A stretch of 64,000 bases of DNA, taken from Fibrobacter sp. Its GTDB lineage: Bacteria > Fibrobacterota > Chitinivibrionia > Chitinivibrionales > Chitinispirillaceae. How positions within the stretch are numbered: the stretch's first letter is position 1; each line of letters begins with the position of its first letter. Below, piece after piece: positions 1 through 64,000 of the stretch. The DNA lies in assembly GCA_012728995.1 (NCBI GenBank), contig JAAYEB010000330.1:1-64000 (forward strand), given 5' to 3'. Made by a program: the position numbers and the translations under genes. Under the pieces are notes generated by a model, which did no database searches, was not told the origin of the DNA, and saw only the letters and a program-made list of their open reading frames with translations.

Positions 1-1527
1 AAGCTGTTGCCACCAGTCTTTGTTATCTTCTTCCTTTTTAACCAGATCCTCAAGGATTTTTTGGGCATTCGAATATTTGCCGTTTTGTATATGAATTTTT
101 GCAAGAATTACCTGTGGCTCTGTCAAGTTTTTATCATGATGCAAAGCTGTTTCAGCCGCATCAAGTGCCAAATCAAATTTTTTCTGCTCCCATGCAGCCT
201 TCATCATACCTTGCGCTGCATTAGCGTCAGCTTTCAATGAAAAAGATTTCTGAAAATTCTTAAACGCATCATCATACTTCTTGGTTTTCAGGTAATATTC
301 GCCAAGAGTGAAGTAAACTTTGGGATTGTCAGGCTGAAGAGAAAGTAGTTTTTCATTTATAATCCTGGCTTTATCCTCCATTTTGGCCTTGGAATACAGA
401 TCCGCAAGGCGAACATAGGCTTCAACATTTTCTTTTTCTTTACTAATTACATTTTCAAGAAGTGGAATAGCCTTGCTGTACTCACCTAATCCCTCATAGG
501 CCTCTGCAGTTAAAAATGTTGCATCAGATATAATTTTGCCTTGATTATCTGCTTTTCTTATCTCTAAAAACAAATCAAGAGCCTGCTTGTAAGCTTTTTT
601 CTCCAGGTTCCATCGTGCAACATTACTCTTTGCATTTAAAGCTTCTTTGCTTGTAGATTTGCCAAATTTCCCTACAGCTTTCTGATAAATTTTTACTACT
701 TCGTTTTTGTCCAACCCAGATTTTTCTGCACTTATCCCCATTCTGTACAAATCATCAGCACTTAATTTGGTTTGGTCTGCCTTATCATATGCAGAAAGTG
801 CATCTTTATATTTTTTAGCATCGAAATAAATATTTGCCAGTTCTACAGCTACTTCAGGTTTTGAGAAATTTTTATCACGAACAGCTTCTCTCATATATAC
901 GGTAGCAGAATCAAAGTTCTTTTGGATTTTATAGATACCTGCTATGGTGTATGCTATTTCGCCCTCATTTTTTTCGTCATTGGATTTTTTTAATAATGGA
1001 AGAGCTTTATCATATGATTTACTCTCGTAATAGATCATACCTAAAGCACGATTTGCAACTATATTGGATTTATCCGTTTCAACAACTTTTTCCAAAGCTT
1101 TTTTTGCATCAGAGGTCTTTTTCAAAGCAATACAGGCTCTGGCATATTCCCAACTGGCCTCACCGGTTTCTTTAATCTTCATGGCTTTTTTTGCCATTTC
1201 CAGAGCGTTTTCATGGTCTTTCATGTTGTTGTAGACACGTGCAGCCCCCAGATGCGCTTCATAGTTTGAACCATCATTTCTGATTGCAACCATAAAACAT
1301 GCCAAAGCTTTTTCTGTTAACTTCTGCTCTTCATTTGCAATTCCTAACTTTGCCCATTGATCTGCAGTCCTTTCTGTTACCGGCATTTTTTCGTCTGCGT
1401 AGCTAATAGCTTCAGCAAATTTTCCGGATTTAATCAGTTTATCAAAAGCATCATCAGATAAAGCTGTTGATACGAGAAGAAATAAAAGTGCCTGCAAACT
1501 GACAACAACCGCATAACGGATAGTCAT
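1..1527 (-). CDS. Exported tetratricopeptide-repeat protein (3' end outside window)
   Basis: Reading from the ATG at 1527 the frame is open to the window edge (509 codons), so the C-terminus is missing. A GGAGG ribosome site lies 8-12 bases before the ATG. The first ~25 residues form a hydrophobic signal peptide ending near TALSDD. The rest is a run of degenerate TPR units (A-x-Y-Y/L-x-K-x-Y-D-A-L type helices, for example YDKALPLLKK and YKDALSAYDKA), rich in Lys and Ala. TPR superhelices bind other proteins; in this location it is probably periplasmic. No enzymatic domain is visible in the part present. It is transcribed divergently from the DUF1540-pyrKD group across a 460 bp non-coding gap. 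Family assignment is secure, specific function unknown. Confidence 0.85.
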   Translation of the reverse strand, partial: MTIRYAVVVSLQALLFLLVSTALSDDAFDKLIKSGKFAEAISYADEKMPVTERTADQWAKLGIANEEQKLTEKALACFMVAIRNDGSNYEAHLGAARVYNNMKDHENALEMAKKAMKIKETGEASWEYARACIALKKTSDAKKALEKVVETDKSNIVANRALGMIYYESKSYDKALPLLKKSNDEKNEGEIAYTIAGIYKIQKNFDSATVYMREAVRDKNFSKPEVAVELANIYFDAKKYKDALSAYDKADQTKLSADDLYRMGISAEKSGLDKNEVVKIYQKAVGKFGKSTSKEALNAKSNVARWNLEKKAYKQALDLFLEIRKADNQGKIISDATFLTAEAYEGLGEYSKAIPLLENVISKEKENVEAYVRLADLYSKAKMEDKARIINEKLLSLQPDNPKVYFTLGEYYLKTKKYDDAFKNFQKSFSLKADANAAQGMMKAAWEQKKFDLALDAAETALHHDKNLTEPQVILAKIHIQNGKYSNAQKILEDLVKKEEDNKDWWQQL

Positions 1528-1987
1528 AAATTATCCTCCGAATTCATGATTATTTCAAACTTGATTAATATCATCACAACTGCTTGAGATTATTATTCCA
1601 AGCAGAAGAAATATCCGAATAAAACCAGTTCGTCAAATACATCCCTATTGTATGGATTTAATCAAATATACATGCATTCTAACAGATTTTGAAACTTTTT
1701 TGTGATTTTTACCCAATTCGTAACTCAATTGCCTAACCTCAATTATAATTAATTAGACAGGATTAATTACCAATGAGCCTGCGAGAGCAACACTTGGCCA
1801 CAGAAAGGGTTCTATTACTGTGTTGTCATATCTATAAGGTAATAAGACCAGGCAGTATCACCGCGCCACACATAGTTCATGCCCGTCGATCGAAACCACC
1901 TTTACTCGTCCCCATTCAGTTATTACAGGCACAGATATTGCATTCTACATCAGAAAGTTTTACAAATTTTTCAAAAAAGGAGACAAA
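1528..1987. other. Divergent intergenic region with a repeat copy
   Basis: This 460 bp gap separates the TPR gene from the DUF1540 gene and must hold both promoters. The left part is AT-rich; the part from about 1756 to 1930 is richer in G+C. It contains one copy of a ~55 bp sequence that recurs at 7527-7580 (see repeat entries). An open frame crosses the right half on the plus strand but overlaps the DUF1540 gene and has no ribosome site, so I do not call it. Confidence 0.5.
1756..1811. repeat. Dispersed ~55 bp repeat, copy A
   Basis: Shares ordered blocks with 7527-7580: GATTAATT, GAGA, ACAC, TGG and an exact CACAGAAAGGG. Copy A lies in the gap upstream of the DUF1540-pyrKD genes. The conserved edge resembles the end of an old insertion element, but no transposase remains nearby. 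Alignment was by eye. Confidence 0.45.
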
Positions 1988-2275
1988 ATGGCTCTTGAAA
2001 TACCAAATATTATTGATTGTAATGCTAAAAATTGTGTTTATAATAAGCAAAATCAATGCCATGCATTTGCCATAACAGTCGGGGATGAAGAGCCGCGATG
2101 TGATACATATTGCAGCTCTCAAACAAAAGGTGGTATCAATGAGGTAACTGGAAAAGTAGGTGCCTGTAAAGTATGTGATTGTATTCACAACAAATCTTTT
2201 GAATGCACCGCCCAAGGAATCCACATTACCATTAATCATGGCACGCCTGATTGTTCGACTTACGAACACCTCTGA
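1988..2275 (+). CDS. DUF1540 protein with two cysteine-rich modules
   Basis: 95 residues, with a GGAG ribosome site 7-10 bases before the ATG. The protein is two tandem DUF1540 units. Module 1 has Cys11, Cys16, Cys24 and Cys38 followed by the family's TY (40-41); module 2 has Cys60, Cys65, Cys73 and Cys89 followed by TY (91-92). The first unit carries the typical CVYNKQNQCHA...ITVG core. Four cysteines per unit suggest zinc or another metal bound per module. The family is common in Firmicutes and some anaerobes and has no established role. It sits 118 bp upstream of pyrK on the same strand. Domain call is secure; function unknown. Confidence 0.85.
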   Translation: MALEIPNIIDCNAKNCVYNKQNQCHAFAITVGDEEPRCDTYCSSQTKGGINEVTGKVGACKVCDCIHNKSFECTAQGIHITINHGTPDCSTYEHL

Positions 2276-2393
2276 TTTAACCGGTCGGTTATCCGGCCGG
2301 TATACAATTATGTACAAACACTGGTAAAAAACTATTTTCAAAAACCAATATTCTTATTTATTGAACGTACTTTTAAGTATTTCGGGTACAATA

Positions 2394-3164
2394 ATGCAAC
2401 AATTTTCTGCAAATATATTCTCAAATTCAAAAATCAGCAACTGTTTCTATGAGATGGTGTTTTCCTGGAAACCCAACACAATACCTTTACCCGGACAGTT
2501 TGTAACAATCAGGGCAGAACCCAATACATCACCTTTACTTCGCCGTCCTTTTGCTCTATCGGGGTTTTACGAATCAAAAAAGAGATGCTCTATTATTTAT
2601 CAGAAACGCGGTCCAGTAACAACCCTACTTGCAGGAAAATCTCCTGATGAACAAATTGATATTATCGGCCCCTTGGGTAATCCTTTTCCAATTCCGGGTA
2701 AAAAGAATAAAGCAATCCTTATCGCAGGTGGGACTGGTATCGGGCCCGTTGTTTTTCTGTGTTCCAGATTAAAAAACCTTAATCTTGAGTATATCTCCAT
2801 TTTTGGAGCAAAAACAAAGTCGTCAATTCCTGACAACCAGTTTATTAAACAAAATTTTGTAATCTGTACCGATGATGGGAGTGCTGGTTATAAAGGAACA
2901 ACCACCGATTACCTGAAATCTATTTCAAACCTCATGACTTCTGATACAATCCTTTTTGCCTGTGGACCTCAACCGATGCTTAAAAGCTGTAATGATTTTG
3001 CATGCTCTCATAAATTACCCTGCTATGTCTCAGTTGAACAAATAATGGCTTGCGGAGTTGGTGCATGCATGGGGTGCGCAATAAAAATTACAAAAGAACC
3101 AGGTTTCGCAAGAGCATGTAAAGAAGGCCCTGTTTTTAAATCTACTGAAATTGATTGGAACTAA
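2394..3164 (+). CDS. pyrK: Dihydroorotate dehydrogenase B, electron-transfer subunit
   Basis: PyrK carries electrons from the class 1B dihydroorotate dehydrogenase PyrD to NAD+, using FAD and a [2Fe-2S] cluster. The FAD-binding RPFALS motif lies near residue 52, the NAD-binding GGTGIGPV near 112, a CGPQPML motif near 193, and the cluster cysteines form C-x4-C-x2-C-x(12)-C near the C-terminus (MACGVGACMGCA then RACKEGP). I place the start at the ATG at 2394, where family members start. An in-frame TTG at 2361 would add 11 residues and has no good ribosome site. pyrD follows after 39 bp, so the two form an operon encoding the heterotetramer. Confidence 0.93.
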   Translation: MQQFSANIFSNSKISNCFYEMVFSWKPNTIPLPGQFVTIRAEPNTSPLLRRPFALSGFYESKKRCSIIYQKRGPVTTLLAGKSPDEQIDIIGPLGNPFPIPGKKNKAILIAGGTGIGPVVFLCSRLKNLNLEYISIFGAKTKSSIPDNQFIKQNFVICTDDGSAGYKGTTTDYLKSISNLMTSDTILFACGPQPMLKSCNDFACSHKLPCYVSVEQIMACGVGACMGCAIKITKEPGFARACKEGPVFKSTEIDWN

Positions 3165-3203
3165 ATTAATTTATTTAGGAATTTATCTTCTGGATTAAAT
3201 TTT

Positions 3204-4109
3204 ATGAACTTGACTGTAAATATTGGAAACGGGATTTTTCATAACCCAGTATGCGTTGCTTCAGGAACATTTGGTTATGGAAGCGAATATGAAAGCCTCA
3301 TAGATTTAAATAAACTGGGTGCAATTTTTACTAAAGCAGTTACTTTAGAACCCCGAACTGGAAATGAAATTCCAAGAATCATCGAAACACCATCAGGTAT
3401 TTTGAATTCCATAGGCCTGGCAAATGTTGGAGTAAAACGATTTGTTCAGGAAAAAATCTCCTTTCTTGAAAAACTCCCTTGTGCAACAGTTGTCAATGTT
3501 GCCGGTTCAACCGAAAACGAATACATTGAAGTAATCAAAAACCTCGAAAACTGCAAATCGATCTGGGGATATGAAATCAATGTCTCTTGCCCAAATGTTA
3601 AGCATGGCGGACTTGCATTCGGCACTAACCCCTTTCAAATCGAAAACTTGACAAAACTACTCCGTCAGGCAACACCAAAACCATTAATAATCAAATTGAC
3701 TCCAAATGTAACTGATATTACAACTATTGCGAAAGCGGCTCAAGATGGCGGAGCTGATGCTGTTTCATGCATAAACACCCTTATTGGCATGGTAATAGAC
3801 ACACAAAAAAAAGTTACTGTTCTTCCAATGAAAACCGGTGGTTTAAGTGGTCCTGCAATTCGCCCGGTCGGGGTTGCTTTAACATACAAAGTCAGCCGGG
3901 CAGTAAGTATTCCTGTAATAGGAATAGGCGGAATTATGGATGCGGATGATGCTATTCAGTATCTTCTTGCTGGTGCATCAGCAATTCAGGTCGGTACAGG
4001 TAATTTTGTCGACCCGTCAATGGCAGTAAATGTTCTGGAAGGAATTAAAAAATATTCCGAAAGAGAAAACATCAATTCAATAAATGAATTTCATTCTTTC
4101 ATTCAATAA
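3204..4109 (+). CDS. pyrD: Dihydroorotate dehydrogenase, class 1B catalytic subunit
   Basis: 301 residues, the usual length. It oxidises dihydroorotate to orotate with FMN in pyrimidine synthesis. The class 1 catalytic cysteine is Cys129 in NVSCPNVKHGG. The FMN/substrate-binding parts are seen in the N-terminal ASGTFGYG, the SCINTLIGM stretch, GGLSGPAIRP and the C-terminal GIGGIMDADDA and GASAIQVGTG. The adjacent pyrK (39 bp upstream) confirms the NAD-linked 1B type. The gene converges on the GH106-like gene with only a 39 bp gap and no clear hairpin between them. Confidence 0.95.
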   Translation: MNLTVNIGNGIFHNPVCVASGTFGYGSEYESLIDLNKLGAIFTKAVTLEPRTGNEIPRIIETPSGILNSIGLANVGVKRFVQEKISFLEKLPCATVVNVAGSTENEYIEVIKNLENCKSIWGYEINVSCPNVKHGGLAFGTNPFQIENLTKLLRQATPKPLIIKLTPNVTDITTIAKAAQDGGADAVSCINTLIGMVIDTQKKVTVLPMKTGGLSGPAIRPVGVALTYKVSRAVSIPVIGIGGIMDADDAIQYLLAGASAIQVGTGNFVDPSMAVNVLEGIKKYSERENINSINEFHSFIQ

Positions 4110-4148
4110 CATTTTCAAATCTTTATTTTTCAGAAAACAGCATTGCTT

Positions 4149-7067
4149 TTAGTATACATCAAGAAATACTTCTCCTGTGAGTCCTGACAATTGCGTATTA
4201 AGCCCCAAAAGATTGTCCAGTGTATTTATCACATTAACAGTCAATTCATTTCTTTTTGATTCACAATAATCGGTTATATCAAACTCTACAGGACACCAGC
4301 AACATTGTCCCAGATATTTCTCATTTATGCTTACTTCAACCGGACCAGAAACTTTGGAAAATCTCAATATCAGTTTTTTATACTCAGCAGGTATTTCAAA
4401 CGATTGACGATAAATACCAGATCCACTCATAAATGGATAACCGGAATTTGTCCATGAATCATGACTGGTAATTCCATAATGATTTTCAATTACCCAGCCA
4501 TTACTGCTTTTAGTTATGGCGAAATCACCAATAACAACAGGTGGTAATTTCAACAATCCGGAATCAAGGATATCTTCACCAGAAAATCTTGCTGAAATCC
4601 GGTTAAAACCTTTTTTTACATTCTTGCTGATATCGTACAATACAGATCGTAAACCGAAATGATAACTTGTATAAGTAAACAAGTTGTTTATTTTTTCATT
4701 ATCATGCTTGAAACCGGTTGATTCTTCATTAATCTTTCCGCATATCTCTGCTTTTGTACCATTAAAAAGTACTTCTATTGGTATTTCTGACATTTCAAGA
4801 TCTCTTAAGACTAAATAACAGCATGACGGTATATCGTTTACACTGAAATATGATTCATAATATCTTGAAAACCCGCCGGATCTACGACTTAATCCGAGTC
4901 GTAGATTCCAGACAGCAAGCGGCAATGCATTAAAAGATCCTGGTTTAAACTTCCACTGATCTTTCAACATTATGCTGTAAAAACTGTCTTTCCAATTGTG
5001 TGTTACCTTTTTGCGTATTTGTTTGAAGTGACCATACATCAGATTTTTATCTGCTGAAATTATTATTTGTGTACAGAGAGGTGGCACACAAACCGGTATG
5101 ATACATCGTTCTTCATTTTTTTGATAGTCCTTTATTTCACAGATTTCACAATCAGTACAATTTAGTGAATAAAATGACTTGTCATCAGGAGGGGCAAATA
5201 GTTTTACATTCTTTTTATTTTCTGTACATGGATTATACAGTAACCACAATTCATACTCATTACCTTTTCCGTAAGAGCAATACAGATCAGAATCTGAACA
5301 GTCATCATGTTTATATCTTATTACTGATAAAGGTTCAAGTTCTCCTTCAAGTTCCTGCAAAGTTATTACTCTGACCTGTTTTTTTTCCCTGGCCTTTAAG
5401 GATTTTTTTACATTTTTGGGAACTGAATTAATAAAAATAACTCTGCTTCCATTTTTCAACAGCTTTGCAATATCAGATACCGTCTGATCAGATAAATAAG
5501 GTACATCAGGAATCACAAGCATCTTGCATTTTCCGTTATACCTGCCTTTTGGCAATAAAAAATCTCCATCCGGAAAAAGAGAGCATCTGCCAACCATCTG
5601 CTCATTTACAAAATTGAAACCTGCTCCCGATTTTTTGACAACATTCAATAACTCATTGATCCCCATAAATATGTCTGCTGAATTATCAAATCCATCAGCA
5701 GACAAAACCCATGGTACAAGAATCGCTACTGGCCGGTCCCATCTGACACCTCTTGTCATAGCATTCATCCGGGAAACATAGTTACATAATAATTTGATAT
5801 ACTTCCATTCCGGCGACTGCTTTGAAAAAGTGTAAACGCTTTTCATCTGAAAATCAGAATCAATATTAAACAGAATTCCATTTATGAGGGTATGAGTCGT
5901 TTCGTAATGAATAGACTTGTCAAATTCATCCTTTAACGACTGAATTATCCCGCCCTGACATAATCGGTCACACCCAATAACATCAAGTACATTCCTCTGT
6001 TCCTGATGCATTATGATATTTGATATTATATTCTTTTTTAATTGATAATTTTTCGGTTTTCTACTTGGTAATTGCAATCCTGAAACACTCTGACATGAAT
6101 TGCACTCCCCTGCGATATCTTTAACAGACAACTCTTTACCCATATATTGTTCAGGATAAAGAATCCATTGTGTCATTCCAGTTTTTCCAGCCAATTCGTC
6201 CATCGATTTTCTAGTATTTTTCCTTATCATTTCATGAATGCATTCATACATCTGCATTTTAATCATATTAGACAAATCGTAATTATCACCAAACAATACC
6301 GCAAGACATGTCAATAGATCCTTTTTGAATTTATTTTTAAAGGTTAAAACGATACTGTCATCCCAGGGAAATGAATTTTTTATCTGATAGATATCCGGTA
6401 TTTCATTTATAAAGCCTTGAAAAGTAACAGGTATATGTTTTGAAAATTTTTTGTAAAAGCATTCAAATACCTCTGCATATACTCGCGATACATCTGCGTT
6501 TAAAATGTTTGGAATATATTTTCCATAGCTACTTTTCAGAAATTCCTTTTTAAATACCATTACCTTAAAGCTGCCTGAAGGCAGCCTATATTCGCAAGTA
6601 ACTCCATCAGTCTTACCTTTTAAAACTTTTACATCTGTTTCTGGTTGAGTGTCTTGAACTGCAAGTATAATATTGTAGCCTGGATCAGCCCGTTCCATTC
6701 TGAATACGCACGGACCTTTCATTTCGCTGCATTGTTCAAGAATAAGATTCTTTGCCCTCATTCTTTTTGACAAAAGAGGTGAATCCCAAATAGCACTTTC
6801 CATAAATGTATTAATTAACCGTATACTGATATTTAATTTTTGAGCTCTTTTCAGAACAAGGTCAAAAAGCTCAAAAAATTCTTCTGAAAAAAACTCAGGC
6901 ATCATACCTGGTACAGGCTTAATTGCAAGTCCGCCAAAACCATAAGCGGCCATTAAAGAGATCTGATCAATTATTTCTTTCTCACTTATTTTCAGATTCC
7001 AGATCCAGATCCCCCAAGGCTGGAAATCCCGATCAGGTTTTGCCAAAACTGCTTTCAAATTTTTCAA
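4149..7067 (-). CDS. Large GH106-like glycoside hydrolase (possible alpha-L-rhamnosidase)
   Basis: 972 residues. The N-terminus (PWGIWIWN near residue 17, then an AAYGFGGLAIKP stretch) resembles the opening of the (beta/alpha)8 domain of GH106-type enzymes. The last ~100 residues (YRQSFEIPAEYKK, VSINEKYLGQ, FDITDYC) are a galactose-binding-like beta-sandwich as in GH2/GH106 proteins. The middle shows a CxxC...CxxC-type cysteine group around TDCEICEI. There is no signal peptide, so it is probably cytoplasmic and acts on imported oligosaccharides. The start is a TTG at 7067 preceded by GGAG. It stands alone, with an 830 bp gap upstream. The enzyme class is a fold-level inference; substrate and activity are not established. 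Confidence 0.6.
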   Translation of the reverse strand: MKNLKAVLAKPDRDFQPWGIWIWNLKISEKEIIDQISLMAAYGFGGLAIKPVPGMMPEFFSEEFFELFDLVLKRAQKLNISIRLINTFMESAIWDSPLLSKRMRAKNLILEQCSEMKGPCVFRMERADPGYNIILAVQDTQPETDVKVLKGKTDGVTCEYRLPSGSFKVMVFKKEFLKSSYGKYIPNILNADVSRVYAEVFECFYKKFSKHIPVTFQGFINEIPDIYQIKNSFPWDDSIVLTFKNKFKKDLLTCLAVLFGDNYDLSNMIKMQMYECIHEMIRKNTRKSMDELAGKTGMTQWILYPEQYMGKELSVKDIAGECNSCQSVSGLQLPSRKPKNYQLKKNIISNIIMHQEQRNVLDVIGCDRLCQGGIIQSLKDEFDKSIHYETTHTLINGILFNIDSDFQMKSVYTFSKQSPEWKYIKLLCNYVSRMNAMTRGVRWDRPVAILVPWVLSADGFDNSADIFMGINELLNVVKKSGAGFNFVNEQMVGRCSLFPDGDFLLPKGRYNGKCKMLVIPDVPYLSDQTVSDIAKLLKNGSRVIFINSVPKNVKKSLKAREKKQVRVITLQELEGELEPLSVIRYKHDDCSDSDLYCSYGKGNEYELWLLYNPCTENKKNVKLFAPPDDKSFYSLNCTDCEICEIKDYQKNEERCIIPVCVPPLCTQIIISADKNLMYGHFKQIRKKVTHNWKDSFYSIMLKDQWKFKPGSFNALPLAVWNLRLGLSRRSGGFSRYYESYFSVNDIPSCCYLVLRDLEMSEIPIEVLFNGTKAEICGKINEESTGFKHDNEKINNLFTYTSYHFGLRSVLYDISKNVKKGFNRISARFSGEDILDSGLLKLPPVVIGDFAITKSSNGWVIENHYGITSHDSWTNSGYPFMSGSGIYRQSFEIPAEYKKLILRFSKVSGPVEVSINEKYLGQCCWCPVEFDITDYCESKRNELTVNVINTLDNLLGLNTQLSGLTGEVFLDVY

Positions 7068-7894
7068 ACCAATCTCCTGCTAAAGATTGAAGCACATCTG
7101 TATCAAAAACAAGAATGATAAACGTCTTTACTTTTACTTCTTTTGAGACATAAACAGCCAGATATGAATCAAATTATATAAAGTATAACTATAATATACG
7201 AATCCAGTAACCCGTGTTATTCCTGTCCTGAACAATTTTTATAAATCATTCAAAATGAAACAACCTGAACTTAAAAATTAAATTGTGTAATAAAATTTGC
7301 CAAAAAATGCTTATAAGATACCTGCTGAAAATCAGCTCTATCTTCTGTAATAACAAATTATTAAGTTGTTTTAAAAATATTTTTTTTATTATTCAGGATA
7401 ACACCTTTTAAACTCTATTTCAGTTAGTTTTCTTAATGGTCTTATATTTTTCTGAATATTTTCATAATTATTACATAAAAAAATTAAAACCATACTGATA
7501 ATAAATCTTATCAAATCCCAAATAAAGACGATTAATTTAGCATTAGACCCCTGAGAACTACACCTGGCACAGAAAGGGGGTTAGGAATGTGAGAATATCA
7601 GATCTACTTTACATAGGGGATTGAACAGACATCATATATTTTTATTCAAATCCACGTAAAAAGACCCGTAAAGAAAATATTACAAATCAGGTAAACCTTA
7701 GGGGATTTAGTAACGACACCTGGACTGTCATACATAGAAGGAAAAATTAATGGAGCATAGGAGTTTAATTACTGACACGTTTAAACCCTTGAGTTTCAGT
7801 CGGATAAAACATTATTCTTCTATAACAAAGTATTAACAGAAAGAATTATTCATAAAGGAAAGGGATTTTTCGGTGGATCTGCCGAAATGTTAAA
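7068..7894. other. 830 bp AT-rich non-coding region with repeat copy B
   Basis: No open frame with a ribosome site is seen on either strand. Most is very AT-rich with poly-T runs. A G-richer patch from about 7541 to 7760 holds the second copy of the repeat seen at 1756-1811, plus an ACGACACCTGG string at 7712-7722 that echoes its ACTACACCTGG. It looks like the decayed remains of a mobile element. Confidence 0.45.
7527..7580. repeat. Dispersed ~55 bp repeat, copy B
   Basis: Partner of the sequence at 1756-1811, same orientation. Shared blocks are GATTAATT, GAGA, ACAC, CTGG/TTGG and an exact CACAGAAAGGG. No transposase is nearby. Confidence 0.45.
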
Positions 7895-8389
7895 CTAATC
7901 ACTTGATCGAAGAGCACCAAGAGCAAGGCCAATAGCTCCGCGAGCATCGAATGCTTCTTTAAAAAAAGCGCTTTCAACATATCCGATTTTTTTCAAATCC
8001 CAGGTTCCCGGCAAATATACAACTGTCTTTTCGGTAGCTAAAGCGAGCGAAATTTCACTGAGTGTCCCATATTTTCCGGGAAACGCAATTATTACATCTG
8101 AAGAATGAACAACCAGAACATTTCTGGCTATGCCCAACCCTGTAGGAATGGCAATATTAACATATGGATTTGCATCTGTTTTTTTAAGCCCCGGAAGAAT
8201 TCCGATAACAGTACCATGATTATCAGAACACCCCTTACTGGCGGCTTCCATAATGCCACCAAGGCCACCACACACAAGAACTGCACCATTTTTGGCTATA
8301 TGTGCGCCTGTTTCGTAAGCAATCTTATAATCATCCTTATTACACTGAGAAGCACCGATTATCCCGATAACAGGTTTCAAAACAGACAT
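7895..8389 (-). CDS. LOG/TIGR00725-type Rossmann protein
   Basis: 164 residues, with GGAGG before the ATG at 8389. The fold is that of the LOG family (cytokinin-activating phosphoribohydrolases, often called lysine-decarboxylase-like). GGLGGIMEAASKG near residue 41 is the nucleotide-binding loop. The usual PGGxGTxxE motif is present in altered form as PGKYGTLSE, which is typical of the TIGR00725 branch and leaves the phosphoribohydrolase activity unproven. It is the last gene of a tight minus-strand run: yjbQ ends 11 bp before it, and yjbQ overlaps pgi. Its biological substrate is unknown. Confidence 0.8.
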   Translation of the reverse strand: MSVLKPVIGIIGASQCNKDDYKIAYETGAHIAKNGAVLVCGGLGGIMEAASKGCSDNHGTVIGILPGLKKTDANPYVNIAIPTGLGIARNVLVVHSSDVIIAFPGKYGTLSEISLALATEKTVVYLPGTWDLKKIGYVESAFFKEAFDARGAIGLALGALRSSD

Positions 8390-8400
8390 TAATCCTCCAT

Positions 8401-8817
8401 CTATTCACCAATAATTTTAATCAAAACTCTCTTTGGTCGGCGTCCATCAAATTCACCATAGAATATTTGTTCCCAGGGACCAAAATCCAACCTGCCATCC
8501 GTTACAGCAACGACCACTTCTCTACCCATGACCTGTCTTTTCAGATGCGCATCACCGTTATCTTCAGCCCCATTATGATGATACTGAGAAACAGGCATAT
8601 AAGGAGCGAGTTTTTCGAGCCATGCATCAAAGTCTTTAATCAATCCTGATTCATCATCATTAATATAAACACTGGCAGTGATATGCATTGCATTTACAAG
8701 ACATAACCCTTCCTTAATACCACTTTCAGTTAAAGCATCAATAACCTGATCTGTAATATTGATATAATCCCGTCTGTTCCTGGTATTAAAGGTTAAAACC
8801 TTTCTGAAAGATTTCAT
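8401..8817 (-). CDS. YjbQ-family protein (UPF0047)
   Basis: 138 residues, the full family length. The family is a small trimeric beta-sandwich; some members show weak thiamine-phosphate synthase activity and the physiological role is open. Conserved parts are present: [15 protein letters not shown] near residue 43, the histidine pair in [16 protein letters not shown], and the C-terminal [15 protein letters not shown]. Its ATG overlaps the pgi stop codon (ATGA), so it is translationally coupled to pgi. The LOG-like gene follows after 11 bp. Confidence 0.88.
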
Positions 8818-10160
8818 AACTCCATCTCTTTTGTCTTTTCTTGAAGTTCTTTGCGTCTTTTTTCAAATCCCACTTTTCCCAATAAAGCAAACATATTCTT
8901 CTTATATGCTTCAACACCAGGTTGATCAAATGGATTAACTCGCAGTAGATATCCGCTAATTGCTATTGCTTTTTCGAAAAAATAGAAAAGTTGCCCCAAC
9001 GTATCGGCACAACGATCTTCCAGCTCAATTGTAGATACCGGAACACCACCATCAAGATGGGCAAGAAGGGTTCCGCGGTATGCATTTATATTAATTTCTT
9101 CAAAACTTTTTCCTGCAAGGTAATTCAATTCATCACTGTCATCATCAAACTTTGGTATGCAAAGAGTACGTGAAGTCTTTTTTAAAACCATAAAAGTTTC
9201 AAAAACATTACGAACTCCCTCCTGCATCCATTGGCCCAAAGAATGAAGATCTGTAGTATAATCCAGTGCTGCAGGAAAGATTCCCGTTCCGTTTTTACCT
9301 TCACTTTCACCAGCAAGCTGCTTCCACCATTCACTTATAAAATGAATCTGAGGGGCAAAAGCAGCCATTACCTCATTAGTATATCCTTTTCTAAAAAGAA
9401 TGTTCCTTACAGCAGCATAATGACCAGAGAGGTTATTCTCCAAATTATCTCCGCAACAAAAACCCATTGCAGTTTCTGCACCCTCAAGCAACTTTCCTAT
9501 ATCGATTCCAGCAGCAGCAATTGGAAACAAACCCACCGGAGTTAATACAGAAAATCTTCCACCTACATCTGAAGGAATATCAAAAGTTGTATAACCTTCC
9601 TCATCAGCAAGCTTCCGTAATGCCCCTTTTGATGGATCTGTGGTAGCAATTATTCTTGAAGCAGCTTCTTTTTTACCATATCGGTTTTCCATCCATTGTC
9701 GAATAACCCTGAATGCGATACCTGGTTCTGTGGTAGTTCCACTTTTGGAAATGACATTTACAGAAACCCTTTTGTCTTTGACCAGATCAAGAAGATCAGC
9801 AATGTAATCAGAATTTATAGAATGACCACAAAAAAGAACCCTGGGTTTTCTTGTATCTTCAAAGGTTGAAGACATATACTCAATTGCAGCACGAGCCCCC
9901 AGATACGATCCACCTATGCCGATACAGATCAGCACATCTGTTTTCGACCTGATTTCTTCTGCTTTTTGACTGATAACTCCTACGTTTTTTTTCATAGTTC
10001 GCGGGAGGTCAATCCAACCCAGAAAATCGTTACCAGGTCCACTACGATCCTTGAGCATTTTTTCTGCTGATGCTATTGAATTATTATATAGTTCGATTTC
10101 ATCTCTTGAAACATACTCACCTGAAAACTGATCATTATAAAAAATTTTCGGAGTCGACAT
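8814..10160 (-). CDS. pgi: Glucose-6-phosphate isomerase
   Basis: 448 residues, matching the short bacterial form. It interconverts glucose 6-phosphate and fructose 6-phosphate in the cytoplasm. The family signatures are clear: GIGGSYLGA at 81-89, [25 protein letters not shown], the active-site [20 protein letters not shown] region and the C-terminal [17 protein letters not shown]. Start is the ATG at 10160 with an AAAGG site. It lies about 100 bp downstream of the diadenylate-cyclase fusion gene on the same strand and overlaps yjbQ by 4 bp. Confidence 0.97.
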
Positions 10161-10259
10161 AATTTACCTTTTGTTTAAATTTTTAATCACTGTCTATAAT
10201 ATTTTCACCATCAAGTTTTTTTTATTTAAATTAAACAGAGTTGATATAGTAATATTGAT

Positions 10260-11654
10260 TCACAGAAATCGTTGTATCATACTTTTTTCTCTTACAGCCG
10301 GTCTTGCTATCGACATCATAATAACACCACTTTTGAAAATAGTTACAGTGCCGGTAGACTCCGATATTGTGATTGCCAAAGCATTAGTACAAGCTGTAAT
10401 CCCCGCTGCTGCTGCGTGCCTGGCACCGAAACCACCTGGCAGCGGTGGTAATTCTTCCGTTGGCGCAGGCCGCAAATAGCTTCCGGCAGATAACACAATG
10501 CCGTCTCCTGTAATTATAAACGCTCCATCAATACTCGCAAACTCTTTAATTGTCTCAACCAAACCCGGATCAAGTATATTTCGTTCTGCCTCACTATATC
10601 CTCTGAAAGGATTGATAATGAGCTGGCGAACATACGCGTTTACGGTATTAGTGTCACCAACCACGAAGATGGTACCGATTGGTTTTCCTTCCCTTCCTTC
10701 AACAGCGATTTCACCAGCAAGGCCAATTATCCTTTCAAGCACTTCAGGTTTTACATCAGGAGGAAGAATATTTTGTGCCGTAGAAAAGAAAAACTCATAC
10801 TCCAGTGCAATGTCAATAGCTACAATAGTATCAAATACTCCATTTTTTGAATTTCCCGACAAACATACGACCCGGTCCTCTCTTCCAAGTAAATTCCTCG
10901 ACAAGGCCAATAAAATTCCGATTTTCATCTGTCCAGTCCTTGAAGCCGGTATTGAAGGCGCCTGAAGCAATCCAGCCACTTTTTTGTCATTAACAAGATC
11001 GAAACGGGTTTTATTACTTGTGACAAGAATCAACTTTGGTTTTAATTTGAACTGATCTAAAAAATCATTTTCCCGAACAGTATCAGCAAATACCATTATT
11101 GCACTGGCTTTAATATCTCTGGCCAGACTGATTGTTGAACTTATTAATGGATTAATAATCTTCTTTGTAGCAGTTTTTTGTGATTTTTCTTCAGGAACAC
11201 CTTTTTTTAATGAAGTAATTATATTTTTAATCCCGACAGGTCCTTCATATGACAATATCTGCTCCCTGACAGCATCAGATTTAAAAAAGGCAGCCAGTTC
11301 TGAAAGAATCTGTATTTGACGATTATTATCTGCATCGTCTCTTGCAACCAGCAGGACAATAACATGGGCCAAAGCCCCCCTGGCAGCATCATATTTGATA
11401 CCAGCCATACTACGCCCTACAACTATGGCGAACTCCTCTTTTATCGGTCCTCTTGCCTGAGGAAGAGCAAGCCCCTGTCCGATAAATGTTGATGCAGATT
11501 CTTCTCTTTTTAAAATTTCATCAATTATGGTCTTCTGTTTTTTTACATCCAGTGCTTTACATAAAAGCAAAGACAATTCACGAATAGCTTCAACTTTCTC
11601 TTCCGCTTTAAGCTCAACAACTGTTGGCATTACCAGATATTGTTCAAAAGACAA
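10260..11654 (-). CDS. EIIA-like / PK_C-like / DisA_N diadenylate cyclase fusion
   Basis: 464 residues in three parts. Residues 1-150 have the fold signature of a PTS fructose/Ntr-type EIIA domain, but the phospho-acceptor histidine is replaced: GLALPQARG, Gln66. Residues ~165-290 resemble the pyruvate-kinase C-terminal-like domain found before the cyclase domain in archaeal DacZ proteins. Residues ~300-455 are a DisA_N diadenylate cyclase domain with DGA at 376-378 and GARHAAAA at 410-417; the usual RHR is RHA here. The likely product is c-di-AMP, a cell-wall and osmolyte messenger. The start is a TTG at 11654 with GGAGG upstream, overlapping the end of the acyltransferase gene. Whether the changed residues still allow catalysis cannot be told from sequence. 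Confidence 0.75.
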   Translation of the reverse strand: MSFEQYLVMPTVVELKAEEKVEAIRELSLLLCKALDVKKQKTIIDEILKREESASTFIGQGLALPQARGPIKEEFAIVVGRSMAGIKYDAARGALAHVIVLLVARDDADNNRQIQILSELAAFFKSDAVREQILSYEGPVGIKNIITSLKKGVPEEKSQKTATKKIINPLISSTISLARDIKASAIMVFADTVRENDFLDQFKLKPKLILVTSNKTRFDLVNDKKVAGLLQAPSIPASRTGQMKIGILLALSRNLLGREDRVVCLSGNSKNGVFDTIVAIDIALEYEFFFSTAQNILPPDVKPEVLERIIGLAGEIAVEGREGKPIGTIFVVGDTNTVNAYVRQLIINPFRGYSEAERNILDPGLVETIKEFASIDGAFIITGDGIVLSAGSYLRPAPTEELPPLPGGFGARHAAAAGITACTNALAITISESTGTVTIFKSGVIMMSIARPAVREKSMIQRFL

Positions 11655-11656
11655 TG

Positions 11657-12775
11657 CTACCTCCAGTTCTCACCAATTACAGCAGCAAAATAGTTAATTA
11701 TATCACTATTTTTTGTATATATCATATAATTATTTATTGTAATTGCATTTAATTTTAAAAGCTGCGAAATCCCCGATTCAACCAGTTTAGTTTCAGACAC
11801 TGATTTTAACATTTCGATATTTCTATTTTCACTGCTCAAAAATTGCAAAAGTGAAGATGCGTTTTCAGATATCTGGTTTATTGGTACCTTTAATTTTCCT
11901 TTAATTAAAATCGCCACAATGTGTATCGGTAAAATACAAAAAAGTGAAAGAAACTTTTTATTAATCACTTCACCAGCTTTTTGCATAGAAACCCGATGTG
12001 CCGAAAACTCATCCCTGGCATTCCGGATAAGATTTTTTTCAATGTCAACGATAGACCTTACAGAAACCGTTTCATTAAAATCTACATAGACATCCCCAAA
12101 TTTTTTTCCAGTATATCTGGAAAAAAACATTGGAAGGAATGCCATAATATCAGCTCCAAAATAATATCCATTTCCAATAATACGCTTAAATATGTTATTA
12201 CTTCTTCTCCTTAAGCTTTTTCCTTTTTGCAACAGGCCAAACCACGGAAGATCCGGAGGAAACTCATATGAAACAGACGCTATCAACAAATTTACATCAT
12301 CTGAAAGGTCCTTTGCCTGACAAAGAATTGCAGCTCCAAGAACTCCACTCTTAATTTCCATAGCTTTTCCAGAATAACTTCTCCCACCTTCAGGAAAAAC
12401 AATAACCGGTTCCCGGTTTTCCAGCATCGTAATTACATTCCTGCATAAATTACGAACATAATTACGTTCAAATCCATTATCCCTTTCCACAGTAAAAGCA
12501 CCCAGAGACTTGAACCATGGACCAATTACAGGTAAACCTGTCAGATTGTCACCGGCAGCAAATCTCAAATTTTTAAAGCCCATCTTGTGCAGGAGTATTC
12601 CTATCAGAATATAATCGATATGACTCCTGTGGGTACTGATAACCATTAAAGGGCGTTTCTGGATTTCTGATGCATCCAGATGTGGACCTCGAATATGAAT
12701 ATTACTGAAATTGGATTTAAAAAAATTATCAACGCTGTTGTGAACACCGCAGACAATATCATGATATGAACTCAT
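11657..12775 (-). CDS. PlsB-like glycerolipid acyltransferase
   Basis: About 372 residues from the ATG at 12775 (an upstream TTG at 12796 lacks a ribosome site). The acyltransferase signature H-x4-D is seen as THRSHID, followed by the substrate motif FPEGGRSYSGK and an upstream VERDNGFERNYVR block. The domain is of the LPLAT/GPAT type that moves acyl groups to glycerol-3-phosphate or lysophosphatidate at the inner membrane face. It is shorter than full-length E. coli PlsB (~800 residues). Its stop codon lies in the ribosome site of the cyclase fusion gene (GGAGGTAG), so the two are coupled. The exact acceptor is uncertain. Confidence 0.8.
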   Translation of the reverse strand: MSSYHDIVCGVHNSVDNFFKSNFSNIHIRGPHLDASEIQKRPLMVISTHRSHIDYILIGILLHKMGFKNLRFAAGDNLTGLPVIGPWFKSLGAFTVERDNGFERNYVRNLCRNVITMLENREPVIVFPEGGRSYSGKAMEIKSGVLGAAILCQAKDLSDDVNLLIASVSYEFPPDLPWFGLLQKGKSLRRRSNNIFKRIIGNGYYFGADIMAFLPMFFSRYTGKKFGDVYVDFNETVSVRSIVDIEKNLIRNARDEFSAHRVSMQKAGEVINKKFLSLFCILPIHIVAILIKGKLKVPINQISENASSLLQFLSSENRNIEMLKSVSETKLVESGISQLLKLNAITINNYMIYTKNSDIINYFAAVIGENWR

Positions 12776-13384
12776 GTACAAAACCTGCCATGACAAATAA
12801 TACTAAAACAATTTATTAAAAATAGGATTTGTTACATCTAAAACCAAGTAATACCTATATCGGATAATTAATTTAATTCTCGCATATTGAGCAAATTCAT
12901 ATTCAACCAGGAGGAAACTGGATGTAAAAACAACAACAATTAAAATAACTGCAAATTACTGGTGACTTAAAATGCTTCAGAAATAAAATACATGATTGTT
13001 GTTAAATAATTTCATGTAGTATTACTCACTACATTTTTCAGAAAACAAATATTATGTTCCGATTGTGACAAACATCAATTCACCTGTATTTGCGTTACAA
13101 GCTCAAACAAGCGATTTATAGAATCAGATAATTCTATATAATACGTTCATAACTTTCCTGGAGGGATATTATCATTTTAAACGCAGCGGGTATACAAATT
13201 CCACTTATGGCAGACATTTTTTTGCAGCAGTATCCTAAACAGATTGGACCATGAATGCTAAATTGAATTTGGCTATTCAGTTTTTAAATAAAACCATATA
13301 TCCCCCTCTCCCACTGGTACACTTTGCAGATACACAAAACCAGATAAGGAAAGGAGGTATTTGACCAAAATCTATTAGCCTTTT
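12776..13384. other. 600 bp AT-rich gap
   Basis: No supported gene. A 37-codon frame starts at the ATG at 13252 without a ribosome site. An AAGGAGGT string at 13351-13358 would serve a TTG at 13361, but that frame stops after five codons. The gap holds the 3' end of the zinc-finger gene and the promoter side of the acyltransferase operon. Confidence 0.5.
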
Positions 13385-13837
13385 TCAGGCTACATCTTCA
13401 ACAATATCGTCATTGTTCTCTTTATCTTTATCTCTGTTTATTTCGAAACTTTCACCTTCACTTTTCATCTGCTCAATAAGATCTTCCCTTCCAATCAATT
13501 GTAAATGACGAATCCTTTTGTATTCATTACGGTGTTCGGGACAGTATTTTGGATAGATATACTGACGAGGATATATTTTGACTTCAAACTGATGATCACA
13601 CCCTTCAAGAGCACAATTCATCACCATGGTAACAACTTCAGTATAATTATGCTTGAATGTCTGATTTTTGATGTTTACATCTTCAGGCTTTGTCCTTTTT
13701 CGAATACGATACCTGTCCTGTCGATGCTCCGGACAATATTTCGAAATATGGATTCCAAAAAAAATTTTTCCACAACCGGGATACTGACATTTTTTCTCCC
13801 GGAGCTTCTGACGTCTTCGTGACTTTGGTAATTGCAT
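13385..13837 (-). CDS. Duplicated CxxxC/CxxH zinc-finger protein of unknown function
   Basis: 150 residues. Two related modules are visible: CQYPGCGKIFFG...KYCPEHRQDRY at ~17-43 and CALEGCDHQFEV...KYCPEHRNEYK at ~75-107. Each has C-x4-C then C-x2-H, enough for one zinc ion, and both end in the same KYCPEHR core, so the gene arose by internal duplication. The N-terminus is strongly basic and the last 30 residues are acidic and probably disordered. A nucleic-acid-binding role is plausible but not shown. GGAGG lies about 10 bases before the ATG. A short hairpin spans the stop codon. It stands alone, divergent from the mla operon. Confidence 0.7.
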   Translation of the reverse strand: MQLPKSRRRQKLREKKCQYPGCGKIFFGIHISKYCPEHRQDRYRIRKRTKPEDVNIKNQTFKHNYTEVVTMVMNCALEGCDHQFEVKIYPRQYIYPKYCPEHRNEYKRIRHLQLIGREDLIEQMKSEGESFEINRDKDKENNDDIVEDVA

Positions 13838-14047
13838 ATAAGGATGTCCTCCACCACTGAAAAGGGGATAATTGTTGAGGGTTGATAATTAATTGCTGGA
13901 TTATTTCTATTTTCATCAGGCGTTTATAATATATCGATATTAAATAAAAAAAGCAACTTATTAATGAATATTTTTTTTGATACAATTTATCTTTCGTCCA
14001 CTTTTTTAATTTGTAATGGCTTATTTTTCAACAAGTTATCATAACTA

Positions 14048-14377
14048 TTGACACCAATTGAAGAGAAACGTATATTGGCACTTCGGACTTTGCAATTGGA
14101 ACTACCGTTTTGTCAAAAGCTCATTCATTCCGGATGTCACTGCAGAAACTCAACAATCTGTAAAAACTTGATCTCACATCTAATTCAAAAGAATCATTCA
14201 ACATTATGTACCTTATCACTCCCAGATACTATAATTATATTTAAGAGTAATACTGAAATACCAATTACGAACGCTTTCGATCAATATTTACAACAACTCT
14301 TTAACGGTTACAATGAAGTCTCAATCCGATATGGTCTCGATATCACAAAAAATTATTACAATTCCTCCTGTTCTTGA
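14048..14377 (+). CDS. Possible small Cys-rich protein ahead of mlaE
   Basis: 109 codons from a TTG with no clear ribosome site. It overlaps the proposed start of the mlaE-like gene by 65 bp in another frame. The N-terminal half has several Cys and His (CQKLIHSGCHCRNSTICKN), hinting at metal binding. Composition looks protein-like, but I recognise no family and the overlap is long. It could be a small coupled gene or chance. Confidence 0.3.
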   Translation: MTPIEEKRILALRTLQLELPFCQKLIHSGCHCRNSTICKNLISHLIQKNHSTLCTLSLPDTIIIFKSNTEIPITNAFDQYLQQLFNGYNEVSIRYGLDITKNYYNSSCS

Positions 14378-15398
14378 TCGCAACTGGGTAGAACAATCCA
14401 ATTCACTTTTATGCGAGAGAAACAGGAATCTTATTCTTGACCTTTCTAAAACAGTAAGAATAGATTCGGCCGGATTATGCTTTATAAAGCTTTTGAACTT
14501 ACAATGTAAAAACTCTGGCAAAAAACTGATTCTTCGCAATATTTCATCAGATCATCTTAATCTTCTAAAAACCTGCAATTTTCCGTTTCAAGATAAAGAA
14601 TCACCCGATTCATTTAAAAACAGCTTTTTTGTAAGTACAGGTGATACTTTTATAAAGTTTATGAATAATTCTGTTCATGCCCTTTCAGTTTTAACCGAGA
14701 TGCTTTACTGGGGCACATTTGGCCTGTTAAAAAAACAGGATTTTAAACGGGGAGCTCTTGGTGAACAAATGTATCAACTGGGATACAAGGCATTCGGAAT
14801 TGTAACACTGTTATCATTTCTAATCGGAATTGTGCTGTCCTTACAATCTGCAATGCAGTTGAGGAATTTTGGTGCTGGTATATTTCTGGCACCTCTTATA
14901 GGTATTACGATGGTTCGTGAAATGGGACCACTTCTAACCGCAATCATTCTTGCAGGTCGGACCGGAAGTGCTACGACAGCAGAAATTGCAACCATGGGAG
15001 TTGGTGAAGAGCTTGATGCACTTCAGACAATGGGTATTAACCCTATCCAGTTTGCGGTTGTACCTAAATTCTGGGCAATATCCATCACTATGCCAATCCT
15101 TTCAATTCTGGCTACCGCAGCCGGTATTCTGGGAGGATTCTTTGTAGCGATTTTTTACCTTGATCTCTCATCATCAATTTTCTGGGGAGAACTCAGCAAG
15201 CATCTGCATTTAAGGGATCTTAATGCAGGATTTATAAAATCAGTAGTTTTTTCGTGGTTAATAATATGGATCGGTTCATATTACGGTCTTAGAGTCAGAG
15301 GAGGTGCTGAGGCTGTTGGACGGGAAACTACTGCCAGCGTTGTTACAGGTATTTTTATCATTATTCTGGCTGATGCAATTTTCTCTTTTATTTTGTAA
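14313..15398 (+). CDS. MlaE-family lipid-transport permease with N-terminal STAS domain
   Basis: 361 residues. Residues ~1-90 form a STAS domain (LILDLSKTVRIDSAGLCFIKLL), the role played by separate MlaB in E. coli, fused here to the permease. Residues ~110-360 are the MlaE/YrbE membrane domain with five or so hydrophobic segments and the conserved REMGPLLTAIILAGRTGSA and EELDALQTMGINP motifs. It is the inner-membrane channel of an MCE system that moves phospholipids between membranes. Start could also be the ATG at 14331. The ABC ATPase follows after 9 bp, then the MCE protein and lipoprotein, forming one operon. Confidence 0.92.
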   Translation: MKSQSDMVSISQKIITIPPVLDRNWVEQSNSLLCERNRNLILDLSKTVRIDSAGLCFIKLLNLQCKNSGKKLILRNISSDHLNLLKTCNFPFQDKESPDSFKNSFFVSTGDTFIKFMNNSVHALSVLTEMLYWGTFGLLKKQDFKRGALGEQMYQLGYKAFGIVTLLSFLIGIVLSLQSAMQLRNFGAGIFLAPLIGITMVREMGPLLTAIILAGRTGSATTAEIATMGVGEELDALQTMGINPIQFAVVPKFWAISITMPILSILATAAGILGGFFVAIFYLDLSSSIFWGELSKHLHLRDLNAGFIKSVVFSWLIIWIGSYYGLRVRGGAEAVGRETTASVVTGIFIIILADAIFSFIL

Positions 15399-15407
15399 GG
15401 TTTTATT

Positions 15408-16214
15408 GTGCTGAATCCTTTAAAAAAAGATATTGTTAGAATTAATAATCTGGTAGTCAAATATGGTGAAAATACCATTCTTAATGATATTTCAACCCGT
15501 TTTTATTCATCAGAAATAAGAGTGATTCTAGGAACATCAGGGTGTGGAAAAACGACTCTTCTAAAATCAATTATTGGATTATTGAAACCATTTTCTGGAA
15601 CAGTTTATATAGAAAATACAGAAATTAAAGATCAGGATGATCCTGAAACGGTTAAAATTTTGAAAAAAATTGGAGTTCTTTTTCAAAATGGTGCATTGCT
15701 TGGGTCAATGACAGTTGGAGAAAATGTAGCATTACCTCTTCAAATGCATACAAATCTGCCCGATTCCATTATTAAAGAGATTGTCCAATTAAAACTGGCC
15801 CAGGTAGATCTTCCAAATGCTTCTGAGCTATATCCCGGAGAACTTTCTGGTGGGATGAAAAAACGAGCAGCTCTTGCACGTGCTCTTGCCCTTGATCCCC
15901 CTTTGCTGTTCTGTGATGAACCATCAGCCGGACTTGACCCGGTAACTTCTGCAGGACTGGATGAATTACTTCTCAAGATTCGAAAAACTCTCGGAATTAC
16001 AATAATTGTTGTAACACATGAACTGTTATCTATAGAAAAGATCGCAGATAATATCACATTTTTAAGCAAAGGTGCTCTGTTGTTTGATGGTCCGCTCAAA
16101 GATGCACTTGCTCTTGAAAAAGGGCCTATTGTTGACTTTTTTAAAAGACACGAACCCAAAAATAAATTTCATCTATCCAATACCACTGACTTTTTTGTGG
16201 AGAATATTAAATGA
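15408..16214 (+). CDS. MlaF-like ABC transporter ATPase
   Basis: 268 residues from a GTG start. Walker A is GTSGCGKTT at 42-50, the signature is LSGGMKKRAALARAL, and Walker B is LLFCDEPSAGLDP, with the H-loop in VVTHEL. The LSGGM form is characteristic of MlaF/Mkl ATPases that drive MCE lipid transport. It lies 9 bp after the MlaE-like permease, and the MCE protein starts inside its stop (4 bp overlap). It works at the cytoplasmic face of the inner membrane. Confidence 0.93.
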   Translation: MLNPLKKDIVRINNLVVKYGENTILNDISTRFYSSEIRVILGTSGCGKTTLLKSIIGLLKPFSGTVYIENTEIKDQDDPETVKILKKIGVLFQNGALLGSMTVGENVALPLQMHTNLPDSIIKEIVQLKLAQVDLPNASELYPGELSGGMKKRAALARALALDPPLLFCDEPSAGLDPVTSAGLDELLLKIRKTLGITIIVVTHELLSIEKIADNITFLSKGALLFDGPLKDALALEKGPIVDFFKRHEPKNKFHLSNTTDFFVENIK

Positions 16215-17128
16215 GTATATCACGATCTCAACGTGCACGACTTGGGGTATTTGTAATTACAGGTATAGTCCTTCTGGCTGTTTTTACAGCAATTCCACTG
16301 GGATTAAAATTAACCGACAGATATAATACCTATATCGCTTTCTTTGAAGGTGAATCTCTAAGCGGCCTTGAACAGGGTGCAGTAGTAAAATTTAACGGAG
16401 TACCAATTGGAAAAGTTGAAAAAATCTCATATTCGCCATCCGACCTTTCAAGAGTACATGTAGAATTCAAAATTCAGGAAGACTTTCCCATGAAAGTTGA
16501 TATGGTTGCCACAAGCGGTTCAATGGGTATCACGGGGCTTAAGTATGTCGAAATAACAGGCGGAAGCAACGAGTCGGAACTTTTAAAACCTGGTTCTGAA
16601 ATACCTACACGCATTTCCACTATTTCTTCTATTACCGGAAAAGCAGAATCAATAGTTGCAAAAATAGAACTTTTACTCAATCATCTCAATCAGATCTCAA
16701 ATCCTGACAGTTTACGCAGTATAAAAACGATTCTGGATAATGTAGCAGATATAACTTATAACGTTAAAGGATTTGTAAAAGAATCAGCTCCACAGATTAA
16801 TGGAATAGCCTCTTCATCACAAAACATATTGACAAAGATTGACAATATTGCCTCAGATGTTAAACTTTTAACAGGATCATTCAGCAGCACGATTTCTGCC
16901 AAGCGAATCAATTCTACGCTCAATGAGATTGATTCAACCGTGGTATCTCTGAAAAACCTGTCTATAGATCTATCTTTGATGATACGACAAAGCAGAGAAG
17001 ATTTTATTGTAGGAATGGAAAATATCAGGGAAGCAACTGAAAATGCAAATCAGTTAACCAAAATTCTGGCAGAAAATCCTTCATTGCTGCTAAGAGGTGA
17101 ATCGCAAAAACGAAGGGAAATCCGATGA
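16211..17128 (+). CDS. MlaD/MCE-domain lipid-binding protein
   Basis: 305 residues. One N-terminal membrane helix (~10-35: GVFVITGIVLLAVFTAIPLG) anchors it in the inner membrane with the rest in the periplasm. The MCE domain follows at ~40-125, with SGLEQGAVVKFNGVPIGKVEKI and GSMGITGLKYVEI. The remainder is a long helical tail, as in MCE proteins that form hexameric rings or tunnels. It overlaps mlaF by 4 bp and the next lipoprotein gene by 4 bp, so all are translated together. Confidence 0.92.
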   Translation: MSISRSQRARLGVFVITGIVLLAVFTAIPLGLKLTDRYNTYIAFFEGESLSGLEQGAVVKFNGVPIGKVEKISYSPSDLSRVHVEFKIQEDFPMKVDMVATSGSMGITGLKYVEITGGSNESELLKPGSEIPTRISTISSITGKAESIVAKIELLLNHLNQISNPDSLRSIKTILDNVADITYNVKGFVKESAPQINGIASSSQNILTKIDNIASDVKLLTGSFSSTISAKRINSTLNEIDSTVVSLKNLSIDLSLMIRQSREDFIVGMENIREATENANQLTKILAENPSLLLRGESQKRREIR

Positions 17129-17823
17129 AAAAACGGATCGTCAGGCCGCTTCTGTTCAACTTGATGGCTGCTGTTTCAATCATAATCTTTGGTTGTGGGA
17201 AAGTTCCAGTCAAGGAGTATTACATTCTGAACTACTTGCCAAATACTGATAAAAACAAAATGCAACAAAAGCCATATCAGGTCACGATCAGATTGAAAGA
17301 GTTTGATATTGAAGAAGCTTACAACCGGCCTCAAATTGTATACCGGCAAAGCCCGTTTCAACTCAGATATTACATATACCGTGTCTGGGCTGTAAAACCA
17401 ACCAGAATGATAACTGATCTGGTTTACAAACATCTGACCTCTGCAAATCTGGTAAGCAGTATTATCAGAAGATTTGATGAAGGTCCCAGACCTGATTATG
17501 AACTGTCTGGTATGATTGAAGCCCTGGAAGAATATGACAGTGATGAATTATGGTTCGCGCATCTGGCATTCAGACTCAGGCTTGTACGTTTAAATGATGG
17601 GAAAACTGTTTATACCCGCCACTTTGATCATCGTAAACGGGTTTTCCAACAAGAACCAGAGTATGTAATACGTGAGATGTCCTCGTTAATGGAATACGCA
17701 ATGGCACAGGCAATCAATGATATAGATGTCAGACTTGCTGAAGAACTTGGTCACAACAGGTTACAAATCACTCCTGAAACCGAACAATCAGCAGAAGATA
17801 CCTCAATAACCGAGGATGAATAA
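17125..17823 (+). CDS. MCE-transport auxiliary lipoprotein (PqiC/ABC_trans_aux type)
   Basis: 232 residues. A lipoprotein signal ends at the lipobox IIFGC (about Cys25). The mature part has the ABC-type transport auxiliary fold seen in PqiC and related lipoproteins: VKEYYILNYL, then YNRPQIVYRQSPFQLRYY, a Trp-containing strand and conserved helices. Such lipoproteins sit at the outer membrane and receive lipid from the MCE conduit. The tail is acidic. It overlaps mlaD by 4 bp and the next gene begins 2 bp after its stop. Confidence 0.82.
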   Translation: MKKRIVRPLLFNLMAAVSIIIFGCGKVPVKEYYILNYLPNTDKNKMQQKPYQVTIRLKEFDIEEAYNRPQIVYRQSPFQLRYYIYRVWAVKPTRMITDLVYKHLTSANLVSSIIRRFDEGPRPDYELSGMIEALEEYDSDELWFAHLAFRLRLVRLNDGKTVYTRHFDHRKRVFQQEPEYVIREMSSLMEYAMAQAINDIDVRLAEELGHNRLQITPETEQSAEDTSITEDE

Positions 17824-17825
17824 TT

Positions 17826-19559
17826 ATGACACTAATTCTTTCTCTTCTTTTCATTAATTTTTTATTCAGCATCTCTTTTGGTGCATTACCCCCGGAATTA
17901 CCTGGGAAAGAGATAAAACAGGATGATATTAACTGGTTGCTCCCAAATGATTCTATTCCCTCAACAGAAAAAAATGTAAAAAAACCTCTGACCTGGTATG
18001 ATAAAGCTGCGAAGACCTGGCTTGCACCTCCTCTGTCGGAACAGATGGCTTCAGACAGAACAAACATCCCAATAGGTAAAGGTGCTGTTTTTGTTCCCAG
18101 ATTTTCTGATCCGGAAAACGAACCTGATATAGAAATTATCGGTCCTGATGGATCAATTTTAACCACTGGCAAATCTGGTTCCTCATTACCCCTTGAACCG
18201 GGAAATTATCATGTAATGCTTGGAAACGGAACACACAGGCAAAGGATCACTCGTCAAATCGAAATAATTGAATCCAAAACGGTTCCTGTTCTTCCCGATT
18301 GGTGCGGATTACGTATTGAAACAGTAGATACAACAGCCACATCTTTCAGAGGTGAATATGAGCTGGTACGAATCGATAAATTTGAACCGTTTGGAAGGGG
18401 GTTCGGTGCAGATCCCGTGCTGGGTGAATCAGTTAAAACATGGATACTAAAACCAGGCACTTATAAAATACTTGGTAGAGGTGAAGGTTATAATACCATG
18501 GTTAATTTCATTACAGTCCGTCTGCTTCCAGGTGAGCTGGTAAATTTAACACTGGTACAACGTCCTGAAGATGGAATTATACTGGGTGGTGGAAATATAA
18601 ATTTAACAACAGGAACCAAACTGACTTCAAACTGGAAATATGGAGCAAATATCGGTGGTACTATACAATTTAACGGAGAAATCGACAAAAGAGAAGAACA
18701 TGGCAGTTCGATATCATCAATCCTGAGTTTCCGGGCAAATTTATGGGTAAACTATAATAAAGAACCTTATGAATGGTCTTCATTTTTACGCCTTGACCAG
18801 GGGTTCAATCTTTCGGAAAGAAATTTTTCCAATATATCCAGTGGTGCAGATGATTTCAGAATTTCTTCCCTTTTTATCTGGAGATTTCTACCATGGTTTG
18901 GTCCTTACGGCCGTGTTGAAATGAATACAAATTTATTACCAAGACGAATCAGGCGTGAAAAATTTAATGAATTTTGCATAATAAATAAAGATTCAAGCAT
19001 TGACCTGAACTGTTTCGACTCTACATCATCAATTACAATAGGCCCTTCCTTTTCTCCATTTATTGTTGAAGCTGGAGCTGGAACAAATCTTGATCTTCTT
19101 AGCACCAGTTTTATGGACCTTAAGTTCAGAGCCGGAACAGGTGCTTCATATAGTAAATTCTCGAACAATTACAGAAGTATAAACATAGTATCAACAGATA
19201 CTGCCAAGATTGATGAATCAATTGACTATAACCGCCTTAACAACAGCTTAATCCTTACACCTGAAAACAAAACAAGTGTTTTCGAATTCGGTCCCCAGAC
19301 ATCAATAAATACAAGTATCCGCATAGGAAGACTGGGAACTGCAGGTGCAGAATTAAAAGTTTTTGCCCCGATTGTACCAGAAATGCGATTTACACGTCCG
19401 GATTATGAGCTAATAACCACCTTAAGCTGGCATCTTACAAGTGCAATCACACTGGACTATGATTTTAATTACCAGTTGAAACAACCCGATGATAAAGATG
19501 CTCAAATTGAAAAAAGTATCCATAGAATCTGGTTAAGGTTTTCATACACCAGCAGATAA
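17826..19559 (+). CDS. Exported protein, probably outer membrane, at the end of the MCE operon
   Basis: 577 residues starting 2 bp after the lipoprotein gene. An N-terminal signal peptide (LILSLLFINFLFSISFGA) is present. Residues ~70-250 look like small beta domains with Gly-rich turns (EPGNYHVMLGNG, LKPGTYKILGRG: PEGA-like). From ~255 to the end there are alternating amphipathic strands ending with WLRFSYTSR, an aromatic-rich ending usual for outer-membrane barrels. No named family is recognised. Its position suggests a dedicated outer-membrane partner of the lipid transporter. This is inference from location and strand pattern. Confidence 0.7.
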   Translation: MTLILSLLFINFLFSISFGALPPELPGKEIKQDDINWLLPNDSIPSTEKNVKKPLTWYDKAAKTWLAPPLSEQMASDRTNIPIGKGAVFVPRFSDPENEPDIEIIGPDGSILTTGKSGSSLPLEPGNYHVMLGNGTHRQRITRQIEIIESKTVPVLPDWCGLRIETVDTTATSFRGEYELVRIDKFEPFGRGFGADPVLGESVKTWILKPGTYKILGRGEGYNTMVNFITVRLLPGELVNLTLVQRPEDGIILGGGNINLTTGTKLTSNWKYGANIGGTIQFNGEIDKREEHGSSISSILSFRANLWVNYNKEPYEWSSFLRLDQGFNLSERNFSNISSGADDFRISSLFIWRFLPWFGPYGRVEMNTNLLPRRIRREKFNEFCIINKDSSIDLNCFDSTSSITIGPSFSPFIVEAGAGTNLDLLSTSFMDLKFRAGTGASYSKFSNNYRSINIVSTDTAKIDESIDYNRLNNSLILTPENKTSVFEFGPQTSINTSIRIGRLGTAGAELKVFAPIVPEMRFTRPDYELITTLSWHLTSAITLDYDFNYQLKQPDDKDAQIEKSIHRIWLRFSYTSR

Positions 19560-19601
19560 TATGATACGCATAATCTCATACAACGTCATGGTAAAAACAA
19601 T

Positions 19602-21116
19602 TCAGTTAATCATGATCCGAGATGATCTTCCATAAATCCTTGAATATTCAGCCAGTTTTTGTATCTGTATACGACTCAACTGTTCTTGTGACACTCTCCA
19701 TTCCCAATTTCCTTGAGGTACAGCAGGCTGATTCATCCTGCTGGCTGAATCAAGCATGAGTATATCCTGAAGCGGGATAATTGCTATATCAGCAACTGAA
19801 CTTTGTGCAAGCCGAATTAATTCCCATACGACTTCTTGATCTGAACATGAACCACCAATATACTGGTATAAACGTTCGATTTCATCTTTGCCAGCTTCAT
19901 TCTGAAGCCATCCAAGCGTAGTATTATTATCGTGTGTTCCTGTATATACTACACAATTACGTTCATAATTATGAGGTAAATAGGGATTTTCCGGATTATC
20001 TTCACCAAATGCAAAATGCAGTACTTTCATTCCTGGTAATCCATAATGTGATTTAACCTCAACCACATCAGGAGTAATAATACCCAGATCTTCAGCAATA
20101 ACAGGAAATCCAGGGAAATATTTGATCAAGGTATCAATAAAATTCCTTACCGGAACATCATTCCATTTGCCATTAATTGCAGTTTTTTCTCCTGCCGGAA
20201 TTTCCCAATACTGAACCAAACCCCTGAAATGATCAATTCTCACGATATCAAATCTCGAAAACATTATGCTCATTCGCTGAATCCACCACTTGAAATCTGT
20301 TTTAAGCAAGGCATCCCATGAATAAACCGGATTATTCCAGAGCTGGCCTGTTGAACTGAAGTAATCCGGGGGAACACCCGAAACACCACTGGGCTCTCCA
20401 TCTTCATTTAATTTGAACAGGTTTCGATTAACCCATACATCAGAACTCTCAAAACTGACATATATAGGAATATCTCCTATAACAGTTATTCCTCTACTCA
20501 TACAATACTGTTTCAGTTTTATCCACTGTTTAAAAAAGATATATTGCAGGAATTTTTCCTGCCTAAGTGCATCTGCTTCTATGGATGCTACAGCGGTTAG
20601 TTCTGTTACATCCCGACTTTTCAGCATCATAGGCCACTTATTCCAGGCTAAGGTTCCCAAGCGTTTTCCTATAACCATGAATAATGCGTAATCATCAAGC
20701 CAAAATGATTGTTGGGAACAAAAATTTTCATAATGCTCATCTGTTCCTGAACCAATCCAGTTCTTGCAAGCTTTTTCTAGAACAGAATATTTGTAACTGC
20801 GAACAGCGTCATAATCGACTCTGTTTGTCGGGAATTTTATATTATGCTCAATATCATGTTTACTTAATAATCCATCATCAACCAGAGAATGCAAACTGAT
20901 TAATAGAGGATTACCTGCAAAAGCCGAACTGCTGAAATAAGGTGATTCGCCATTATCTGCATTACTTGGATTAAGCGGAAGTACCTGCCAGTATTTTTGA
21001 CCGGAATTACAAAGCATGTCAACAAAATGATATGCATTTAACCCCAAATCCCCAATCCCCTCATTTGAGGGCAGAGATGTAATATGTAATAGAACGCCAC
21101 TGCCACGATCAAACAT
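19602..21116 (-). CDS. malQ: 4-alpha-glucanotransferase (amylomaltase)
   Basis: 504 residues, normal for bacterial GH77. It transfers maltodextrin segments between glucans in the cytoplasm. Seen motifs: SGVLLHITSLPS at the N-terminus, PLNPSNADNGESPYFSSSAFAGNP, the nucleophile region FDIVRIDHFRG, the general-acid EDLG and the VYTGTHDNNTTLGW block. AGAGG stands before the ATG. The treS-maltokinase gene ends 18 bp upstream on the same strand, so both form an operon for glycogen/maltose/trehalose metabolism. It converges on the outer-membrane protein gene. Confidence 0.96.
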   Translation of the reverse strand: MFDRGSGVLLHITSLPSNEGIGDLGLNAYHFVDMLCNSGQKYWQVLPLNPSNADNGESPYFSSSAFAGNPLLISLHSLVDDGLLSKHDIEHNIKFPTNRVDYDAVRSYKYSVLEKACKNWIGSGTDEHYENFCSQQSFWLDDYALFMVIGKRLGTLAWNKWPMMLKSRDVTELTAVASIEADALRQEKFLQYIFFKQWIKLKQYCMSRGITVIGDIPIYVSFESSDVWVNRNLFKLNEDGEPSGVSGVPPDYFSSTGQLWNNPVYSWDALLKTDFKWWIQRMSIMFSRFDIVRIDHFRGLVQYWEIPAGEKTAINGKWNDVPVRNFIDTLIKYFPGFPVIAEDLGIITPDVVEVKSHYGLPGMKVLHFAFGEDNPENPYLPHNYERNCVVYTGTHDNNTTLGWLQNEAGKDEIERLYQYIGGSCSDQEVVWELIRLAQSSVADIAIIPLQDILMLDSASRMNQPAVPQGNWEWRVSQEQLSRIQIQKLAEYSRIYGRSSRIMIN

Positions 21117-21134
21117 AAAAAATATCCTCTTTCC

Positions 21135-24100
21135 CTAATTCAAATTAAATTTCTCTGTAATATTGTTATCCAAAGCTGTTTTTACAGCCCTCGCTGCAAT
21201 AATTAAGTTGTCCCCTGGATTTTCAAGTTCTGTTTCCAGATCTGTCAGTCCCTGTTCCAGAAAATAATTCCTCAACAAACCGGGAATTTTGGTAAGATCA
21301 AATGGTTGCCTTGACTCCAAAGAAAATGTTGTGTCATAAGCTTTTAGAAAAACTGTAACTGCAGTTAAAAACCATAAATCTGCCCATTTTTCAAGAGATT
21401 TGACAGAAGCAGATGACACTGCAAGCGATTGGTATAAAGCTGTTGCTACAGCCTTGTGAAAAGAGTTTACTATTCCGGCCACATCCCTTAAAGGAGAACG
21501 CTTCAGGCGACGTTCGCTCAATGCTGAACCTGAAGGCCCTCTGAAATCTTTTATAACAAAATCATTACCTATGTTCAGAAATTGATTCAGATGACAATTA
21601 CCATGTATCCGCGTTTTTAAAATGGACAGATCCATATTAAGAATCGTTCCGAAAATATCAAGTATTCTTTGTTCACTTGAAATTACTGGTTTTGCATATT
21701 CAGACAAGTACACAGGCAATTGATCAATCTGCCTTCGAAGACCGGAAATAACTCTACGAGCTTTGGTTCTCATAGACTGGTAAAGTGACCTCTGATATAA
21801 TTTTGTAAACGATTCAGGTTCAAAGTCTTCATTGTCATCAACCAGGAGAAAAGCGAAGTGCATTTTTGCTGTCTTTATACCGATTTTTTGAACCATATCG
21901 GTAAAAGCACCTAATGCAATTGATGATGAATTTGTTGTTGTAAACAGTCTGTTCAATTCATTTATATCATCACCAATGCTCTCATTCAAACCTTTTGATA
22001 ATATTTCTTCCAGAAATTTGATAGCTGAATCCAGTGCAAGATTCCATGCTGTTCCAGTATTTTTAACATAGGAATTCATGACACCCAGAACACTGATTTG
22101 AGAGCCATTGCGATACTGAACAGCACCCATAAAAAGAGGTGACGGAGTTAAAACAGCCTGTTCAGAAAGAAACTTCCCCACTTCGACATCAGACCTTATC
22201 CCTTCTTCAAGTCTGCGATATAACCGGAAATGAAAATCTGTACCATACTGAAACGATGTACTCAATGCTCCTGATTTAAGAATATTTACTCCAAATGGTA
22301 CAAATTTCCTGAGACCACGAGGAAGCATTGCTCCGGAATAACCTTCTATTACTCCCTGCTGACCACTTAATTTACGAGGCGTAGACACTAATTTCAAAAA
22401 TGCAGTATGCAGTTTACTACTGAAAGCACAGTCATATAGAAATCCTTCTGTAGTACCAGTTAATCTCGCCATAATCATACCCGTATTTCCCCTTACAGCT
22501 TCTTTTATCATTTCGCATGAACAAACTGACAAAGGAAGCATTACAGTATCGGATATACCCTGTATATATGTCACACTGATAATCAGAATTACAATGTCAG
22601 TTTCACCATTTATTTTAATCAAATCCAGAATACGGGTTTCCTTGACAGGAAGTTTTCTGCACCCGGCCGTTTTCCTTACCTGAAGATAACCCGGGAGAAT
22701 ATGTTCTTCTATCATATCCCTGTTTGTACCTTCAAAAAGACCTGTCCATACATTATGAACACACAATTCCGGTATTTCAAAACTGGTTCGATGACTTTCA
22801 AGATTTTCTACTTTTTCCAGGTAAAGCCAAAAATAATCATGGAAACCCATTGTAAGTATATATGGTGTTTCCTGAATCTGAGGGAAATGATTATCACTAA
22901 ATATATCCTTGGGTACATATCCCGCATATTTTAACAAGTCAAGAGAAACCGACTGTGAAAATCTTGACAGGTTAACAGCAATCAGAATTATCTCATTCCC
23001 ATAACTCCTTACGAATGTCAGAATACTTGCATTATCAGATTTTATAAATTCCATTTCCCCTCTTGCAAACGCCTTATACTTCTTTCTCATTGCGATTACC
23101 CGTTTCATCCACCATAGCATTGAAGAAGTATTTTGCTGTTGAGTTTCAACATTTAACGCTTCAAAATGGTATTCAGAATCTATAATGACCGGCAAAAAAA
23201 GTTTATGAGGATTTGCTGTTGAAAAACCGGCATTGCGATCAGCATTCCAATGCATAGGTGTACGGACACCGTTTCTGTCGCCTAAATAGTGATTATCTCC
23301 CATTCCTATTTCATCACCATAATAAATGATCGGCGTTCCAGGAAGAGAGAAAAGTAAAATATTCATAATTTCCATTCGCCTTCGACTGTTACGCAACAAA
23401 GGTGCTAAACGCCGCCTGATACCCAGATTTATTCGTGCACTCTGATCATGAGCATAATATCGATACATATAATCCCGCTCTTCATCAGTAACCATCTCAA
23501 GCGTAAGCTCATCATGATTTCTAAGAAAAATTGCCCATTGACAGTTATCTGGTATTCGCGGAGTCTGCTCCAGAATGTCAACCAGTGGAAACCAGTCTTC
23601 CATCTGAAGTGCCATAAACATTCGCGGCATTAAAGGAAAATGAAAAGCCATGTGACAAATATTGCCACTACCAAAATATGCAGTTGAATCCTCAGGCCAC
23701 TGATTGGCTTCTGCCAACAGAACCCTGTTTTCATAATTTTCATCAATATAAGATCTGAGTTTCTGAAGAAATTTGTAGGTTTCGGGGAGATTCTCACACA
23801 TTGTCCCTTCTTTTTCATACAGGTACGGTACAGCATCAAGTCGCATACCATCAACTCCCATTCCCATCCAGAAATCAATTATACTGAATATTTCCCGATG
23901 AACGAGTGGGTTTTCAAAATTAAGGTCTGGTTGATGAGAATAAAACCTATGCCAGTAGTAAGCCTTGGCAACAGGATCCCACGTCCAGTTAGAAGACTCA
24001 AAATCCTTAAAAATTATTCTGGCTTTTTTATACCGATCGGGTGTATCACTCCATACATAATAATCCCGCTCTGGTGAGCCCGGTGAAGAACGTTTTGAAC

Positions 24101-24461
24101 GCTTGAACCAAAAATGCTGATCTGAAGTATGATTTATGACAAGCTCTGTAATAATCTTCAAACCTCTCTTGTGTGCTTCTCTTAAAAACTGTCTGAAATC
24201 TTTCAATGTTCCATAAGAAGGATGTATACCCATATAATCGCTGATATCATATCCGTCATCCCGAAGCGGAGAGGGATAAAAAGGAAGGAGCCAAACAGCT
24301 GTTACGCCTAGATCTTCTAAATATCCCAATTGCTGTGTCAAACCAGGAAAATCACCAATACCATCACCATTACTGTCTTTAAATGATTTTACATTTAACT
24401 GATAAATCAGTGCATCTTTATACCAGAGAATATCACTTTTCAGGCGGCTCTTTTCTATCAT
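21135..24461 (-). CDS. treS: Trehalose synthase / maltokinase fusion
   Basis: 1108 residues. Residues ~1-560 are a GH13 trehalose synthase (maltose to trehalose isomerase): Asp209 in GMRLDAVP is the nucleophile, Glu251 in LLAEAN the acid/base, Asp317 in RNHDEL the third carboxylate. Residues ~640-1100 are a maltokinase domain, which normally makes maltose 1-phosphate from ATP. Its catalytic loop reads RIHGNCHLNQF, with Asn955 where the kinase aspartate (HGDxHxGQ) is expected, and the following DFEGEP is DFRGPS, so kinase activity is doubtful. Start is the ATG at 24461 with GAAGGA. First gene of the malQ operon; a CRP-like site lies 365 bp upstream. Confidence 0.93.
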   Translation of the reverse strand: MIEKSRLKSDILWYKDALIYQLNVKSFKDSNGDGIGDFPGLTQQLGYLEDLGVTAVWLLPFYPSPLRDDGYDISDYMGIHPSYGTLKDFRQFLREAHKRGLKIITELVINHTSDQHFWFKRSKRSSPGSPERDYYVWSDTPDRYKKARIIFKDFESSNWTWDPVAKAYYWHRFYSHQPDLNFENPLVHREIFSIIDFWMGMGVDGMRLDAVPYLYEKEGTMCENLPETYKFLQKLRSYIDENYENRVLLAEANQWPEDSTAYFGSGNICHMAFHFPLMPRMFMALQMEDWFPLVDILEQTPRIPDNCQWAIFLRNHDELTLEMVTDEERDYMYRYYAHDQSARINLGIRRRLAPLLRNSRRRMEIMNILLFSLPGTPIIYYGDEIGMGDNHYLGDRNGVRTPMHWNADRNAGFSTANPHKLFLPVIIDSEYHFEALNVETQQQNTSSMLWWMKRVIAMRKKYKAFARGEMEFIKSDNASILTFVRSYGNEIILIAVNLSRFSQSVSLDLLKYAGYVPKDIFSDNHFPQIQETPYILTMGFHDYFWLYLEKVENLESHRTSFEIPELCVHNVWTGLFEGTNRDMIEEHILPGYLQVRKTAGCRKLPVKETRILDLIKINGETDIVILIISVTYIQGISDTVMLPLSVCSCEMIKEAVRGNTGMIMARLTGTTEGFLYDCAFSSKLHTAFLKLVSTPRKLSGQQGVIEGYSGAMLPRGLRKFVPFGVNILKSGALSTSFQYGTDFHFRLYRRLEEGIRSDVEVGKFLSEQAVLTPSPLFMGAVQYRNGSQISVLGVMNSYVKNTGTAWNLALDSAIKFLEEILSKGLNESIGDDINELNRLFTTTNSSSIALGAFTDMVQKIGIKTAKMHFAFLLVDDNEDFEPESFTKLYQRSLYQSMRTKARRVISGLRRQIDQLPVYLSEYAKPVISSEQRILDIFGTILNMDLSILKTRIHGNCHLNQFLNIGNDFVIKDFRGPSGSALSERRLKRSPLRDVAGIVNSFHKAVATALYQSLAVSSASVKSLEKWADLWFLTAVTVFLKAYDTTFSLESRQPFDLTKIPGLLRNYFLEQGLTDLETELENPGDNLIIAARAVKTALDNNITEKFNLN

Positions 24462-24824
24462 CCGGATTCCTTCTAATTTCTGAAAATTGCATTGGCTTGT
24501 ATATCAAATTTTTATGAAGACAAATATAAAACCTGATTTCCATTATCTTCAAAATGAAATCAAATAATCGCATGATTATAAAACTTTAATATAAGTATGA
24601 TTTTCTTTCAAACAATTTCTGCCTGAATAACAGCCACTAATTGGGCAATTCTGCTTTTTTTATAAAATCTGCGTGTCTTAACCCAATGCATACCAGAAAA
24701 AGACCTGGTTTAAAGTAATCATTACTATTTCGATTTTTAAAAACACTGATATCAGAATACCCAATTGAAATTACAACCCTGCTTTAACTAAACCTTATAC
24801 ATAAAATTATCAGTTTTTTTAAAC

Positions 24825-24846
24825 AAATGTGATCTCTGTCACATTC
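24825..24846. promoter_or_regulatory. CRP/FNR-family operator, near-perfect consensus
   Basis: The half-sites TGTGA and TCACA are exact and separated by six bases (24828-24843), flanked by AAA and TTC, so 18 or more of 22 positions match the E. coli CRP consensus. It could act on treS-malQ (start 365 bp away on the minus strand) or on a short plus-strand transcript that ends at the hairpin at 24914-24950; a TAGAAT box lies at 24880-24885. The binding protein is not in this window. Confidence 0.6.
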
Positions 24847-24913
24847 GCGGAATCCAAAATGATGTAACTTATTATCGAATAGAATGAATGTGCGCTTTCT
24901 TTTCACTCAATGG

Positions 24914-24950
24914 TAGAAAAACAGGAGTGCTTTAGCACTCCTGTTTTCTA
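24914..24950. terminator. Strong bidirectional terminator hairpin
   Basis: Thirteen perfect base pairs: AAAACAGGAGTGC (24918-24930), loop TTTA, GCACTCCTGTTTT (24935-24947). T-rich tracts follow on both strands. No protein gene on either strand ends near it: the nearest is 655 bp away on the minus strand. It may end a small RNA. Confidence 0.75.
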
Positions 24951-25239
24951 AAAATCAAACAGCAACGATTTCAACATTTTACCTTTACAGCTTTTGATTA
25001 TATCCGATACATTAAGATTAAACATAATTTGATTGCAGAATTGATTTGTCAAATTGCACCCAAAATCCACCTATATATCCGTTCTGATTAATAAATACAA
25101 AATACGGATAACCTCACTGATATCTTATCAGAAAAATCAGATTAAAACACTGGTAAACTTATTGGGAAAATCTACATATAAATACCAGATGATTAATTAA
25201 ATGCCTGTGCTCAGATTCATCGGAGAATAAATTGCAAAA

Positions 25240-25545
25240 GTGAACACTAACTGCGGGAAATATTTCAGGTCAGTGTTGGTCGTTTTGCCATGCAGGCTGT
25301 CCAGCGATGCTGCCCATGATACGGTATCGCCAAAAAACAATGTACCGAGATATCACATAGGAGCTGTGCCAAGATAATTACCCTGTTGGTCGGGAGATAT
25401 AACAATGTAGAAAAAACTCACAAGTCCCTTGATAACGCAGACGACTGCGAAAAAATGACTTCAGCCCGATAACGTATCGTGAGTTCAACCATCCCAAAAG
25501 AAATATTAATGTTCAAATAAACTCAAAAACCAACATTCTGTAACA
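25240..25545 (+). pseudogene. Possible decayed small exported-protein gene
   Basis: From a GTG at 25240 a protein-like frame runs (KYFRSVLVVLPCRLSSDAAH, a lipoprotein-like start), but keeping it open needs a one-base shift near the A6 run at 25332-25337 and another near the A6 run at 25450-25455. It then ends at about 25545. With both corrected the product would be ~100 residues. Minus-strand frames are also partly open here and short hairpins are present (25436-25449, 25467-25479), so a structured RNA or chance remains possible. No good ribosome site. Confidence 0.25.
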
Positions 25546-25605
25546 AAAAGAGTCTGAAAGCTTGCTCACTGTTTATTCTGCACAGATTTGACAGATATTC
25601 ATTTT

Positions 25606-27447
25606 TCAGTTACTTTTACAGCAACGGAATCCGGTTTGTGGTTTAGCTCCCCCCCCCACTCCTGGCGATACTGTCTGACACTTTGAATATGGACCACCCA
25701 TGAGTACTGGTTCACCTTTTGAATCAGACACCCACTCAAAAATATTACCTACCATATCATAACCACCAAATTTACTTACACAATTAACTCTGCTTCCAGA
25801 AGTTTCAAGCAGGGAAGCACCGTTTTGATTACATTTATGCTCATCCATATTCCAGCCATAAGGATAGGTATACCCTTCCATACCACTGCATGCCCATTGC
25901 CATTCTTCGACTGTACAGATCCGTTTACCCTGTTTTTCGCACAATTCTTTTGCCTGTTGATAAGATACTGATCCTTTAACCATCTCACCTTTGCGATTAG
26001 GATATTCATAACGATCTACACATACCTTGAAGAATGGTCTTTTTGTTTTTCCGGGAGGCATGTCTACTAAAAACATATCGTCAGGACAAAACAGAGGTTT
26101 TGCATATCTTTTTATTGGTTCTTCGAAGCCTTGTGTCGAGTGTTTAATAACTCTGTTAATTTGTGACCGGTTAAATACCTCCTCTTCGCCACTGCGATTT
26201 TTAAAAAACACTTCATCACCTTGCTCTTTAACAATTTTCCCTTCAACAATCTTATTTTTTGGTGTCTCTGCTTGCTCATCATTTTCAGTGACTTTTAAAT
26301 ACAATGTATCGAATGGTCCCTGATATTTATCTTTCTTTTTACTCTGTTCACCAGATTGTTTTATTAGTTCTACCTGGCTTATAACAGATCGCTGAATCGG
26401 AATAATAGATCCTTCAATATCAAGATTGAGTTCCATATTATTTATTTTGACCAGTTTTCCCTTAAAAACCGAACCGTTTGTGATAGTTATTTCCACTAAT
26501 GTTTTGTTTACCTGCAATCCCTGTAACTCTTCAAAAGATATAGTTTCAACTTCAGCAGCTTCTTTTTCTGATTTTATTTTTTTCATTGTCTTTTTTGGAG
26601 CAGGTTCAATTAATTCATAACTTGAAATGATTGAATGGTTGAAAGTATATGGTTTTCCCTCAATTGTTTCCAATATCAAAGAGGTATCATCCAGAAATTC
26701 TATAATCCCGGTTAACTCATCACCTGTTATCAATTTCATTCTGTATTTTGCTTTAAACTGGATTTCAGAAAATTTCTGGCCACTTTCAATAGTTATAGCA
26801 GGTGCAGCAAAATTCAATTTTTCTGAAGATTCCAATAATTGACTTCCCTCTTCATTCCACCACGAAACCCACTCCTCTTTTGCATTACCGAATGTTTTCC
26901 CTGTTATGCGGGATAAGGCACAAGAACCAATATTCAGAGTAAAAGTAATTATAACATTTTTCGGATCACGGATTCCAGACCGGCTACCTTCAAGCGGAAT
27001 TTCCTGAAACCGGGTTTCAACAAAATGTTCACATAAAGACATCGAATTATAATCAAGGAAAGGAGATGAAAGAATAAACTTATTTTTTTCGTTTGTTATG
27101 TACGTCTGAAGCCAGTCGTCGTAAGAACCTTCTCCTGAATACTTTACGTTCCTTACTTCTGCAACATGAATCGCTTTTGGAAACTTTTCCATAAGAACAG
27201 GCACAGAAGCTGAAGCTGCAAGACCAATTGTTCCTAATTTAATGGCTGCATTGTAAGAACCGGAAACCACTTCTTTCGATTCTTGTGATGGCAGTTGTTG
27301 CCCGTTTCGCGTAAAGTATGAATATGCTTCGGGTGAATAATAAACAGAGGGGCCTTCCTTGATTTTATTAATCAAAACAGAAATCTGTTCATCAGCAAAA
27401 CCTGTTGATATCAAAAACAGAAATATAGTAATACCTTTGATTCGCAT
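25606..27447 (-). CDS. Exported multi-domain protein with C-terminal FGE-sulfatase (SUMF1) fold
   Basis: About 613 residues from the ATG at 27447, which has a GGAGG site and a signal peptide (GITIFLFLISTGFADE); a longer frame to 27549 is open but not needed. Residues ~25-200 look helical (possible HEAT-like). Around 235-290, 330-375 and 410-450 there are three similar SH3-like small beta repeats (TGDELTGIIEFLDDTSLILE, TNGSVFKGKLVKINNMELNL, EGKIVKEQGDEVFFKNRSGE). The last ~150 residues are an FGE-sulfatase domain (VDMPPGKTKRPFFKVCVDRYEYPN, WQWACSGMEG, GNIFEWVSD, TGFRCC). The catalytic cysteine pair of true FGE is not evident, so it is more likely a binding or structural use of the fold. Confidence 0.75.
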   Translation of the reverse strand: MRIKGITIFLFLISTGFADEQISVLINKIKEGPSVYYSPEAYSYFTRNGQQLPSQESKEVVSGSYNAAIKLGTIGLAASASVPVLMEKFPKAIHVAEVRNVKYSGEGSYDDWLQTYITNEKNKFILSSPFLDYNSMSLCEHFVETRFQEIPLEGSRSGIRDPKNVIITFTLNIGSCALSRITGKTFGNAKEEWVSWWNEEGSQLLESSEKLNFAAPAITIESGQKFSEIQFKAKYRMKLITGDELTGIIEFLDDTSLILETIEGKPYTFNHSIISSYELIEPAPKKTMKKIKSEKEAAEVETISFEELQGLQVNKTLVEITITNGSVFKGKLVKINNMELNLDIEGSIIPIQRSVISQVELIKQSGEQSKKKDKYQGPFDTLYLKVTENDEQAETPKNKIVEGKIVKEQGDEVFFKNRSGEEEVFNRSQINRVIKHSTQGFEEPIKRYAKPLFCPDDMFLVDMPPGKTKRPFFKVCVDRYEYPNRKGEMVKGSVSYQQAKELCEKQGKRICTVEEWQWACSGMEGYTYPYGWNMDEHKCNQNGASLLETSGSRVNCVSKFGGYDMVGNIFEWVSDSKGEPVLMGGPYSKCQTVSPGVGGGAKPQTGFRCCKSN

Positions 27448-27862
27448 CCCTCTCCTCCAATAATTCAATCGTTTTGATAACCCGGATAACATGTTTCTCA
27501 GTGGGCATTTGCGCTGGGATGATAGATCTTGAGGAAATCTGACATGCAAAAAATTGAGTAAACCTGCTTACTTTACCAATTCACAATCTGATAATTGCTT
27601 TTGCAATAACGAATTCTTACAGCAACATACATCTCAGCGCAACTGAGAAATCGTTACTATTCAGGATTAAATATAGTATAATATAACAGGATAGCGGCCA
27701 TGTGGGCAAATCTAATTATTTTTCGATCCATTTTTCTAATCGAATAACACAATAAAAACTATAATTTTGTCGAATTATATATGGGAGAATATAAAGTTTT
27801 CCGTAGAATAAGCCGAAAATATATAATAAACAGTTCTTCAGAACCTGCACCAGGGGGTTTTT
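27448..27862. other. Upstream region, nothing further seen
   Basis: About 415 bp, AT-rich, divergent promoter region between the FGE-domain gene and the small gene at 27863. No RNA gene or repeat recognised. Confidence 0.4.
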
Positions 27863-28024
27863 ATGATGCATCAAAGAGCGGAACCATTTGTTACCCTCGA
27901 TGACCGCCCCGACAGGGATACCATCATAGAAAAAGACGAAATACTCAGTCTCATAATAGATATCGAGGTTATGTCTACAGAAAAATTCTATGAAAAATAT
28001 TTTGCTTCTGATAATGGAAGGTAG
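27863..28024 (+). CDS. Small acidic protein, 53 residues
   Basis: An ATG at 27863 follows an AGGGGG ribosome site by five bases, and the frame stops with TAG at 28022-28024. The product is acidic with clustered charge (DDRPDRDTIIEKDE) and an Ile/Leu stretch (ILSLIIDIEV), followed by FYEKYFA. It has no signal peptide, Cys or recognised family. A hairpin with a T-run (28131-28153) lies 107 bp downstream and could end its transcript. It is isolated between divergent genes. The strong ribosome site and compact layout favour a real gene. Confidence 0.55.
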   Translation: MMHQRAEPFVTLDDRPDRDTIIEKDEILSLIIDIEVMSTEKFYEKYFASDNGR

Positions 28025-28130
28025 TTTACCCTGATACCTGAAGGGGCAGGATCGGGCGCAAAGAAAAGTTCATATATTTAGAGTTCTTCGAGCCGGTTTT
28101 TTAAGTCGGCCTGAAAAACTTAAAAGTGAA

Positions 28131-28153
28131 AACAGGCTTTGTGCCCGTTTTTT
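28131..28153 (+). terminator. Probable Rho-independent terminator
   Basis: AACAGGC (28131-28137), loop TTTGT, GCCCGTT (28143-28149) with one mismatch, then a T-run to 28153. It fits as the end of the transcript of the 53-residue gene. Confidence 0.45.
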
Positions 28154-28266
28154 AATATCTAAACCGATCTCTGGTATACGATAATTAATCTGATTGTGAT
28201 CTTTTTCTAATATTTCACCCGAAATACACAAACAACATATTAACCTAAACAGCAACAACCCCTTGG

Positions 28267-28926
28267 CTAGTCTTTTACAAACATTATCATTATGAGTTCA
28301 TTCATGTTTGTCTGGCCGTATAAAACATAATCTTCAAAACAAACGAAACCCTTTCTTACGCCAAATGCAGCTCTAGCAGGCTCATCAATTGATCGTCTCT
28401 GTTTAGGTATATAGCTGGATAATAAATTAAACTCAATAGCCCCAATCAGCTACTTCAAAAAAGCCATTGATCAAGAAGAATTTCTCTACATATTTTTGGC
28501 AATTCAGTATTTTTTCCTGAGAATTTGTACATTTATCCATAAACTGTTCAAAAACTCCAAAAAAGGTTTGTATTTCCCGGACTCCTGGATAAAGCTCTAT
28601 TACTGGCAGATTAGTTTTTATTCTTTTAACCCTGAAATTCTCTTGATTATCTCTTGCTCTTGTTCAATTTTTGTTGCTAAAGCAGATAATTCATCAATAT
28701 ATTTATCTATTTTCTGAATGTGTACAGCTAATTTGTCTGGTTCCGGATGCCTTGGTAACATCTGCTCTTCTGAGGGTGTTTGTTCACTACGTTGTCTAAA
28801 AGGAGCAACATGCTCTAACTCTGCATCAGGAATCACTTTAATTCCCTGTTCAAATTCTGGTACCGGATAACTTTCAGATGGTATATCGTTGGAAGCTCTT
28901 TTTCTTTTGCTGCGATTGATTATCAT
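28267..28926 (-). pseudogene. Broken gene with two compensating frameshifts
   Basis: A GGAGG site precedes the ATG at 28926. The first 102 codons (basic start NRSKRKR, then Pro/Glu-rich linker, then a helical HIQKIDKYIDEL...KIEQEQEI stretch) end at TAA at 28618-28620. A clearly protein-like stretch continues one frame over (LPVIELYPGVREIQTFFG ... FFEVADWGY, stop at 28433) and then returns to the first frame (SSYIPKQRRSIDEPARAAFG ... IMFVKD, TAG at 28267-28269). The shifts fall at T-rich and CCCC runs near 28611-28625 and 28440-28443. Corrected, the protein would be ~218 residues. It is a recent pseudogene or a sequencing error at homopolymers. Family not recognised. Confidence 0.6.
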
Positions 28927-29283
28927 GCAGCCCTCCTTTTTAGGTTTTTCTGTAAAAGAATTCGATTAAATCAATCCAAAAATTGAAATTACATCAGAAT
29001 TATTTTCATAATGCAATAGTAAGATTTACACTTTTCAAGTGTCATCTGGACGAATTTCTTTTACATGAACAAAAACGAGGAATTCTGATACCAGATCAAA
29101 ACAGCGGCAACTCTCAGATCAAGTTTTTTGCCACAAAGATTATATCGGGCAGATGATGCAAATCAGACAAGGCGAAAATTCATTATTCCACATCCATGCA
29201 AGAATCGCACGCAGAAATTGTCCTGATTGGGTAATATCCAAATCAGATCTGACAGGTAATTTGTACCAAATATCGTTTTAAGG
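28927..29283. other. 357 bp gap, nothing firm
   Basis: Contains a perfect 6 bp inverted repeat with a 3-base loop at 29028-29042 (ACACTT-TTC-AAGTGT), possibly an operator. A 47-codon frame beginning inside the manA 3' end runs into it on the minus strand but lacks a ribosome site. Confidence 0.4.
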
Positions 29284-30378
29284 TCAATTGTACTTACAGA
29301 GATCATTTTTTTTCGTAAATCCGCCAAGCCTCTGTATTTCGGAAATATCAAAGCCTTTATCTGACAATGGAGCTATGATTTCATCAGGTATGTCCGGGGT
29401 TGTACATATAATAATATCTGTATCAACAGAAGATATAATCTTTACATTTCGGAGTATGAACGGGATAAGGGTCGTCTGTCCTCTGGTCAATTCAAGAGTG
29501 CCAGTGGAATAGTATAGTTTTAGCCTTCCTTTTAAAACAGTCAGGATTTGAAATGAACTTTTTGGAGGAAGCACCATAACTGTTTCATCATGAAACTTGT
29601 ATTGTTCAACAGAGAAATACCGGCAAACAGCCCTGTAAAGATGCTCGTAACCCTTACATGAAACAACCAGTGGATCTACCAGATATGAAGGATAAGATTT
29701 TTTGTCTGAAACTTCCAGAGCCTCTTTTACATGAAGCTGCCGGGAACTTCCTGCCTTATCCTTTCTGTCCCAATCATAGAGGCGGAATGTTGTATCGGAT
29801 GTCTGTTGAATTTCATACAGAAGAGTTTTTCCCATTATGGCATGAACAGTTCCGGAAGGAATCAGATATACCTGACCAGGATAGACTTTTACAGTGTTAA
29901 GCAGACTCAACAGATTACCGTTATTGAGCGAATTTTTTATATCCTGATTGGTTACATCTTGTTTGAATCCAATTATCAGCTCTGAGTCCTTTTGTGCATC
30001 AATAATATACCAACACTCAGTTTTACCGAATCGATCAGTGCCATATTTTAAAACCTGTTCATCATCAGGATGAACCTGCACAGAGAGTTTTTCTTTTGAA
30101 TCAATGAATTTTAAGAGTAAAGGAAAGATTTCAAAGTTTAAATTACCTGTGATTTCCTGTTTAAATTCTGAATAAATTTCTCCAAGAGGTTTACCTTTAA
30201 AGATACCATTTACAATATATGTCTGATTATCATCAAAAGCCGATACTTCCCAACATTCTCCGATTAAAGCATCTTTTGGAACTGCTTTAGCCAGCTTTTC
30301 GAGCAAATCTTTCCCGCCCCATATTTTTTCCTTGAAAAGAGATTTAAAAAGAATCGGCTCTGCGGGGAATTTTGTCAT
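29284..30378 (-). CDS. manA: Mannose-6-phosphate isomerase, class I
   Basis: 364 residues. It interconverts mannose 6-phosphate and fructose 6-phosphate, feeding GDP-mannose synthesis. Family motifs: IWGGKDLLEK near residue 18, GECWEVSAF, LSVQVHPDDEQVLKYG (zinc-binding His), KTECWYII, and the LIPSGTVHAIMGKTLLYEIQQ block with a further zinc His and Glu, then YDWDR. Its ATG overlaps the stop of the STAS gene by 4 bp, so it is the last gene of a three-gene operon with a small membrane protein and a STAS protein. Confidence 0.94.
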   Translation of the reverse strand: MTKFPAEPILFKSLFKEKIWGGKDLLEKLAKAVPKDALIGECWEVSAFDDNQTYIVNGIFKGKPLGEIYSEFKQEITGNLNFEIFPLLLKFIDSKEKLSVQVHPDDEQVLKYGTDRFGKTECWYIIDAQKDSELIIGFKQDVTNQDIKNSLNNGNLLSLLNTVKVYPGQVYLIPSGTVHAIMGKTLLYEIQQTSDTTFRLYDWDRKDKAGSSRQLHVKEALEVSDKKSYPSYLVDPLVVSCKGYEHLYRAVCRYFSVEQYKFHDETVMVLPPKSSFQILTVLKGRLKLYYSTGTLELTRGQTTLIPFILRNVKIISSVDTDIIICTTPDIPDEIIAPLSDKGFDISEIQRLGGFTKKNDLCKYN

Positions 30379-30731
30379 GTACTCTCTTTCTCAAGGACCT
30401 GATTGGCAAACTCATCAAAAGATCTATAAAGATAACCTTCAAAGACAATATCAAATTTGAGTGTTTCGAAAATATAATTAATATATTCATTAGAAGAAAT
30501 GATATAAATCGCACCACCCATTTTTCTTACTTTATTGAGATTATAAACAAGTGCGCCAATTCCGCCACTGCAGATAAAGGTTACATCATCCAGATTAAAT
30601 ACGATCTGGCAAAACCCATCCTCAATTATCTGCTGGATTTCCTTATCAAGAATACGCGCATTTTCCCAATCAACACGTCCCGACGGTTTAACTACTTTGA
30701 ACTTATCAATTTGAGTTACAGAGAGTTCCAT
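30375..30731 (-). CDS. STAS-domain protein (anti-sigma-factor antagonist type)
   Basis: 118 residues, one STAS domain. The phosphorylation-loop area reads LDDVTFICSGGIGALV (~47-62), with a serine where SpoIIAA-type proteins are phosphorylated. Such proteins bind a switch kinase and release a sigma factor or other partner. No kinase or phosphatase partner is in the window. It lies between a small membrane protein (30 bp upstream) and manA (4 bp overlap), which suggests envelope-linked control, but that is inference. Confidence 0.85.
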   Translation of the reverse strand: MELSVTQIDKFKVVKPSGRVDWENARILDKEIQQIIEDGFCQIVFNLDDVTFICSGGIGALVYNLNKVRKMGGAIYIISSNEYINYIFETLKFDIVFEGYLYRSFDEFANQVLEKEST

Positions 30732-30761
30732 AAAACAGCCCCTTTCCCGGGTTTAAGACCC

Positions 30762-30938
30762 TTAACGGATCTCTTCATATTCACCATCGCAAATATCAGC
30801 CCCACTCGCATCAAACCTTTCCGGTTCTTCAGAAGTAGCTGAGATATGCACTTTTTTACTATTTGACCATAGCATTTTTATGATCGTTATGAGAATAACG
30901 ATCAAAATGAGGAATTCAACAACTTTAAACAATGCCAT
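30762..30938 (-). CDS. Small single-span membrane protein
   Basis: 58 residues from the ATG at 30938 (AGGA site); a longer frame to 31016 is less likely. One membrane helix occupies residues ~5-24 (VVEFLILIVILITIIKMLW), followed by a short polar, acidic tail ending DICDGEYEEIR. First gene of the STAS-manA operon and divergent from the MoxR operon. No family recognised. Confidence 0.6.
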   Translation of the reverse strand: MALFKVVEFLILIVILITIIKMLWSNSKKVHISATSEEPERFDASGADICDGEYEEIR

Positions 30939-31100
30939 AGTCCTGCTTTGAAAATTCCCTGTAATATGGTATATTTTAAGTTTAAATAATTCAAGGATTA
31001 CCTTAATACGTAACAACTTTAAAATAATTGTTGTGATCCCAACGTATTAATAAATCAATATTCTGACACAAAAACATGATTTTTTTTAGCGGAGGAGCTC

Positions 31101-32090
31101 ATGGGAGTCGATATCGAACGACTGAATGAGAGAGTAAAAGATGAAGGCAGTTTTGTCACACTGTTAAAAAACGAAATGGGAAAAGTTATTGTCGGACAAC
31201 CTAAAATGGTTGACCGGCTTTTGATAGGCCTTCTTACCCGTGGTCACATTCTTCTTGAAGGAGTTCCTGGACTGGCAAAAACGCTGGCAATTTCTACACT
31301 TGCCAAAGTAGTTGATACCGGTTTCAAGAGAATTCAGTTCACACCAGACCTCCTTCCTGCAGATCTTATTGGAACTATGGTTTACAACCAAAAAACAGGA
31401 GAATTTGTCCCCAAAAAAGGTCCCCTCTTCTCAAATATTATTTTAGCTGATGAAATAAACAGAGCCCCGGCCAAAGTTCAAAGTGCGCTTCTGGAAGCGA
31501 TGCAGGAAAAACAGGTAACAATTGGAGAAACAACATACCTGCTTGAAGAGCCATTTCTTGTTCTTGCTACTCAGAATCCGATTGAACAGGAAGGCACCTA
31601 TCCACTTCCTGAAGCACAGGTTGATCGTTTCATGCTGAAATTAAAAATCGTATACCCTTCACGCGAAGAAGAAAAAAAGATACTTGCGCGCATGGCAGGA
31701 GGAAGTATCCCGGAAGTCAATAAGATTATCACTGTTGACAAAATTATTTCAGCCAGACAGCTTGTAAATGATATCTATATGGATCCCAAAGTTGAAGACT
31801 ATATTGTTAATATTGTATTTGCCAGCCGTGAACCAGACAATATCGGACTTGAAGATTTAAAACATCTTATTTCTTTTGGAGCATCTCCACGTGCTACTTT
31901 GTTTTTATCCCGTGCTGCAAAAGCACATGCATTTTTACGATCACGAGGTTATGTGACCCCTGAGGATGTCAAATCTATCGGCATGGATGTTTTACGCCAC
32001 AGAATTATCACAACCTATGAAGCGGAAGCAGAAAATATCACTTCTGAAGATATAGTTCAAAAGATATTTGATAATGTTGAAGTACCATAA
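31101..32090 (+). CDS. MoxR-family AAA+ ATPase
   Basis: 329 residues with GGAGG before the ATG. Walker A is GVPGLAKT at 54-61, Walker B is ILADEINRAP (~113-122), and the MoxR-typical LLEAMQEKQVTIG, LATQNPIEQEGTYPLPEAQVDRFM and GASPRATLFL follow. MoxR ATPases act as chaperones that insert metals or assemble partner complexes, usually with DUF58/VWA proteins. The downstream genes (TPR, DUF58, M20) are on the same strand and close, matching the usual moxR-DUF58 set. A divergent promoter faces the STAS-manA operon. Confidence 0.94.
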   Translation: MGVDIERLNERVKDEGSFVTLLKNEMGKVIVGQPKMVDRLLIGLLTRGHILLEGVPGLAKTLAISTLAKVVDTGFKRIQFTPDLLPADLIGTMVYNQKTGEFVPKKGPLFSNIILADEINRAPAKVQSALLEAMQEKQVTIGETTYLLEEPFLVLATQNPIEQEGTYPLPEAQVDRFMLKLKIVYPSREEEKKILARMAGGSIPEVNKIITVDKIISARQLVNDIYMDPKVEDYIVNIVFASREPDNIGLEDLKHLISFGASPRATLFLSRAAKAHAFLRSRGYVTPEDVKSIGMDVLRHRIITTYEAEAENITSEDIVQKIFDNVEVP

Positions 32091-32125
32091 TTTTCGGATC
32101 TGAAGCTGTAGTGAGTAATTAAGAT

Positions 32126-33049
32126 ATGAATTTATATTACCTTTCGATTTTAACAGGATTACTTCTGTTCATCGAGATTTTCGCAAACAGGCAGCAGCTT
32201 ACATATGATCCGGAAAAAGGCATAATATCAATCAATAAAAACAGAGACAACAATAAGGATCCCATCACCAAAAGGAATCTAAACACAGGCCAATTTGATA
32301 TCCATTCAAGCCGGCAAAAAGATCCTCCAGAAATCTATTTCCGATCTGGTCTGGAATACTATAAAAACGGTGATTATAAAAATGCATTAAAAAATTTCAT
32401 TTTTGCAGACTCTTCAGATTCTAAACCACATTATACCCTCTGGATTGGTAAAACATGGCGTAAGTTAAAAAATCCTCAAAAAAGCTACCAAACAATGAAA
32501 ATGATTGTTGACAAAATGCCACAAAGTGATGTTGCTGATGATGCTCTGTTTGAAATTGCAATTTATTTCCAGGAAAATAATCATTATGAAAAAGCTTATC
32601 AGGTATATTCTCAATTGATAGAACAATACCCGTTCGGTCTTTCGTTTTCTACAGGAAAAGAACTGCGGGAAATTGCAAGAAACAAACGTAATGAGATGCG
32701 TAACCAGATCATAAATATTCTGGCAACTCTGGGATACGCTGAAAAAAATTTGCCCACCAGTTATCGTATTTTCCAAAAAGAATATGGTATGGAAATAACA
32801 GGTATTGGAGATTCAACAACAATTTCTGCCATTAAAGAAGAATACAAAAAATATATCCAAAAAGAAAATCGCCGAATCAAAAACAACCAGTTGGCAAAGG
32901 AACACATCTCTTTGGCTGTTATTGCTGGATCAACAGGATTGATTAATTTATTATTATTATTTTTCCTGAAATCCAGAATTAAAAATAAAATTCAACATTT
33001 ATCTGAACTGAACAGCATTCTTAATGATTTGGATACAAAAAAAATATGA
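32126..33049 (+). CDS. Exported TPR-like protein in the MoxR operon
   Basis: 307 residues. A signal peptide or anchor (LSILTGLLLFIEIFA) is followed by TPR-like helices (PEIYFRSGLEYYKNGDYKNALKNF, then NNHYEKAYQVYSQLIEQYP). A peptidoglycan-binding-like segment may follow (YGMEITGIGDSTTISAIKEEY, PG_binding_1 style), then a membrane helix near residues 265-285 and a basic tail. It ends in an ATGA overlap with the DUF58 gene. Role is probably envelope-anchored scaffold for the MoxR/DUF58 pair; inference from location. Confidence 0.8.
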   Translation: MNLYYLSILTGLLLFIEIFANRQQLTYDPEKGIISINKNRDNNKDPITKRNLNTGQFDIHSSRQKDPPEIYFRSGLEYYKNGDYKNALKNFIFADSSDSKPHYTLWIGKTWRKLKNPQKSYQTMKMIVDKMPQSDVADDALFEIAIYFQENNHYEKAYQVYSQLIEQYPFGLSFSTGKELREIARNKRNEMRNQIINILATLGYAEKNLPTSYRIFQKEYGMEITGIGDSTTISAIKEEYKKYIQKENRRIKNNQLAKEHISLAVIAGSTGLINLLLLFFLKSRIKNKIQHLSELNSILNDLDTKKI

Positions 33050-33924
33050 TACCCAAAGAAGTACTTCAGAAGGTTCGCAGGATTGAGATTAAAACCAAAC
33101 GGGTTGTAGATTCCATTCTTTCTGGTGAATACCATAGTGCATTTAAAGGAAAAGGAATGGAGTTTTCTGAAGTTCGCGAGTATGTGGAAGGGGATGACAT
33201 TCGAAATATCGACTGGAATGTTACAGCCCGGATGGGTGGACCATATATAAAAAAACATGTTGAAGAACGGGAATTAACGGTAATGTTAATGGTAGACGCT
33301 TCAGCATCAGGAAACTTTGGATCTGTTAATCAGTTTAAGGGTGAAATCGCTGTTGAACTCTGCGCGCTTCTAGCCTTTTCAGCAATCAAAAATAATGACA
33401 GAGTAGGTTTAATAATTTTCACCTCCGAAGTGGAACTCTACATTCCTCCTAAAAAAGGGAAAAATCATGTACTCCATGTAATAAGAGAACTTCTTTATTT
33501 CAAACCAGAAAAAAAAGAAACCAATATTGCTGAAGCCCTGAGATTTTTTAACAGTGTACAAACACGACGAGCTGTAGCATTTCTGGTTTCAGATTTTTTC
33601 TCCTGTCCTTTTGATTCTGCACTTAAAGTTGCTGCTCGCAGGCATGATCTGGTTGCGATTTCTATACATGATCCTCGTGAAACTAAATTTCCCAATGTCG
33701 GATTAATCGAACTGGAAGATGCAGAAAGTGGCGAAACTATACTGGTAGACTCCTCAAACAAACAATTCAGATACTATTTTAAAAACGAGATGGAGAAACA
33801 GTATGAAAAAATAACCTCTGTCCTGAAATCAAATGGAATTGATGAAATTCGAATCTCAACAGAAACAGAATATGTTGAACCACTGGTACGTTTTTTTAAA
33901 AAACGGGAACGTATGCTGCGATAA
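33046..33924 (+). CDS. DUF58-family protein
   Basis: 292 residues, overlapping the TPR gene by 4 bp. The DUF58 signature is present: FKGKGMEFSEVREYVEGDDIRNIDWNVTAR (cited here in outline: SEVREYVEGDD, DWNVTAR), then a von Willebrand A-like part with LMVDASASG (DxSxS near ~85). These proteins are partners of MoxR ATPases in bacterial envelope complexes. The M20 peptidase starts 5 bp after its stop. Confidence 0.93.
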   Translation: MIPKEVLQKVRRIEIKTKRVVDSILSGEYHSAFKGKGMEFSEVREYVEGDDIRNIDWNVTARMGGPYIKKHVEERELTVMLMVDASASGNFGSVNQFKGEIAVELCALLAFSAIKNNDRVGLIIFTSEVELYIPPKKGKNHVLHVIRELLYFKPEKKETNIAEALRFFNSVQTRRAVAFLVSDFFSCPFDSALKVAARRHDLVAISIHDPRETKFPNVGLIELEDAESGETILVDSSNKQFRYYFKNEMEKQYEKITSVLKSNGIDEIRISTETEYVEPLVRFFKKRERMLR

Positions 33925-33929
33925 CTTTT

Positions 33930-35117
33930 ATGAATGATCAGTTAAAGTCAAAAATTAATGAGTTGATTGAATCTGTTTACCCTAAATCAGTTCAGATACG
34001 CCGAACCCTTCACCAAATGCCTGAACTCTCAGGAGCTGAATTTGAAACAGCCCGTTTTATATACTCGGAATTAAGCACAGCAGGTTTTAAACCTGCTTTT
34101 CATTTGAACAAAAATGCTGTAATCACACAATTACATAACAATCAAGGGAAAACAGTTGTTCTGCGTGCAGACATGGATGCTCTTCCAATAAATGAAGAAA
34201 CAGGTGTTCCGTTTACGTCAAAAAAGCCTGGCATAATGCATGCCTGTGGCCATGATATCCACAGTGCGATTCTGTTTGGAGCTGGAATGGTCCTTAATTC
34301 ACTTAAAGATTATTGGAAAGGAAAGATATTGCTGATTTTCCAGCCTTCAGAAGAAGTTGAACCAGGAGGTGCAATTGAACTGCTCAATGCCGGTGCGATT
34401 CCAACTGATGCAAACGGTATCTTTGGACTTCATGTAAGCACCGATTATACTAGCGGTACAATTGGAATAAAAGAAGGTACTGATTATGCCGGAGTTACAA
34501 TTTTTGACATTTTAATAAATGGTAAAGGCGGACATGGTGCTACTCCACAAACAACTATTGATCCTGTTGTCTGTGGATCATCAATAATCATTGCTCTTCA
34601 AACGCTGGTCAGTAGAGAAACATCCCCGTTAACACCAGTCACCTTGACTGTTGGTTCTTTTCACAGTGGAAATCTCAGAAATATTATTCCAGATCATGCA
34701 ACTTTTTCAGGCACTTTGCGATGTCACGATCCTCAATACCACAATGTACTTAAAAGTCGAATTGAGCAGATGGTAAAATCTATTGCAGCTTCATTCAGAG
34801 CCAATGCGCAGATAACATTCAAAGATTCTTACCCACCAAATTATAACGATCCGCATTTATCAAAGCGATTTATAAAATCCATAAAATCTATTGCCGACTG
34901 CAATATTATTATCAGATCTGATCCAATAATGTATGCTGAAGACTTTGCTTATTACCAGCAAAAAATCCCTGGCGTATATGCTCACTTAGGAGTTAAACCA
35001 AAAGGAGAAAACTGGAATGGGTATGGAATTCATACCTCAAAATTCAATCCTGATGAATTTTCCATTAAAGCCGGAATTGCAGCCCATGTTGCATTTACAC
35101 TAGATGTGTTGAACTGA
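33930..35117 (+). CDS. M20-family amidohydrolase
   Basis: 395 residues. Zinc-peptidase family M20D (hippurate/N-acyl-amino-acid hydrolase group). Motifs: RADMDALPI, CGHDIHSA with metal-binding Cys/His/Asp, PSEEVEPGGAIELLNAGAI, and GGHGATPQTTIDPV in the dimerisation domain, with the late EDFAYYQQKIPGVYAHLG. It removes acyl groups from amino acids or small peptides. Starts 5 bp after DUF58, last gene of the operon, and ends inside a hairpin shared with the converging EIIA gene. Confidence 0.88.
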   Translation: MNDQLKSKINELIESVYPKSVQIRRTLHQMPELSGAEFETARFIYSELSTAGFKPAFHLNKNAVITQLHNNQGKTVVLRADMDALPINEETGVPFTSKKPGIMHACGHDIHSAILFGAGMVLNSLKDYWKGKILLIFQPSEEVEPGGAIELLNAGAIPTDANGIFGLHVSTDYTSGTIGIKEGTDYAGVTIFDILINGKGGHGATPQTTIDPVVCGSSIIIALQTLVSRETSPLTPVTLTVGSFHSGNLRNIIPDHATFSGTLRCHDPQYHNVLKSRIEQMVKSIAASFRANAQITFKDSYPPNYNDPHLSKRFIKSIKSIADCNIIIRSDPIMYAEDFAYYQQKIPGVYAHLGVKPKGENWNGYGIHTSKFNPDEFSIKAGIAAHVAFTLDVLN

Positions 35118-35131
35118 TCCTGAGATCAGTT
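35112..35131. terminator. Convergent terminator hairpin over both stop codons
   Basis: AACTGATC-CTGA-GATCAGTT: eight perfect pairs with a 4-base loop. It includes the M20 gene stop (TGA at 35115-35117) and abuts the EIIA stop (35131-35133); a T-rich stretch follows on the plus strand. A compact bidirectional terminator. Confidence 0.6.
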
Positions 35132-35598
35132 TATTCAATGTACTTTTCTTCGCTTTTTTTAATTATATCTAGAAATTGTTCAACAGTTTCAGCCGAAAAG
35201 AGTTTTTCCCTTACATCCTCATAGGCCATTATACTCGACAGAGAAGAAAGAATCTGTGTATGCTCAGTGGAAGTGTTTGCAGGTGAAATCAACATAAAGA
35301 TCAGATGAACCGGCTGATCATCAATAGCACCAAACTCTATACCATTTACCGAACGTGCAGCAACCATATAAAGTCTGTCTATTCCTGTTATTCTCGCATG
35401 TGGAATTGCTATTCCATAACCAATTCCAGTCGACATATCAGATTCACGTTCAAGAATCAGTCTTGAAATCTGCTCACCGTTATCAAGTCCATACAATGAA
35501 GCCATAAATTTTGCTGTCTGACGAAGTACCTGGTCTTTTTCGGTACTTTTCAGATCAATTAGAATTGAGCTTTTTTGAAGAAGATCCTGAATTTTCAC
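35131..35598 (-). CDS. ptsN: PTS nitrogen-type EIIA protein
   Basis: 155 residues, from a GTG at 35598 with AAAGGA upstream. It is an EIIA(Ntr)/fructose-type domain and keeps the phospho-acceptor histidine: GIAIPHARI, His67. It is the usual form of a phosphorelay regulator that senses PEP/nitrogen state. HPr or EI genes are not in the window. It is followed upstream by a small membrane protein gene on the same strand. Compare the EIIA part of the 10260-11654 fusion, where this His is Gln. Confidence 0.88.
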   Translation of the reverse strand: MKIQDLLQKSSILIDLKSTEKDQVLRQTAKFMASLYGLDNGEQISRLILERESDMSTGIGYGIAIPHARITGIDRLYMVAARSVNGIEFGAIDDQPVHLIFMLISPANTSTEHTQILSSLSSIMAYEDVREKLFSAETVEQFLDIIKKSEEKYIE

Positions 35599-35617
35599 TC
35601 ACATTCCTTTGAATATA

Positions 35618-35845
35618 TTAATTATCCATCGAACTCCGTTTTTTCCTGCGTTGTGTAGCCACAAGCACTCTGCCTGTAATATACACAATCAATCCGGCTA
35701 CTGTTATTCCAAATGCGATTTGGGGCAGAACCGAACCGGAAAAACGAGTCTGCATGTAAAACAATAATCCAGCAACTGCAATAAAAAAACCCACCAGCAT
35801 CAACACAAGGCCATGCCCGGATAGCCATAAAAAAATGTTTTTCAT
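35618..35845 (-). CDS. Small two-span membrane protein
   Basis: 75 residues. Two membrane helices, ~8-28 (LSGHGLVLMLVGFFIAVAG) and ~42-63 (IAFGITVAGLIVYITGRVL), with a basic tail RRKKRSS. ATG at 35845. It lies 20 bp upstream of the ptsN-like gene on the same strand. No family recognised. Confidence 0.65.
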   Translation of the reverse strand: MKNIFLWLSGHGLVLMLVGFFIAVAGLLFYMQTRFSGSVLPQIAFGITVAGLIVYITGRVLVATQRRKKRSSMDN

Positions 35846-36063
35846 ACATGCATCCTGTTCTATCCAGCAATAAACTGTTAAATTAAATCAAGATTCTATA
35901 TTTTCAAATTTCCTTAAGAGTAATTTCACAGTCGTTGCATATCAACATGCTCTATACCTTTATTAAGCGGTACATTAGTTTAACCACCTCCAGTTAATTT
36001 CAAGCATTCAGATAAAATGATTTCTGACCAGCATCCCTTTCAAATACACATCAACAGATTAAG

Positions 36064-37044
36064 TTAATTATCCTGGAATGGACATATAAGCTTTTTCCAG
36101 ATATCCTCAGAAATTAAGTGGAGTTTATCAAGAATTTCTTTAGTATTTTCCGGATCTGCAACAGTTATTCTGATCTCCAGCCGATTCTTCTCAAAAGCTT
36201 CGGATGGTTTGAATTGAACCCTGACTGGATCAGGATTTATAATTTTTTCCAGCTTTTTCCAGGATTCTTTAACCCTCATGAAGTTTGGAAATTTCATCGT
36301 AAAAACCAGATCTCGAATTTTTGCCATCTTTTGAGGATCATTCAATTTCCTGTTTTCACTAATTTTAACAAAACTTTCATTTTCCAGAATATTTTTAACA
36401 CTGCATCTTTTACTATAAGCTAATTGCGGCAACCATTCCAGAAGCTCCTTTTGAGTTTGCCGGGTAAATGAAAACATTGAAAAAAGATCAAGTATAGCAT
36501 CTGAATCCTTATCAAGAAGTAAAAGATCGGATATTAAACCAATGTCCAGTTTCCCTGACTCAACAGCATCAATCACTTTTTCCGGACAATTTTGTAATAA
36601 TTCAATACTCTGCCTTTCATGTTTGTTAACTCCAAGATCTCCAAGTGCAGAAACATATTGATTTTTAGCGTATTTGCTTTTAAGCCAGCGAGAAAAAACA
36701 ATTTTTTCTCTTAATTCCAGATATCTGTTCTTGTTTAAGTGAATCCTTAACAAACCGGCTGTATTTTCCTGATATGGCATTTCTGCAATGCAGCAAACAC
36801 ATTTTTTTATATTTTTATTTTTTAATGCAATTAATCGCTTGCATCCATCTATAATTATGAATCTGCCACCCGCCGACATTACAATAAGCGGGAAAAACAG
36901 ATCCTGATCTGTTTTTCTTTTACAGGTTTTAGGATCAAACAACTGCTCTGGAATTACCAGTTTTGAATCAGGTATTTCTGATATTATCAGTTTTTTGGGT
37001 TCAAACCGGATTGCAGAAACTGGTGACTGAGATGAATCTTTCAT
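36064..37044 (-). CDS. Solitary ParB-like nuclease-domain protein
   Basis: 326 residues. The N-terminal part resembles a ParB/Spo0J domain: LFFPLIVMSAGGRFIIIDGCKRLIALKN matches the P-L-x-V...G-x-(Y/F)-x-(I/L)-I-D-G-x-(R/K)-R core, followed by helical stretches as in the ParB HTH region. There is no ParA gene alongside and no parS site was noted. The start overlaps the end of a GT2 gene by 44 bp on the same strand. It could be a chromosome-partition factor or a ParB-domain protein used for something else (some ParB-like domains act as CTPases or nucleases). Confidence 0.6.
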   Translation of the reverse strand: MKDSSQSPVSAIRFEPKKLIISEIPDSKLVIPEQLFDPKTCKRKTDQDLFFPLIVMSAGGRFIIIDGCKRLIALKNKNIKKCVCCIAEMPYQENTAGLLRIHLNKNRYLELREKIVFSRWLKSKYAKNQYVSALGDLGVNKHERQSIELLQNCPEKVIDAVESGKLDIGLISDLLLLDKDSDAILDLFSMFSFTRQTQKELLEWLPQLAYSKRCSVKNILENESFVKISENRKLNDPQKMAKIRDLVFTMKFPNFMRVKESWKKLEKIINPDPVRVQFKPSEAFEKNRLEIRITVADPENTKEILDKLHLISEDIWKKLICPFQDN

Positions 37045-37846
37045 ATAATTTAATATTTCCTCTTTTTAAATATCCGTTAGCTACAATCCTGGCTTTTTTC
37101 TCAAGCATATTACTGACCATCACTCTTTTTTGTTCAGGCAGCGACTTGTCCAGTAATAGCCCCATAAGGCTCCTGATTCTGAATCTATCCAGACCCATTA
37201 CAGATGAGGATAGTTGGTCGGGATGCCCACCATATCTTTTCAGGAGTTTTTCATTAACAAGGCCAACCAATTCTTTGCAGCAGATCCTTAACCACAAATC
37301 ATAATCTTCACATGCCGGTATGGATTCATTAAATCCGCCAACCTCATTAAAAAGTTCACGCTCAATCATAACTGATGATGGAGTTATCATGCAACGCTGC
37401 AAACTTGCATCAAACAGATTTCCCTGAAATTTATGATGAGTCCGTGGTGGATTAACCTGTTTTCCATTCCGGATCCAGATCTCGTTTGTCTGTACTATCC
37501 TGTACTCAGGATTCTTTTTTATCCATTTTGTCTGTATTTCAAGTTTTTGCGGCATCCATTCATCATCAGAATCAAGAAACGCAATCCACTTTCCTTTAGA
37601 ATGGTTTACACCAAAATTTCTTGCCCTGGAAACACCATTATTTAAAGAAATACGGTAATAAATCAAACTTTTCCGCTTTTTAATTATCTCTAAATCCAAA
37701 GTTCCATCATCAGACCCATCATCAACAACAATTAATTCATAATCAGTAAATGTTTGGGTTAAAACTGAATTTATTGCCCTTTCAAGAACATTTTTCCGAT
37801 TATATGTGGGTATTATTACAGAAACATAAGGCATATACTGATCCAT
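37001..37846 (-). CDS. Family 2 glycosyltransferase
   Basis: 281 residues. GT-A fold with the N-terminal SVIIPTYNRKNVLERAINSVL, the sugar-nucleotide-binding VVDDGSDDGT and the metal-binding DSDDEW near residue 92, then the acceptor-loop CEDYDLWLR. It transfers sugar from a nucleotide donor to a lipid or glycan in the cytoplasm. Acceptor unknown. It is upstream of the ParB-like gene with a 44 bp overlap. A 255 bp gap separates it from the 758-residue protein. Confidence 0.88.
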   Translation of the reverse strand: MDQYMPYVSVIIPTYNRKNVLERAINSVLTQTFTDYELIVVDDGSDDGTLDLEIIKKRKSLIYYRISLNNGVSRARNFGVNHSKGKWIAFLDSDDEWMPQKLEIQTKWIKKNPEYRIVQTNEIWIRNGKQVNPPRTHHKFQGNLFDASLQRCMITPSSVMIERELFNEVGGFNESIPACEDYDLWLRICCKELVGLVNEKLLKRYGGHPDQLSSSVMGLDRFRIRSLMGLLLDKSLPEQKRVMVSNMLEKKARIVANGYLKRGNIKLYERFISVTSFCNPV

Positions 37847-38050
37847 TTCAAGCTTATTAAAATATGATCAGCGCATTATTTATCAAAGTTGATTATCATG
37901 AAACGGAAAATATGAAACTGTAAGGCAACAGCTAAAGTCACAAATCCGTGGGCGTAATAACCCAAAGATAATTTACTGCAAAAATCAGGTTTCACATGAC
38001 GGGTAATTGGCTATTTTTTGGATATCCATCACAAGGAATAAGTATAGTCA

Positions 38051-38086
38051 GGCGAAACCGGAACAAAACTGTTTCCGATTACGCCC
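38051..38086. terminator. Stem-loop 17 bp after the 758-residue protein gene
   Basis: Imperfect hairpin: GGCG (38051-38054) with CGCC, and CCGGAACA with TGTTTCCG around an AAAC loop. There is no T-tract, so it may be a 3' stabiliser rather than a terminator. Confidence 0.4.
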
Positions 38087-38102
38087 AACATATTAAAAAC
38101 AT

Positions 38103-40379
38103 CTATTTAATAAGGAAGCTATGAACCATTTTCTTTTTGTCGGCTCTTAAAGCTGCAATATAGGATCCTCTTGCAGAAATGTTTCCGTAAGCGTCCTTCC
38201 GATCCCATAATATATTACTTGAAGACGCAGAAATAGATCTAACCAGTTTTCCACTCAGGTTATAGATATTAAGTACTCCATTAACCTTCTCATTTAACAG
38301 AAAGGAAACATTAGGTCCAGCATGAATAATTCTCATGGTCATCAGATCGACTGGAGATTTCCTCGCGATTTTGCGCACACTAACATGCTCAGTATTTATA
38401 CTAACATTATCCAGTGATACGAGTGCTGAAGATCCCCCCATTCTAAACTCTATTCTTGCAAACGCATCAAATTGAGGAGTAAAAGTCCTCTCGAAAAAGC
38501 TTGAAACTTGTGGAAGGCTGACTGTTGTATCAAACAAAACAATAGAATCGTCTTCCATGCTTTTCACAGCTATTTGCAAATTCCTGACACCAGTTGAGTA
38601 TCCATCAAAGGATAAATAATACTCTACACCTTCCAGCAATGTAAGATTATCCTGGGAAATAATAATATCGGAAAGTGAATCACCTGCCTCATCAATACTG
38701 ATTTTCAGAGTTTTTTCTCTTACAAAAGCAGATGCTTCAGCTCCATTTTGCATAGCCAGAGTATTCCAGCCAGTCATTTCGTTGTCAAAATGACCATTAA
38801 CTATCTGTTCTCCGTTTTTTACAGGGATACCAAAATTGTTAATCTGGAATACTGCACTTGTGCCCAAAACAGAATCACTTTCAGTATCAATAACCCTGAG
38901 CATGCATTCCATTGAGGTTACATTCGGAACAGTCCACTGATATGAATAAAGATTACCCACACTGTCTTCAATAAGTTCCCAATTTTTACCCTTATCTCCG
39001 GAATACTGAAGAGTAACAGTTTCGGCATCTGAGGATTTCCATTCTATCTGGACAGAACTACCGGCTTTAAGCACTGAGTTTGTAAAAGGTTTGATTACAA
39101 AAAATTCTGAAATGTCTGTTTTAACAAGACTTACATTATCTATGTAAATTTTTCCGGTGCCTGTAGCACAATTGAATTCAACCCTGTAATCCGGTCCGTT
39201 ACTTACATCTTTGGCAACAAACGAATAACTAAAGGTCTTTTTCTCTGTTGTTAAATTGACCGGTATAGTGTCTCCGCCAGACACGGTGCTGTAAGCACCG
39301 CCACTTTCACCGACATTGGCATAAATTGCTATCTCCTGTGAAGCATACGCATCAAAGGAAAAATGATACATACATTCTTCTTCAAGCACAATAGACGGTT
39401 GAGACAATTTTACCTTGTAGCTGTTTTCCCTGTCTGTGTTTGATAAACTTTCAATTTCGATAACGTACTCACCATCAACAATTTTTCCAGATGCACTTCC
39501 TTCAAAAACATCAAAAACCCAATCAGTTGAATCGGAAAATTCACCATTCTTGATTACGTTACCACTGTCAGTAACAATTGGCGTTTCAGATGATGAAATG
39601 GTAAATTCCGGACTGATATCAGAAATTTTACCATCAGTACTGCTTACCATTATCTGGCATTTATCACCTGTAGCCTCCTGAGGAATAATCCAGGTATATT
39701 CATTGTCATTTGCAACTTTTTCTGTTATTGTTTTCCACGATTCACCGTTGGTATTTGTGTACTTGATTATAACATTGTTAAGAGAACCAACTGTAATCCA
39801 TTTGATTTTCTTTTCAATACCCACATTCCATACTTCATCGACTTCCGGTTTTGAAATAATTATTCGTGTAGCGGTATCTTTTTCAAGCACTATGTCATTA
39901 AAGGCGATTCTGGCTTTCTGACGGGAAATACCACAGTTAAACTGCAATTGAACATCATAATCACTATTATATTTCATAAAGAAAGGTACATTATAGGTTT
40001 TGGGACTTTCGGTCAAAGCAACAGTTCCTGCGGAAGTATCAGAATAGACAATTCCGTTTCCTTCTAACTGTGCCCTGATTACAACCGGTTCCGTTGAATA
40101 AGCTTTAAATCTGAGAATATATGCTTCATTTTTTTCCAGTGTAATATTTCCCTGCTGTAATTGAGGCGCATTGTCACTTGGACCAGGCGTAGAAATATCA
40201 ATAAAAAAGCGACCCAATGTTTCAATTTTCCCGGTGGCATCAGCCCCGTTTGAGTTGAAATTCCAAACATATGTCAAGCTGTCTGAAAAATCTCCGTTTT
40301 TTATGAGGTTTTGTGTTTCCTGAGCTGATAATAGAAACACTAATATGGTAGTAATCAAAATTCCTGTGCGCGATCCCAT
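38103..40379 (-). CDS. Secreted carbohydrate-binding protein with FlgD-like C-terminal tail
   Basis: 758 residues, GGAGGA before the ATG. A signal peptide (GILITTILVFLLSAQ) is followed by three repeated CBM_4_9-like beta-sandwich modules, each opening with the same kind of line: NLIKNGDFSDSLTYVWNF, NVIKNGEFSDSTDWVFDV and EQIVNGHFDNEMTGWNTL. Between them are two Ig-like linkers with the phrase VEIKPFTNSV.../IISKPEVDEVWNV. The C-terminus (LNIYNLSGKLVRSI...WDRKDAYGNISARGSYIAAL) is the FlgD/Por-type sorting domain used for export through a type IX route. Polysaccharide ligand not known. Lone gene. Confidence 0.85.
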   Translation of the reverse strand: MGSRTGILITTILVFLLSAQETQNLIKNGDFSDSLTYVWNFNSNGADATGKIETLGRFFIDISTPGPSDNAPQLQQGNITLEKNEAYILRFKAYSTEPVVIRAQLEGNGIVYSDTSAGTVALTESPKTYNVPFFMKYNSDYDVQLQFNCGISRQKARIAFNDIVLEKDTATRIIISKPEVDEVWNVGIEKKIKWITVGSLNNVIIKYTNTNGESWKTITEKVANDNEYTWIIPQEATGDKCQIMVSSTDGKISDISPEFTISSSETPIVTDSGNVIKNGEFSDSTDWVFDVFEGSASGKIVDGEYVIEIESLSNTDRENSYKVKLSQPSIVLEEECMYHFSFDAYASQEIAIYANVGESGGAYSTVSGGDTIPVNLTTEKKTFSYSFVAKDVSNGPDYRVEFNCATGTGKIYIDNVSLVKTDISEFFVIKPFTNSVLKAGSSVQIEWKSSDAETVTLQYSGDKGKNWELIEDSVGNLYSYQWTVPNVTSMECMLRVIDTESDSVLGTSAVFQINNFGIPVKNGEQIVNGHFDNEMTGWNTLAMQNGAEASAFVREKTLKISIDEAGDSLSDIIISQDNLTLLEGVEYYLSFDGYSTGVRNLQIAVKSMEDDSIVLFDTTVSLPQVSSFFERTFTPQFDAFARIEFRMGGSSALVSLDNVSINTEHVSVRKIARKSPVDLMTMRIIHAGPNVSFLLNEKVNGVLNIYNLSGKLVRSISASSSNILWDRKDAYGNISARGSYIAALRADKKKMVHSFLIK

Positions 40380-41027
40380 AGTTCTCCTCCTGTGATGATT
40401 TTTATGAATACAATGTGGATTTTTTTAGTGCATATAACTTATATACAGGTTCGAATTTGTGATTTAATTTTTAAAACCCGGAAGGTTCGAGAAAACTTCC
40501 TATATACATCTGTCTAAATACAAGCAATAATATATATAGTTTCAGGTTCAATATTGTAATAATTTATATCACATCTAAACTGGAAAAGATTAATTGATCA
40601 AAGCACACAATTTTTACTGTAAAGTTCATGTATGTTTTTAACTGACGGTGTTATTGAGAACTGATTAGCAAATCAAGACTGCCACTAAGTCAGCAATGAA
40701 AACCGGATTCAGGTGAATGACAATCACAAATCCCCCCAGCCGTGTGAATACCCCTTTATAAACTCTGCATCCTAAGTAATTATCATTGTCAACCAGGTAT
40801 ATTTCAACAGATGTACGTTGTATTTCCAGACCTGAAGTTAGTTTGATGATCAATGCTGTGAATTTATCATTTTAGAAAGTGGCAGGAAATGTGGCAGGAT
40901 CTATTGAAGCTATTCACTCCTAATGCATGATCCAAGTACTTGAAAATGAGAAAGTCTGATGAATAAAAAGCCGGTGAAACGACAAAGACTGAAGCCTACA
41001 GCTAATATTGACAAATTTATTCAGTTT
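40380..41027. other. 650 bp gap, nothing firm
   Basis: AT-rich at its left. A 62-codon frame on the minus strand (40665-40853, TTG start) has no ribosome site and is not supported. No repeats, RNA gene or clear terminator seen. Confidence 0.4.
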
Positions 41028-41816
41028 TTAACATCTGACTTTTGCGATAACCGGAAAATGATCTGAGGGGTAACGACCATTAAAAGTACTACGGTCAATT
41101 TCTGAAGCAATCGGGTGAGTTGAAACATCGGTAAATATATAGTCTATTCTCGGACCATAACGAAGTCCCAGAAACAAATTTAATGTACCTTCAAATGAAT
41201 ACGGGTTGAGTTTTCTGAAAATATCTATCATTCTGATAGAATGTTTTTGGTCGACACACGATAACTTTTTTTTACCTTTGAGATATCTTATTATTGAGTC
41301 ACACTCAATTACATTAAAGTCACCGGTAATTATTACGGGAAGGGCAGTCTTTCGGTGTATAATTTTATTTACAAGGAGATTAATACTTTTCTGTCGTGAA
41401 AGAGCTGATTTATGATCAAGATGAAGATTGAACAGATATAATCCTTTTCGGGTATTTCTTTCCATAAACAAAGCCCAGGTACAAATTCTTGGTAATTTGT
41501 TACCCCAGTGAGAAGATCCGGGAACAGATGGTGTATCAGAAAACCAGAATGTTTCAGATTCTATTATTTCAAACCGTTTGGTTTTATAAAGGATTGCAGA
41601 ATATTCTCCCTTTTCAGAACCATCATCGCGAGCAGATCCCAGCTCACTATAATGTTTCAGATCATCTTTCATATCATTCAGTTGAAACCGAAGTGCTTCC
41701 TGAGTTCCAATAATATCAGGCCTTCTTTTTTTAATCAGATTAACAACCATCTGTCTGCGGTTTTTCCAGCAGTTTTTACGATCATGAGCTGCACCGTAAC
41801 GAACATTAAAACTCAT
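41028..41816 (-). CDS. Endonuclease/exonuclease/phosphatase-family hydrolase
   Basis: 262 residues. EEP fold with SFNVRYG at the extreme N-terminus, GTQEALRFQ (metal Glu), the phosphate-site YLFNLHLDH, ITGDFNVIE and the final SDHFPVIAKV (catalytic His/Asp). It may act on DNA, phospholipid or inositol phosphates; no substrate can be given. No signal peptide. The protein begins directly at the first beta strand at the ATG at 41816, and no earlier start codon fits before an in-frame stop. Confidence 0.85.
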   Translation of the reverse strand: MSFNVRYGAAHDRKNCWKNRRQMVVNLIKKRRPDIIGTQEALRFQLNDMKDDLKHYSELGSARDDGSEKGEYSAILYKTKRFEIIESETFWFSDTPSVPGSSHWGNKLPRICTWALFMERNTRKGLYLFNLHLDHKSALSRQKSINLLVNKIIHRKTALPVIITGDFNVIECDSIIRYLKGKKKLSCVDQKHSIRMIDIFRKLNPYSFEGTLNLFLGLRYGPRIDYIFTDVSTHPIASEIDRSTFNGRYPSDHFPVIAKVRC

Positions 41817-42249
41817 TATATCGAGATACAGAATATCACTCCCGTTTCGGTATCAAAAGCTAAGTTATTGTTATTCAAGAAATTAGTTTCAAATAAAATA
41901 AAATTGTCCACAAAACTGAATGCCTCAATGTAATTTATAAAGTATTTGAAAATTGAGTTGGAATACATCTCAGCTACAAACTATTATATAGATGAAGCGT
42001 TTTTTCCAGAACAGGTTAAAACGGAAAATACGAACATTTGTACCAGCATCCTGAAAGGAAAGATAATTGTGATTGCCGCTTTCCTGACTGTTTGTACTGA
42101 GTGCTTAAGAAAATTTTAGTATTGCAGGCAATTGCTTAATTTCGAAGTATATTTTTTTTAATCACTTGTTTCAGCAGTTCACAAAATTGTTGGAATTTAA
42201 TACTATTTGGACCTATTTTATAGGTTATTTTTCATAGAAATTATTAGAT
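41817..42249. other. 433 bp divergent region
   Basis: AT-rich spacer between the EEP gene and the sigma factor. It must hold the sigma-factor promoter. Only a weak 6 bp inverted repeat (GGAAAG/CTTTCC) near 42057-42084 was noted. Confidence 0.4.
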
Positions 42250-43104
42250 GTGAACAAACCTTCATTACCTATAGCTGAAGAGGGAAGTCTTGGTCTGTAT
42301 CTGAGAGAAATAGGCAAACTCCAACCTCTTAGCTCTGAAGAAGAAGCCCGTTTAGCAGCCAGTATTCGCAAGGGTGACAAAAAAGCTCTGGATAAATTGG
42401 TTAAAGCCAATCTGAGATTTGTTGTAAGTGTTGCACGAAATTACCAGAATCAGGGATTATCACTATGTGACCTTATTAATGAGGGGAATGTTGGGTTGGT
42501 GAGAGCTGCAAAAAGGTTTGATGAAAAAAAGAATTTTCGATTCATTTCGTATGCTGTGTGGTGGATACGACAAGCCATTCTTCAATCATTAGCTGAACAA
42601 TCCCGAATAATGCGTATACCTTTGAATCGCGCTGGTGCAATTCATCGTATTGGAAAAACTCAGATAGAGCTTGAACAACGTTACAATCGTTTACCCGACA
42701 CATCTGAAATTGCCCGCGAACTGGATATTCCGGAAAGTGCTGTACAGGAAACCATTAATATTGCATCCAGTCACATTTCGCTTGATGCACCGTTAAAAGA
42801 CACTGATGGTTCTACTTTAATAGACATGATTCAGAATCATCAACAAGGAAACAGACCCGATGAAGGTATTCATGCAATTTCTCTTCATGCAGAAATTCAT
42901 CGAATGCTGGATATGCTTACTGAGCGCGAAAAGGAAATAATTAAGCTTTATTTTGGAATTGATAATGAAGTTGCTTATACATTAGATGAAATAGGTCGAA
43001 AATTTAATATAACTCGTGAAAGGGTCCGGCAAATTAAATCAAAAGCTCTTGAAAGATTAAAAGGTTTACCTGATGTAAAATCGCTTGAAGCATTCAGGGA
43101 GTAA
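42250..43104 (+). CDS. Primary-type sigma-70 factor (RpoD/SigA)
   Basis: 284 residues from a GTG. Region 1.2 (LYLREIGKLQPLSSEEE), region 2 (FVVSVARNYQNQGLSLCDLINEGNVGLVRAAKRFDE and the -10-binding FRFISYAVWWIRQAIL, described by parts), region 3 and the region 4 HTH (ITRERVRQIKSKALERL) are all present; the long region 1.1 and non-conserved insert of E. coli RpoD are absent. Such short forms serve as housekeeping sigma factors in Bacteroidota-like lineages. A lipoprotein gene follows 4 bp after its stop. Whether it is the only primary sigma in this organism is not known. Confidence 0.9.
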   Translation: MNKPSLPIAEEGSLGLYLREIGKLQPLSSEEEARLAASIRKGDKKALDKLVKANLRFVVSVARNYQNQGLSLCDLINEGNVGLVRAAKRFDEKKNFRFISYAVWWIRQAILQSLAEQSRIMRIPLNRAGAIHRIGKTQIELEQRYNRLPDTSEIARELDIPESAVQETINIASSHISLDAPLKDTDGSTLIDMIQNHQQGNRPDEGIHAISLHAEIHRMLDMLTEREKEIIKLYFGIDNEVAYTLDEIGRKFNITRERVRQIKSKALERLKGLPDVKSLEAFRE

Positions 43105-43108
43105 ATTC

Positions 43109-43360
43109 ATGAAAATTATTTATTTGATTACTGTAGCAATGTTTTTATCTTGTGGCGGTCCAGGTTTTGTCGATACATCAAAATTACCAGATACTTACCA
43201 ATGTGAGCATATGAAAGAAATATGCAAAGAAGCACGCGATTTTGAAGTTCAATATTCGAAAATGTCTCAGGAAGAACAAAAAGAGTTTGAAATCCTTTTA
43301 AAAACCTATAATAACCAGTGTAATGATGCATTGGAGGCATGCCGCAGAAGTGGTAAATAG
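43109..43360 (+). CDS. Small lipoprotein
   Basis: 83 residues from the ATG at 43109 (AGGGAG site), just after the sigma-factor stop. Lipobox: TVAMFLSC (Cys ~15). The mature part has four further cysteines (QCEHMKEIC, NQCNDALEAC), likely two disulfides, and is helical and acidic. No family recognised. Its coupling to the sigma gene may be positional only. Confidence 0.65.
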   Translation: MKIIYLITVAMFLSCGGPGFVDTSKLPDTYQCEHMKEICKEARDFEVQYSKMSQEEQKEFEILLKTYNNQCNDALEACRRSGK

Positions 43361-43699
43361 TCGATTCAATCATTATTTTCTGTGTTTTAACCCCAATAAT
43401 ACAGAGCTACCCTACTATTAAAATTCCAAATAATTTTTCTATAATTTTTTTAAAAAGTTCAACGGTTTCTTATCGTTTTGATCGATACACCATAAGCAAC
43501 TGAATATTCCATATTTATTTTTTGATTTTGTACTATTTTGTACTTATATTAGTCATACAGGGATATATTCAGGGTATTTAGTTTAATCGATTTAGCTATT
43601 TTAAAAATATTAAAAAATTTGAACATTTTATCTTTTCCTGTAACAAACATGTTTTAATACCAAATAACAGGAAAAACCAAGAGGTTAGGGAATAGTTTT
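43361..43699. other. 340 bp AT-rich gap
   Basis: Very AT-rich, with several T-runs; holds the end of the sigma operon and the promoter of the next gene. No RNA gene or hairpin of note. Confidence 0.4.
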
Positions 43700-44104
43700 A
43701 TGCGCAACCGACTTTTTTTTAGTTCGTGGGTTTCACGAATTTTGTTAAATATGAATCCCTCCATTGCGCTCTCCGGAAAATCCTGTTTTAATAAATATTC
43801 AGGTTTTAATGAAGCCAAATGCTTAAAACAGAAAAACTATTATGGTATGCTTTTTTTAAATAGAACACTTGAATTCTTCTCAAACTGTTTTTCATCATTT
43901 ACTGTTCATGCGATTTCACTTTTTGAGTCTTTTAGCAAAAACGATCCAGGCGATAATTACTTTTTGGTAATAATAGGCTACGGACTTCATAGTCCAGATT
44001 TTGTGGAATATATCTTGAACAAACCAGAGTTTAACAGCTATTACCAAGAACTCTTAAAATTAAAAACAAGAAAAACTTTTTTTGAAGCTGTATTATTCCA
44101 GTAG
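43700..44104 (+). CDS. Hypothetical protein
   Basis: 134 residues with a GAGG string about 14 bases upstream. The sequence has two parts: a Ser/Phe/Lys-rich N-terminal half and a C-terminal half with DNYFLVIIGYGLHSPDFVEYIL. No signal peptide is clear and no family is recognised. It precedes the VWA protein gene by 91 bp on the same strand. The N-terminal half looks less constrained, so the true start could be further in. Confidence 0.5.
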   Translation: MRNRLFFSSWVSRILLNMNPSIALSGKSCFNKYSGFNEAKCLKQKNYYGMLFLNRTLEFFSNCFSSFTVHAISLFESFSKNDPGDNYFLVIIGYGLHSPDFVEYILNKPEFNSYYQELLKLKTRKTFFEAVLFQ

Positions 44105-44195
44105 TTTGGAAAAATCACTATTACAGAATTTTTCCAGCAGATAATACAATATCCGGTTTTCGTGAGATTAAGAGAATTTTCAATTGGGGTTGAAG

Positions 44196-47100
44196 ATGAC
44201 TAACAGATTAAGCACTGAAAATTTTGCTAAACTTGTTATAATTTTTTTTCTGGGTGCTTTTGTTCACGGAAATGAAATTTGTAAAATCATTCTGGATTGT
44301 CCCGGTAATTATAATGGAGATACAGTAAGAGTTGGAAGCAATGTTGTAGCTCTTTCAGAAGTATTTAATCACTGTGCACCCGATTCAATCGTGGAAGCTC
44401 CAATCATTGATATTAAAGATACTATTTCTGTTTTTTTTGTAATTGATCACTCTTCCAGCATGAGTCACATGGACTCTACTGCAATGCGATATCAGGTGGT
44501 TGCTGATCTTATTGATACAATAGCAGCAAAGTCTCCACAATCAGAAATAGGTCTGGCGGTCTTTTCGAATCAGTTACTTCACAGTTACAATGATGATCCG
44601 TTTTATGTGCAACTCGATCAAGACAACCCTGACTGGCATGACTCTTACATTCCATTAACCCGCCTTGATGCAGAAAACTCCATAGAAAAATTAAAGAAAA
44701 GTATAGAAATCAGCAGTGCAGCCGGGGATATAGATGCAGGAGGAAATTTTCGCCTTGTTAATGGAAATTACGATCCCACAGGAAGACGGGATAGTCGTTT
44801 ATTTGAACAGGGAATAAATCACAATGGTGGTTATAACGGTGGTACAGACATTACGCTTGGTTTTGAAGCTGCCCGTCAGGCTTTCCAAACCGCTTCGAAC
44901 CCCAGAGAAAAACAGTTTATAGTTTTTTTATCTGATGGTGTTCATCAGAGTGTCGATGTGGAAAGAGGAGAGTTTCAAACTGATTATCTGGCTGGTATCA
45001 ATATACCTACAACCTTTACCGCTTTTTTCATAAATATAAATCAGCCAATACCAGAACAGATTGTTACAATGACAGAAAACATCAAATCAAATGGATATTC
45101 TGAAACAAATGAAAAAAGTGAAGTATGGAAAAATCTGGGTTCTGTAAGCGAACTATCCTCCAGGTTATTGAATATCCTGAATTTCGGTGAGGGTACACAG
45201 GTATTTACAAGTACACCTGTAAGCATCACAATCAACGGTATTACAACAGAAAATTTTGACAATACGAATGCTGTTTTTGACAGGATGATCCCGCTCACCG
45301 GAGTTTCCACCTCGCTTGAAATCTCTTATACATGGCACTGGAATGAACCCGTTAATAAAAATTCAACTGCAGATTATAAAGTTGTAGTACAACAGAGCCC
45401 AAATCCAGATCCCGCTCTTCAAACCATTTGCTGGCCTCAGGGAAATCTGAAGTTTTACTATGAAGGAGATGAACTGAGATCTGTTGAAGAACAGCACACT
45501 TCAATTCAAATCAGGTATTATCCTCCTGAGGGTATATGGCCACAAACTGGCATTGATTTGATTATAAAAAACGGCAGTAATACAGATTCGCTTGTCTTAC
45601 AAACCGGTAATCAGGATGATTATTTTTACTCTTCTTTCACAAGAGAATTTGGTACCCCTCTTCCAGATGACAATATTCTTCAGAATGAACCAAATGGCAA
45701 AATAATAGCTGTTTATCGTAATCCAGAGCTTCCACTTGATACTGTAATTCATGAAATTTCTGTTGGAGAACCGGAAATTATTGGGGTAGAAGCTGCATAT
45801 TACCTGGATACCAATGCAAACGGATACCCGGATATTATCAGAATTATCCAGGATGAAGATTCCAGGCTTACAAATGAACAGGTATCCTTTTTAAAAGATT
45901 ATATTAATTTTACACAAACCGAAAGAAACCTTTCAATTTCAAAACTCGTTTCTACAGAACAGGGTTTTGACATTATTCTTGATGAATCTTCACAGAAAAT
46001 TGCATTTACCGGGTTGTTTCCTGAAGAACGACTTTATATTGACAGAGTTTCGTTTTCAGAAGGTGGTGAAATGCCCGCTGTAAATATTACAATTGGTGAC
46101 AGTATGGCACCGGTCATAGAAGCTGCGGCTTATTATGGTTCTGTAAATACTCATATCATAGATACACTGGTTGTAACATTTACAGAAAATGTAAACAGCA
46201 ATTTTCATGAACAGCCGTTTTTATTAAGAAAAGAAAACGATACAGAGGATTACAGCCTTAGATTATCTTTAGAAAAAATCAATGAAAAAACAGTCACTTT
46301 TTCTGTTATACCTGTTACAAATCAGGAAAAACCTTCACAGGATTCAATAAATATTAACACAATTGCAAGTGTAGGAGACAAATCGAGAAATATTCAGCTT
46401 AATCCAGAAAACAAAAGATCCAGACTTGATTACTATCTTTTATATTCAATTGGCACAGTTGCTTACTTTGATGATAATGGGGATGGTTTGATTGATATTG
46501 TCAGGTTTTCTATGGATTCGACCCCCACCCAGGCACTTTTGGACCAGCTTTATTCTACAGTAAAACTTCCTTCATACCGGAATTTCAGTTATGACCTTGA
46601 AGATTTTTCTGCAATTCAAAATGGTTTTGAGATCAAAGTAAAGCAGTCCAAGGGAACAATACCTTATACGGCTGTAGATTCTCGTGATACAGTTAGCATA
46701 GTTTATACTGAAGCAACTGATGGAAGTGTTGTTAATCCATCAACTCTCCAGGTAATTGACAGTGTAGCCCCTGTACTTATTAATGTTATTTATATTCCGG
46801 GGATTATCGACAGTTCAAGCGGATCCATTTTTAAAGACTCGCTTATAGTGCGATATTCTGAACCTGTCGATCAACCTTCGAGTAATCAACCATTTCGTTT
46901 TTTTGATCCGAAAACCGGTAAAGAGTATTCTATGCAGTTAAAATTTGTATCCCGGATCTCACCTGATGAACAGATTTTTGATGTAATTGATATCATTGAT
47001 AAAAATTATCCATCAACATCTGATTCTGTAAGTATTAATCCCGCTGCTCAGGTAAGTGATACAGCTAACAATGTTCAGGATTCAGAAAACAAAAAGGTAC

Positions 47101-47525
47101 CTTTAAATATTCGTCCACCAAAAAACGATTATAGGATTACGTCTCTTAACAATCCATCAGATCCTCAAACCGCCGTAATACCTTCAAGTGTTCGAAACTA
47201 TTACGGAATCAAAGAAACAAAAGGTATTCTTATAATTGCAGAACCGGTTTTAAATTTAGCCGGGAATACTGATATATCCGGAAAACTGAAGATTTATGAT
47301 GCAACAGGAAATCTTGTGTTTTTTAAAAAGTACAATTCAGCGAAAAGCATGGGAAAAACAAGTACAGCAGCTTTTGTATGGAATGGCAAAAACAGAAACG
47401 GGAAAGGGCGCGATGTAGGTACAGGAACCTACCTGGCGGTTATTTCCATTGATGATAAAATAAAGAAACATTTGGTTCAACACAAAATAGGAATAATGCG
47501 TTCAACCTCATCAAATGATGAATAA
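44196..47525 (+). CDS. Secreted VWA-domain protein with FlgD-like sorting tail
   Basis: 1109 residues from the ATG at 44196 (an in-frame TTG 12 bases earlier is less likely). Signal peptide KLVIIFFLGAFVHG. The von Willebrand A domain has a MIDAS DHSSSMS starting at Asp84 and later TDIT and SDGVH, so it is a metal-ion-dependent adhesion domain. Then come repeated beta modules with PVLINVIYI / APVIEAAAYY openings and TEXXXXVNSNF-type ends. The C-terminus (LKIYDATGNLVFFKK ... WNGKNRNGKGRDVGTGTYLAVI) is the FlgD-like/T9SS tail. The barrel-TPR gene follows 17 bp later. Likely a surface adhesin exported with that partner. Confidence 0.85.
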   Translation: MTNRLSTENFAKLVIIFFLGAFVHGNEICKIILDCPGNYNGDTVRVGSNVVALSEVFNHCAPDSIVEAPIIDIKDTISVFFVIDHSSSMSHMDSTAMRYQVVADLIDTIAAKSPQSEIGLAVFSNQLLHSYNDDPFYVQLDQDNPDWHDSYIPLTRLDAENSIEKLKKSIEISSAAGDIDAGGNFRLVNGNYDPTGRRDSRLFEQGINHNGGYNGGTDITLGFEAARQAFQTASNPREKQFIVFLSDGVHQSVDVERGEFQTDYLAGINIPTTFTAFFININQPIPEQIVTMTENIKSNGYSETNEKSEVWKNLGSVSELSSRLLNILNFGEGTQVFTSTPVSITINGITTENFDNTNAVFDRMIPLTGVSTSLEISYTWHWNEPVNKNSTADYKVVVQQSPNPDPALQTICWPQGNLKFYYEGDELRSVEEQHTSIQIRYYPPEGIWPQTGIDLIIKNGSNTDSLVLQTGNQDDYFYSSFTREFGTPLPDDNILQNEPNGKIIAVYRNPELPLDTVIHEISVGEPEIIGVEAAYYLDTNANGYPDIIRIIQDEDSRLTNEQVSFLKDYINFTQTERNLSISKLVSTEQGFDIILDESSQKIAFTGLFPEERLYIDRVSFSEGGEMPAVNITIGDSMAPVIEAAAYYGSVNTHIIDTLVVTFTENVNSNFHEQPFLLRKENDTEDYSLRLSLEKINEKTVTFSVIPVTNQEKPSQDSININTIASVGDKSRNIQLNPENKRSRLDYYLLYSIGTVAYFDDNGDGLIDIVRFSMDSTPTQALLDQLYSTVKLPSYRNFSYDLEDFSAIQNGFEIKVKQSKGTIPYTAVDSRDTVSIVYTEATDGSVVNPSTLQVIDSVAPVLINVIYIPGIIDSSSGSIFKDSLIVRYSEPVDQPSSNQPFRFFDPKTGKEYSMQLKFVSRISPDEQIFDVIDIIDKNYPSTSDSVSINPAAQVSDTANNVQDSENKKVPLNIRPPKNDYRITSLNNPSDPQTAVIPSSVRNYYGIKETKGILIIAEPVLNLAGNTDISGKLKIYDATGNLVFFKKYNSAKSMGKTSTAAFVWNGKNRNGKGRDVGTGTYLAVISIDDKIKKHLVQHKIGIMRSTSSNDE

Positions 47526-47542
47526 TGGGGATGGTATAAAAA

Positions 47543-49843
47543 ATGAATCTACTAAAAAAATTACCGCAAAATACCAATTATTTAAAAAGTTTAATCAGCG
47601 TATTTTTTGTAATGGGAGTTTTATTTCAAGGTTTAAAAGCAGATGGTCTTCCAGGGGAATATATTCTCTCGGACCAGTGGAGGGCCTTATTTAAATATCA
47701 TTCTCCATTGACTAATCCGGCTTTCATGATGGAAAACACTTATATATCGGTCAGAGGGGTCGCTGCGATAACTCAAAGCGAAGTATCAAAACTGTGGGAA
47801 GCCGGTATAATTGTTCCTGTGGGTTTTTATCATGCATTGGGATTTGGAGTGGTTGCAGAGAACGGACAAACTGTTGTAAATACCATAACAAGGGATTCTA
47901 TTCAGAAGTCAAATAATAACAATTATCTTTTCACACTTTCCTATGCTATTAATCCATGGCGAAGATTAAATGCAGGTGTTAACTTGAACATGGCATATCA
48001 AAGCAATTTCGGTCAGGACCCTTCAATAGGAATTGGAGCTGATCTGGGATTGACCTACCGAATTCTTTTTCATCCTGTATGGGGATATCATATTTTGGGT
48101 GTTACATTTCAAAATTTGATTTCACCACAGCTTGCAGTTGATGAAAAAATGCCGTATTCCTCTGAAATCAAAGGTTTTTATCGTTCTACCTTTTTACAAA
48201 ACAGACTTGAGTTTAATTTACAGTACAACCTCACCGATTTTTTGACAAAAGCAGAAAAATTTCTTGATAATAGTAAATCTCTTGAATGGACATTCTCCGT
48301 TCAGGGTGGATTCTGGATTTTGCCATTTTTTGCGATCAGAGGATTTACAGACTTTGGTGACACAAAAAAACTTGAGTACTGGGGAGCTGCCTGCGAGCTT
48401 AATGTACCGCAAGTTAATGGCGGCAGAGACTTTTCGGTAACATACCAGTTCAGGGATCAACTTGAAGGATCACTCAGAGGTTCTCAATCGCTTTATCTCA
48501 GGGTTGATATTGGCGCAAACCGTGAAGAAAGACGGATAAGGAAGACTGCACGGTTTGCCAGTCTGAATGCCAATGAATTATACACCCGCGCGCTGACATT
48601 GTATCACAAGGGAAATTATTGGGATGCATTCTTTACATTCAGACGGTTGACTGTAGAATATCCTGACTTCTATAAAAATGATATCGCAGAATACCATGCA
48701 GGTTCATGCCTCGAAAAACTTGATTTGAGAGAAGAAGCAATCAAGGCATACACCAATGTAAAAACCAATTATCCGATGAGTTCAGCAACAGCAATGGCAG
48801 ATCTGGGATTAATGAGGGTACATTATCGCAAAGAAGATTATCCCAAGGCAGCCGATCAATACACTGAATTGAATAAGCCATCAGTATCAGATTCTCTGAG
48901 ACAACATGGTTGTTACCTGATGGGTGAAACAGATCTGGCCCGAAAAGAGTACAGCAGGGCCCTTAGGTATTTTGCACTCGTACCCGAAAATCATCCGGAT
49001 TATGTTTTTGCTCAAATTTCAACTGCAACTGCTCACGCACTACTTGATTCTGATACTCGCTTGATTGTAACCGCACTTGAGAACTGCATTAGTGCTGATG
49101 CCAAAACTAAGGAACAAAAAGAGGTTATTAACAGGGCATACTTGCTGCTTGGATATATATTCTATGAAGACAATGCATTATCCAAGGCTGTAACAGCATT
49201 ACGCGAAATACCGAAAGACAGTTACCACTATGAAGATGCTCAACTTGGGCTTGGATGGACTGCAATAAAAGCCCGCCAGTGGAAAGATTGCATTGATGCT
49301 GGAGTAAACCTGGCTCAAAGCACACGAAAATTTATTTTACAGTGTGAAGCTGCACTTCTACAGGGGTATGGTTATATTTTGCAGAAACAATATCCCCAGG
49401 CACAGATGATACTTCAGCCGATGTTCGAAAAAATGAATTCCTACAACTGGCTTTCTGAAGATTCTATTACATCCGAAAGAATGAGATATGAAAACAACCG
49501 TATCACTTATGATTTTCTTGGTGAGAAGATCTCTGATGCATCTATGAGAGGGGCTGCAACGAAAAAAGAAGATATCGACAAAATGCATTCTGATCAGGAA
49601 CAGCTTAAAACCAATATAGATAAATACTATATCTTTTCAGACGAAAGTCACAGGACGATGTTCTTTCAACGAAGTGTAGAGAAGGTCAAGGGTGACATTG
49701 ATTATGCACTTGCAACAGTTCAAAAACTCACCAATTCCACAGATTTACAAAAATTACAGCAGAAAATGATGGAAAAGGATAAGAAAATGGCTGATGAGAT
49801 AGAAAAACTTCAACAACAAATGAATGAACTGAATGCTGAATAA
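47543..49843 (+). CDS. Outer-membrane barrel (PorP/SprF- or PorV-like) fused to TPRs
   Basis: 766 residues. Signal peptide LISVFFVMGVLFQGLKA. Residues ~40-320 are alternating strands with a conserved PorP-like start (YHSPLTNPAFMMENTYISVRG) and many aromatic girdle residues, typical of T9SS barrels PorP/SprF or PorV. Residues ~330-740 are TPRs (ANELYTRALTLYHKGNYWDAFFTFRR, then EYHAGSCLEKLDLREEAIKAY). The last 30 residues are a coiled coil. The barrel family call is by pattern, not by search. It is 17 bp after the VWA cargo gene; a strong terminator follows its stop. Confidence 0.7.
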   Translation: MNLLKKLPQNTNYLKSLISVFFVMGVLFQGLKADGLPGEYILSDQWRALFKYHSPLTNPAFMMENTYISVRGVAAITQSEVSKLWEAGIIVPVGFYHALGFGVVAENGQTVVNTITRDSIQKSNNNNYLFTLSYAINPWRRLNAGVNLNMAYQSNFGQDPSIGIGADLGLTYRILFHPVWGYHILGVTFQNLISPQLAVDEKMPYSSEIKGFYRSTFLQNRLEFNLQYNLTDFLTKAEKFLDNSKSLEWTFSVQGGFWILPFFAIRGFTDFGDTKKLEYWGAACELNVPQVNGGRDFSVTYQFRDQLEGSLRGSQSLYLRVDIGANREERRIRKTARFASLNANELYTRALTLYHKGNYWDAFFTFRRLTVEYPDFYKNDIAEYHAGSCLEKLDLREEAIKAYTNVKTNYPMSSATAMADLGLMRVHYRKEDYPKAADQYTELNKPSVSDSLRQHGCYLMGETDLARKEYSRALRYFALVPENHPDYVFAQISTATAHALLDSDTRLIVTALENCISADAKTKEQKEVINRAYLLLGYIFYEDNALSKAVTALREIPKDSYHYEDAQLGLGWTAIKARQWKDCIDAGVNLAQSTRKFILQCEAALLQGYGYILQKQYPQAQMILQPMFEKMNSYNWLSEDSITSERMRYENNRITYDFLGEKISDASMRGAATKKEDIDKMHSDQEQLKTNIDKYYIFSDESHRTMFFQRSVEKVKGDIDYALATVQKLTNSTDLQKLQQKMMEKDKKMADEIEKLQQQMNELNAE

Positions 49844-49866
49844 GTATTATTAATATTATCTTGATA

Positions 49867-49900
49867 AAGAGAGTTGCCTGAAACAACTCTCTTATTTTTT
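49867..49900 (+). terminator. Rho-independent terminator
   Basis: AAGAGAGTTG (49867-49876), loop CCTGAAA, CAACTCTCTT (49884-49893), ten perfect pairs, followed by A then a T7 run. It closes the VWA/barrel-TPR transcript. Confidence 0.8.
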
Positions 49901-49974
49901 TATTTGGACATGTTCTGAACAATTATATTGCTAATAATATTTACTTTTCAAATAAATTTCTGGTGATTTTTTAA

Positions 49975-50406
49975 ATGAGGAACATATTTATCCTTTCGTT
50001 TATTTCTGTTTTTAATATTTATGCTTTTGATATACCATCTCTGTATCAATGCAGTGGTGTTCAATTAATCCGTGAGGTTGAAAACGGAGATCTCAGGTAC
50101 AAATCGTTCAGCGTACAGAGCTTATTTGTTAAATTTGATTACAACCGGATAAACATTTATGGAATTCATAGCGGAAAAAACATTTGCAGATCCTTTGATA
50201 TTGCACGCATTTTTATAGACACTGTGTATATAAAAACAGATATCAGGGAATTTGGTAACAATGATCTGAAATTTTATATAAGTAATGATACCTTAATTGG
50301 CAATTATGACTTTCTTAACAATAATACGAATCAAACCAGTATCAAAATTCTTGTTACTAAAATTGGTATAAACAGGGAATCAGGTCTAAAAAGGTTATGT
50401 AAATAG
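49975..50406 (+). CDS. Small exported protein
   Basis: 143 residues. Signal peptide FILSFISVFNIYAF. The rest is beta-rich (FSVQSLFVKFDYNRINIYG, KFYISNDTLIGNYDF). No family recognised. It lies between the terminator of the barrel gene and the long coiled-coil gene on the same strand, so may belong to the same envelope cluster. Start codon has only a weak ribosome site. Confidence 0.6.
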   Translation: MRNIFILSFISVFNIYAFDIPSLYQCSGVQLIREVENGDLRYKSFSVQSLFVKFDYNRINIYGIHSGKNICRSFDIARIFIDTVYIKTDIREFGNNDLKFYISNDTLIGNYDFLNNNTNQTSIKILVTKIGINRESGLKRLCK

Positions 50407-50657
50407 GTATTAATTAATTAAGAATCTTAATATGAATCCGGTGATAATATAAACTGAATTTCCCGGACAATCACGAATAGTTTAATAAACTTCATTTTTG
50501 ATTTTATATAATTGTGTTAAATGTTATCTTGACTTCCCCATCAGAATCAGATTTTTGTTTTTCATATTTTTCAATTTAAACTGTTGAAATCATTTAAAAG
50601 GTAAATATATTTTTTGTTAAATATTCAGACAGTTTGACAAACAGGTTTATATGATCA

Positions 50658-53318
50658 ATGACTAATAATATTTTGAATATAATAACCAGAATTAATGTTA
50701 TTTTTTTGACTATCCTTATTACCACAACCCAGGTGTTTTCAGAACAGTTTCATGGTTCATCTGTAAAAACAATTGATAATCAGATTCAAATCCTTGACTC
50801 AGAGATAACGGACATCTCCAATAAGATTCGTAATCTTCAATCTGACAGTATAAGAGTGATAACAGAGTACAATACAAAGAAGATACAGCTTGAAAACTCG
50901 TTGTCAGATATCGAAAGTTCCCTGACTCTTGCCAAAAGTAATCTCCAGAATTTCCAAATGCAACTTCAGGACAATAGACAGGACAGTATAAGTTTAGCAA
51001 AATCATATATGCAGAAAAGAGAAAACCAATCAAATGATCTTGCATCTTTGGAGAAAGAAACCGGAGTTTTATCTGGAAATCTCAAATCAATGAAATCAGA
51101 GCTTGGAAGTCTCGAAAACATATCAATACTGACAACAGACCAGAAGATTATAACACTTAAAAACGACAGCACAAAGACTGATTCGTTAATCAATTTTCAT
51201 ATCCGGATTGTTGCTGATCATGATAGCAAGTTACAGCAGCTCAAAAATGATTCGATAACACAACACTTGAAACTTCAATCTCTTCGTGAACAAAACCGAC
51301 AAAAATCATCAAATTACGATAGTTTATATATGCATTCAAGAAAATCTGTTGATCAGATATCGCAACAGTTATCCGAAGTCCGTAATAAATACAATGCTTC
51401 AATTGTCAAAACACAGGATGAACTCAAAATTCTTACAAGCCAAAAAATCAAATTAGCATCGTCTTTTACTCAACAGAAAATTCAATTTGATAAAATCAAA
51501 ATTGAACGAGAGAAGCTTAACAACAGCCTTAAAGGGCTGAAAAAACAATATAATAGAGAACGGGCTCCCTATATTAGAGCTATACGGGAATCAGATTCTC
51601 TTTTGCAATTGCGAGTACGCCAGAAGAAATTATGGACTGTTATGAATGAAAAACTCAGAATCGACAGTATGATAATGGAAACCAGGAATGAGTTGGACAA
51701 GCAGATTCAGCTTTCGGCAAAAGGTAAAAGAAGTGCGAAAAAAATGGTTGAACAAACAGAAAACAATCTTCATTCATTGTTGGGAAAACAGAATGAATAT
51801 TTTGGCCATCCAGGTGTTAAACATGCTGATTCAGAGTTAGCCGGTTTTACACTTTCCCAGAAACGACAACACATAAACAAATTTATTTCTTCCATTAACG
51901 CTGACCTTGAACGCCTTTCTGATATCAAAAAAAAGAATGAACTTATGCTTTCTGATTATGATAAACAGAAACCTGTTAAAAACAACCCCTCAGTGCAAAA
52001 ATATCGGAATATAAACAATACATACAAAAATCTGGGAACACATCTCTCCAAATTAACACATGTTAAAGATTCCATAGACAGTGCCATTACCATTAAACAG
52101 AGTGCTTTAAATAGTTTGAAAGAAGAATGTAAAAGGGATATTCAGGCAGTAGAATCCAAATTAACTGCGGCTGTTGGTCAGATGAATCAACTGGATTCCC
52201 GGCTTAAACAAATAAATACAAATTCAAATACTATTGAGAAGAAGGAAAATGATAAACTGATACAAATTTCAACACGAATCAGATCCTCTCTCAATGAAAG
52301 AATGAGATCGGAACAAGAAATTATAAGATTAAAATCACACAAAGAGCAGTTAAAAAAGGATATCAATGATGCTTTTGTGGATCTTGACCTGAAAAAACAA
52401 CAGGCAAAGCGGGATATTATCACATTAAAAGAAAAAATCGCAACAGCAGAATCTCAATTAAGCAAACTATCCGAAAGCAAAGTTAAATTATCAGGAGATA
52501 ACAACAATGTATACACTGATTACAGAACAAAAAATACAGATTTGGTTAACATAAATCGCAGTATAAATGATTCCATAACTCTTCTAAAAACCAAAATTCA
52601 GAATCTTCAATCCAGGTCATCAAATATTACTTTGGCAATAACAGAATCCCAGAAACATACAGTTGATAAACTTGATGAAATCAAAAAACAATTAGGGGTG
52701 TTGTATAATCAAATCAGTCAAAAGCAGGCTGCAATCAAGTTACTGCATAAAAACAGGGAAAATGCTATTGCAACTGCAAAGGATGAGAATTTAAAACAGG
52801 TTTCAATGCATTCATCAAATGACAAAAATACAATAAGCAATTCGATGCCACCCAAAGTACCGGATGAACCGAAGTCTGGATCACAGCAAAGGAAAGCAGA
52901 AAATAACAGACAGAATTCTCCCAGACATGATAATCTAAATTCAGTCTCAATTGAACCTGTGCCCAATGGTTCCATACATATTTATGACAGTCTCATTACT
53001 GTAAAAGAGAATGAACTGGCCCGGTTAAAAGCTTCAAGAGAAAAAATTTATATGCAAGGCATGGAAAAACAATACAAACATGATGAAAAGGCGCAAGCAG
53101 TAAAAACACCCAATGCAGGTAAGGCTGTATCCACCGGGTATCGGCCAAACTCAGATGAAGTCGAGGCAACCAACACAATAATCGAACAGATCTACGAATT
53201 GCTTGGAAAAGACAAGCCACGAGCTGCCAGAAAACTTTTTTCATCTCAAAGAAGATTACTTAAAAAACATGCAGCCCCAGAGGCAATAAAGATGCTTGAA
53301 GCTGCTATTTCGAACTGA
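50658..53318 (+). CDS. Long exported coiled-coil protein
   Basis: 886 residues. A signal peptide (INVIFLTILITTTQVFS) is followed by about 700 residues of heptad-like helix rich in Lys, Gln, Ser, Asp with Leu/Ile every 3-4 residues, in many segments of 30-50 residues (for example QIQILDSEITDISNKIRNLQ). A low-complexity linker near 710-770 (PPKVPDEPKSGS...) leads to a short helical C-terminal domain (~840-886: IIEQIYELLGKDKPRAARKLF). Probably a periplasmic or surface filament/tether. Possible partner of the barrel-TPR protein whose last residues are also coiled coil. No family beyond coiled coil. Confidence 0.8.
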   Translation: MTNNILNIITRINVIFLTILITTTQVFSEQFHGSSVKTIDNQIQILDSEITDISNKIRNLQSDSIRVITEYNTKKIQLENSLSDIESSLTLAKSNLQNFQMQLQDNRQDSISLAKSYMQKRENQSNDLASLEKETGVLSGNLKSMKSELGSLENISILTTDQKIITLKNDSTKTDSLINFHIRIVADHDSKLQQLKNDSITQHLKLQSLREQNRQKSSNYDSLYMHSRKSVDQISQQLSEVRNKYNASIVKTQDELKILTSQKIKLASSFTQQKIQFDKIKIEREKLNNSLKGLKKQYNRERAPYIRAIRESDSLLQLRVRQKKLWTVMNEKLRIDSMIMETRNELDKQIQLSAKGKRSAKKMVEQTENNLHSLLGKQNEYFGHPGVKHADSELAGFTLSQKRQHINKFISSINADLERLSDIKKKNELMLSDYDKQKPVKNNPSVQKYRNINNTYKNLGTHLSKLTHVKDSIDSAITIKQSALNSLKEECKRDIQAVESKLTAAVGQMNQLDSRLKQINTNSNTIEKKENDKLIQISTRIRSSLNERMRSEQEIIRLKSHKEQLKKDINDAFVDLDLKKQQAKRDIITLKEKIATAESQLSKLSESKVKLSGDNNNVYTDYRTKNTDLVNINRSINDSITLLKTKIQNLQSRSSNITLAITESQKHTVDKLDEIKKQLGVLYNQISQKQAAIKLLHKNRENAIATAKDENLKQVSMHSSNDKNTISNSMPPKVPDEPKSGSQQRKAENNRQNSPRHDNLNSVSIEPVPNGSIHIYDSLITVKENELARLKASREKIYMQGMEKQYKHDEKAQAVKTPNAGKAVSTGYRPNSDEVEATNTIIEQIYELLGKDKPRAARKLFSSQRRLLKKHAAPEAIKMLEAAISN

Positions 53319-53403
53319 CAGAATCTGGTCTTTAAACAAATATAATCTTTTTTGAAAACCCGGAATAGCCTGTTTTCAATCATACTTTTGAGTATTTGTT
53401 AAT

Positions 53404-53439
53404 CAGATGCCAGATTTTGCTTTCAATATCTGGCATCTG
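53404..53439. terminator. Large stem-loop between coiled-coil gene and leuD
   Basis: CAGATGCCAGAT (53404-53415) and ATCTGGCATCTG (53428-53439): twelve perfect pairs, 12-base loop. It includes the last codons and stop of leuD. No strong T-tract; works as a convergent barrier or RNA stabiliser. A second hairpin (TTGAAAAC/GTTTTCAA) lies at 53352-53379. Confidence 0.55.
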
Positions 53440-53950
53440 CAAATTCTACCCATCCACCAGCCTTCACCAGGGCATTATCAAATTCTGTAAGATCGAAATC
53501 GATTTTTTTACTACCGCCTTCCCACAAAAACTCCAGCTTTTTTTTGTCTGAATCGATATTACAAATAATATCTCCATGTTTTGACAATGCAAAAATTTCA
53601 TTTATAACCTCACAAGGGAGTTCAATTGCAAGCATACCACCATTGAACATATTCTGACGAAAAATGCGGGCAAAATTTTCTGCAATTACACATGTAATAT
53701 CGTTTACTTCAAGTGCCCAGGGAGCATGCTCACGTGATGATCCGCAGCCAAAATTAGCCCGGGTTACGATTACTTTTGCACTCCCCCGCCATGATCCGTC
53801 GGGCTCGAATCCGTCAAGAACAAGATCTTCGAGCAGATATGGTTTCAATGCATCCTTCTTTACCTCTGTGAGATATTTTGCAGGAATGATTTCATCTGTA
53901 TTAATATCAGATCTATCGAGAAACAGTACTGGTCCTCCAAATGTTTTCAT
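53423..53950 (-). CDS. leuD: 3-isopropylmalate dehydratase, small subunit
   Basis: 175 residues. It pairs with LeuC to isomerise 2- and 3-isopropylmalate in leucine synthesis. Family features: RSDINTDEIIPAKYL, ANFGCGSSREHAPWAL and the C-terminal FADARY. It starts 13 bp after the leuC stop. The length and the INTDEI form are those of the LeuC2/LeuD2 (homoaconitase-related) type, so a homoaconitate role cannot be ruled out. The 3' end forms a stem-loop with its own stop. Confidence 0.92.
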   Translation of the reverse strand: MKTFGGPVLFLDRSDINTDEIIPAKYLTEVKKDALKPYLLEDLVLDGFEPDGSWRGSAKVIVTRANFGCGSSREHAPWALEVNDITCVIAENFARIFRQNMFNGGMLAIELPCEVINEIFALSKHGDIICNIDSDKKKLEFLWEGGSKKIDFDLTEFDNALVKAGGWVEFADARY

Positions 53951-53963
53951 ATCTTTTTCCTTT

Positions 53964-55250
53964 CTATTTTATCAGAGTTCGTGGATCTGTAAGGTGTCCG
54001 GTTATACCGCTTGCTGCAGCTGTTGCTGGGCTGGCCAGATGAACCATTCCGCCTTTACCCATACGCCCATTGAAATTACGATTCGTTGTTGACACACACA
54101 CTTCACCTTCAGCAAGCACACCTGTTGACATTCCAAGGCATGCTCCACAGGTCGGATTGGCAACGCAATAACCGGCTTCCATAAATATTTCAATCAATCC
54201 TTCTTTTAACGCCTGCATGTACACTTTTGGTGTTGCCGGACTCAAGATACCCCTTACCCCGGAACTGAGTCTGGTACCTTTTACAATTGCAGCAGCTTCC
54301 CGTATATCGGAAATTCTGCCATTTGTGCAGCTTCCTATATAGACCTGATCAATTTTTACATCTGATACATCCGCGACTTTTTTTACCTGATCAGGTTTGT
54401 ATCCGACCGTCACAACAGGTTCAAGATCGGATATGTCTATTTCCAGTATCCGGTCATATTCGGCATCCGGATCTGAGTGCCACTTTTCAAAATCAGCAAG
54501 TGCATCAGCCTGATCCTTATAATCATTTGAAATAAACTGCCAGAGGTATTCGACCGTTTTTTGATCAGGCATACATAGTCCGCTTGTTCCTCCGGCTTCT
54601 ATTGCCATATTGCAAAGAGTCATCCGCTCTTCCATGCTCATATCAGAAACTGTCTTACCCCTGAATTCGATAACATGATCGGTAGCACCATTTACAGTCA
54701 ATCTCCTTATTACCTCAAGGATTACATCCTTTGCATAAACTCCACGATTTAATTTACCATTAATGTTAACCAGAATGCTTTTCGGCAATCTGAAGGCACA
54801 TACACCCTTAAGAATTCCTACTTCGAGATCTGTTGTGCCAACCCCTGCAGCAAAAGCCCCAAATGCTCCATGGGTACAGGTATGACTATCTCCCATGATA
54901 ACGGTATTTCCCGGCCGGATAAAACCTTTTTCCGGGAAAATCGCATGGCAAACGCCATTTTCCCCAATGTCAAAAAAATCCCTGATATTATGACGTTTTG
55001 CCCAATCACGGAGTATTTTTCCCTGCATGGCACTCTTCGAATCTTTTGCAGGAGTAACATGGTCAATAACAGCTTTGATTTTTGATGGATCAAAAACCCG
55101 GTCCTTGTTTCGCCATTGGAGATCAGCTATTGCCACTGGTGTTGTAATTTCATGGCACATAACTACATCAAGAGCCAAAACCTTAGTTCCACTAAACGGT
55201 TCATCTTTAAGATGCGCATCGAAAATCTTTTCAGTAATCGTTTTTCCCAT
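53964..55250 (-). CDS. leuC: 3-isopropylmalate dehydratase, large subunit
   Basis: 428 residues from the ATG at 55250, which has an AAAGG site at good spacing; an ATG two codons earlier has none. Aconitase-family [4Fe-4S] enzyme: VMCHEITTPVAI, VIMGDSHTCTHGAFGAFA, IGSCTNGR and CGACLG contain the cluster cysteines, and NRNFNGRMG is the substrate-binding end. It partners LeuD. It is transcribed with leuD; the cupin-HTH regulator lies 45 bp upstream on the same strand and may control them. Homoaconitase-like activity is an alternative. Confidence 0.93.
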   Translation of the reverse strand: MGKTITEKIFDAHLKDEPFSGTKVLALDVVMCHEITTPVAIADLQWRNKDRVFDPSKIKAVIDHVTPAKDSKSAMQGKILRDWAKRHNIRDFFDIGENGVCHAIFPEKGFIRPGNTVIMGDSHTCTHGAFGAFAAGVGTTDLEVGILKGVCAFRLPKSILVNINGKLNRGVYAKDVILEVIRRLTVNGATDHVIEFRGKTVSDMSMEERMTLCNMAIEAGGTSGLCMPDQKTVEYLWQFISNDYKDQADALADFEKWHSDPDAEYDRILEIDISDLEPVVTVGYKPDQVKKVADVSDVKIDQVYIGSCTNGRISDIREAAAIVKGTRLSSGVRGILSPATPKVYMQALKEGLIEIFMEAGYCVANPTCGACLGMSTGVLAEGEVCVSTTNRNFNGRMGKGGMVHLASPATAAASGITGHLTDPRTLIK

Positions 55251-55294
55251 ATTCATCCTTTCGTTTTAACGAAACACACAGTTCTGAAGAAATT

Positions 55295-55897
55295 TTACTG
55301 CCCTGCACTGTTTTTAAAATAATCTACATGCGGTGGTGTTATACTCCATACTGCTTTAAAATTCGTTTTACTACAGTTTCGAAGCTGATGTTTTTGATTG
55401 GATTTGTAAAATACACTATCCCCTTCTTTTATTGAATATTCAGAACCATCAACTATCAAAACCGCCTCCCCTTTCAAAACAAACCCGATCTCTATCCCTT
55501 CATGCCCATCATTACTCATTGTAGTTTCAAAGCCTGGTTCGACCTCAAGAAGAAACATTTCTGCCTGATGTGCCCCCTGTACGCTGGTCATAAGCTGCTC
55601 GTAACAGATTCCATTATTTCGTAACTTTAGTCGTTCTCCGCTATGGTGTATTCTGACACTCTGATTACATGATAACAGCCGGAAAATATCTGCTGTTTCA
55701 ATGCCCAGAACATTGCAAACCAAAATCAGCGTTTCTATTGATGGAGAAACATTTCCCCTTTCTATCTGACTGAGCATACTCACCGAGATACCGGCTTTTT
55801 GTGCGATATCACTCTGATTCCTGCCGGTTTTCTCTCTGTAAGTTTTAAGTATTTTACCCAATCGGGGCATAACATCTTTTAGCAATACTGTATCCAT
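55295..55897 (-). CDS. XRE-family regulator with cupin sensor domain
   Basis: About 200 residues from the ATG at 55897; a longer frame to 55933 exists. The N-terminal HTH_3 domain (LGKILKTYREKTGRNQSDIAQKAGISVSMLSQIERG, described by parts) is followed by a C-terminal cupin_2 barrel (~115-185: EIGFVLKGEAVLIVDGSEYSIKEGDSVFY). This architecture is common in regulators of amino-acid metabolism. It is upstream of and co-directional with leuCD. An 11 bp palindrome (ATTAC-A-GTAAT at 55896-55906) overlaps its start and may be an autoregulatory site. Confidence 0.88.
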   Translation of the reverse strand: MDTVLLKDVMPRLGKILKTYREKTGRNQSDIAQKAGISVSMLSQIERGNVSPSIETLILVCNVLGIETADIFRLLSCNQSVRIHHSGERLKLRNNGICYEQLMTSVQGAHQAEMFLLEVEPGFETTMSNDGHEGIEIGFVLKGEAVLIVDGSEYSIKEGDSVFYKSNQKHQLRNCSKTNFKAVWSITPPHVDYFKNSAGQ

Positions 55898-56047
55898 TAC
55901 AGTAATTATAAATTTTGCATCAAATGAAATCAAAGATTTTTTAAAAATTGCATAAATTCAGAAACTATTTTCATTATAATAGTAAAAATGCAGATTTCCT
56001 GAATGAATTCGTACTAATATTGAATCAAATGGTTAGATTTACTATAA

Positions 56048-56989
56048 ATGGAATCTGATATGGAAAATCCCAACATAAATGAAGAAGCGAATCTTGATGA
56101 ACTTGAAGATTTGAATCTTAATATTGAAGACATAGATAACCTGAAAAACCTCACAGCCCGTCGGGTAATAGAGATAGTCAGCGGTGATATTGTTGATCAT
56201 ATTCAGGATGATGAATATCTTCTTGATTCTATTGGCAAAAAGCCAGGAACATATTATCGGGATCTGATATTGGCTCTTATTCAGATCAGATTACCTGAAG
56301 ATGAAGCGAAACGGGACTGGAAGGAAGTTTTAAAACACAAGTATCTTTTAAGTGAGAAGCTTGGTCGCAACGTCGGAATACATGTTGCCACCCTGGATTA
56401 TTATACAAATATCAAAAAAAAGGTTACTAATCCAAAAATAATAAGCACTCATGAGTACCTTGATACTGCCAGCAGGGCTATAACTGATGATCTGACCAAA
56501 GCATACAATCGTCATTTTTTTGAAGATGAATTCAGGAGGTTGTTTCTTAATGCGAGGACAACCGGTAAAATTTTTTCATTGATCATGCTTGATCTGGACC
56601 ATTTTAAAATTTATAATGATCTGAATGGACATATTCAGGGTGATATTGCGCTTATAGAAGTGGTCCGTATTCTTCATGCAGTCTGCAGTAAAGATGATAC
56701 GGTCTGCAGGTATGGTGGAGAAGAATTTACGGTTTTATTGCAGTCTCAACCACTGAATCTGGCGCTTAAAACGGCTGAAAACATTAAACAGGCACTTTTT
56801 GATTATAGATTTGTAAACGAACAGTCTCTGCCGTGCGGCCGTCTTTCTGCATCGCTGGGAGTAACTTCGTACCGTGATGATGTTACTTCACCGCAGGACA
56901 TGCTGGAAGAAGCGGATGTTGCTTTGTACAGAGCCAAAAACAGTGGAAGAAATCGTGTTAAAGCCTTTTTAAGCGATCAGATAATATGA
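56048..56989 (+). CDS. GGDEF-domain diguanylate cyclase
   Basis: 313 residues. Residues ~1-130 are an unrecognised acidic, helical N-terminal region; ~140-310 is a GGDEF domain with RYGGEEF (GGEEF 223-227) and the LDLDHFKIYND block, so it is likely active in c-di-GMP synthesis. The RxxD inhibitory I-site is absent (CSKD precedes). No membrane segment, so cytosolic. Its last codons overlap aroE by 4 bp, so it is translated with the aromatic pathway genes. Start could be 12 bases later. Confidence 0.9.
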   Translation: MESDMENPNINEEANLDELEDLNLNIEDIDNLKNLTARRVIEIVSGDIVDHIQDDEYLLDSIGKKPGTYYRDLILALIQIRLPEDEAKRDWKEVLKHKYLLSEKLGRNVGIHVATLDYYTNIKKKVTNPKIISTHEYLDTASRAITDDLTKAYNRHFFEDEFRRLFLNARTTGKIFSLIMLDLDHFKIYNDLNGHIQGDIALIEVVRILHAVCSKDDTVCRYGGEEFTVLLQSQPLNLALKTAENIKQALFDYRFVNEQSLPCGRLSASLGVTSYRDDVTSPQDMLEEADVALYRAKNSGRNRVKAFLSDQII

Positions 56990-57858
56990 AAATTGATTCA
57001 TTCATTAATGGCAATACAAGGGTTGTCTGTCTTATTGGTAATCCTGTAAAGCATTCCTTGTCTCCACAGATACATAATCATGCGTTCAGGTATCTGGACC
57101 TTCCTTTTGTTTACATCCCGTTATCAGTGCATCCGTCATTACTGCATTCGGTTATACATACCATGCGGGCATGTTCTTTTGCAGGTGCGAATGTGACTAT
57201 TCCGCATAAAAGCTCTGTTATTTATTACTGTGATGAGCTTTCATATCTGTCGCAACATACCGGAACTGTTAACACGCTGTATTTCAGAGATAACAGACTC
57301 TGTGGTACAACAACTGATCCGCAGGGATTTTACAGAGCATTATCATGGATGGGTCATGATCTGGAAGGCAGTAATGTAGTAATACTTGGTAATGGCGGTA
57401 CAGCCCGTACTTTAGGAATAGCATTGTCCCTCGAAAACAAAATAAGTTCTCTTGTAATTTGCGGAAGGAACCCGGATCGTATTTCTTCACTTGCTTCACA
57501 CATTACAACTATCACCGGTCGTCTGGTTGACTACTGTTCACTGAAAGATTCAAAACTGAGAGACATACTCAACGACTGCAACCTTCTTGTTAACTGTACA
57601 AGTGCAGGAATGTATCCTGATACGGAAAAAGCTCCTCTTGCGGCAGATTATTTTCACAAACGCATGACTGTTTTTGATGTGATTTACAACCCAATAGAAA
57701 CCCGGTTTCTTGCTGAAGCAAGGCGGGCGGGATGCAAAACACAAAATGGTTTACGGATGCTTTTGTACCAGGGATTGAGTTCGTTTAAACTCTGGACTGG
57801 TATTGATGTTCCCGAGGAGATATATGATATTGATACTTTATCAGAGATGATCAGATAG
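56986..57858 (+). CDS. aroE: Shikimate dehydrogenase
   Basis: 290 residues. It reduces 3-dehydroshikimate with NADPH. Substrate domain: GNPVKHSLSPQIHN and NVTIPHKSSV (catalytic Lys). Rossmann: LGNGGTARTLGIAL and NCTSAGMYPD. Overlaps the GGDEF gene by 4 bp; aroA begins 12 bp later. Together with aroA and aroB this forms a shikimate operon. Confidence 0.94.
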   Translation: MKIDSFINGNTRVVCLIGNPVKHSLSPQIHNHAFRYLDLPFVYIPLSVHPSLLHSVIHTMRACSFAGANVTIPHKSSVIYYCDELSYLSQHTGTVNTLYFRDNRLCGTTTDPQGFYRALSWMGHDLEGSNVVILGNGGTARTLGIALSLENKISSLVICGRNPDRISSLASHITTITGRLVDYCSLKDSKLRDILNDCNLLVNCTSAGMYPDTEKAPLAADYFHKRMTVFDVIYNPIETRFLAEARRAGCKTQNGLRMLLYQGLSSFKLWTGIDVPEEIYDIDTLSEMIR

Positions 57859-57870
57859 TTGGAGCTTGAT

Positions 57871-59157
57871 ATGAAATGGAAAGTTCAGCCCTCCCGTTTA
57901 TCCGGATCGATTACGATACCTCCGTCAAAATCCCATACGATAAGGGCATTGTTGATAGCATCACTTGCTGAAGGCAGATCTGTCATACACAAACCACTTC
58001 TTAAGGGTGATGGGGGCTCGGCGCTTGAAGCAGCGAAGGCACTGGGTGCGCAAACAGAATTGAATAATGATGACCTGATTATCACTGGTATAGGGAACGA
58101 TTTTGATGCCGGTGATGATTTTTTTAATATGGGAAATTCAGGAACCGGAACAAATCTTTTTGCATCAGCTGCTGCGCTTGGTACAAGAATGAGAAGGTTT
58201 GACGGAGACGATTCATTACGATCGCGTCCGTTTCGTACAATTCTTGAATCACTGAAAAATCTGGGAGCAACATATACAACTGATAATAAGCAGTCAGATT
58301 TGCCATTTACGATTCAGGGTCCGTTACGTGGTGGAAAAACCCGTATAAACGGGATTTCATCACAATACGTATCGAGTCTTTTACTCACCTGTCCACTTAT
58401 CAGAGGAGCTGACTCTGAGTTTACAGTTTATAACCTACACGAAAAACCATATATCGAACTTACACTCTGGTGGCTTGACAAACAGTGTATATGTTATGAG
58501 TGTTCTTCCGATTACAGCCGATTTTATGTCCGGGCAAATCAATGTTACAAGCCTTTTGACATGGCAGTTCCATCCGATTTTTCATCTGCAACATTTGCAG
58601 CAGTTGGCGCAGCCATTACAAACAGTTCATCAGTTAAACTGAAAGGACTTGACTTTACAGACCCGCAGGGTGACAAGGGAGTATTTGAAATTCTTGAAAA
58701 TTCAGGAGCCAAAATCGAAAAGGAACCTGATGGTGTAAATGTTTCCGGAAACAGGCAATTAAAGGGCAATGTGATTGATCTTAACAGTATGCCTGATGCG
58801 CTTCCGGCAATATCAGTTCTGGCTTGTTGTTCACAGGGTGAAACCCGTATCATAAATACCGGTCATGCCCGGATAAAGGAAACCGACAGGATCTCTGTTA
58901 TGCAAAAAGAACTGTCAAGAATGGGAGCCGATATTCATGAAACTGATGACGGACTTCTGATTCGCCAGAGTAAACTTCATGGTGCGAATGTCCACGGGCA
59001 TCATGACCACAGGGTAGTAATGGCTCTTGCTTTGGCAGGTATGGTTGCAGAAGGAGAAACAGTAATTGACACAACTGAAGCTGCACAGGTAACTTATCCC
59101 GGTTTTGTTGAAGATTTTGGAGCTATTGGAGCAAATATAGAAACTATTGGATCATAA
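57871..59157 (+). CDS. aroA: 3-phosphoshikimate 1-carboxyvinyltransferase (EPSP synthase)
   Basis: 428 residues from the ATG at 57871, which follows GGAG by six bases; a TTG four codons earlier is an alternative. It joins PEP to shikimate 3-phosphate, the glyphosate target step. Motifs: PPSKSHTIRALLIASL, NSGTGTNLFASAAALG (normally GNSGTxxR), SLRSRPFRT, and HDHRVVMALALAG with AAQVTYPGFVED. The altered NSGTG stretch suggests the class II-like subgroup. aroB starts 1 bp before its end. Confidence 0.94.
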   Translation: MKWKVQPSRLSGSITIPPSKSHTIRALLIASLAEGRSVIHKPLLKGDGGSALEAAKALGAQTELNNDDLIITGIGNDFDAGDDFFNMGNSGTGTNLFASAAALGTRMRRFDGDDSLRSRPFRTILESLKNLGATYTTDNKQSDLPFTIQGPLRGGKTRINGISSQYVSSLLLTCPLIRGADSEFTVYNLHEKPYIELTLWWLDKQCICYECSSDYSRFYVRANQCYKPFDMAVPSDFSSATFAAVGAAITNSSSVKLKGLDFTDPQGDKGVFEILENSGAKIEKEPDGVNVSGNRQLKGNVIDLNSMPDALPAISVLACCSQGETRIINTGHARIKETDRISVMQKELSRMGADIHETDDGLLIRQSKLHGANVHGHHDHRVVMALALAGMVAEGETVIDTTEAAQVTYPGFVEDFGAIGANIETIGS

Positions 59158-60236
59158 TGAAAATTACAGTCAATTTAAAAGAGCGCTCATACGATATCAA
59201 TATTGAGCATGGTTTGAGGTTTCGATTTACGGATCTTGTTAAATCCGCTTTCCCGGACACAAGTTTTGCTATTGTCACAAATACCACTATAGCAGAACTC
59301 TACAAGGAGCTTATTAACTCCTGGAGTTCAGAACTTGACTGCCCGATACATGTTGTACCTGATGGCGAAGTATATAAAACAATTGAGACCTGGAACGGGA
59401 TTCTCGATTTTCTTCTGGATTCGGGTCTGGATCGATCGAGTAAAGTTATCGCTTTGGGAGGTGGAGTTGTTGGTGATATGACCGGATTTGCAGCTTCAAC
59501 ATTTCTCAGAGGAGTAGGTTTTATTCAGGTACCAACAACGCTTCTTGCCATGGTAGATTCGAGTGTCGGGGGTAAAACCGGAGTTGATCACGCTACAGGA
59601 AAAAATCTTATTGGTGCATTTCATCAACCTGAACTGGTAATTATTGATACCGGATTTCTGGACACATTATCAGACCGTGATTTCCTGAGTGGATATGCAG
59701 AGCTTTTCAAATATGCTCTCATAGGCGGTCGTGACATGTTTGATTTTGTATATGCCAATCATGATGCAATGGTTGCAAAGGAAAGGGACAAGCTTCTTGA
59801 AGGAATATATCGGAGTGTTTCAATAAAAGCAAGAGTAGTAGAGCAGGATGAACATGAAACATCAGGTCTACGTGCCTTGCTTAATTTCGGTCATACATTT
59901 GCACATAGTATCGAAAAGTATTTTAATTTCGAATCTGTATTGCACGGTGAAGCTGTATTATGGGGTATCCACTGTGCGTATGAAATGGGTAAACTGACCG
60001 ATACTGTTTCATCCGGCGATTGTTCCCTTTTCGAGGAACTTTTATCCCGTATGCCTTTACCGAAATTGCCACAGAAAGTTGATCCTGGAAAAATTCTCGG
60101 TTTTATGTACAAAGACAAGAAAGTTCTGTCTGGAAAATTAAGATTTGTACTGCCAACCGATCCGGGATTTTCAAAGGTTTCAACCGATATTTCTGAAAAG
60201 CAGGTTCTGGCTACTCTTGAAAGAGTTTTTCCGTAA
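59157..60236 (+). CDS. aroB: 3-dehydroquinate synthase
   Basis: 359 residues. It cyclises DAHP to dehydroquinate, using NAD and a divalent metal. GGGVVGDMTGFAA, RGVGFIQVPTTLLAMVDSSVGGKTGVD and LIGAFHQP are the family motifs, with metal ligands in the RALLNFGHTFAH and LHGEAVLWG segments. Overlaps aroA by 1 bp. The ECF sigma gene follows after ~80 bp. Confidence 0.96.
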   Translation: MKITVNLKERSYDINIEHGLRFRFTDLVKSAFPDTSFAIVTNTTIAELYKELINSWSSELDCPIHVVPDGEVYKTIETWNGILDFLLDSGLDRSSKVIALGGGVVGDMTGFAASTFLRGVGFIQVPTTLLAMVDSSVGGKTGVDHATGKNLIGAFHQPELVIIDTGFLDTLSDRDFLSGYAELFKYALIGGRDMFDFVYANHDAMVAKERDKLLEGIYRSVSIKARVVEQDEHETSGLRALLNFGHTFAHSIEKYFNFESVLHGEAVLWGIHCAYEMGKLTDTVSSGDCSLFEELLSRMPLPKLPQKVDPGKILGFMYKDKKVLSGKLRFVLPTDPGFSKVSTDISEKQVLATLERVFP

Positions 60237-60316
60237 ATGTAACATTTTTTTTGATAACAGCGTTTCATTATCAGAGTCAAAAAGTTTGTTTTTAAATAAT
60301 CTTGAATAAGGCAATT

Positions 60317-60796
60317 GTGAAAGAGCGGGAATTTAAAGCACTTTATAATGATTTTGGTCGCAAATTATACAATTTCATATTGTGGCTGACTCAAAACCGG
60401 TCTGCAAGTGATGACATCCTTCAAAATGTTTTCATCAAGGTATGGAATTGTTACAAAGCGCCATCAAACAGTGACGAGCAGCAGAAATGGCTTTTTGCTA
60501 TTGCACGTAATGCCAGTCTTGATTATTTCAGGAAAACAGCCCGTATTTCACGTACTTGTACAAGATTCAGGCAAGAGTATTATAGTCCGGCCATAGATCC
60601 TGATGCGAGTTTTACCTGGCAGGAATTAGGAAATCTTGAGGAAAAAGAACAGAGTATATTGTACTTACACATAAAAATCGGATATACTTATAAGGAGATT
60701 GCAGACATACTTTCATTAAATGAAAGTCAGGTACGCGTTAAAGCCTTCAGGGCATTAAAAAAGCTTCGCAATTGCCTGGAAAAGAAGGAAATATGA
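60317..60796 (+). CDS. ECF-type RNA polymerase sigma factor
   Basis: About 159 residues from the GTG at 60317 (AAGG site); a TTG at 60302 is the alternative. Sigma region 2 is FGRKLYNFILWLTQNRSASDDILQNVFIKVWN and region 4 is IKIGYTYKEIADILSLNESQVRVKAFRALKKL (both only named by segment). No region 3. It is paired with an anti-sigma gene by an ATGA overlap. The signal and regulon are unknown; the ECF pair usually responds to envelope stress. Confidence 0.9.
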   Translation: MKEREFKALYNDFGRKLYNFILWLTQNRSASDDILQNVFIKVWNCYKAPSNSDEQQKWLFAIARNASLDYFRKTARISRTCTRFRQEYYSPAIDPDASFTWQELGNLEEKEQSILYLHIKIGYTYKEIADILSLNESQVRVKAFRALKKLRNCLEKKEI

Positions 60797-61134
60797 AAAC
60801 ACAAGATTATATGAATCATCCATCAGAAGATTCACTGATCAGTTGTGCATTGCTTGAAAGAGATGAAGAAATTTCAGAACACCTTTTTCAGTGCGAGTCC
60901 TGCAGTGAATTTGTTGAAGATATCCGTACGATTTGCAGTGATATTTCTTCTATAGAAGATGAGGATATTCCGTTATCTCTTCAGAAAAAAATCTACCATA
61001 TTACTAAAAAAAGGGCAAAACATTACAGATTTCTTAATTTTATTCAGACCTGGTATCGTAATCCGGTTGTAATTGGCATGATAGCTGTTTTTGCCGTCCT
61101 TTTTTCATTTTTCTTTTATATTTTTTTTCTTTGA
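60793..61134 (+). CDS. Anti-sigma factor with zinc-finger-like motif and membrane anchor
   Basis: 113 residues, its ATG inside the sigma stop (ATGA). N-terminal HLFQCESCSEF forms the H-x3-C-x2-C of the ZAS-type (zf-HC2) anti-sigma domain, with another Cys upstream (LISCALLE). One membrane helix at the C-terminus (VVIGMIAVFAVLFSFFFYIFF). It holds the ECF sigma at the membrane until a signal arrives. A 35 bp palindrome follows 26 bp after its stop. Confidence 0.85.
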   Translation: MKTQDYMNHPSEDSLISCALLERDEEISEHLFQCESCSEFVEDIRTICSDISSIEDEDIPLSLQKKIYHITKKRAKHYRFLNFIQTWYRNPVVIGMIAVFAVLFSFFFYIFFL

Positions 61135-61160
61135 TTTCTATTTTAAACCAGATATTTTAT

Positions 61161-61195
61161 TGAAGTCTTAACCAGAAAATTCTGATCAAGACTTC
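61161..61195. terminator. 35 bp nested dyad after the ECF operon
   Basis: TGAAGTCTT (61161-61169) pairs with AAGACTTCA (61187-61195); inside, CAGAA pairs with TTCTG across AA, with a 3/3 internal loop. No T-run, so it may be a factor-dependent terminator or an operator. Confidence 0.45.
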
Positions 61196-61356
61196 ATGAA
61201 TACAACTCTTGAATCAAGGTTTACCAAAAAGAAGCTGCAATCAGGTACAATTACAGTACGATTTACAAAACTCTCCATGAGGACATGCCGGTATCGCTTC
61301 CGGCGCGTTCCTGATTTGCAGCGGGACCAAGACAAATCCAAACCAGAAAATTGACT

Positions 61357-62958
61357 ATGAAACCAGTTTTATCAATTCTGCTCTCATTTGTTTCTGCATT
61401 ATCTGTTTTTTGTGTACAAAAAGGATCGTCTTCCGAAAAGCATTTTAAAAACAGCTATGAAGAAGCTGTTCCAGATACCTTTGTTATTGCTTTTTACAAT
61501 GTAGAAAATCTTTTCGATCTGAACCTGGACGGAACAGAGTATCAGGAGTATAAAGTTGGTTTTTCGAACTGGGACAGTATTATGCAGAAGCAGAAACTTG
61601 CCAATATTGCAGATGTTATTTCAGCCGCTGGTGCGCATATAGTAACACTTTGTGAGATTGAAAACAAAAACGCATTATCTGACCTGATTGTAAAATTGAA
61701 AGAAAATAATATCCACTATCCACACAGTGCCATAGCTGATACTCCGTTTACTACTGTAACATGTCCTGCGGTTATTTCAAAATTTCCTGTAAAAGAGGTC
61801 AGGACCTTTCCTGTCAAATTATCCGATAAAGCAGTTTCCAGAAACATACTTGAAGCAGACATAACAATAGATACAACTGTCCTGAAACTTTTTGTCAACC
61901 ACTGGCCATCAAAGCATCATCCGGAATCCTGGAGACTCGAAACAGCAAAGATATTGCTCTCACGGATACAGCAGCTGCCATCAGGAACAGATTACATAAT
62001 TCTTGGGGACCTGAACAGTGATTATGATGAATATGTCAAATTAAAGACAATGGGTATGGATAATACTGATGGTTTAACCGGTATCAATCATGTACTTAAA
62101 ACACTGAATCCTGAAAAAACAGCTAAACCATTATTATTTACAGAAAATGATTTTCAGTGTTTTCCAGGTGTTTTTCATTATAACCTGTGGCTCGAATTAC
62201 CGTATTATGAACGCATGAGTCATTTCTACAAAGGAAACAGACAAACTCCTGATAATGTTCTTCTCCCCCGTTCCATGTATGATTCTACCGGTATCTCTTA
62301 CTGTGACAACAGCTTTGAAGTTTTTACATGGAATGGGAAATTGCTTAAACACAAAAGGCCGTTTCGCTGGGAATTCAGATGGCAGAAAAATGGGAAGAGA
62401 CATGTCGGGAACGGTTTTTCCGACCATCTTCCGATTCTTGCCCGCTTTAAAAAGGGTAAGTTTACTCCTGATACTTGCGGGAAACAGCAACACTATCCTG
62501 TATCATCATTGCCGTTATCCGGTGATATAATCGATTTCGAGTTAACAGATGAAGGTCTGGTTGCATGTAATAACAGTGTCGAGATTTTAAGGGATACGGT
62601 TAACCCCTCTGAAGGCAAATACTGTCTTGCTATCAGACAGAGACCGGTTTCATCAAACATAACCATTGCCCGCAAGGTTTTTCAACTCAAAAAAACAGGT
62701 GTCAGTAATATCTCATTTGATTTTCTGGGAAGTGGCAAGATCTCTTTCAGAACAAGGGAAGCCGGAAAAAAGTGGGTTTATTTCAATAGTCCTGAGTTTA
62801 CAGAATCCAAATCGGCACGATACAAAGAATTTAATATCCCCGAATGGAAACGTATAAATCTCAGGTGCGAAAACATTCAGAGTAAAGATATGGAATTTGA
62901 GATCCGTTCAGGTAAGGGTTATCCTGTTCATATTTACCTGGACAATATTAAATACTGA
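61357..62958 (+). CDS. Exported EEP-family hydrolase with C-terminal beta-sandwich
   Basis: 533 residues from the ATG at 61357. Signal peptide SILLSFVSALSVFC, which could be lipidated though the box is atypical. Residues ~40-360 are an EEP domain: IAFYNVENLFD, TLCEIENKNAL, VNHWPSKHHPESWR, IILGDLNSDYDE and FSDHLPILARF. Such secreted enzymes act as nucleases or phosphatases on extracellular substrate. Residues ~380-533 are a carbohydrate-binding-like beta-sandwich (GKYCLAIRQRP, VSNISFDFLGSGKISF, PVHIYLDNIKY). It is a second EEP protein in the window (the first is at 41028) but far larger. Confidence 0.85.
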   Translation: MKPVLSILLSFVSALSVFCVQKGSSSEKHFKNSYEEAVPDTFVIAFYNVENLFDLNLDGTEYQEYKVGFSNWDSIMQKQKLANIADVISAAGAHIVTLCEIENKNALSDLIVKLKENNIHYPHSAIADTPFTTVTCPAVISKFPVKEVRTFPVKLSDKAVSRNILEADITIDTTVLKLFVNHWPSKHHPESWRLETAKILLSRIQQLPSGTDYIILGDLNSDYDEYVKLKTMGMDNTDGLTGINHVLKTLNPEKTAKPLLFTENDFQCFPGVFHYNLWLELPYYERMSHFYKGNRQTPDNVLLPRSMYDSTGISYCDNSFEVFTWNGKLLKHKRPFRWEFRWQKNGKRHVGNGFSDHLPILARFKKGKFTPDTCGKQQHYPVSSLPLSGDIIDFELTDEGLVACNNSVEILRDTVNPSEGKYCLAIRQRPVSSNITIARKVFQLKKTGVSNISFDFLGSGKISFRTREAGKKWVYFNSPEFTESKSARYKEFNIPEWKRINLRCENIQSKDMEFEIRSGKGYPVHIYLDNIKY

Positions 62959-63352
62959 GCCACAATCAATTATGTTTACTAATTCTGTTGGGACGAGATA
63001 CTGCTTTCCATACGCCCCCAGACTCAATGCTTCAGAGCTACACTGCATTATCGCGGGGGTCGTATGCGCACGGCGTACATGATATCTTTAATCTTGTATA
63101 ATGAACTCGAAAAAATTGCCACCGGAACGAGAGGTGTGGTGTGCCGTTTTGGTTGTTTTTTCATGCAGAATTCAACAAAAGGCGAAAACAGGTTTCAAAA
63201 AGTTACTGACATCTTTTCCCAAAATTAGCAGTATGCTTAAAATCCATTATGTATTTTTCTTTTACACCAAAATTCTCCTTTTTAATTATTTAAACACCTA
63301 TCCGTATTGGTTTATCGTTTTTTGACCCGATTCGGACAGTCTAAGGATTTTT
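62959..63352. other. Gap with a structured element, no supported gene
   Basis: Two weak open frames (from ATG 62971 and ATG 63101) lack ribosome sites. An imperfect hairpin (63009-63066) is described separately. The promoter of the MoxR-like gene should lie here. Confidence 0.4.
63009..63066. other. Long imperfect hairpin, possible RNA element
   Basis: CATACGCCCCC (63009-63019) pairs with GGGGGTCGTATG (63055-63066) with one bulged T; an inner AATGC/GCATT (63026-63030, 63045-63049) extends it. It lies 50 bp after the EEP gene stop. There is no T-run. Confidence 0.4.
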
Positions 63353-64000
63353 ATGAAAACTACTACTGTTGATAATGTTGAACTTCAGCTCTCCCATCCT
63401 CTTGAAACCCAGGTGAAATGGATCGGGCAGCAAGAGCCTTTACATCAGCTTCTTGCCTGCTGGCTTGTTATTTCCGAGTCTGATCTGGCACTTACACCAC
63501 GAATAATTGGTCATCCTGGAATTGGCAAAACAACGCTTGCCATTGCTGCAGCGCAGAATAGAGAACAGGATGTATATATAATGCAGTGTACTTCTGATAC
63601 CCGTCCTGAAGACCTTCTGGTGACACCGGTACTGTCGCAAAGCGGAAAAATTTCTTATCATGCCAGTCCATTGTTGACTGCTGTTATTACTGGCGGCATA
63701 GCGGTTCTTGACGAAGGGAACAGAATGTCCGAAAAATCATGGGCTTCACTGGCAGGTCTCTTTGATAACCGAAGAACTGTTGAATCTGTTGTTGCAGGTA
63801 TAACCATTACTGCGCACAAGGAGTTCAGGGCTGCAGTTACAATGAACGAAGATTCCTCTACATTTGAAATACCGGATTATATTATGTCACGTCTTCAGCC
63901 AGGAATTCAGATCCCTTTTCCCAAACGACAGGATGAGCTCAAGATTCTCTCCTACAACATACCATTTTCTTCAGAAGAGATTCTGGAGATGTGTGTCGGT
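63353..64000 (+). CDS. MoxR/CbbQ-type AAA+ ATPase (3' end outside window)
   Basis: 216 codons to the window end from the ATG at 63353 (AAGGA site). Walker A is GHPGIGKTT near residue 52, Walker B is AVLDEGNRM (~116-124), followed by [21 protein letters not shown], the sensor/arginine-finger region in AAA_5 ATPases of the MoxR/CbbQ group. These usually pair with a VWA protein; the partner is likely just beyond the window. It differs clearly from the MoxR at 31101. Confidence 0.85.

Follow-up and report, generated by a model that had tools for sequence, protein, structure and literature searches.

Organization of the locus

The window analysed here, a stretch of 64,000 nucleotides, carries on its minus strand a gene in which a PTS EIIA-type domain, a DacZ_P domain and a diadenylate cyclase (DAC) domain are fused. 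The features of this locus, and the stand-alone EIIA gene found elsewhere in the window, are the following:

10260..11654, minus strand: EIIA-DacZ_P-DAC fusion gene, 464 aa, TTG start (open reading frame, Pfam, AlphaFold, orthologues in the order)
11660..11664, minus strand: GGAGG ribosome-binding site, 5 bases before the TTG start of the fusion, overlapping the acyltransferase stop
11211..11624, minus strand: PTS_EIIA_2-type domain, about residues 11-148 (Pfam, Foldseek)
11457..11459, minus strand: Gln66 codon (CAG) at the EIIA phospho-histidine position (sequence, alignment)
11316..11318, minus strand: Gln113 codon (CAA) at the second EIIA histidine position (sequence, alignment)
10785..11147, minus strand: DacZ_P domain with pyruvate kinase C-terminal (PK_C) fold, residues 170-290 (Pfam, phylum search, model and Foldseek)
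10323..10709, minus strand: DAC diadenylate cyclase domain, residues 316-444 (Pfam; Foldseek to CdaA)
10521..10529, minus strand: DGA motif, residues 376-378, invariant in 39 aligned proteins
10413..10421, minus strand: RHA at the RHR motif position, residues 412-414; R412 and H413 invariant in 39 proteins
11657..12796, minus strand: PlsB-like acyltransferase, first gene of a conserved pair with the fusion (Pfam Acyltransferase)
8814..10160, minus strand: glucose-6-phosphate isomerase (PGI), next gene downstream of the fusion (NCBIfam PRK14097, above cut-off)
8401..8817, minus strand: YjbQ/UPF0047 gene, after PGI (profile matches, orthologous loci)
7895..8389, minus strand: SLOG/LOG-like gene, after YjbQ (profile matches, orthologous loci)
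35131..35598, minus strand: stand-alone EIIA, both histidines kept (Pfam, alignment; orthologues beside an EIIA-DacZ paralogue)

A sequence-only reading of this DNA had proposed the succession of an EIIA, a PK_C-like and a cyclase domain, and profile searches of the single parts, AlphaFold and Foldseek all agree with it. Pfam recognizes PTS_EIIA_2 at residues 13-147 (E 7e-21; 75 bits, with a cut-off of 27), DacZ_P at residues 173-290 (E 2.5e-7) and DAC (PF02457) at residues 316-444 (E 1.6e-20), along with a weak match to PK_C (0.013). The full-length model (pLDDT 82.5, pTM 0.80) features a head similar to the EIIA(Ntr) structures 3urr, 2a0j and 1a6j (TM 0.72-0.81 by target) and a C-terminal part similar to CdaA (TM 0.55-0.64 by target), DisA being matched as well. 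The middle domain, modelled alone with a pLDDT of 86, resembles pyruvate kinase C-terminal domains (TM 0.58-0.68 by query), which, together with the DacZ_P match, confirms the likeness to the middle domain of DacZ that had been suggested. Being a match by fold, and weak by sequence, the resemblance to pyruvate kinase does not prove that the modelled domain binds a ligand.

The acyltransferase gene precedes the fusion in 32 of the 33 testable orthologous loci, and PGI follows it in about 20. In two genomes of a single genus (G026 and G027, genus g14), and only there, divergent trkA and trkH genes adjoin the acyltransferase-fusion pair. The neighbourhood also includes, at 13385-13837 on the minus strand, a 150-aa protein with two cysteine-rich, zinc-ribbon-like clusters and no Pfam match at E 0.01, which is 85-92% identical in most relatives where it is seen, its neighbours being about 40-80% identical. 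No Rfam match was found between positions 7000 and 37000 of the window. A role in defence was considered and discarded, as the PADLOC matches were weak and limited to the SLOG gene and the DAC domain.

Distribution of the fusion in Fibrobacterota

The search covered 168 genomes of Fibrobacterota, 40 belonging to the order of the window and 128 to the rest of the phylum. Orthologues of the fusion, 46-80% identical, were found throughout the order, and since they span it, the occurrence of the fusion is far beyond chance. DacZ_P is present in 34 of the 40 genomes and in none of the 128 others. With orthologues in about 34 of the 40 genomes and in none of the 128 others, the EIIA-DacZ_P-DAC fusion belongs to the core genes of the class Chitinispirillia. 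Remoter homologues (mostly 32-35% identity), found in 8 genomes of the order, make up a paralogous clade; in one genome (G018, contig C307) the His-bearing paralogue is seemingly split across two frames, as if by a frameshift. A third, very divergent EIIA-DAC protein was observed in loci L008 (5971-7302) and L046 (G037, contig C1); its RHR motif is complete and neither EIIA histidine is replaced, and the open reading frame preceding it looks RelA/SpoT-like by eye.

Outside the phylum, no relative of the fusion was found in the viral contigs searched, matches in the phages searched were confined to the EIIA region, and the plasmids searched yielded two haloarchaeal DacZ proteins and matches to the EIIA region. 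No description of an EIIA joined to a c-di-AMP synthase was found in the open-licence literature searched. The architecture may nevertheless be already catalogued among those of DAC proteins, because a Pfam DacZ_P model exists, whose best match within the phylum lies in G025.

The cyclase domain

Among the three domains, conservation is strongest in DAC, with a mean pairwise identity of 0.76 and dN/dS of 0.03-0.07. Most main-clade proteins have Ala as the third residue of the RHR motif; the paralogues have Thr, and Arg occurs only in L008 and L046. The motifs, DGA and RHA in place of RHR, are as first described; the altered catalysis that RHA might imply does not follow, since two haloarchaeal (Haladaptatus) DacZ proteins feature RHH and the CdaA of this very genome features RHT. 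On the same grounds RHA was ruled out as a sign of catalytic loss.

A DAC domain was found in 35 of the 40 genomes of the order, 10 of which encode a CdaA-like protein. About 24 genomes have no DAC other than the fusion and, where present, its paralogue, yet a PgpH-type phosphodiesterase domain is found in 37 of the 40; for this reason the fusion is most likely the protein that makes c-di-AMP. This probably extends to near-complete genomes such as G025, G027, G028 and G029, the sole DAC of which carries Gln66 or Lys66. Four genomes of one genus (G010-G013, genus g5; completeness 68-91%) have a PgpH-type domain and no DAC match, a weak partial DacZ_P match being present in G010.

Histidine positions of the EIIA domain

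The replacement of the phospho-histidine by Gln66, within the motif GLALPQARG, holds true for this genome. As a fixed property of the family, however, the loss is ruled out by the alignment: the 33 main-clade orthologues carry Gln (20), His (10), Lys (2) or Tyr (1) at position 66, and His66 is found even in L001, 80% identical to the window protein. The sequence-only reading had named His-bearing homologues, combined with the lack of a consistent EIIA fold, as evidence against itself; the former were found, and the EIIA fold is consistent. The second histidine (position 113), which in sugar-type EIIA takes part in the transfer to EIIB (PMC13104625), is kept in 4 of the 33, all with His66, and the paralogous clade keeps both.

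On a tree built without L008, the inclusion of which made the tree unreliable (branch length 7.67), the distribution of His and other residues at position 66 requires 6 changes by parsimony, and 13 if only losses are allowed. A two-state model with regain also fits better than a loss-only one (lnL -17.4 vs -33.8), so that repeated loss alone is not to be assumed. The phospho-histidine would have been lost, or lost and regained, several times within the family. His codons (CAY) and Gln codons (CAR) are one base apart.

Constraint on the EIIA domain

With a mean pairwise identity of 0.50, EIIA is the least conserved domain, DacZ_P being intermediate (0.56). It is under purifying selection all the same: dN/dS ranges from 0.04 to 0.30 in measurable pairs, and Gln, Lys and His types behave alike, as expected of the sensor or partner-binding module that had been proposed. 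Several residues are nearly invariant, Gln66 members included (R50, E51, S55, F57, G59, A63, Y88 and R92). All 31 orthologues compared have F57 beside the active site, where the stand-alone EIIA has Gly, and the YDAAR segment (88-92), with R92 in 31 of 31, is peculiar to the clade. Given this selection, the clade-wide F57 and the YDAAR segment with its R92, the EIIA pocket is maintained but altered. Because F57 replaces the usual Gly in them too, the His66 forms may themselves depart from ordinary phospho-acceptors.

PTS components of the order

EI was detected in 39 and HPr in 38 of the 40 genomes of the order, in none of which was PTS_EIIC (PF02378, the EIIC family searched) found. A widespread EI and HPr without this EIIC make the relay look regulatory. 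HprK scores above cut-off only in G030 (contig C41), G031 (C40) and G032 (C268), lying near HPr in the first two; the fusion keeps both histidines in these three genomes and in one more and, since the three belong to one family, the coincidence counts at most as a single evolutionary case.

The stand-alone EIIA at 35131-35598 does keep His67 and the second histidine, as had been noted of a "true EIIA(Ntr)"; NCBIfam, however, does not give it that name, its fruA and nitro_reg_IIA models both scoring below cut-off. Its orthologues (61-64% identity) adjoin the His-bearing EIIA-DacZ paralogue in G004, G005 and G006. No remnant of that paralogue was found beside the stand-alone EIIA of the window, beyond the EIIA match itself.

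Discussion

The reading we favour, with a probability of roughly 55%, is that of a DacZ/CdaZ-class cyclase regulated by PtsN-like EIIA and PK_C-fold modules, the Gln66 form of which would be non-phosphorylatable, unphosphorylated-like and partner-binding, and the output of which would concern potassium. Two DAC domains would pair head to head, converting two molecules of ATP to c-di-AMP, and their pairing would be controlled by the PK_C-fold and EIIA domains. The latter would work like PtsN (EIIA-Ntr), which in E. coli binds, when unphosphorylated, TrkA, YcgO and KdpD (review, PMC13104625). Where His66 is present, and especially where the second histidine is kept as well, the phosphorelay may still operate the switch; Gln66 lineages, this one included, would represent a natural non-phosphorylatable form, mimicking the unphosphorylated, partner-binding state. 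As the Gln66 form would be fixed in such a state, its input would be a partner or ligand and not phosphate, which is the weakest link of the mechanism.

c-di-AMP acts on potassium transport, and the output of the fusion would probably set potassium uptake via TrkA and similar receptors, the messenger being presumably broken down by the PgpH-type phosphodiesterase. The trkA and trkH genes next to the pair in G026 and G027 speak for such an output, though in one genus only. Two observations count against these receptors as settled: TrkA_C has no match in 9 of the 40 genomes of the order, and the c-di-AMP riboswitch RF00379 was found in none of the 40.

Different roles may be imagined for the EIIA head. 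If the fusion were an ordinary phosphorelay-controlled cyclase, the activity of which is set by phosphorylation of His66, Gln66 lineages would have lost their input and their EIIA domain would be drifting. That 10 of the 33 orthologues, as well as the paralogues, carry His66 would fit, as would the finding of the second histidine only along with His66 (4/10 vs 0/23; Fisher p 0.005, a value that ignores relatedness) and of HprK only in three of the four both-histidine genomes, members of one family. Yet the EIIA domain of Gln66 and Lys66 lineages is not drifting, since purifying selection acts on it much as in His66 lineages, and the replacement is nearly always Gln (20 Gln, 2 Lys, 1 Tyr), hence non-random; we consider this explanation unlikely. 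Rather improbable, in our view, is also that EIIA receives no signal itself and only serves as a scaffold, promotes oligomerization or docks metabolic enzymes. Its being the least conserved domain would agree with such a role, and so would the presence of a glycolytic enzyme, PGI, as the next gene in about 20 loci; many near-invariant residues, however, cluster round the former active site (R50, E51, S55, F57, G59, A63, P65).

Doubt may also be cast on the other end of the protein. Were the cyclase domain degenerate, the fusion would be a receptor of c-di-AMP or of a nucleotide, and not a synthase. The Ala found as third residue of the RHR motif recalls the M. tuberculosis DacA mutant in which RHR was changed to AAA, abolishing ATP binding (PMC3328451); in that case, however, all three residues were replaced, whereas R412 and H413 are invariant here and the third position differs also in the haloarchaeal DacZ and in CdaA of the same genome. 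The strong constraint on DAC, and the about 24 genomes with no other kind of DAC, nearly all of them endowed with PgpH, make this reading very improbable indeed.

The regulated cyclase that we favour may be extended to a broader proposal, namely that the fusion is a class-wide c-di-AMP synthase under direct PtsN-like control, joining the regulatory PTS to c-di-AMP, the switch of which was repeatedly turned into a Gln form, the domain being kept. This we advance tentatively, deeming it somewhat more likely wrong than right. One protein may join two known signalling pathways, of potassium and of carbon: potassium transport is a target of c-di-AMP as well as of unphosphorylated PtsN, and the fusion would bring the two together in one polypeptide. 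It would also account for c-di-AMP synthesis in a bacterial class mostly devoid of CdaA. Since position 66 varies naturally between His, Gln, Lys and Tyr, a comparison of orthologues can test how the phosphorylation state affects the output of the cyclase.

Comparison with known systems

The DacZ class is defined by a PK_C-fold domain ahead of DAC, and is also found in some bacteria; the H. volcanii member is a studied c-di-AMP synthase (PMC6741144). By its modelled fold, the fusion is a member of this DacZ/CdaZ (DacY) class, which includes H. volcanii DacZ and M. jannaschii CdaZ, and falls outside the haloarchaeal equivalog (NCBIfam NF041371), scoring 115 bits against a cut-off of 430. It shares with the class the PK_C-fold domain before DAC (PF02457), the DGA motif and an RHx motif with a variable third residue, and differs by the added N-terminal EIIA; the DacZ_P model, moreover, found no match in the control genomes of M. 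jannaschii and H. volcanii. The CdaA encoded in this genome (G000, contig C351) shares DAC, DGA and RHx, and is devoid of EIIA and PK_C domains.

As to PtsN, the head of the fusion shares the EIIA fold, a PTS without PF02378 EIIC and, in two genomes, a potassium context; it differs in being fused to a cyclase and in carrying Gln66, Gln113 and Phe57 in place of Gly, and its score against the PtsN model TIGR01419 is 42 bits, below the cut-off of 138.7. Compared with the phospho-carrier EIIA of the PTS, the head matches PTS_EIIA_2 in fold and score, but has Gln66 and Gln113 where the carrier has its two histidines.
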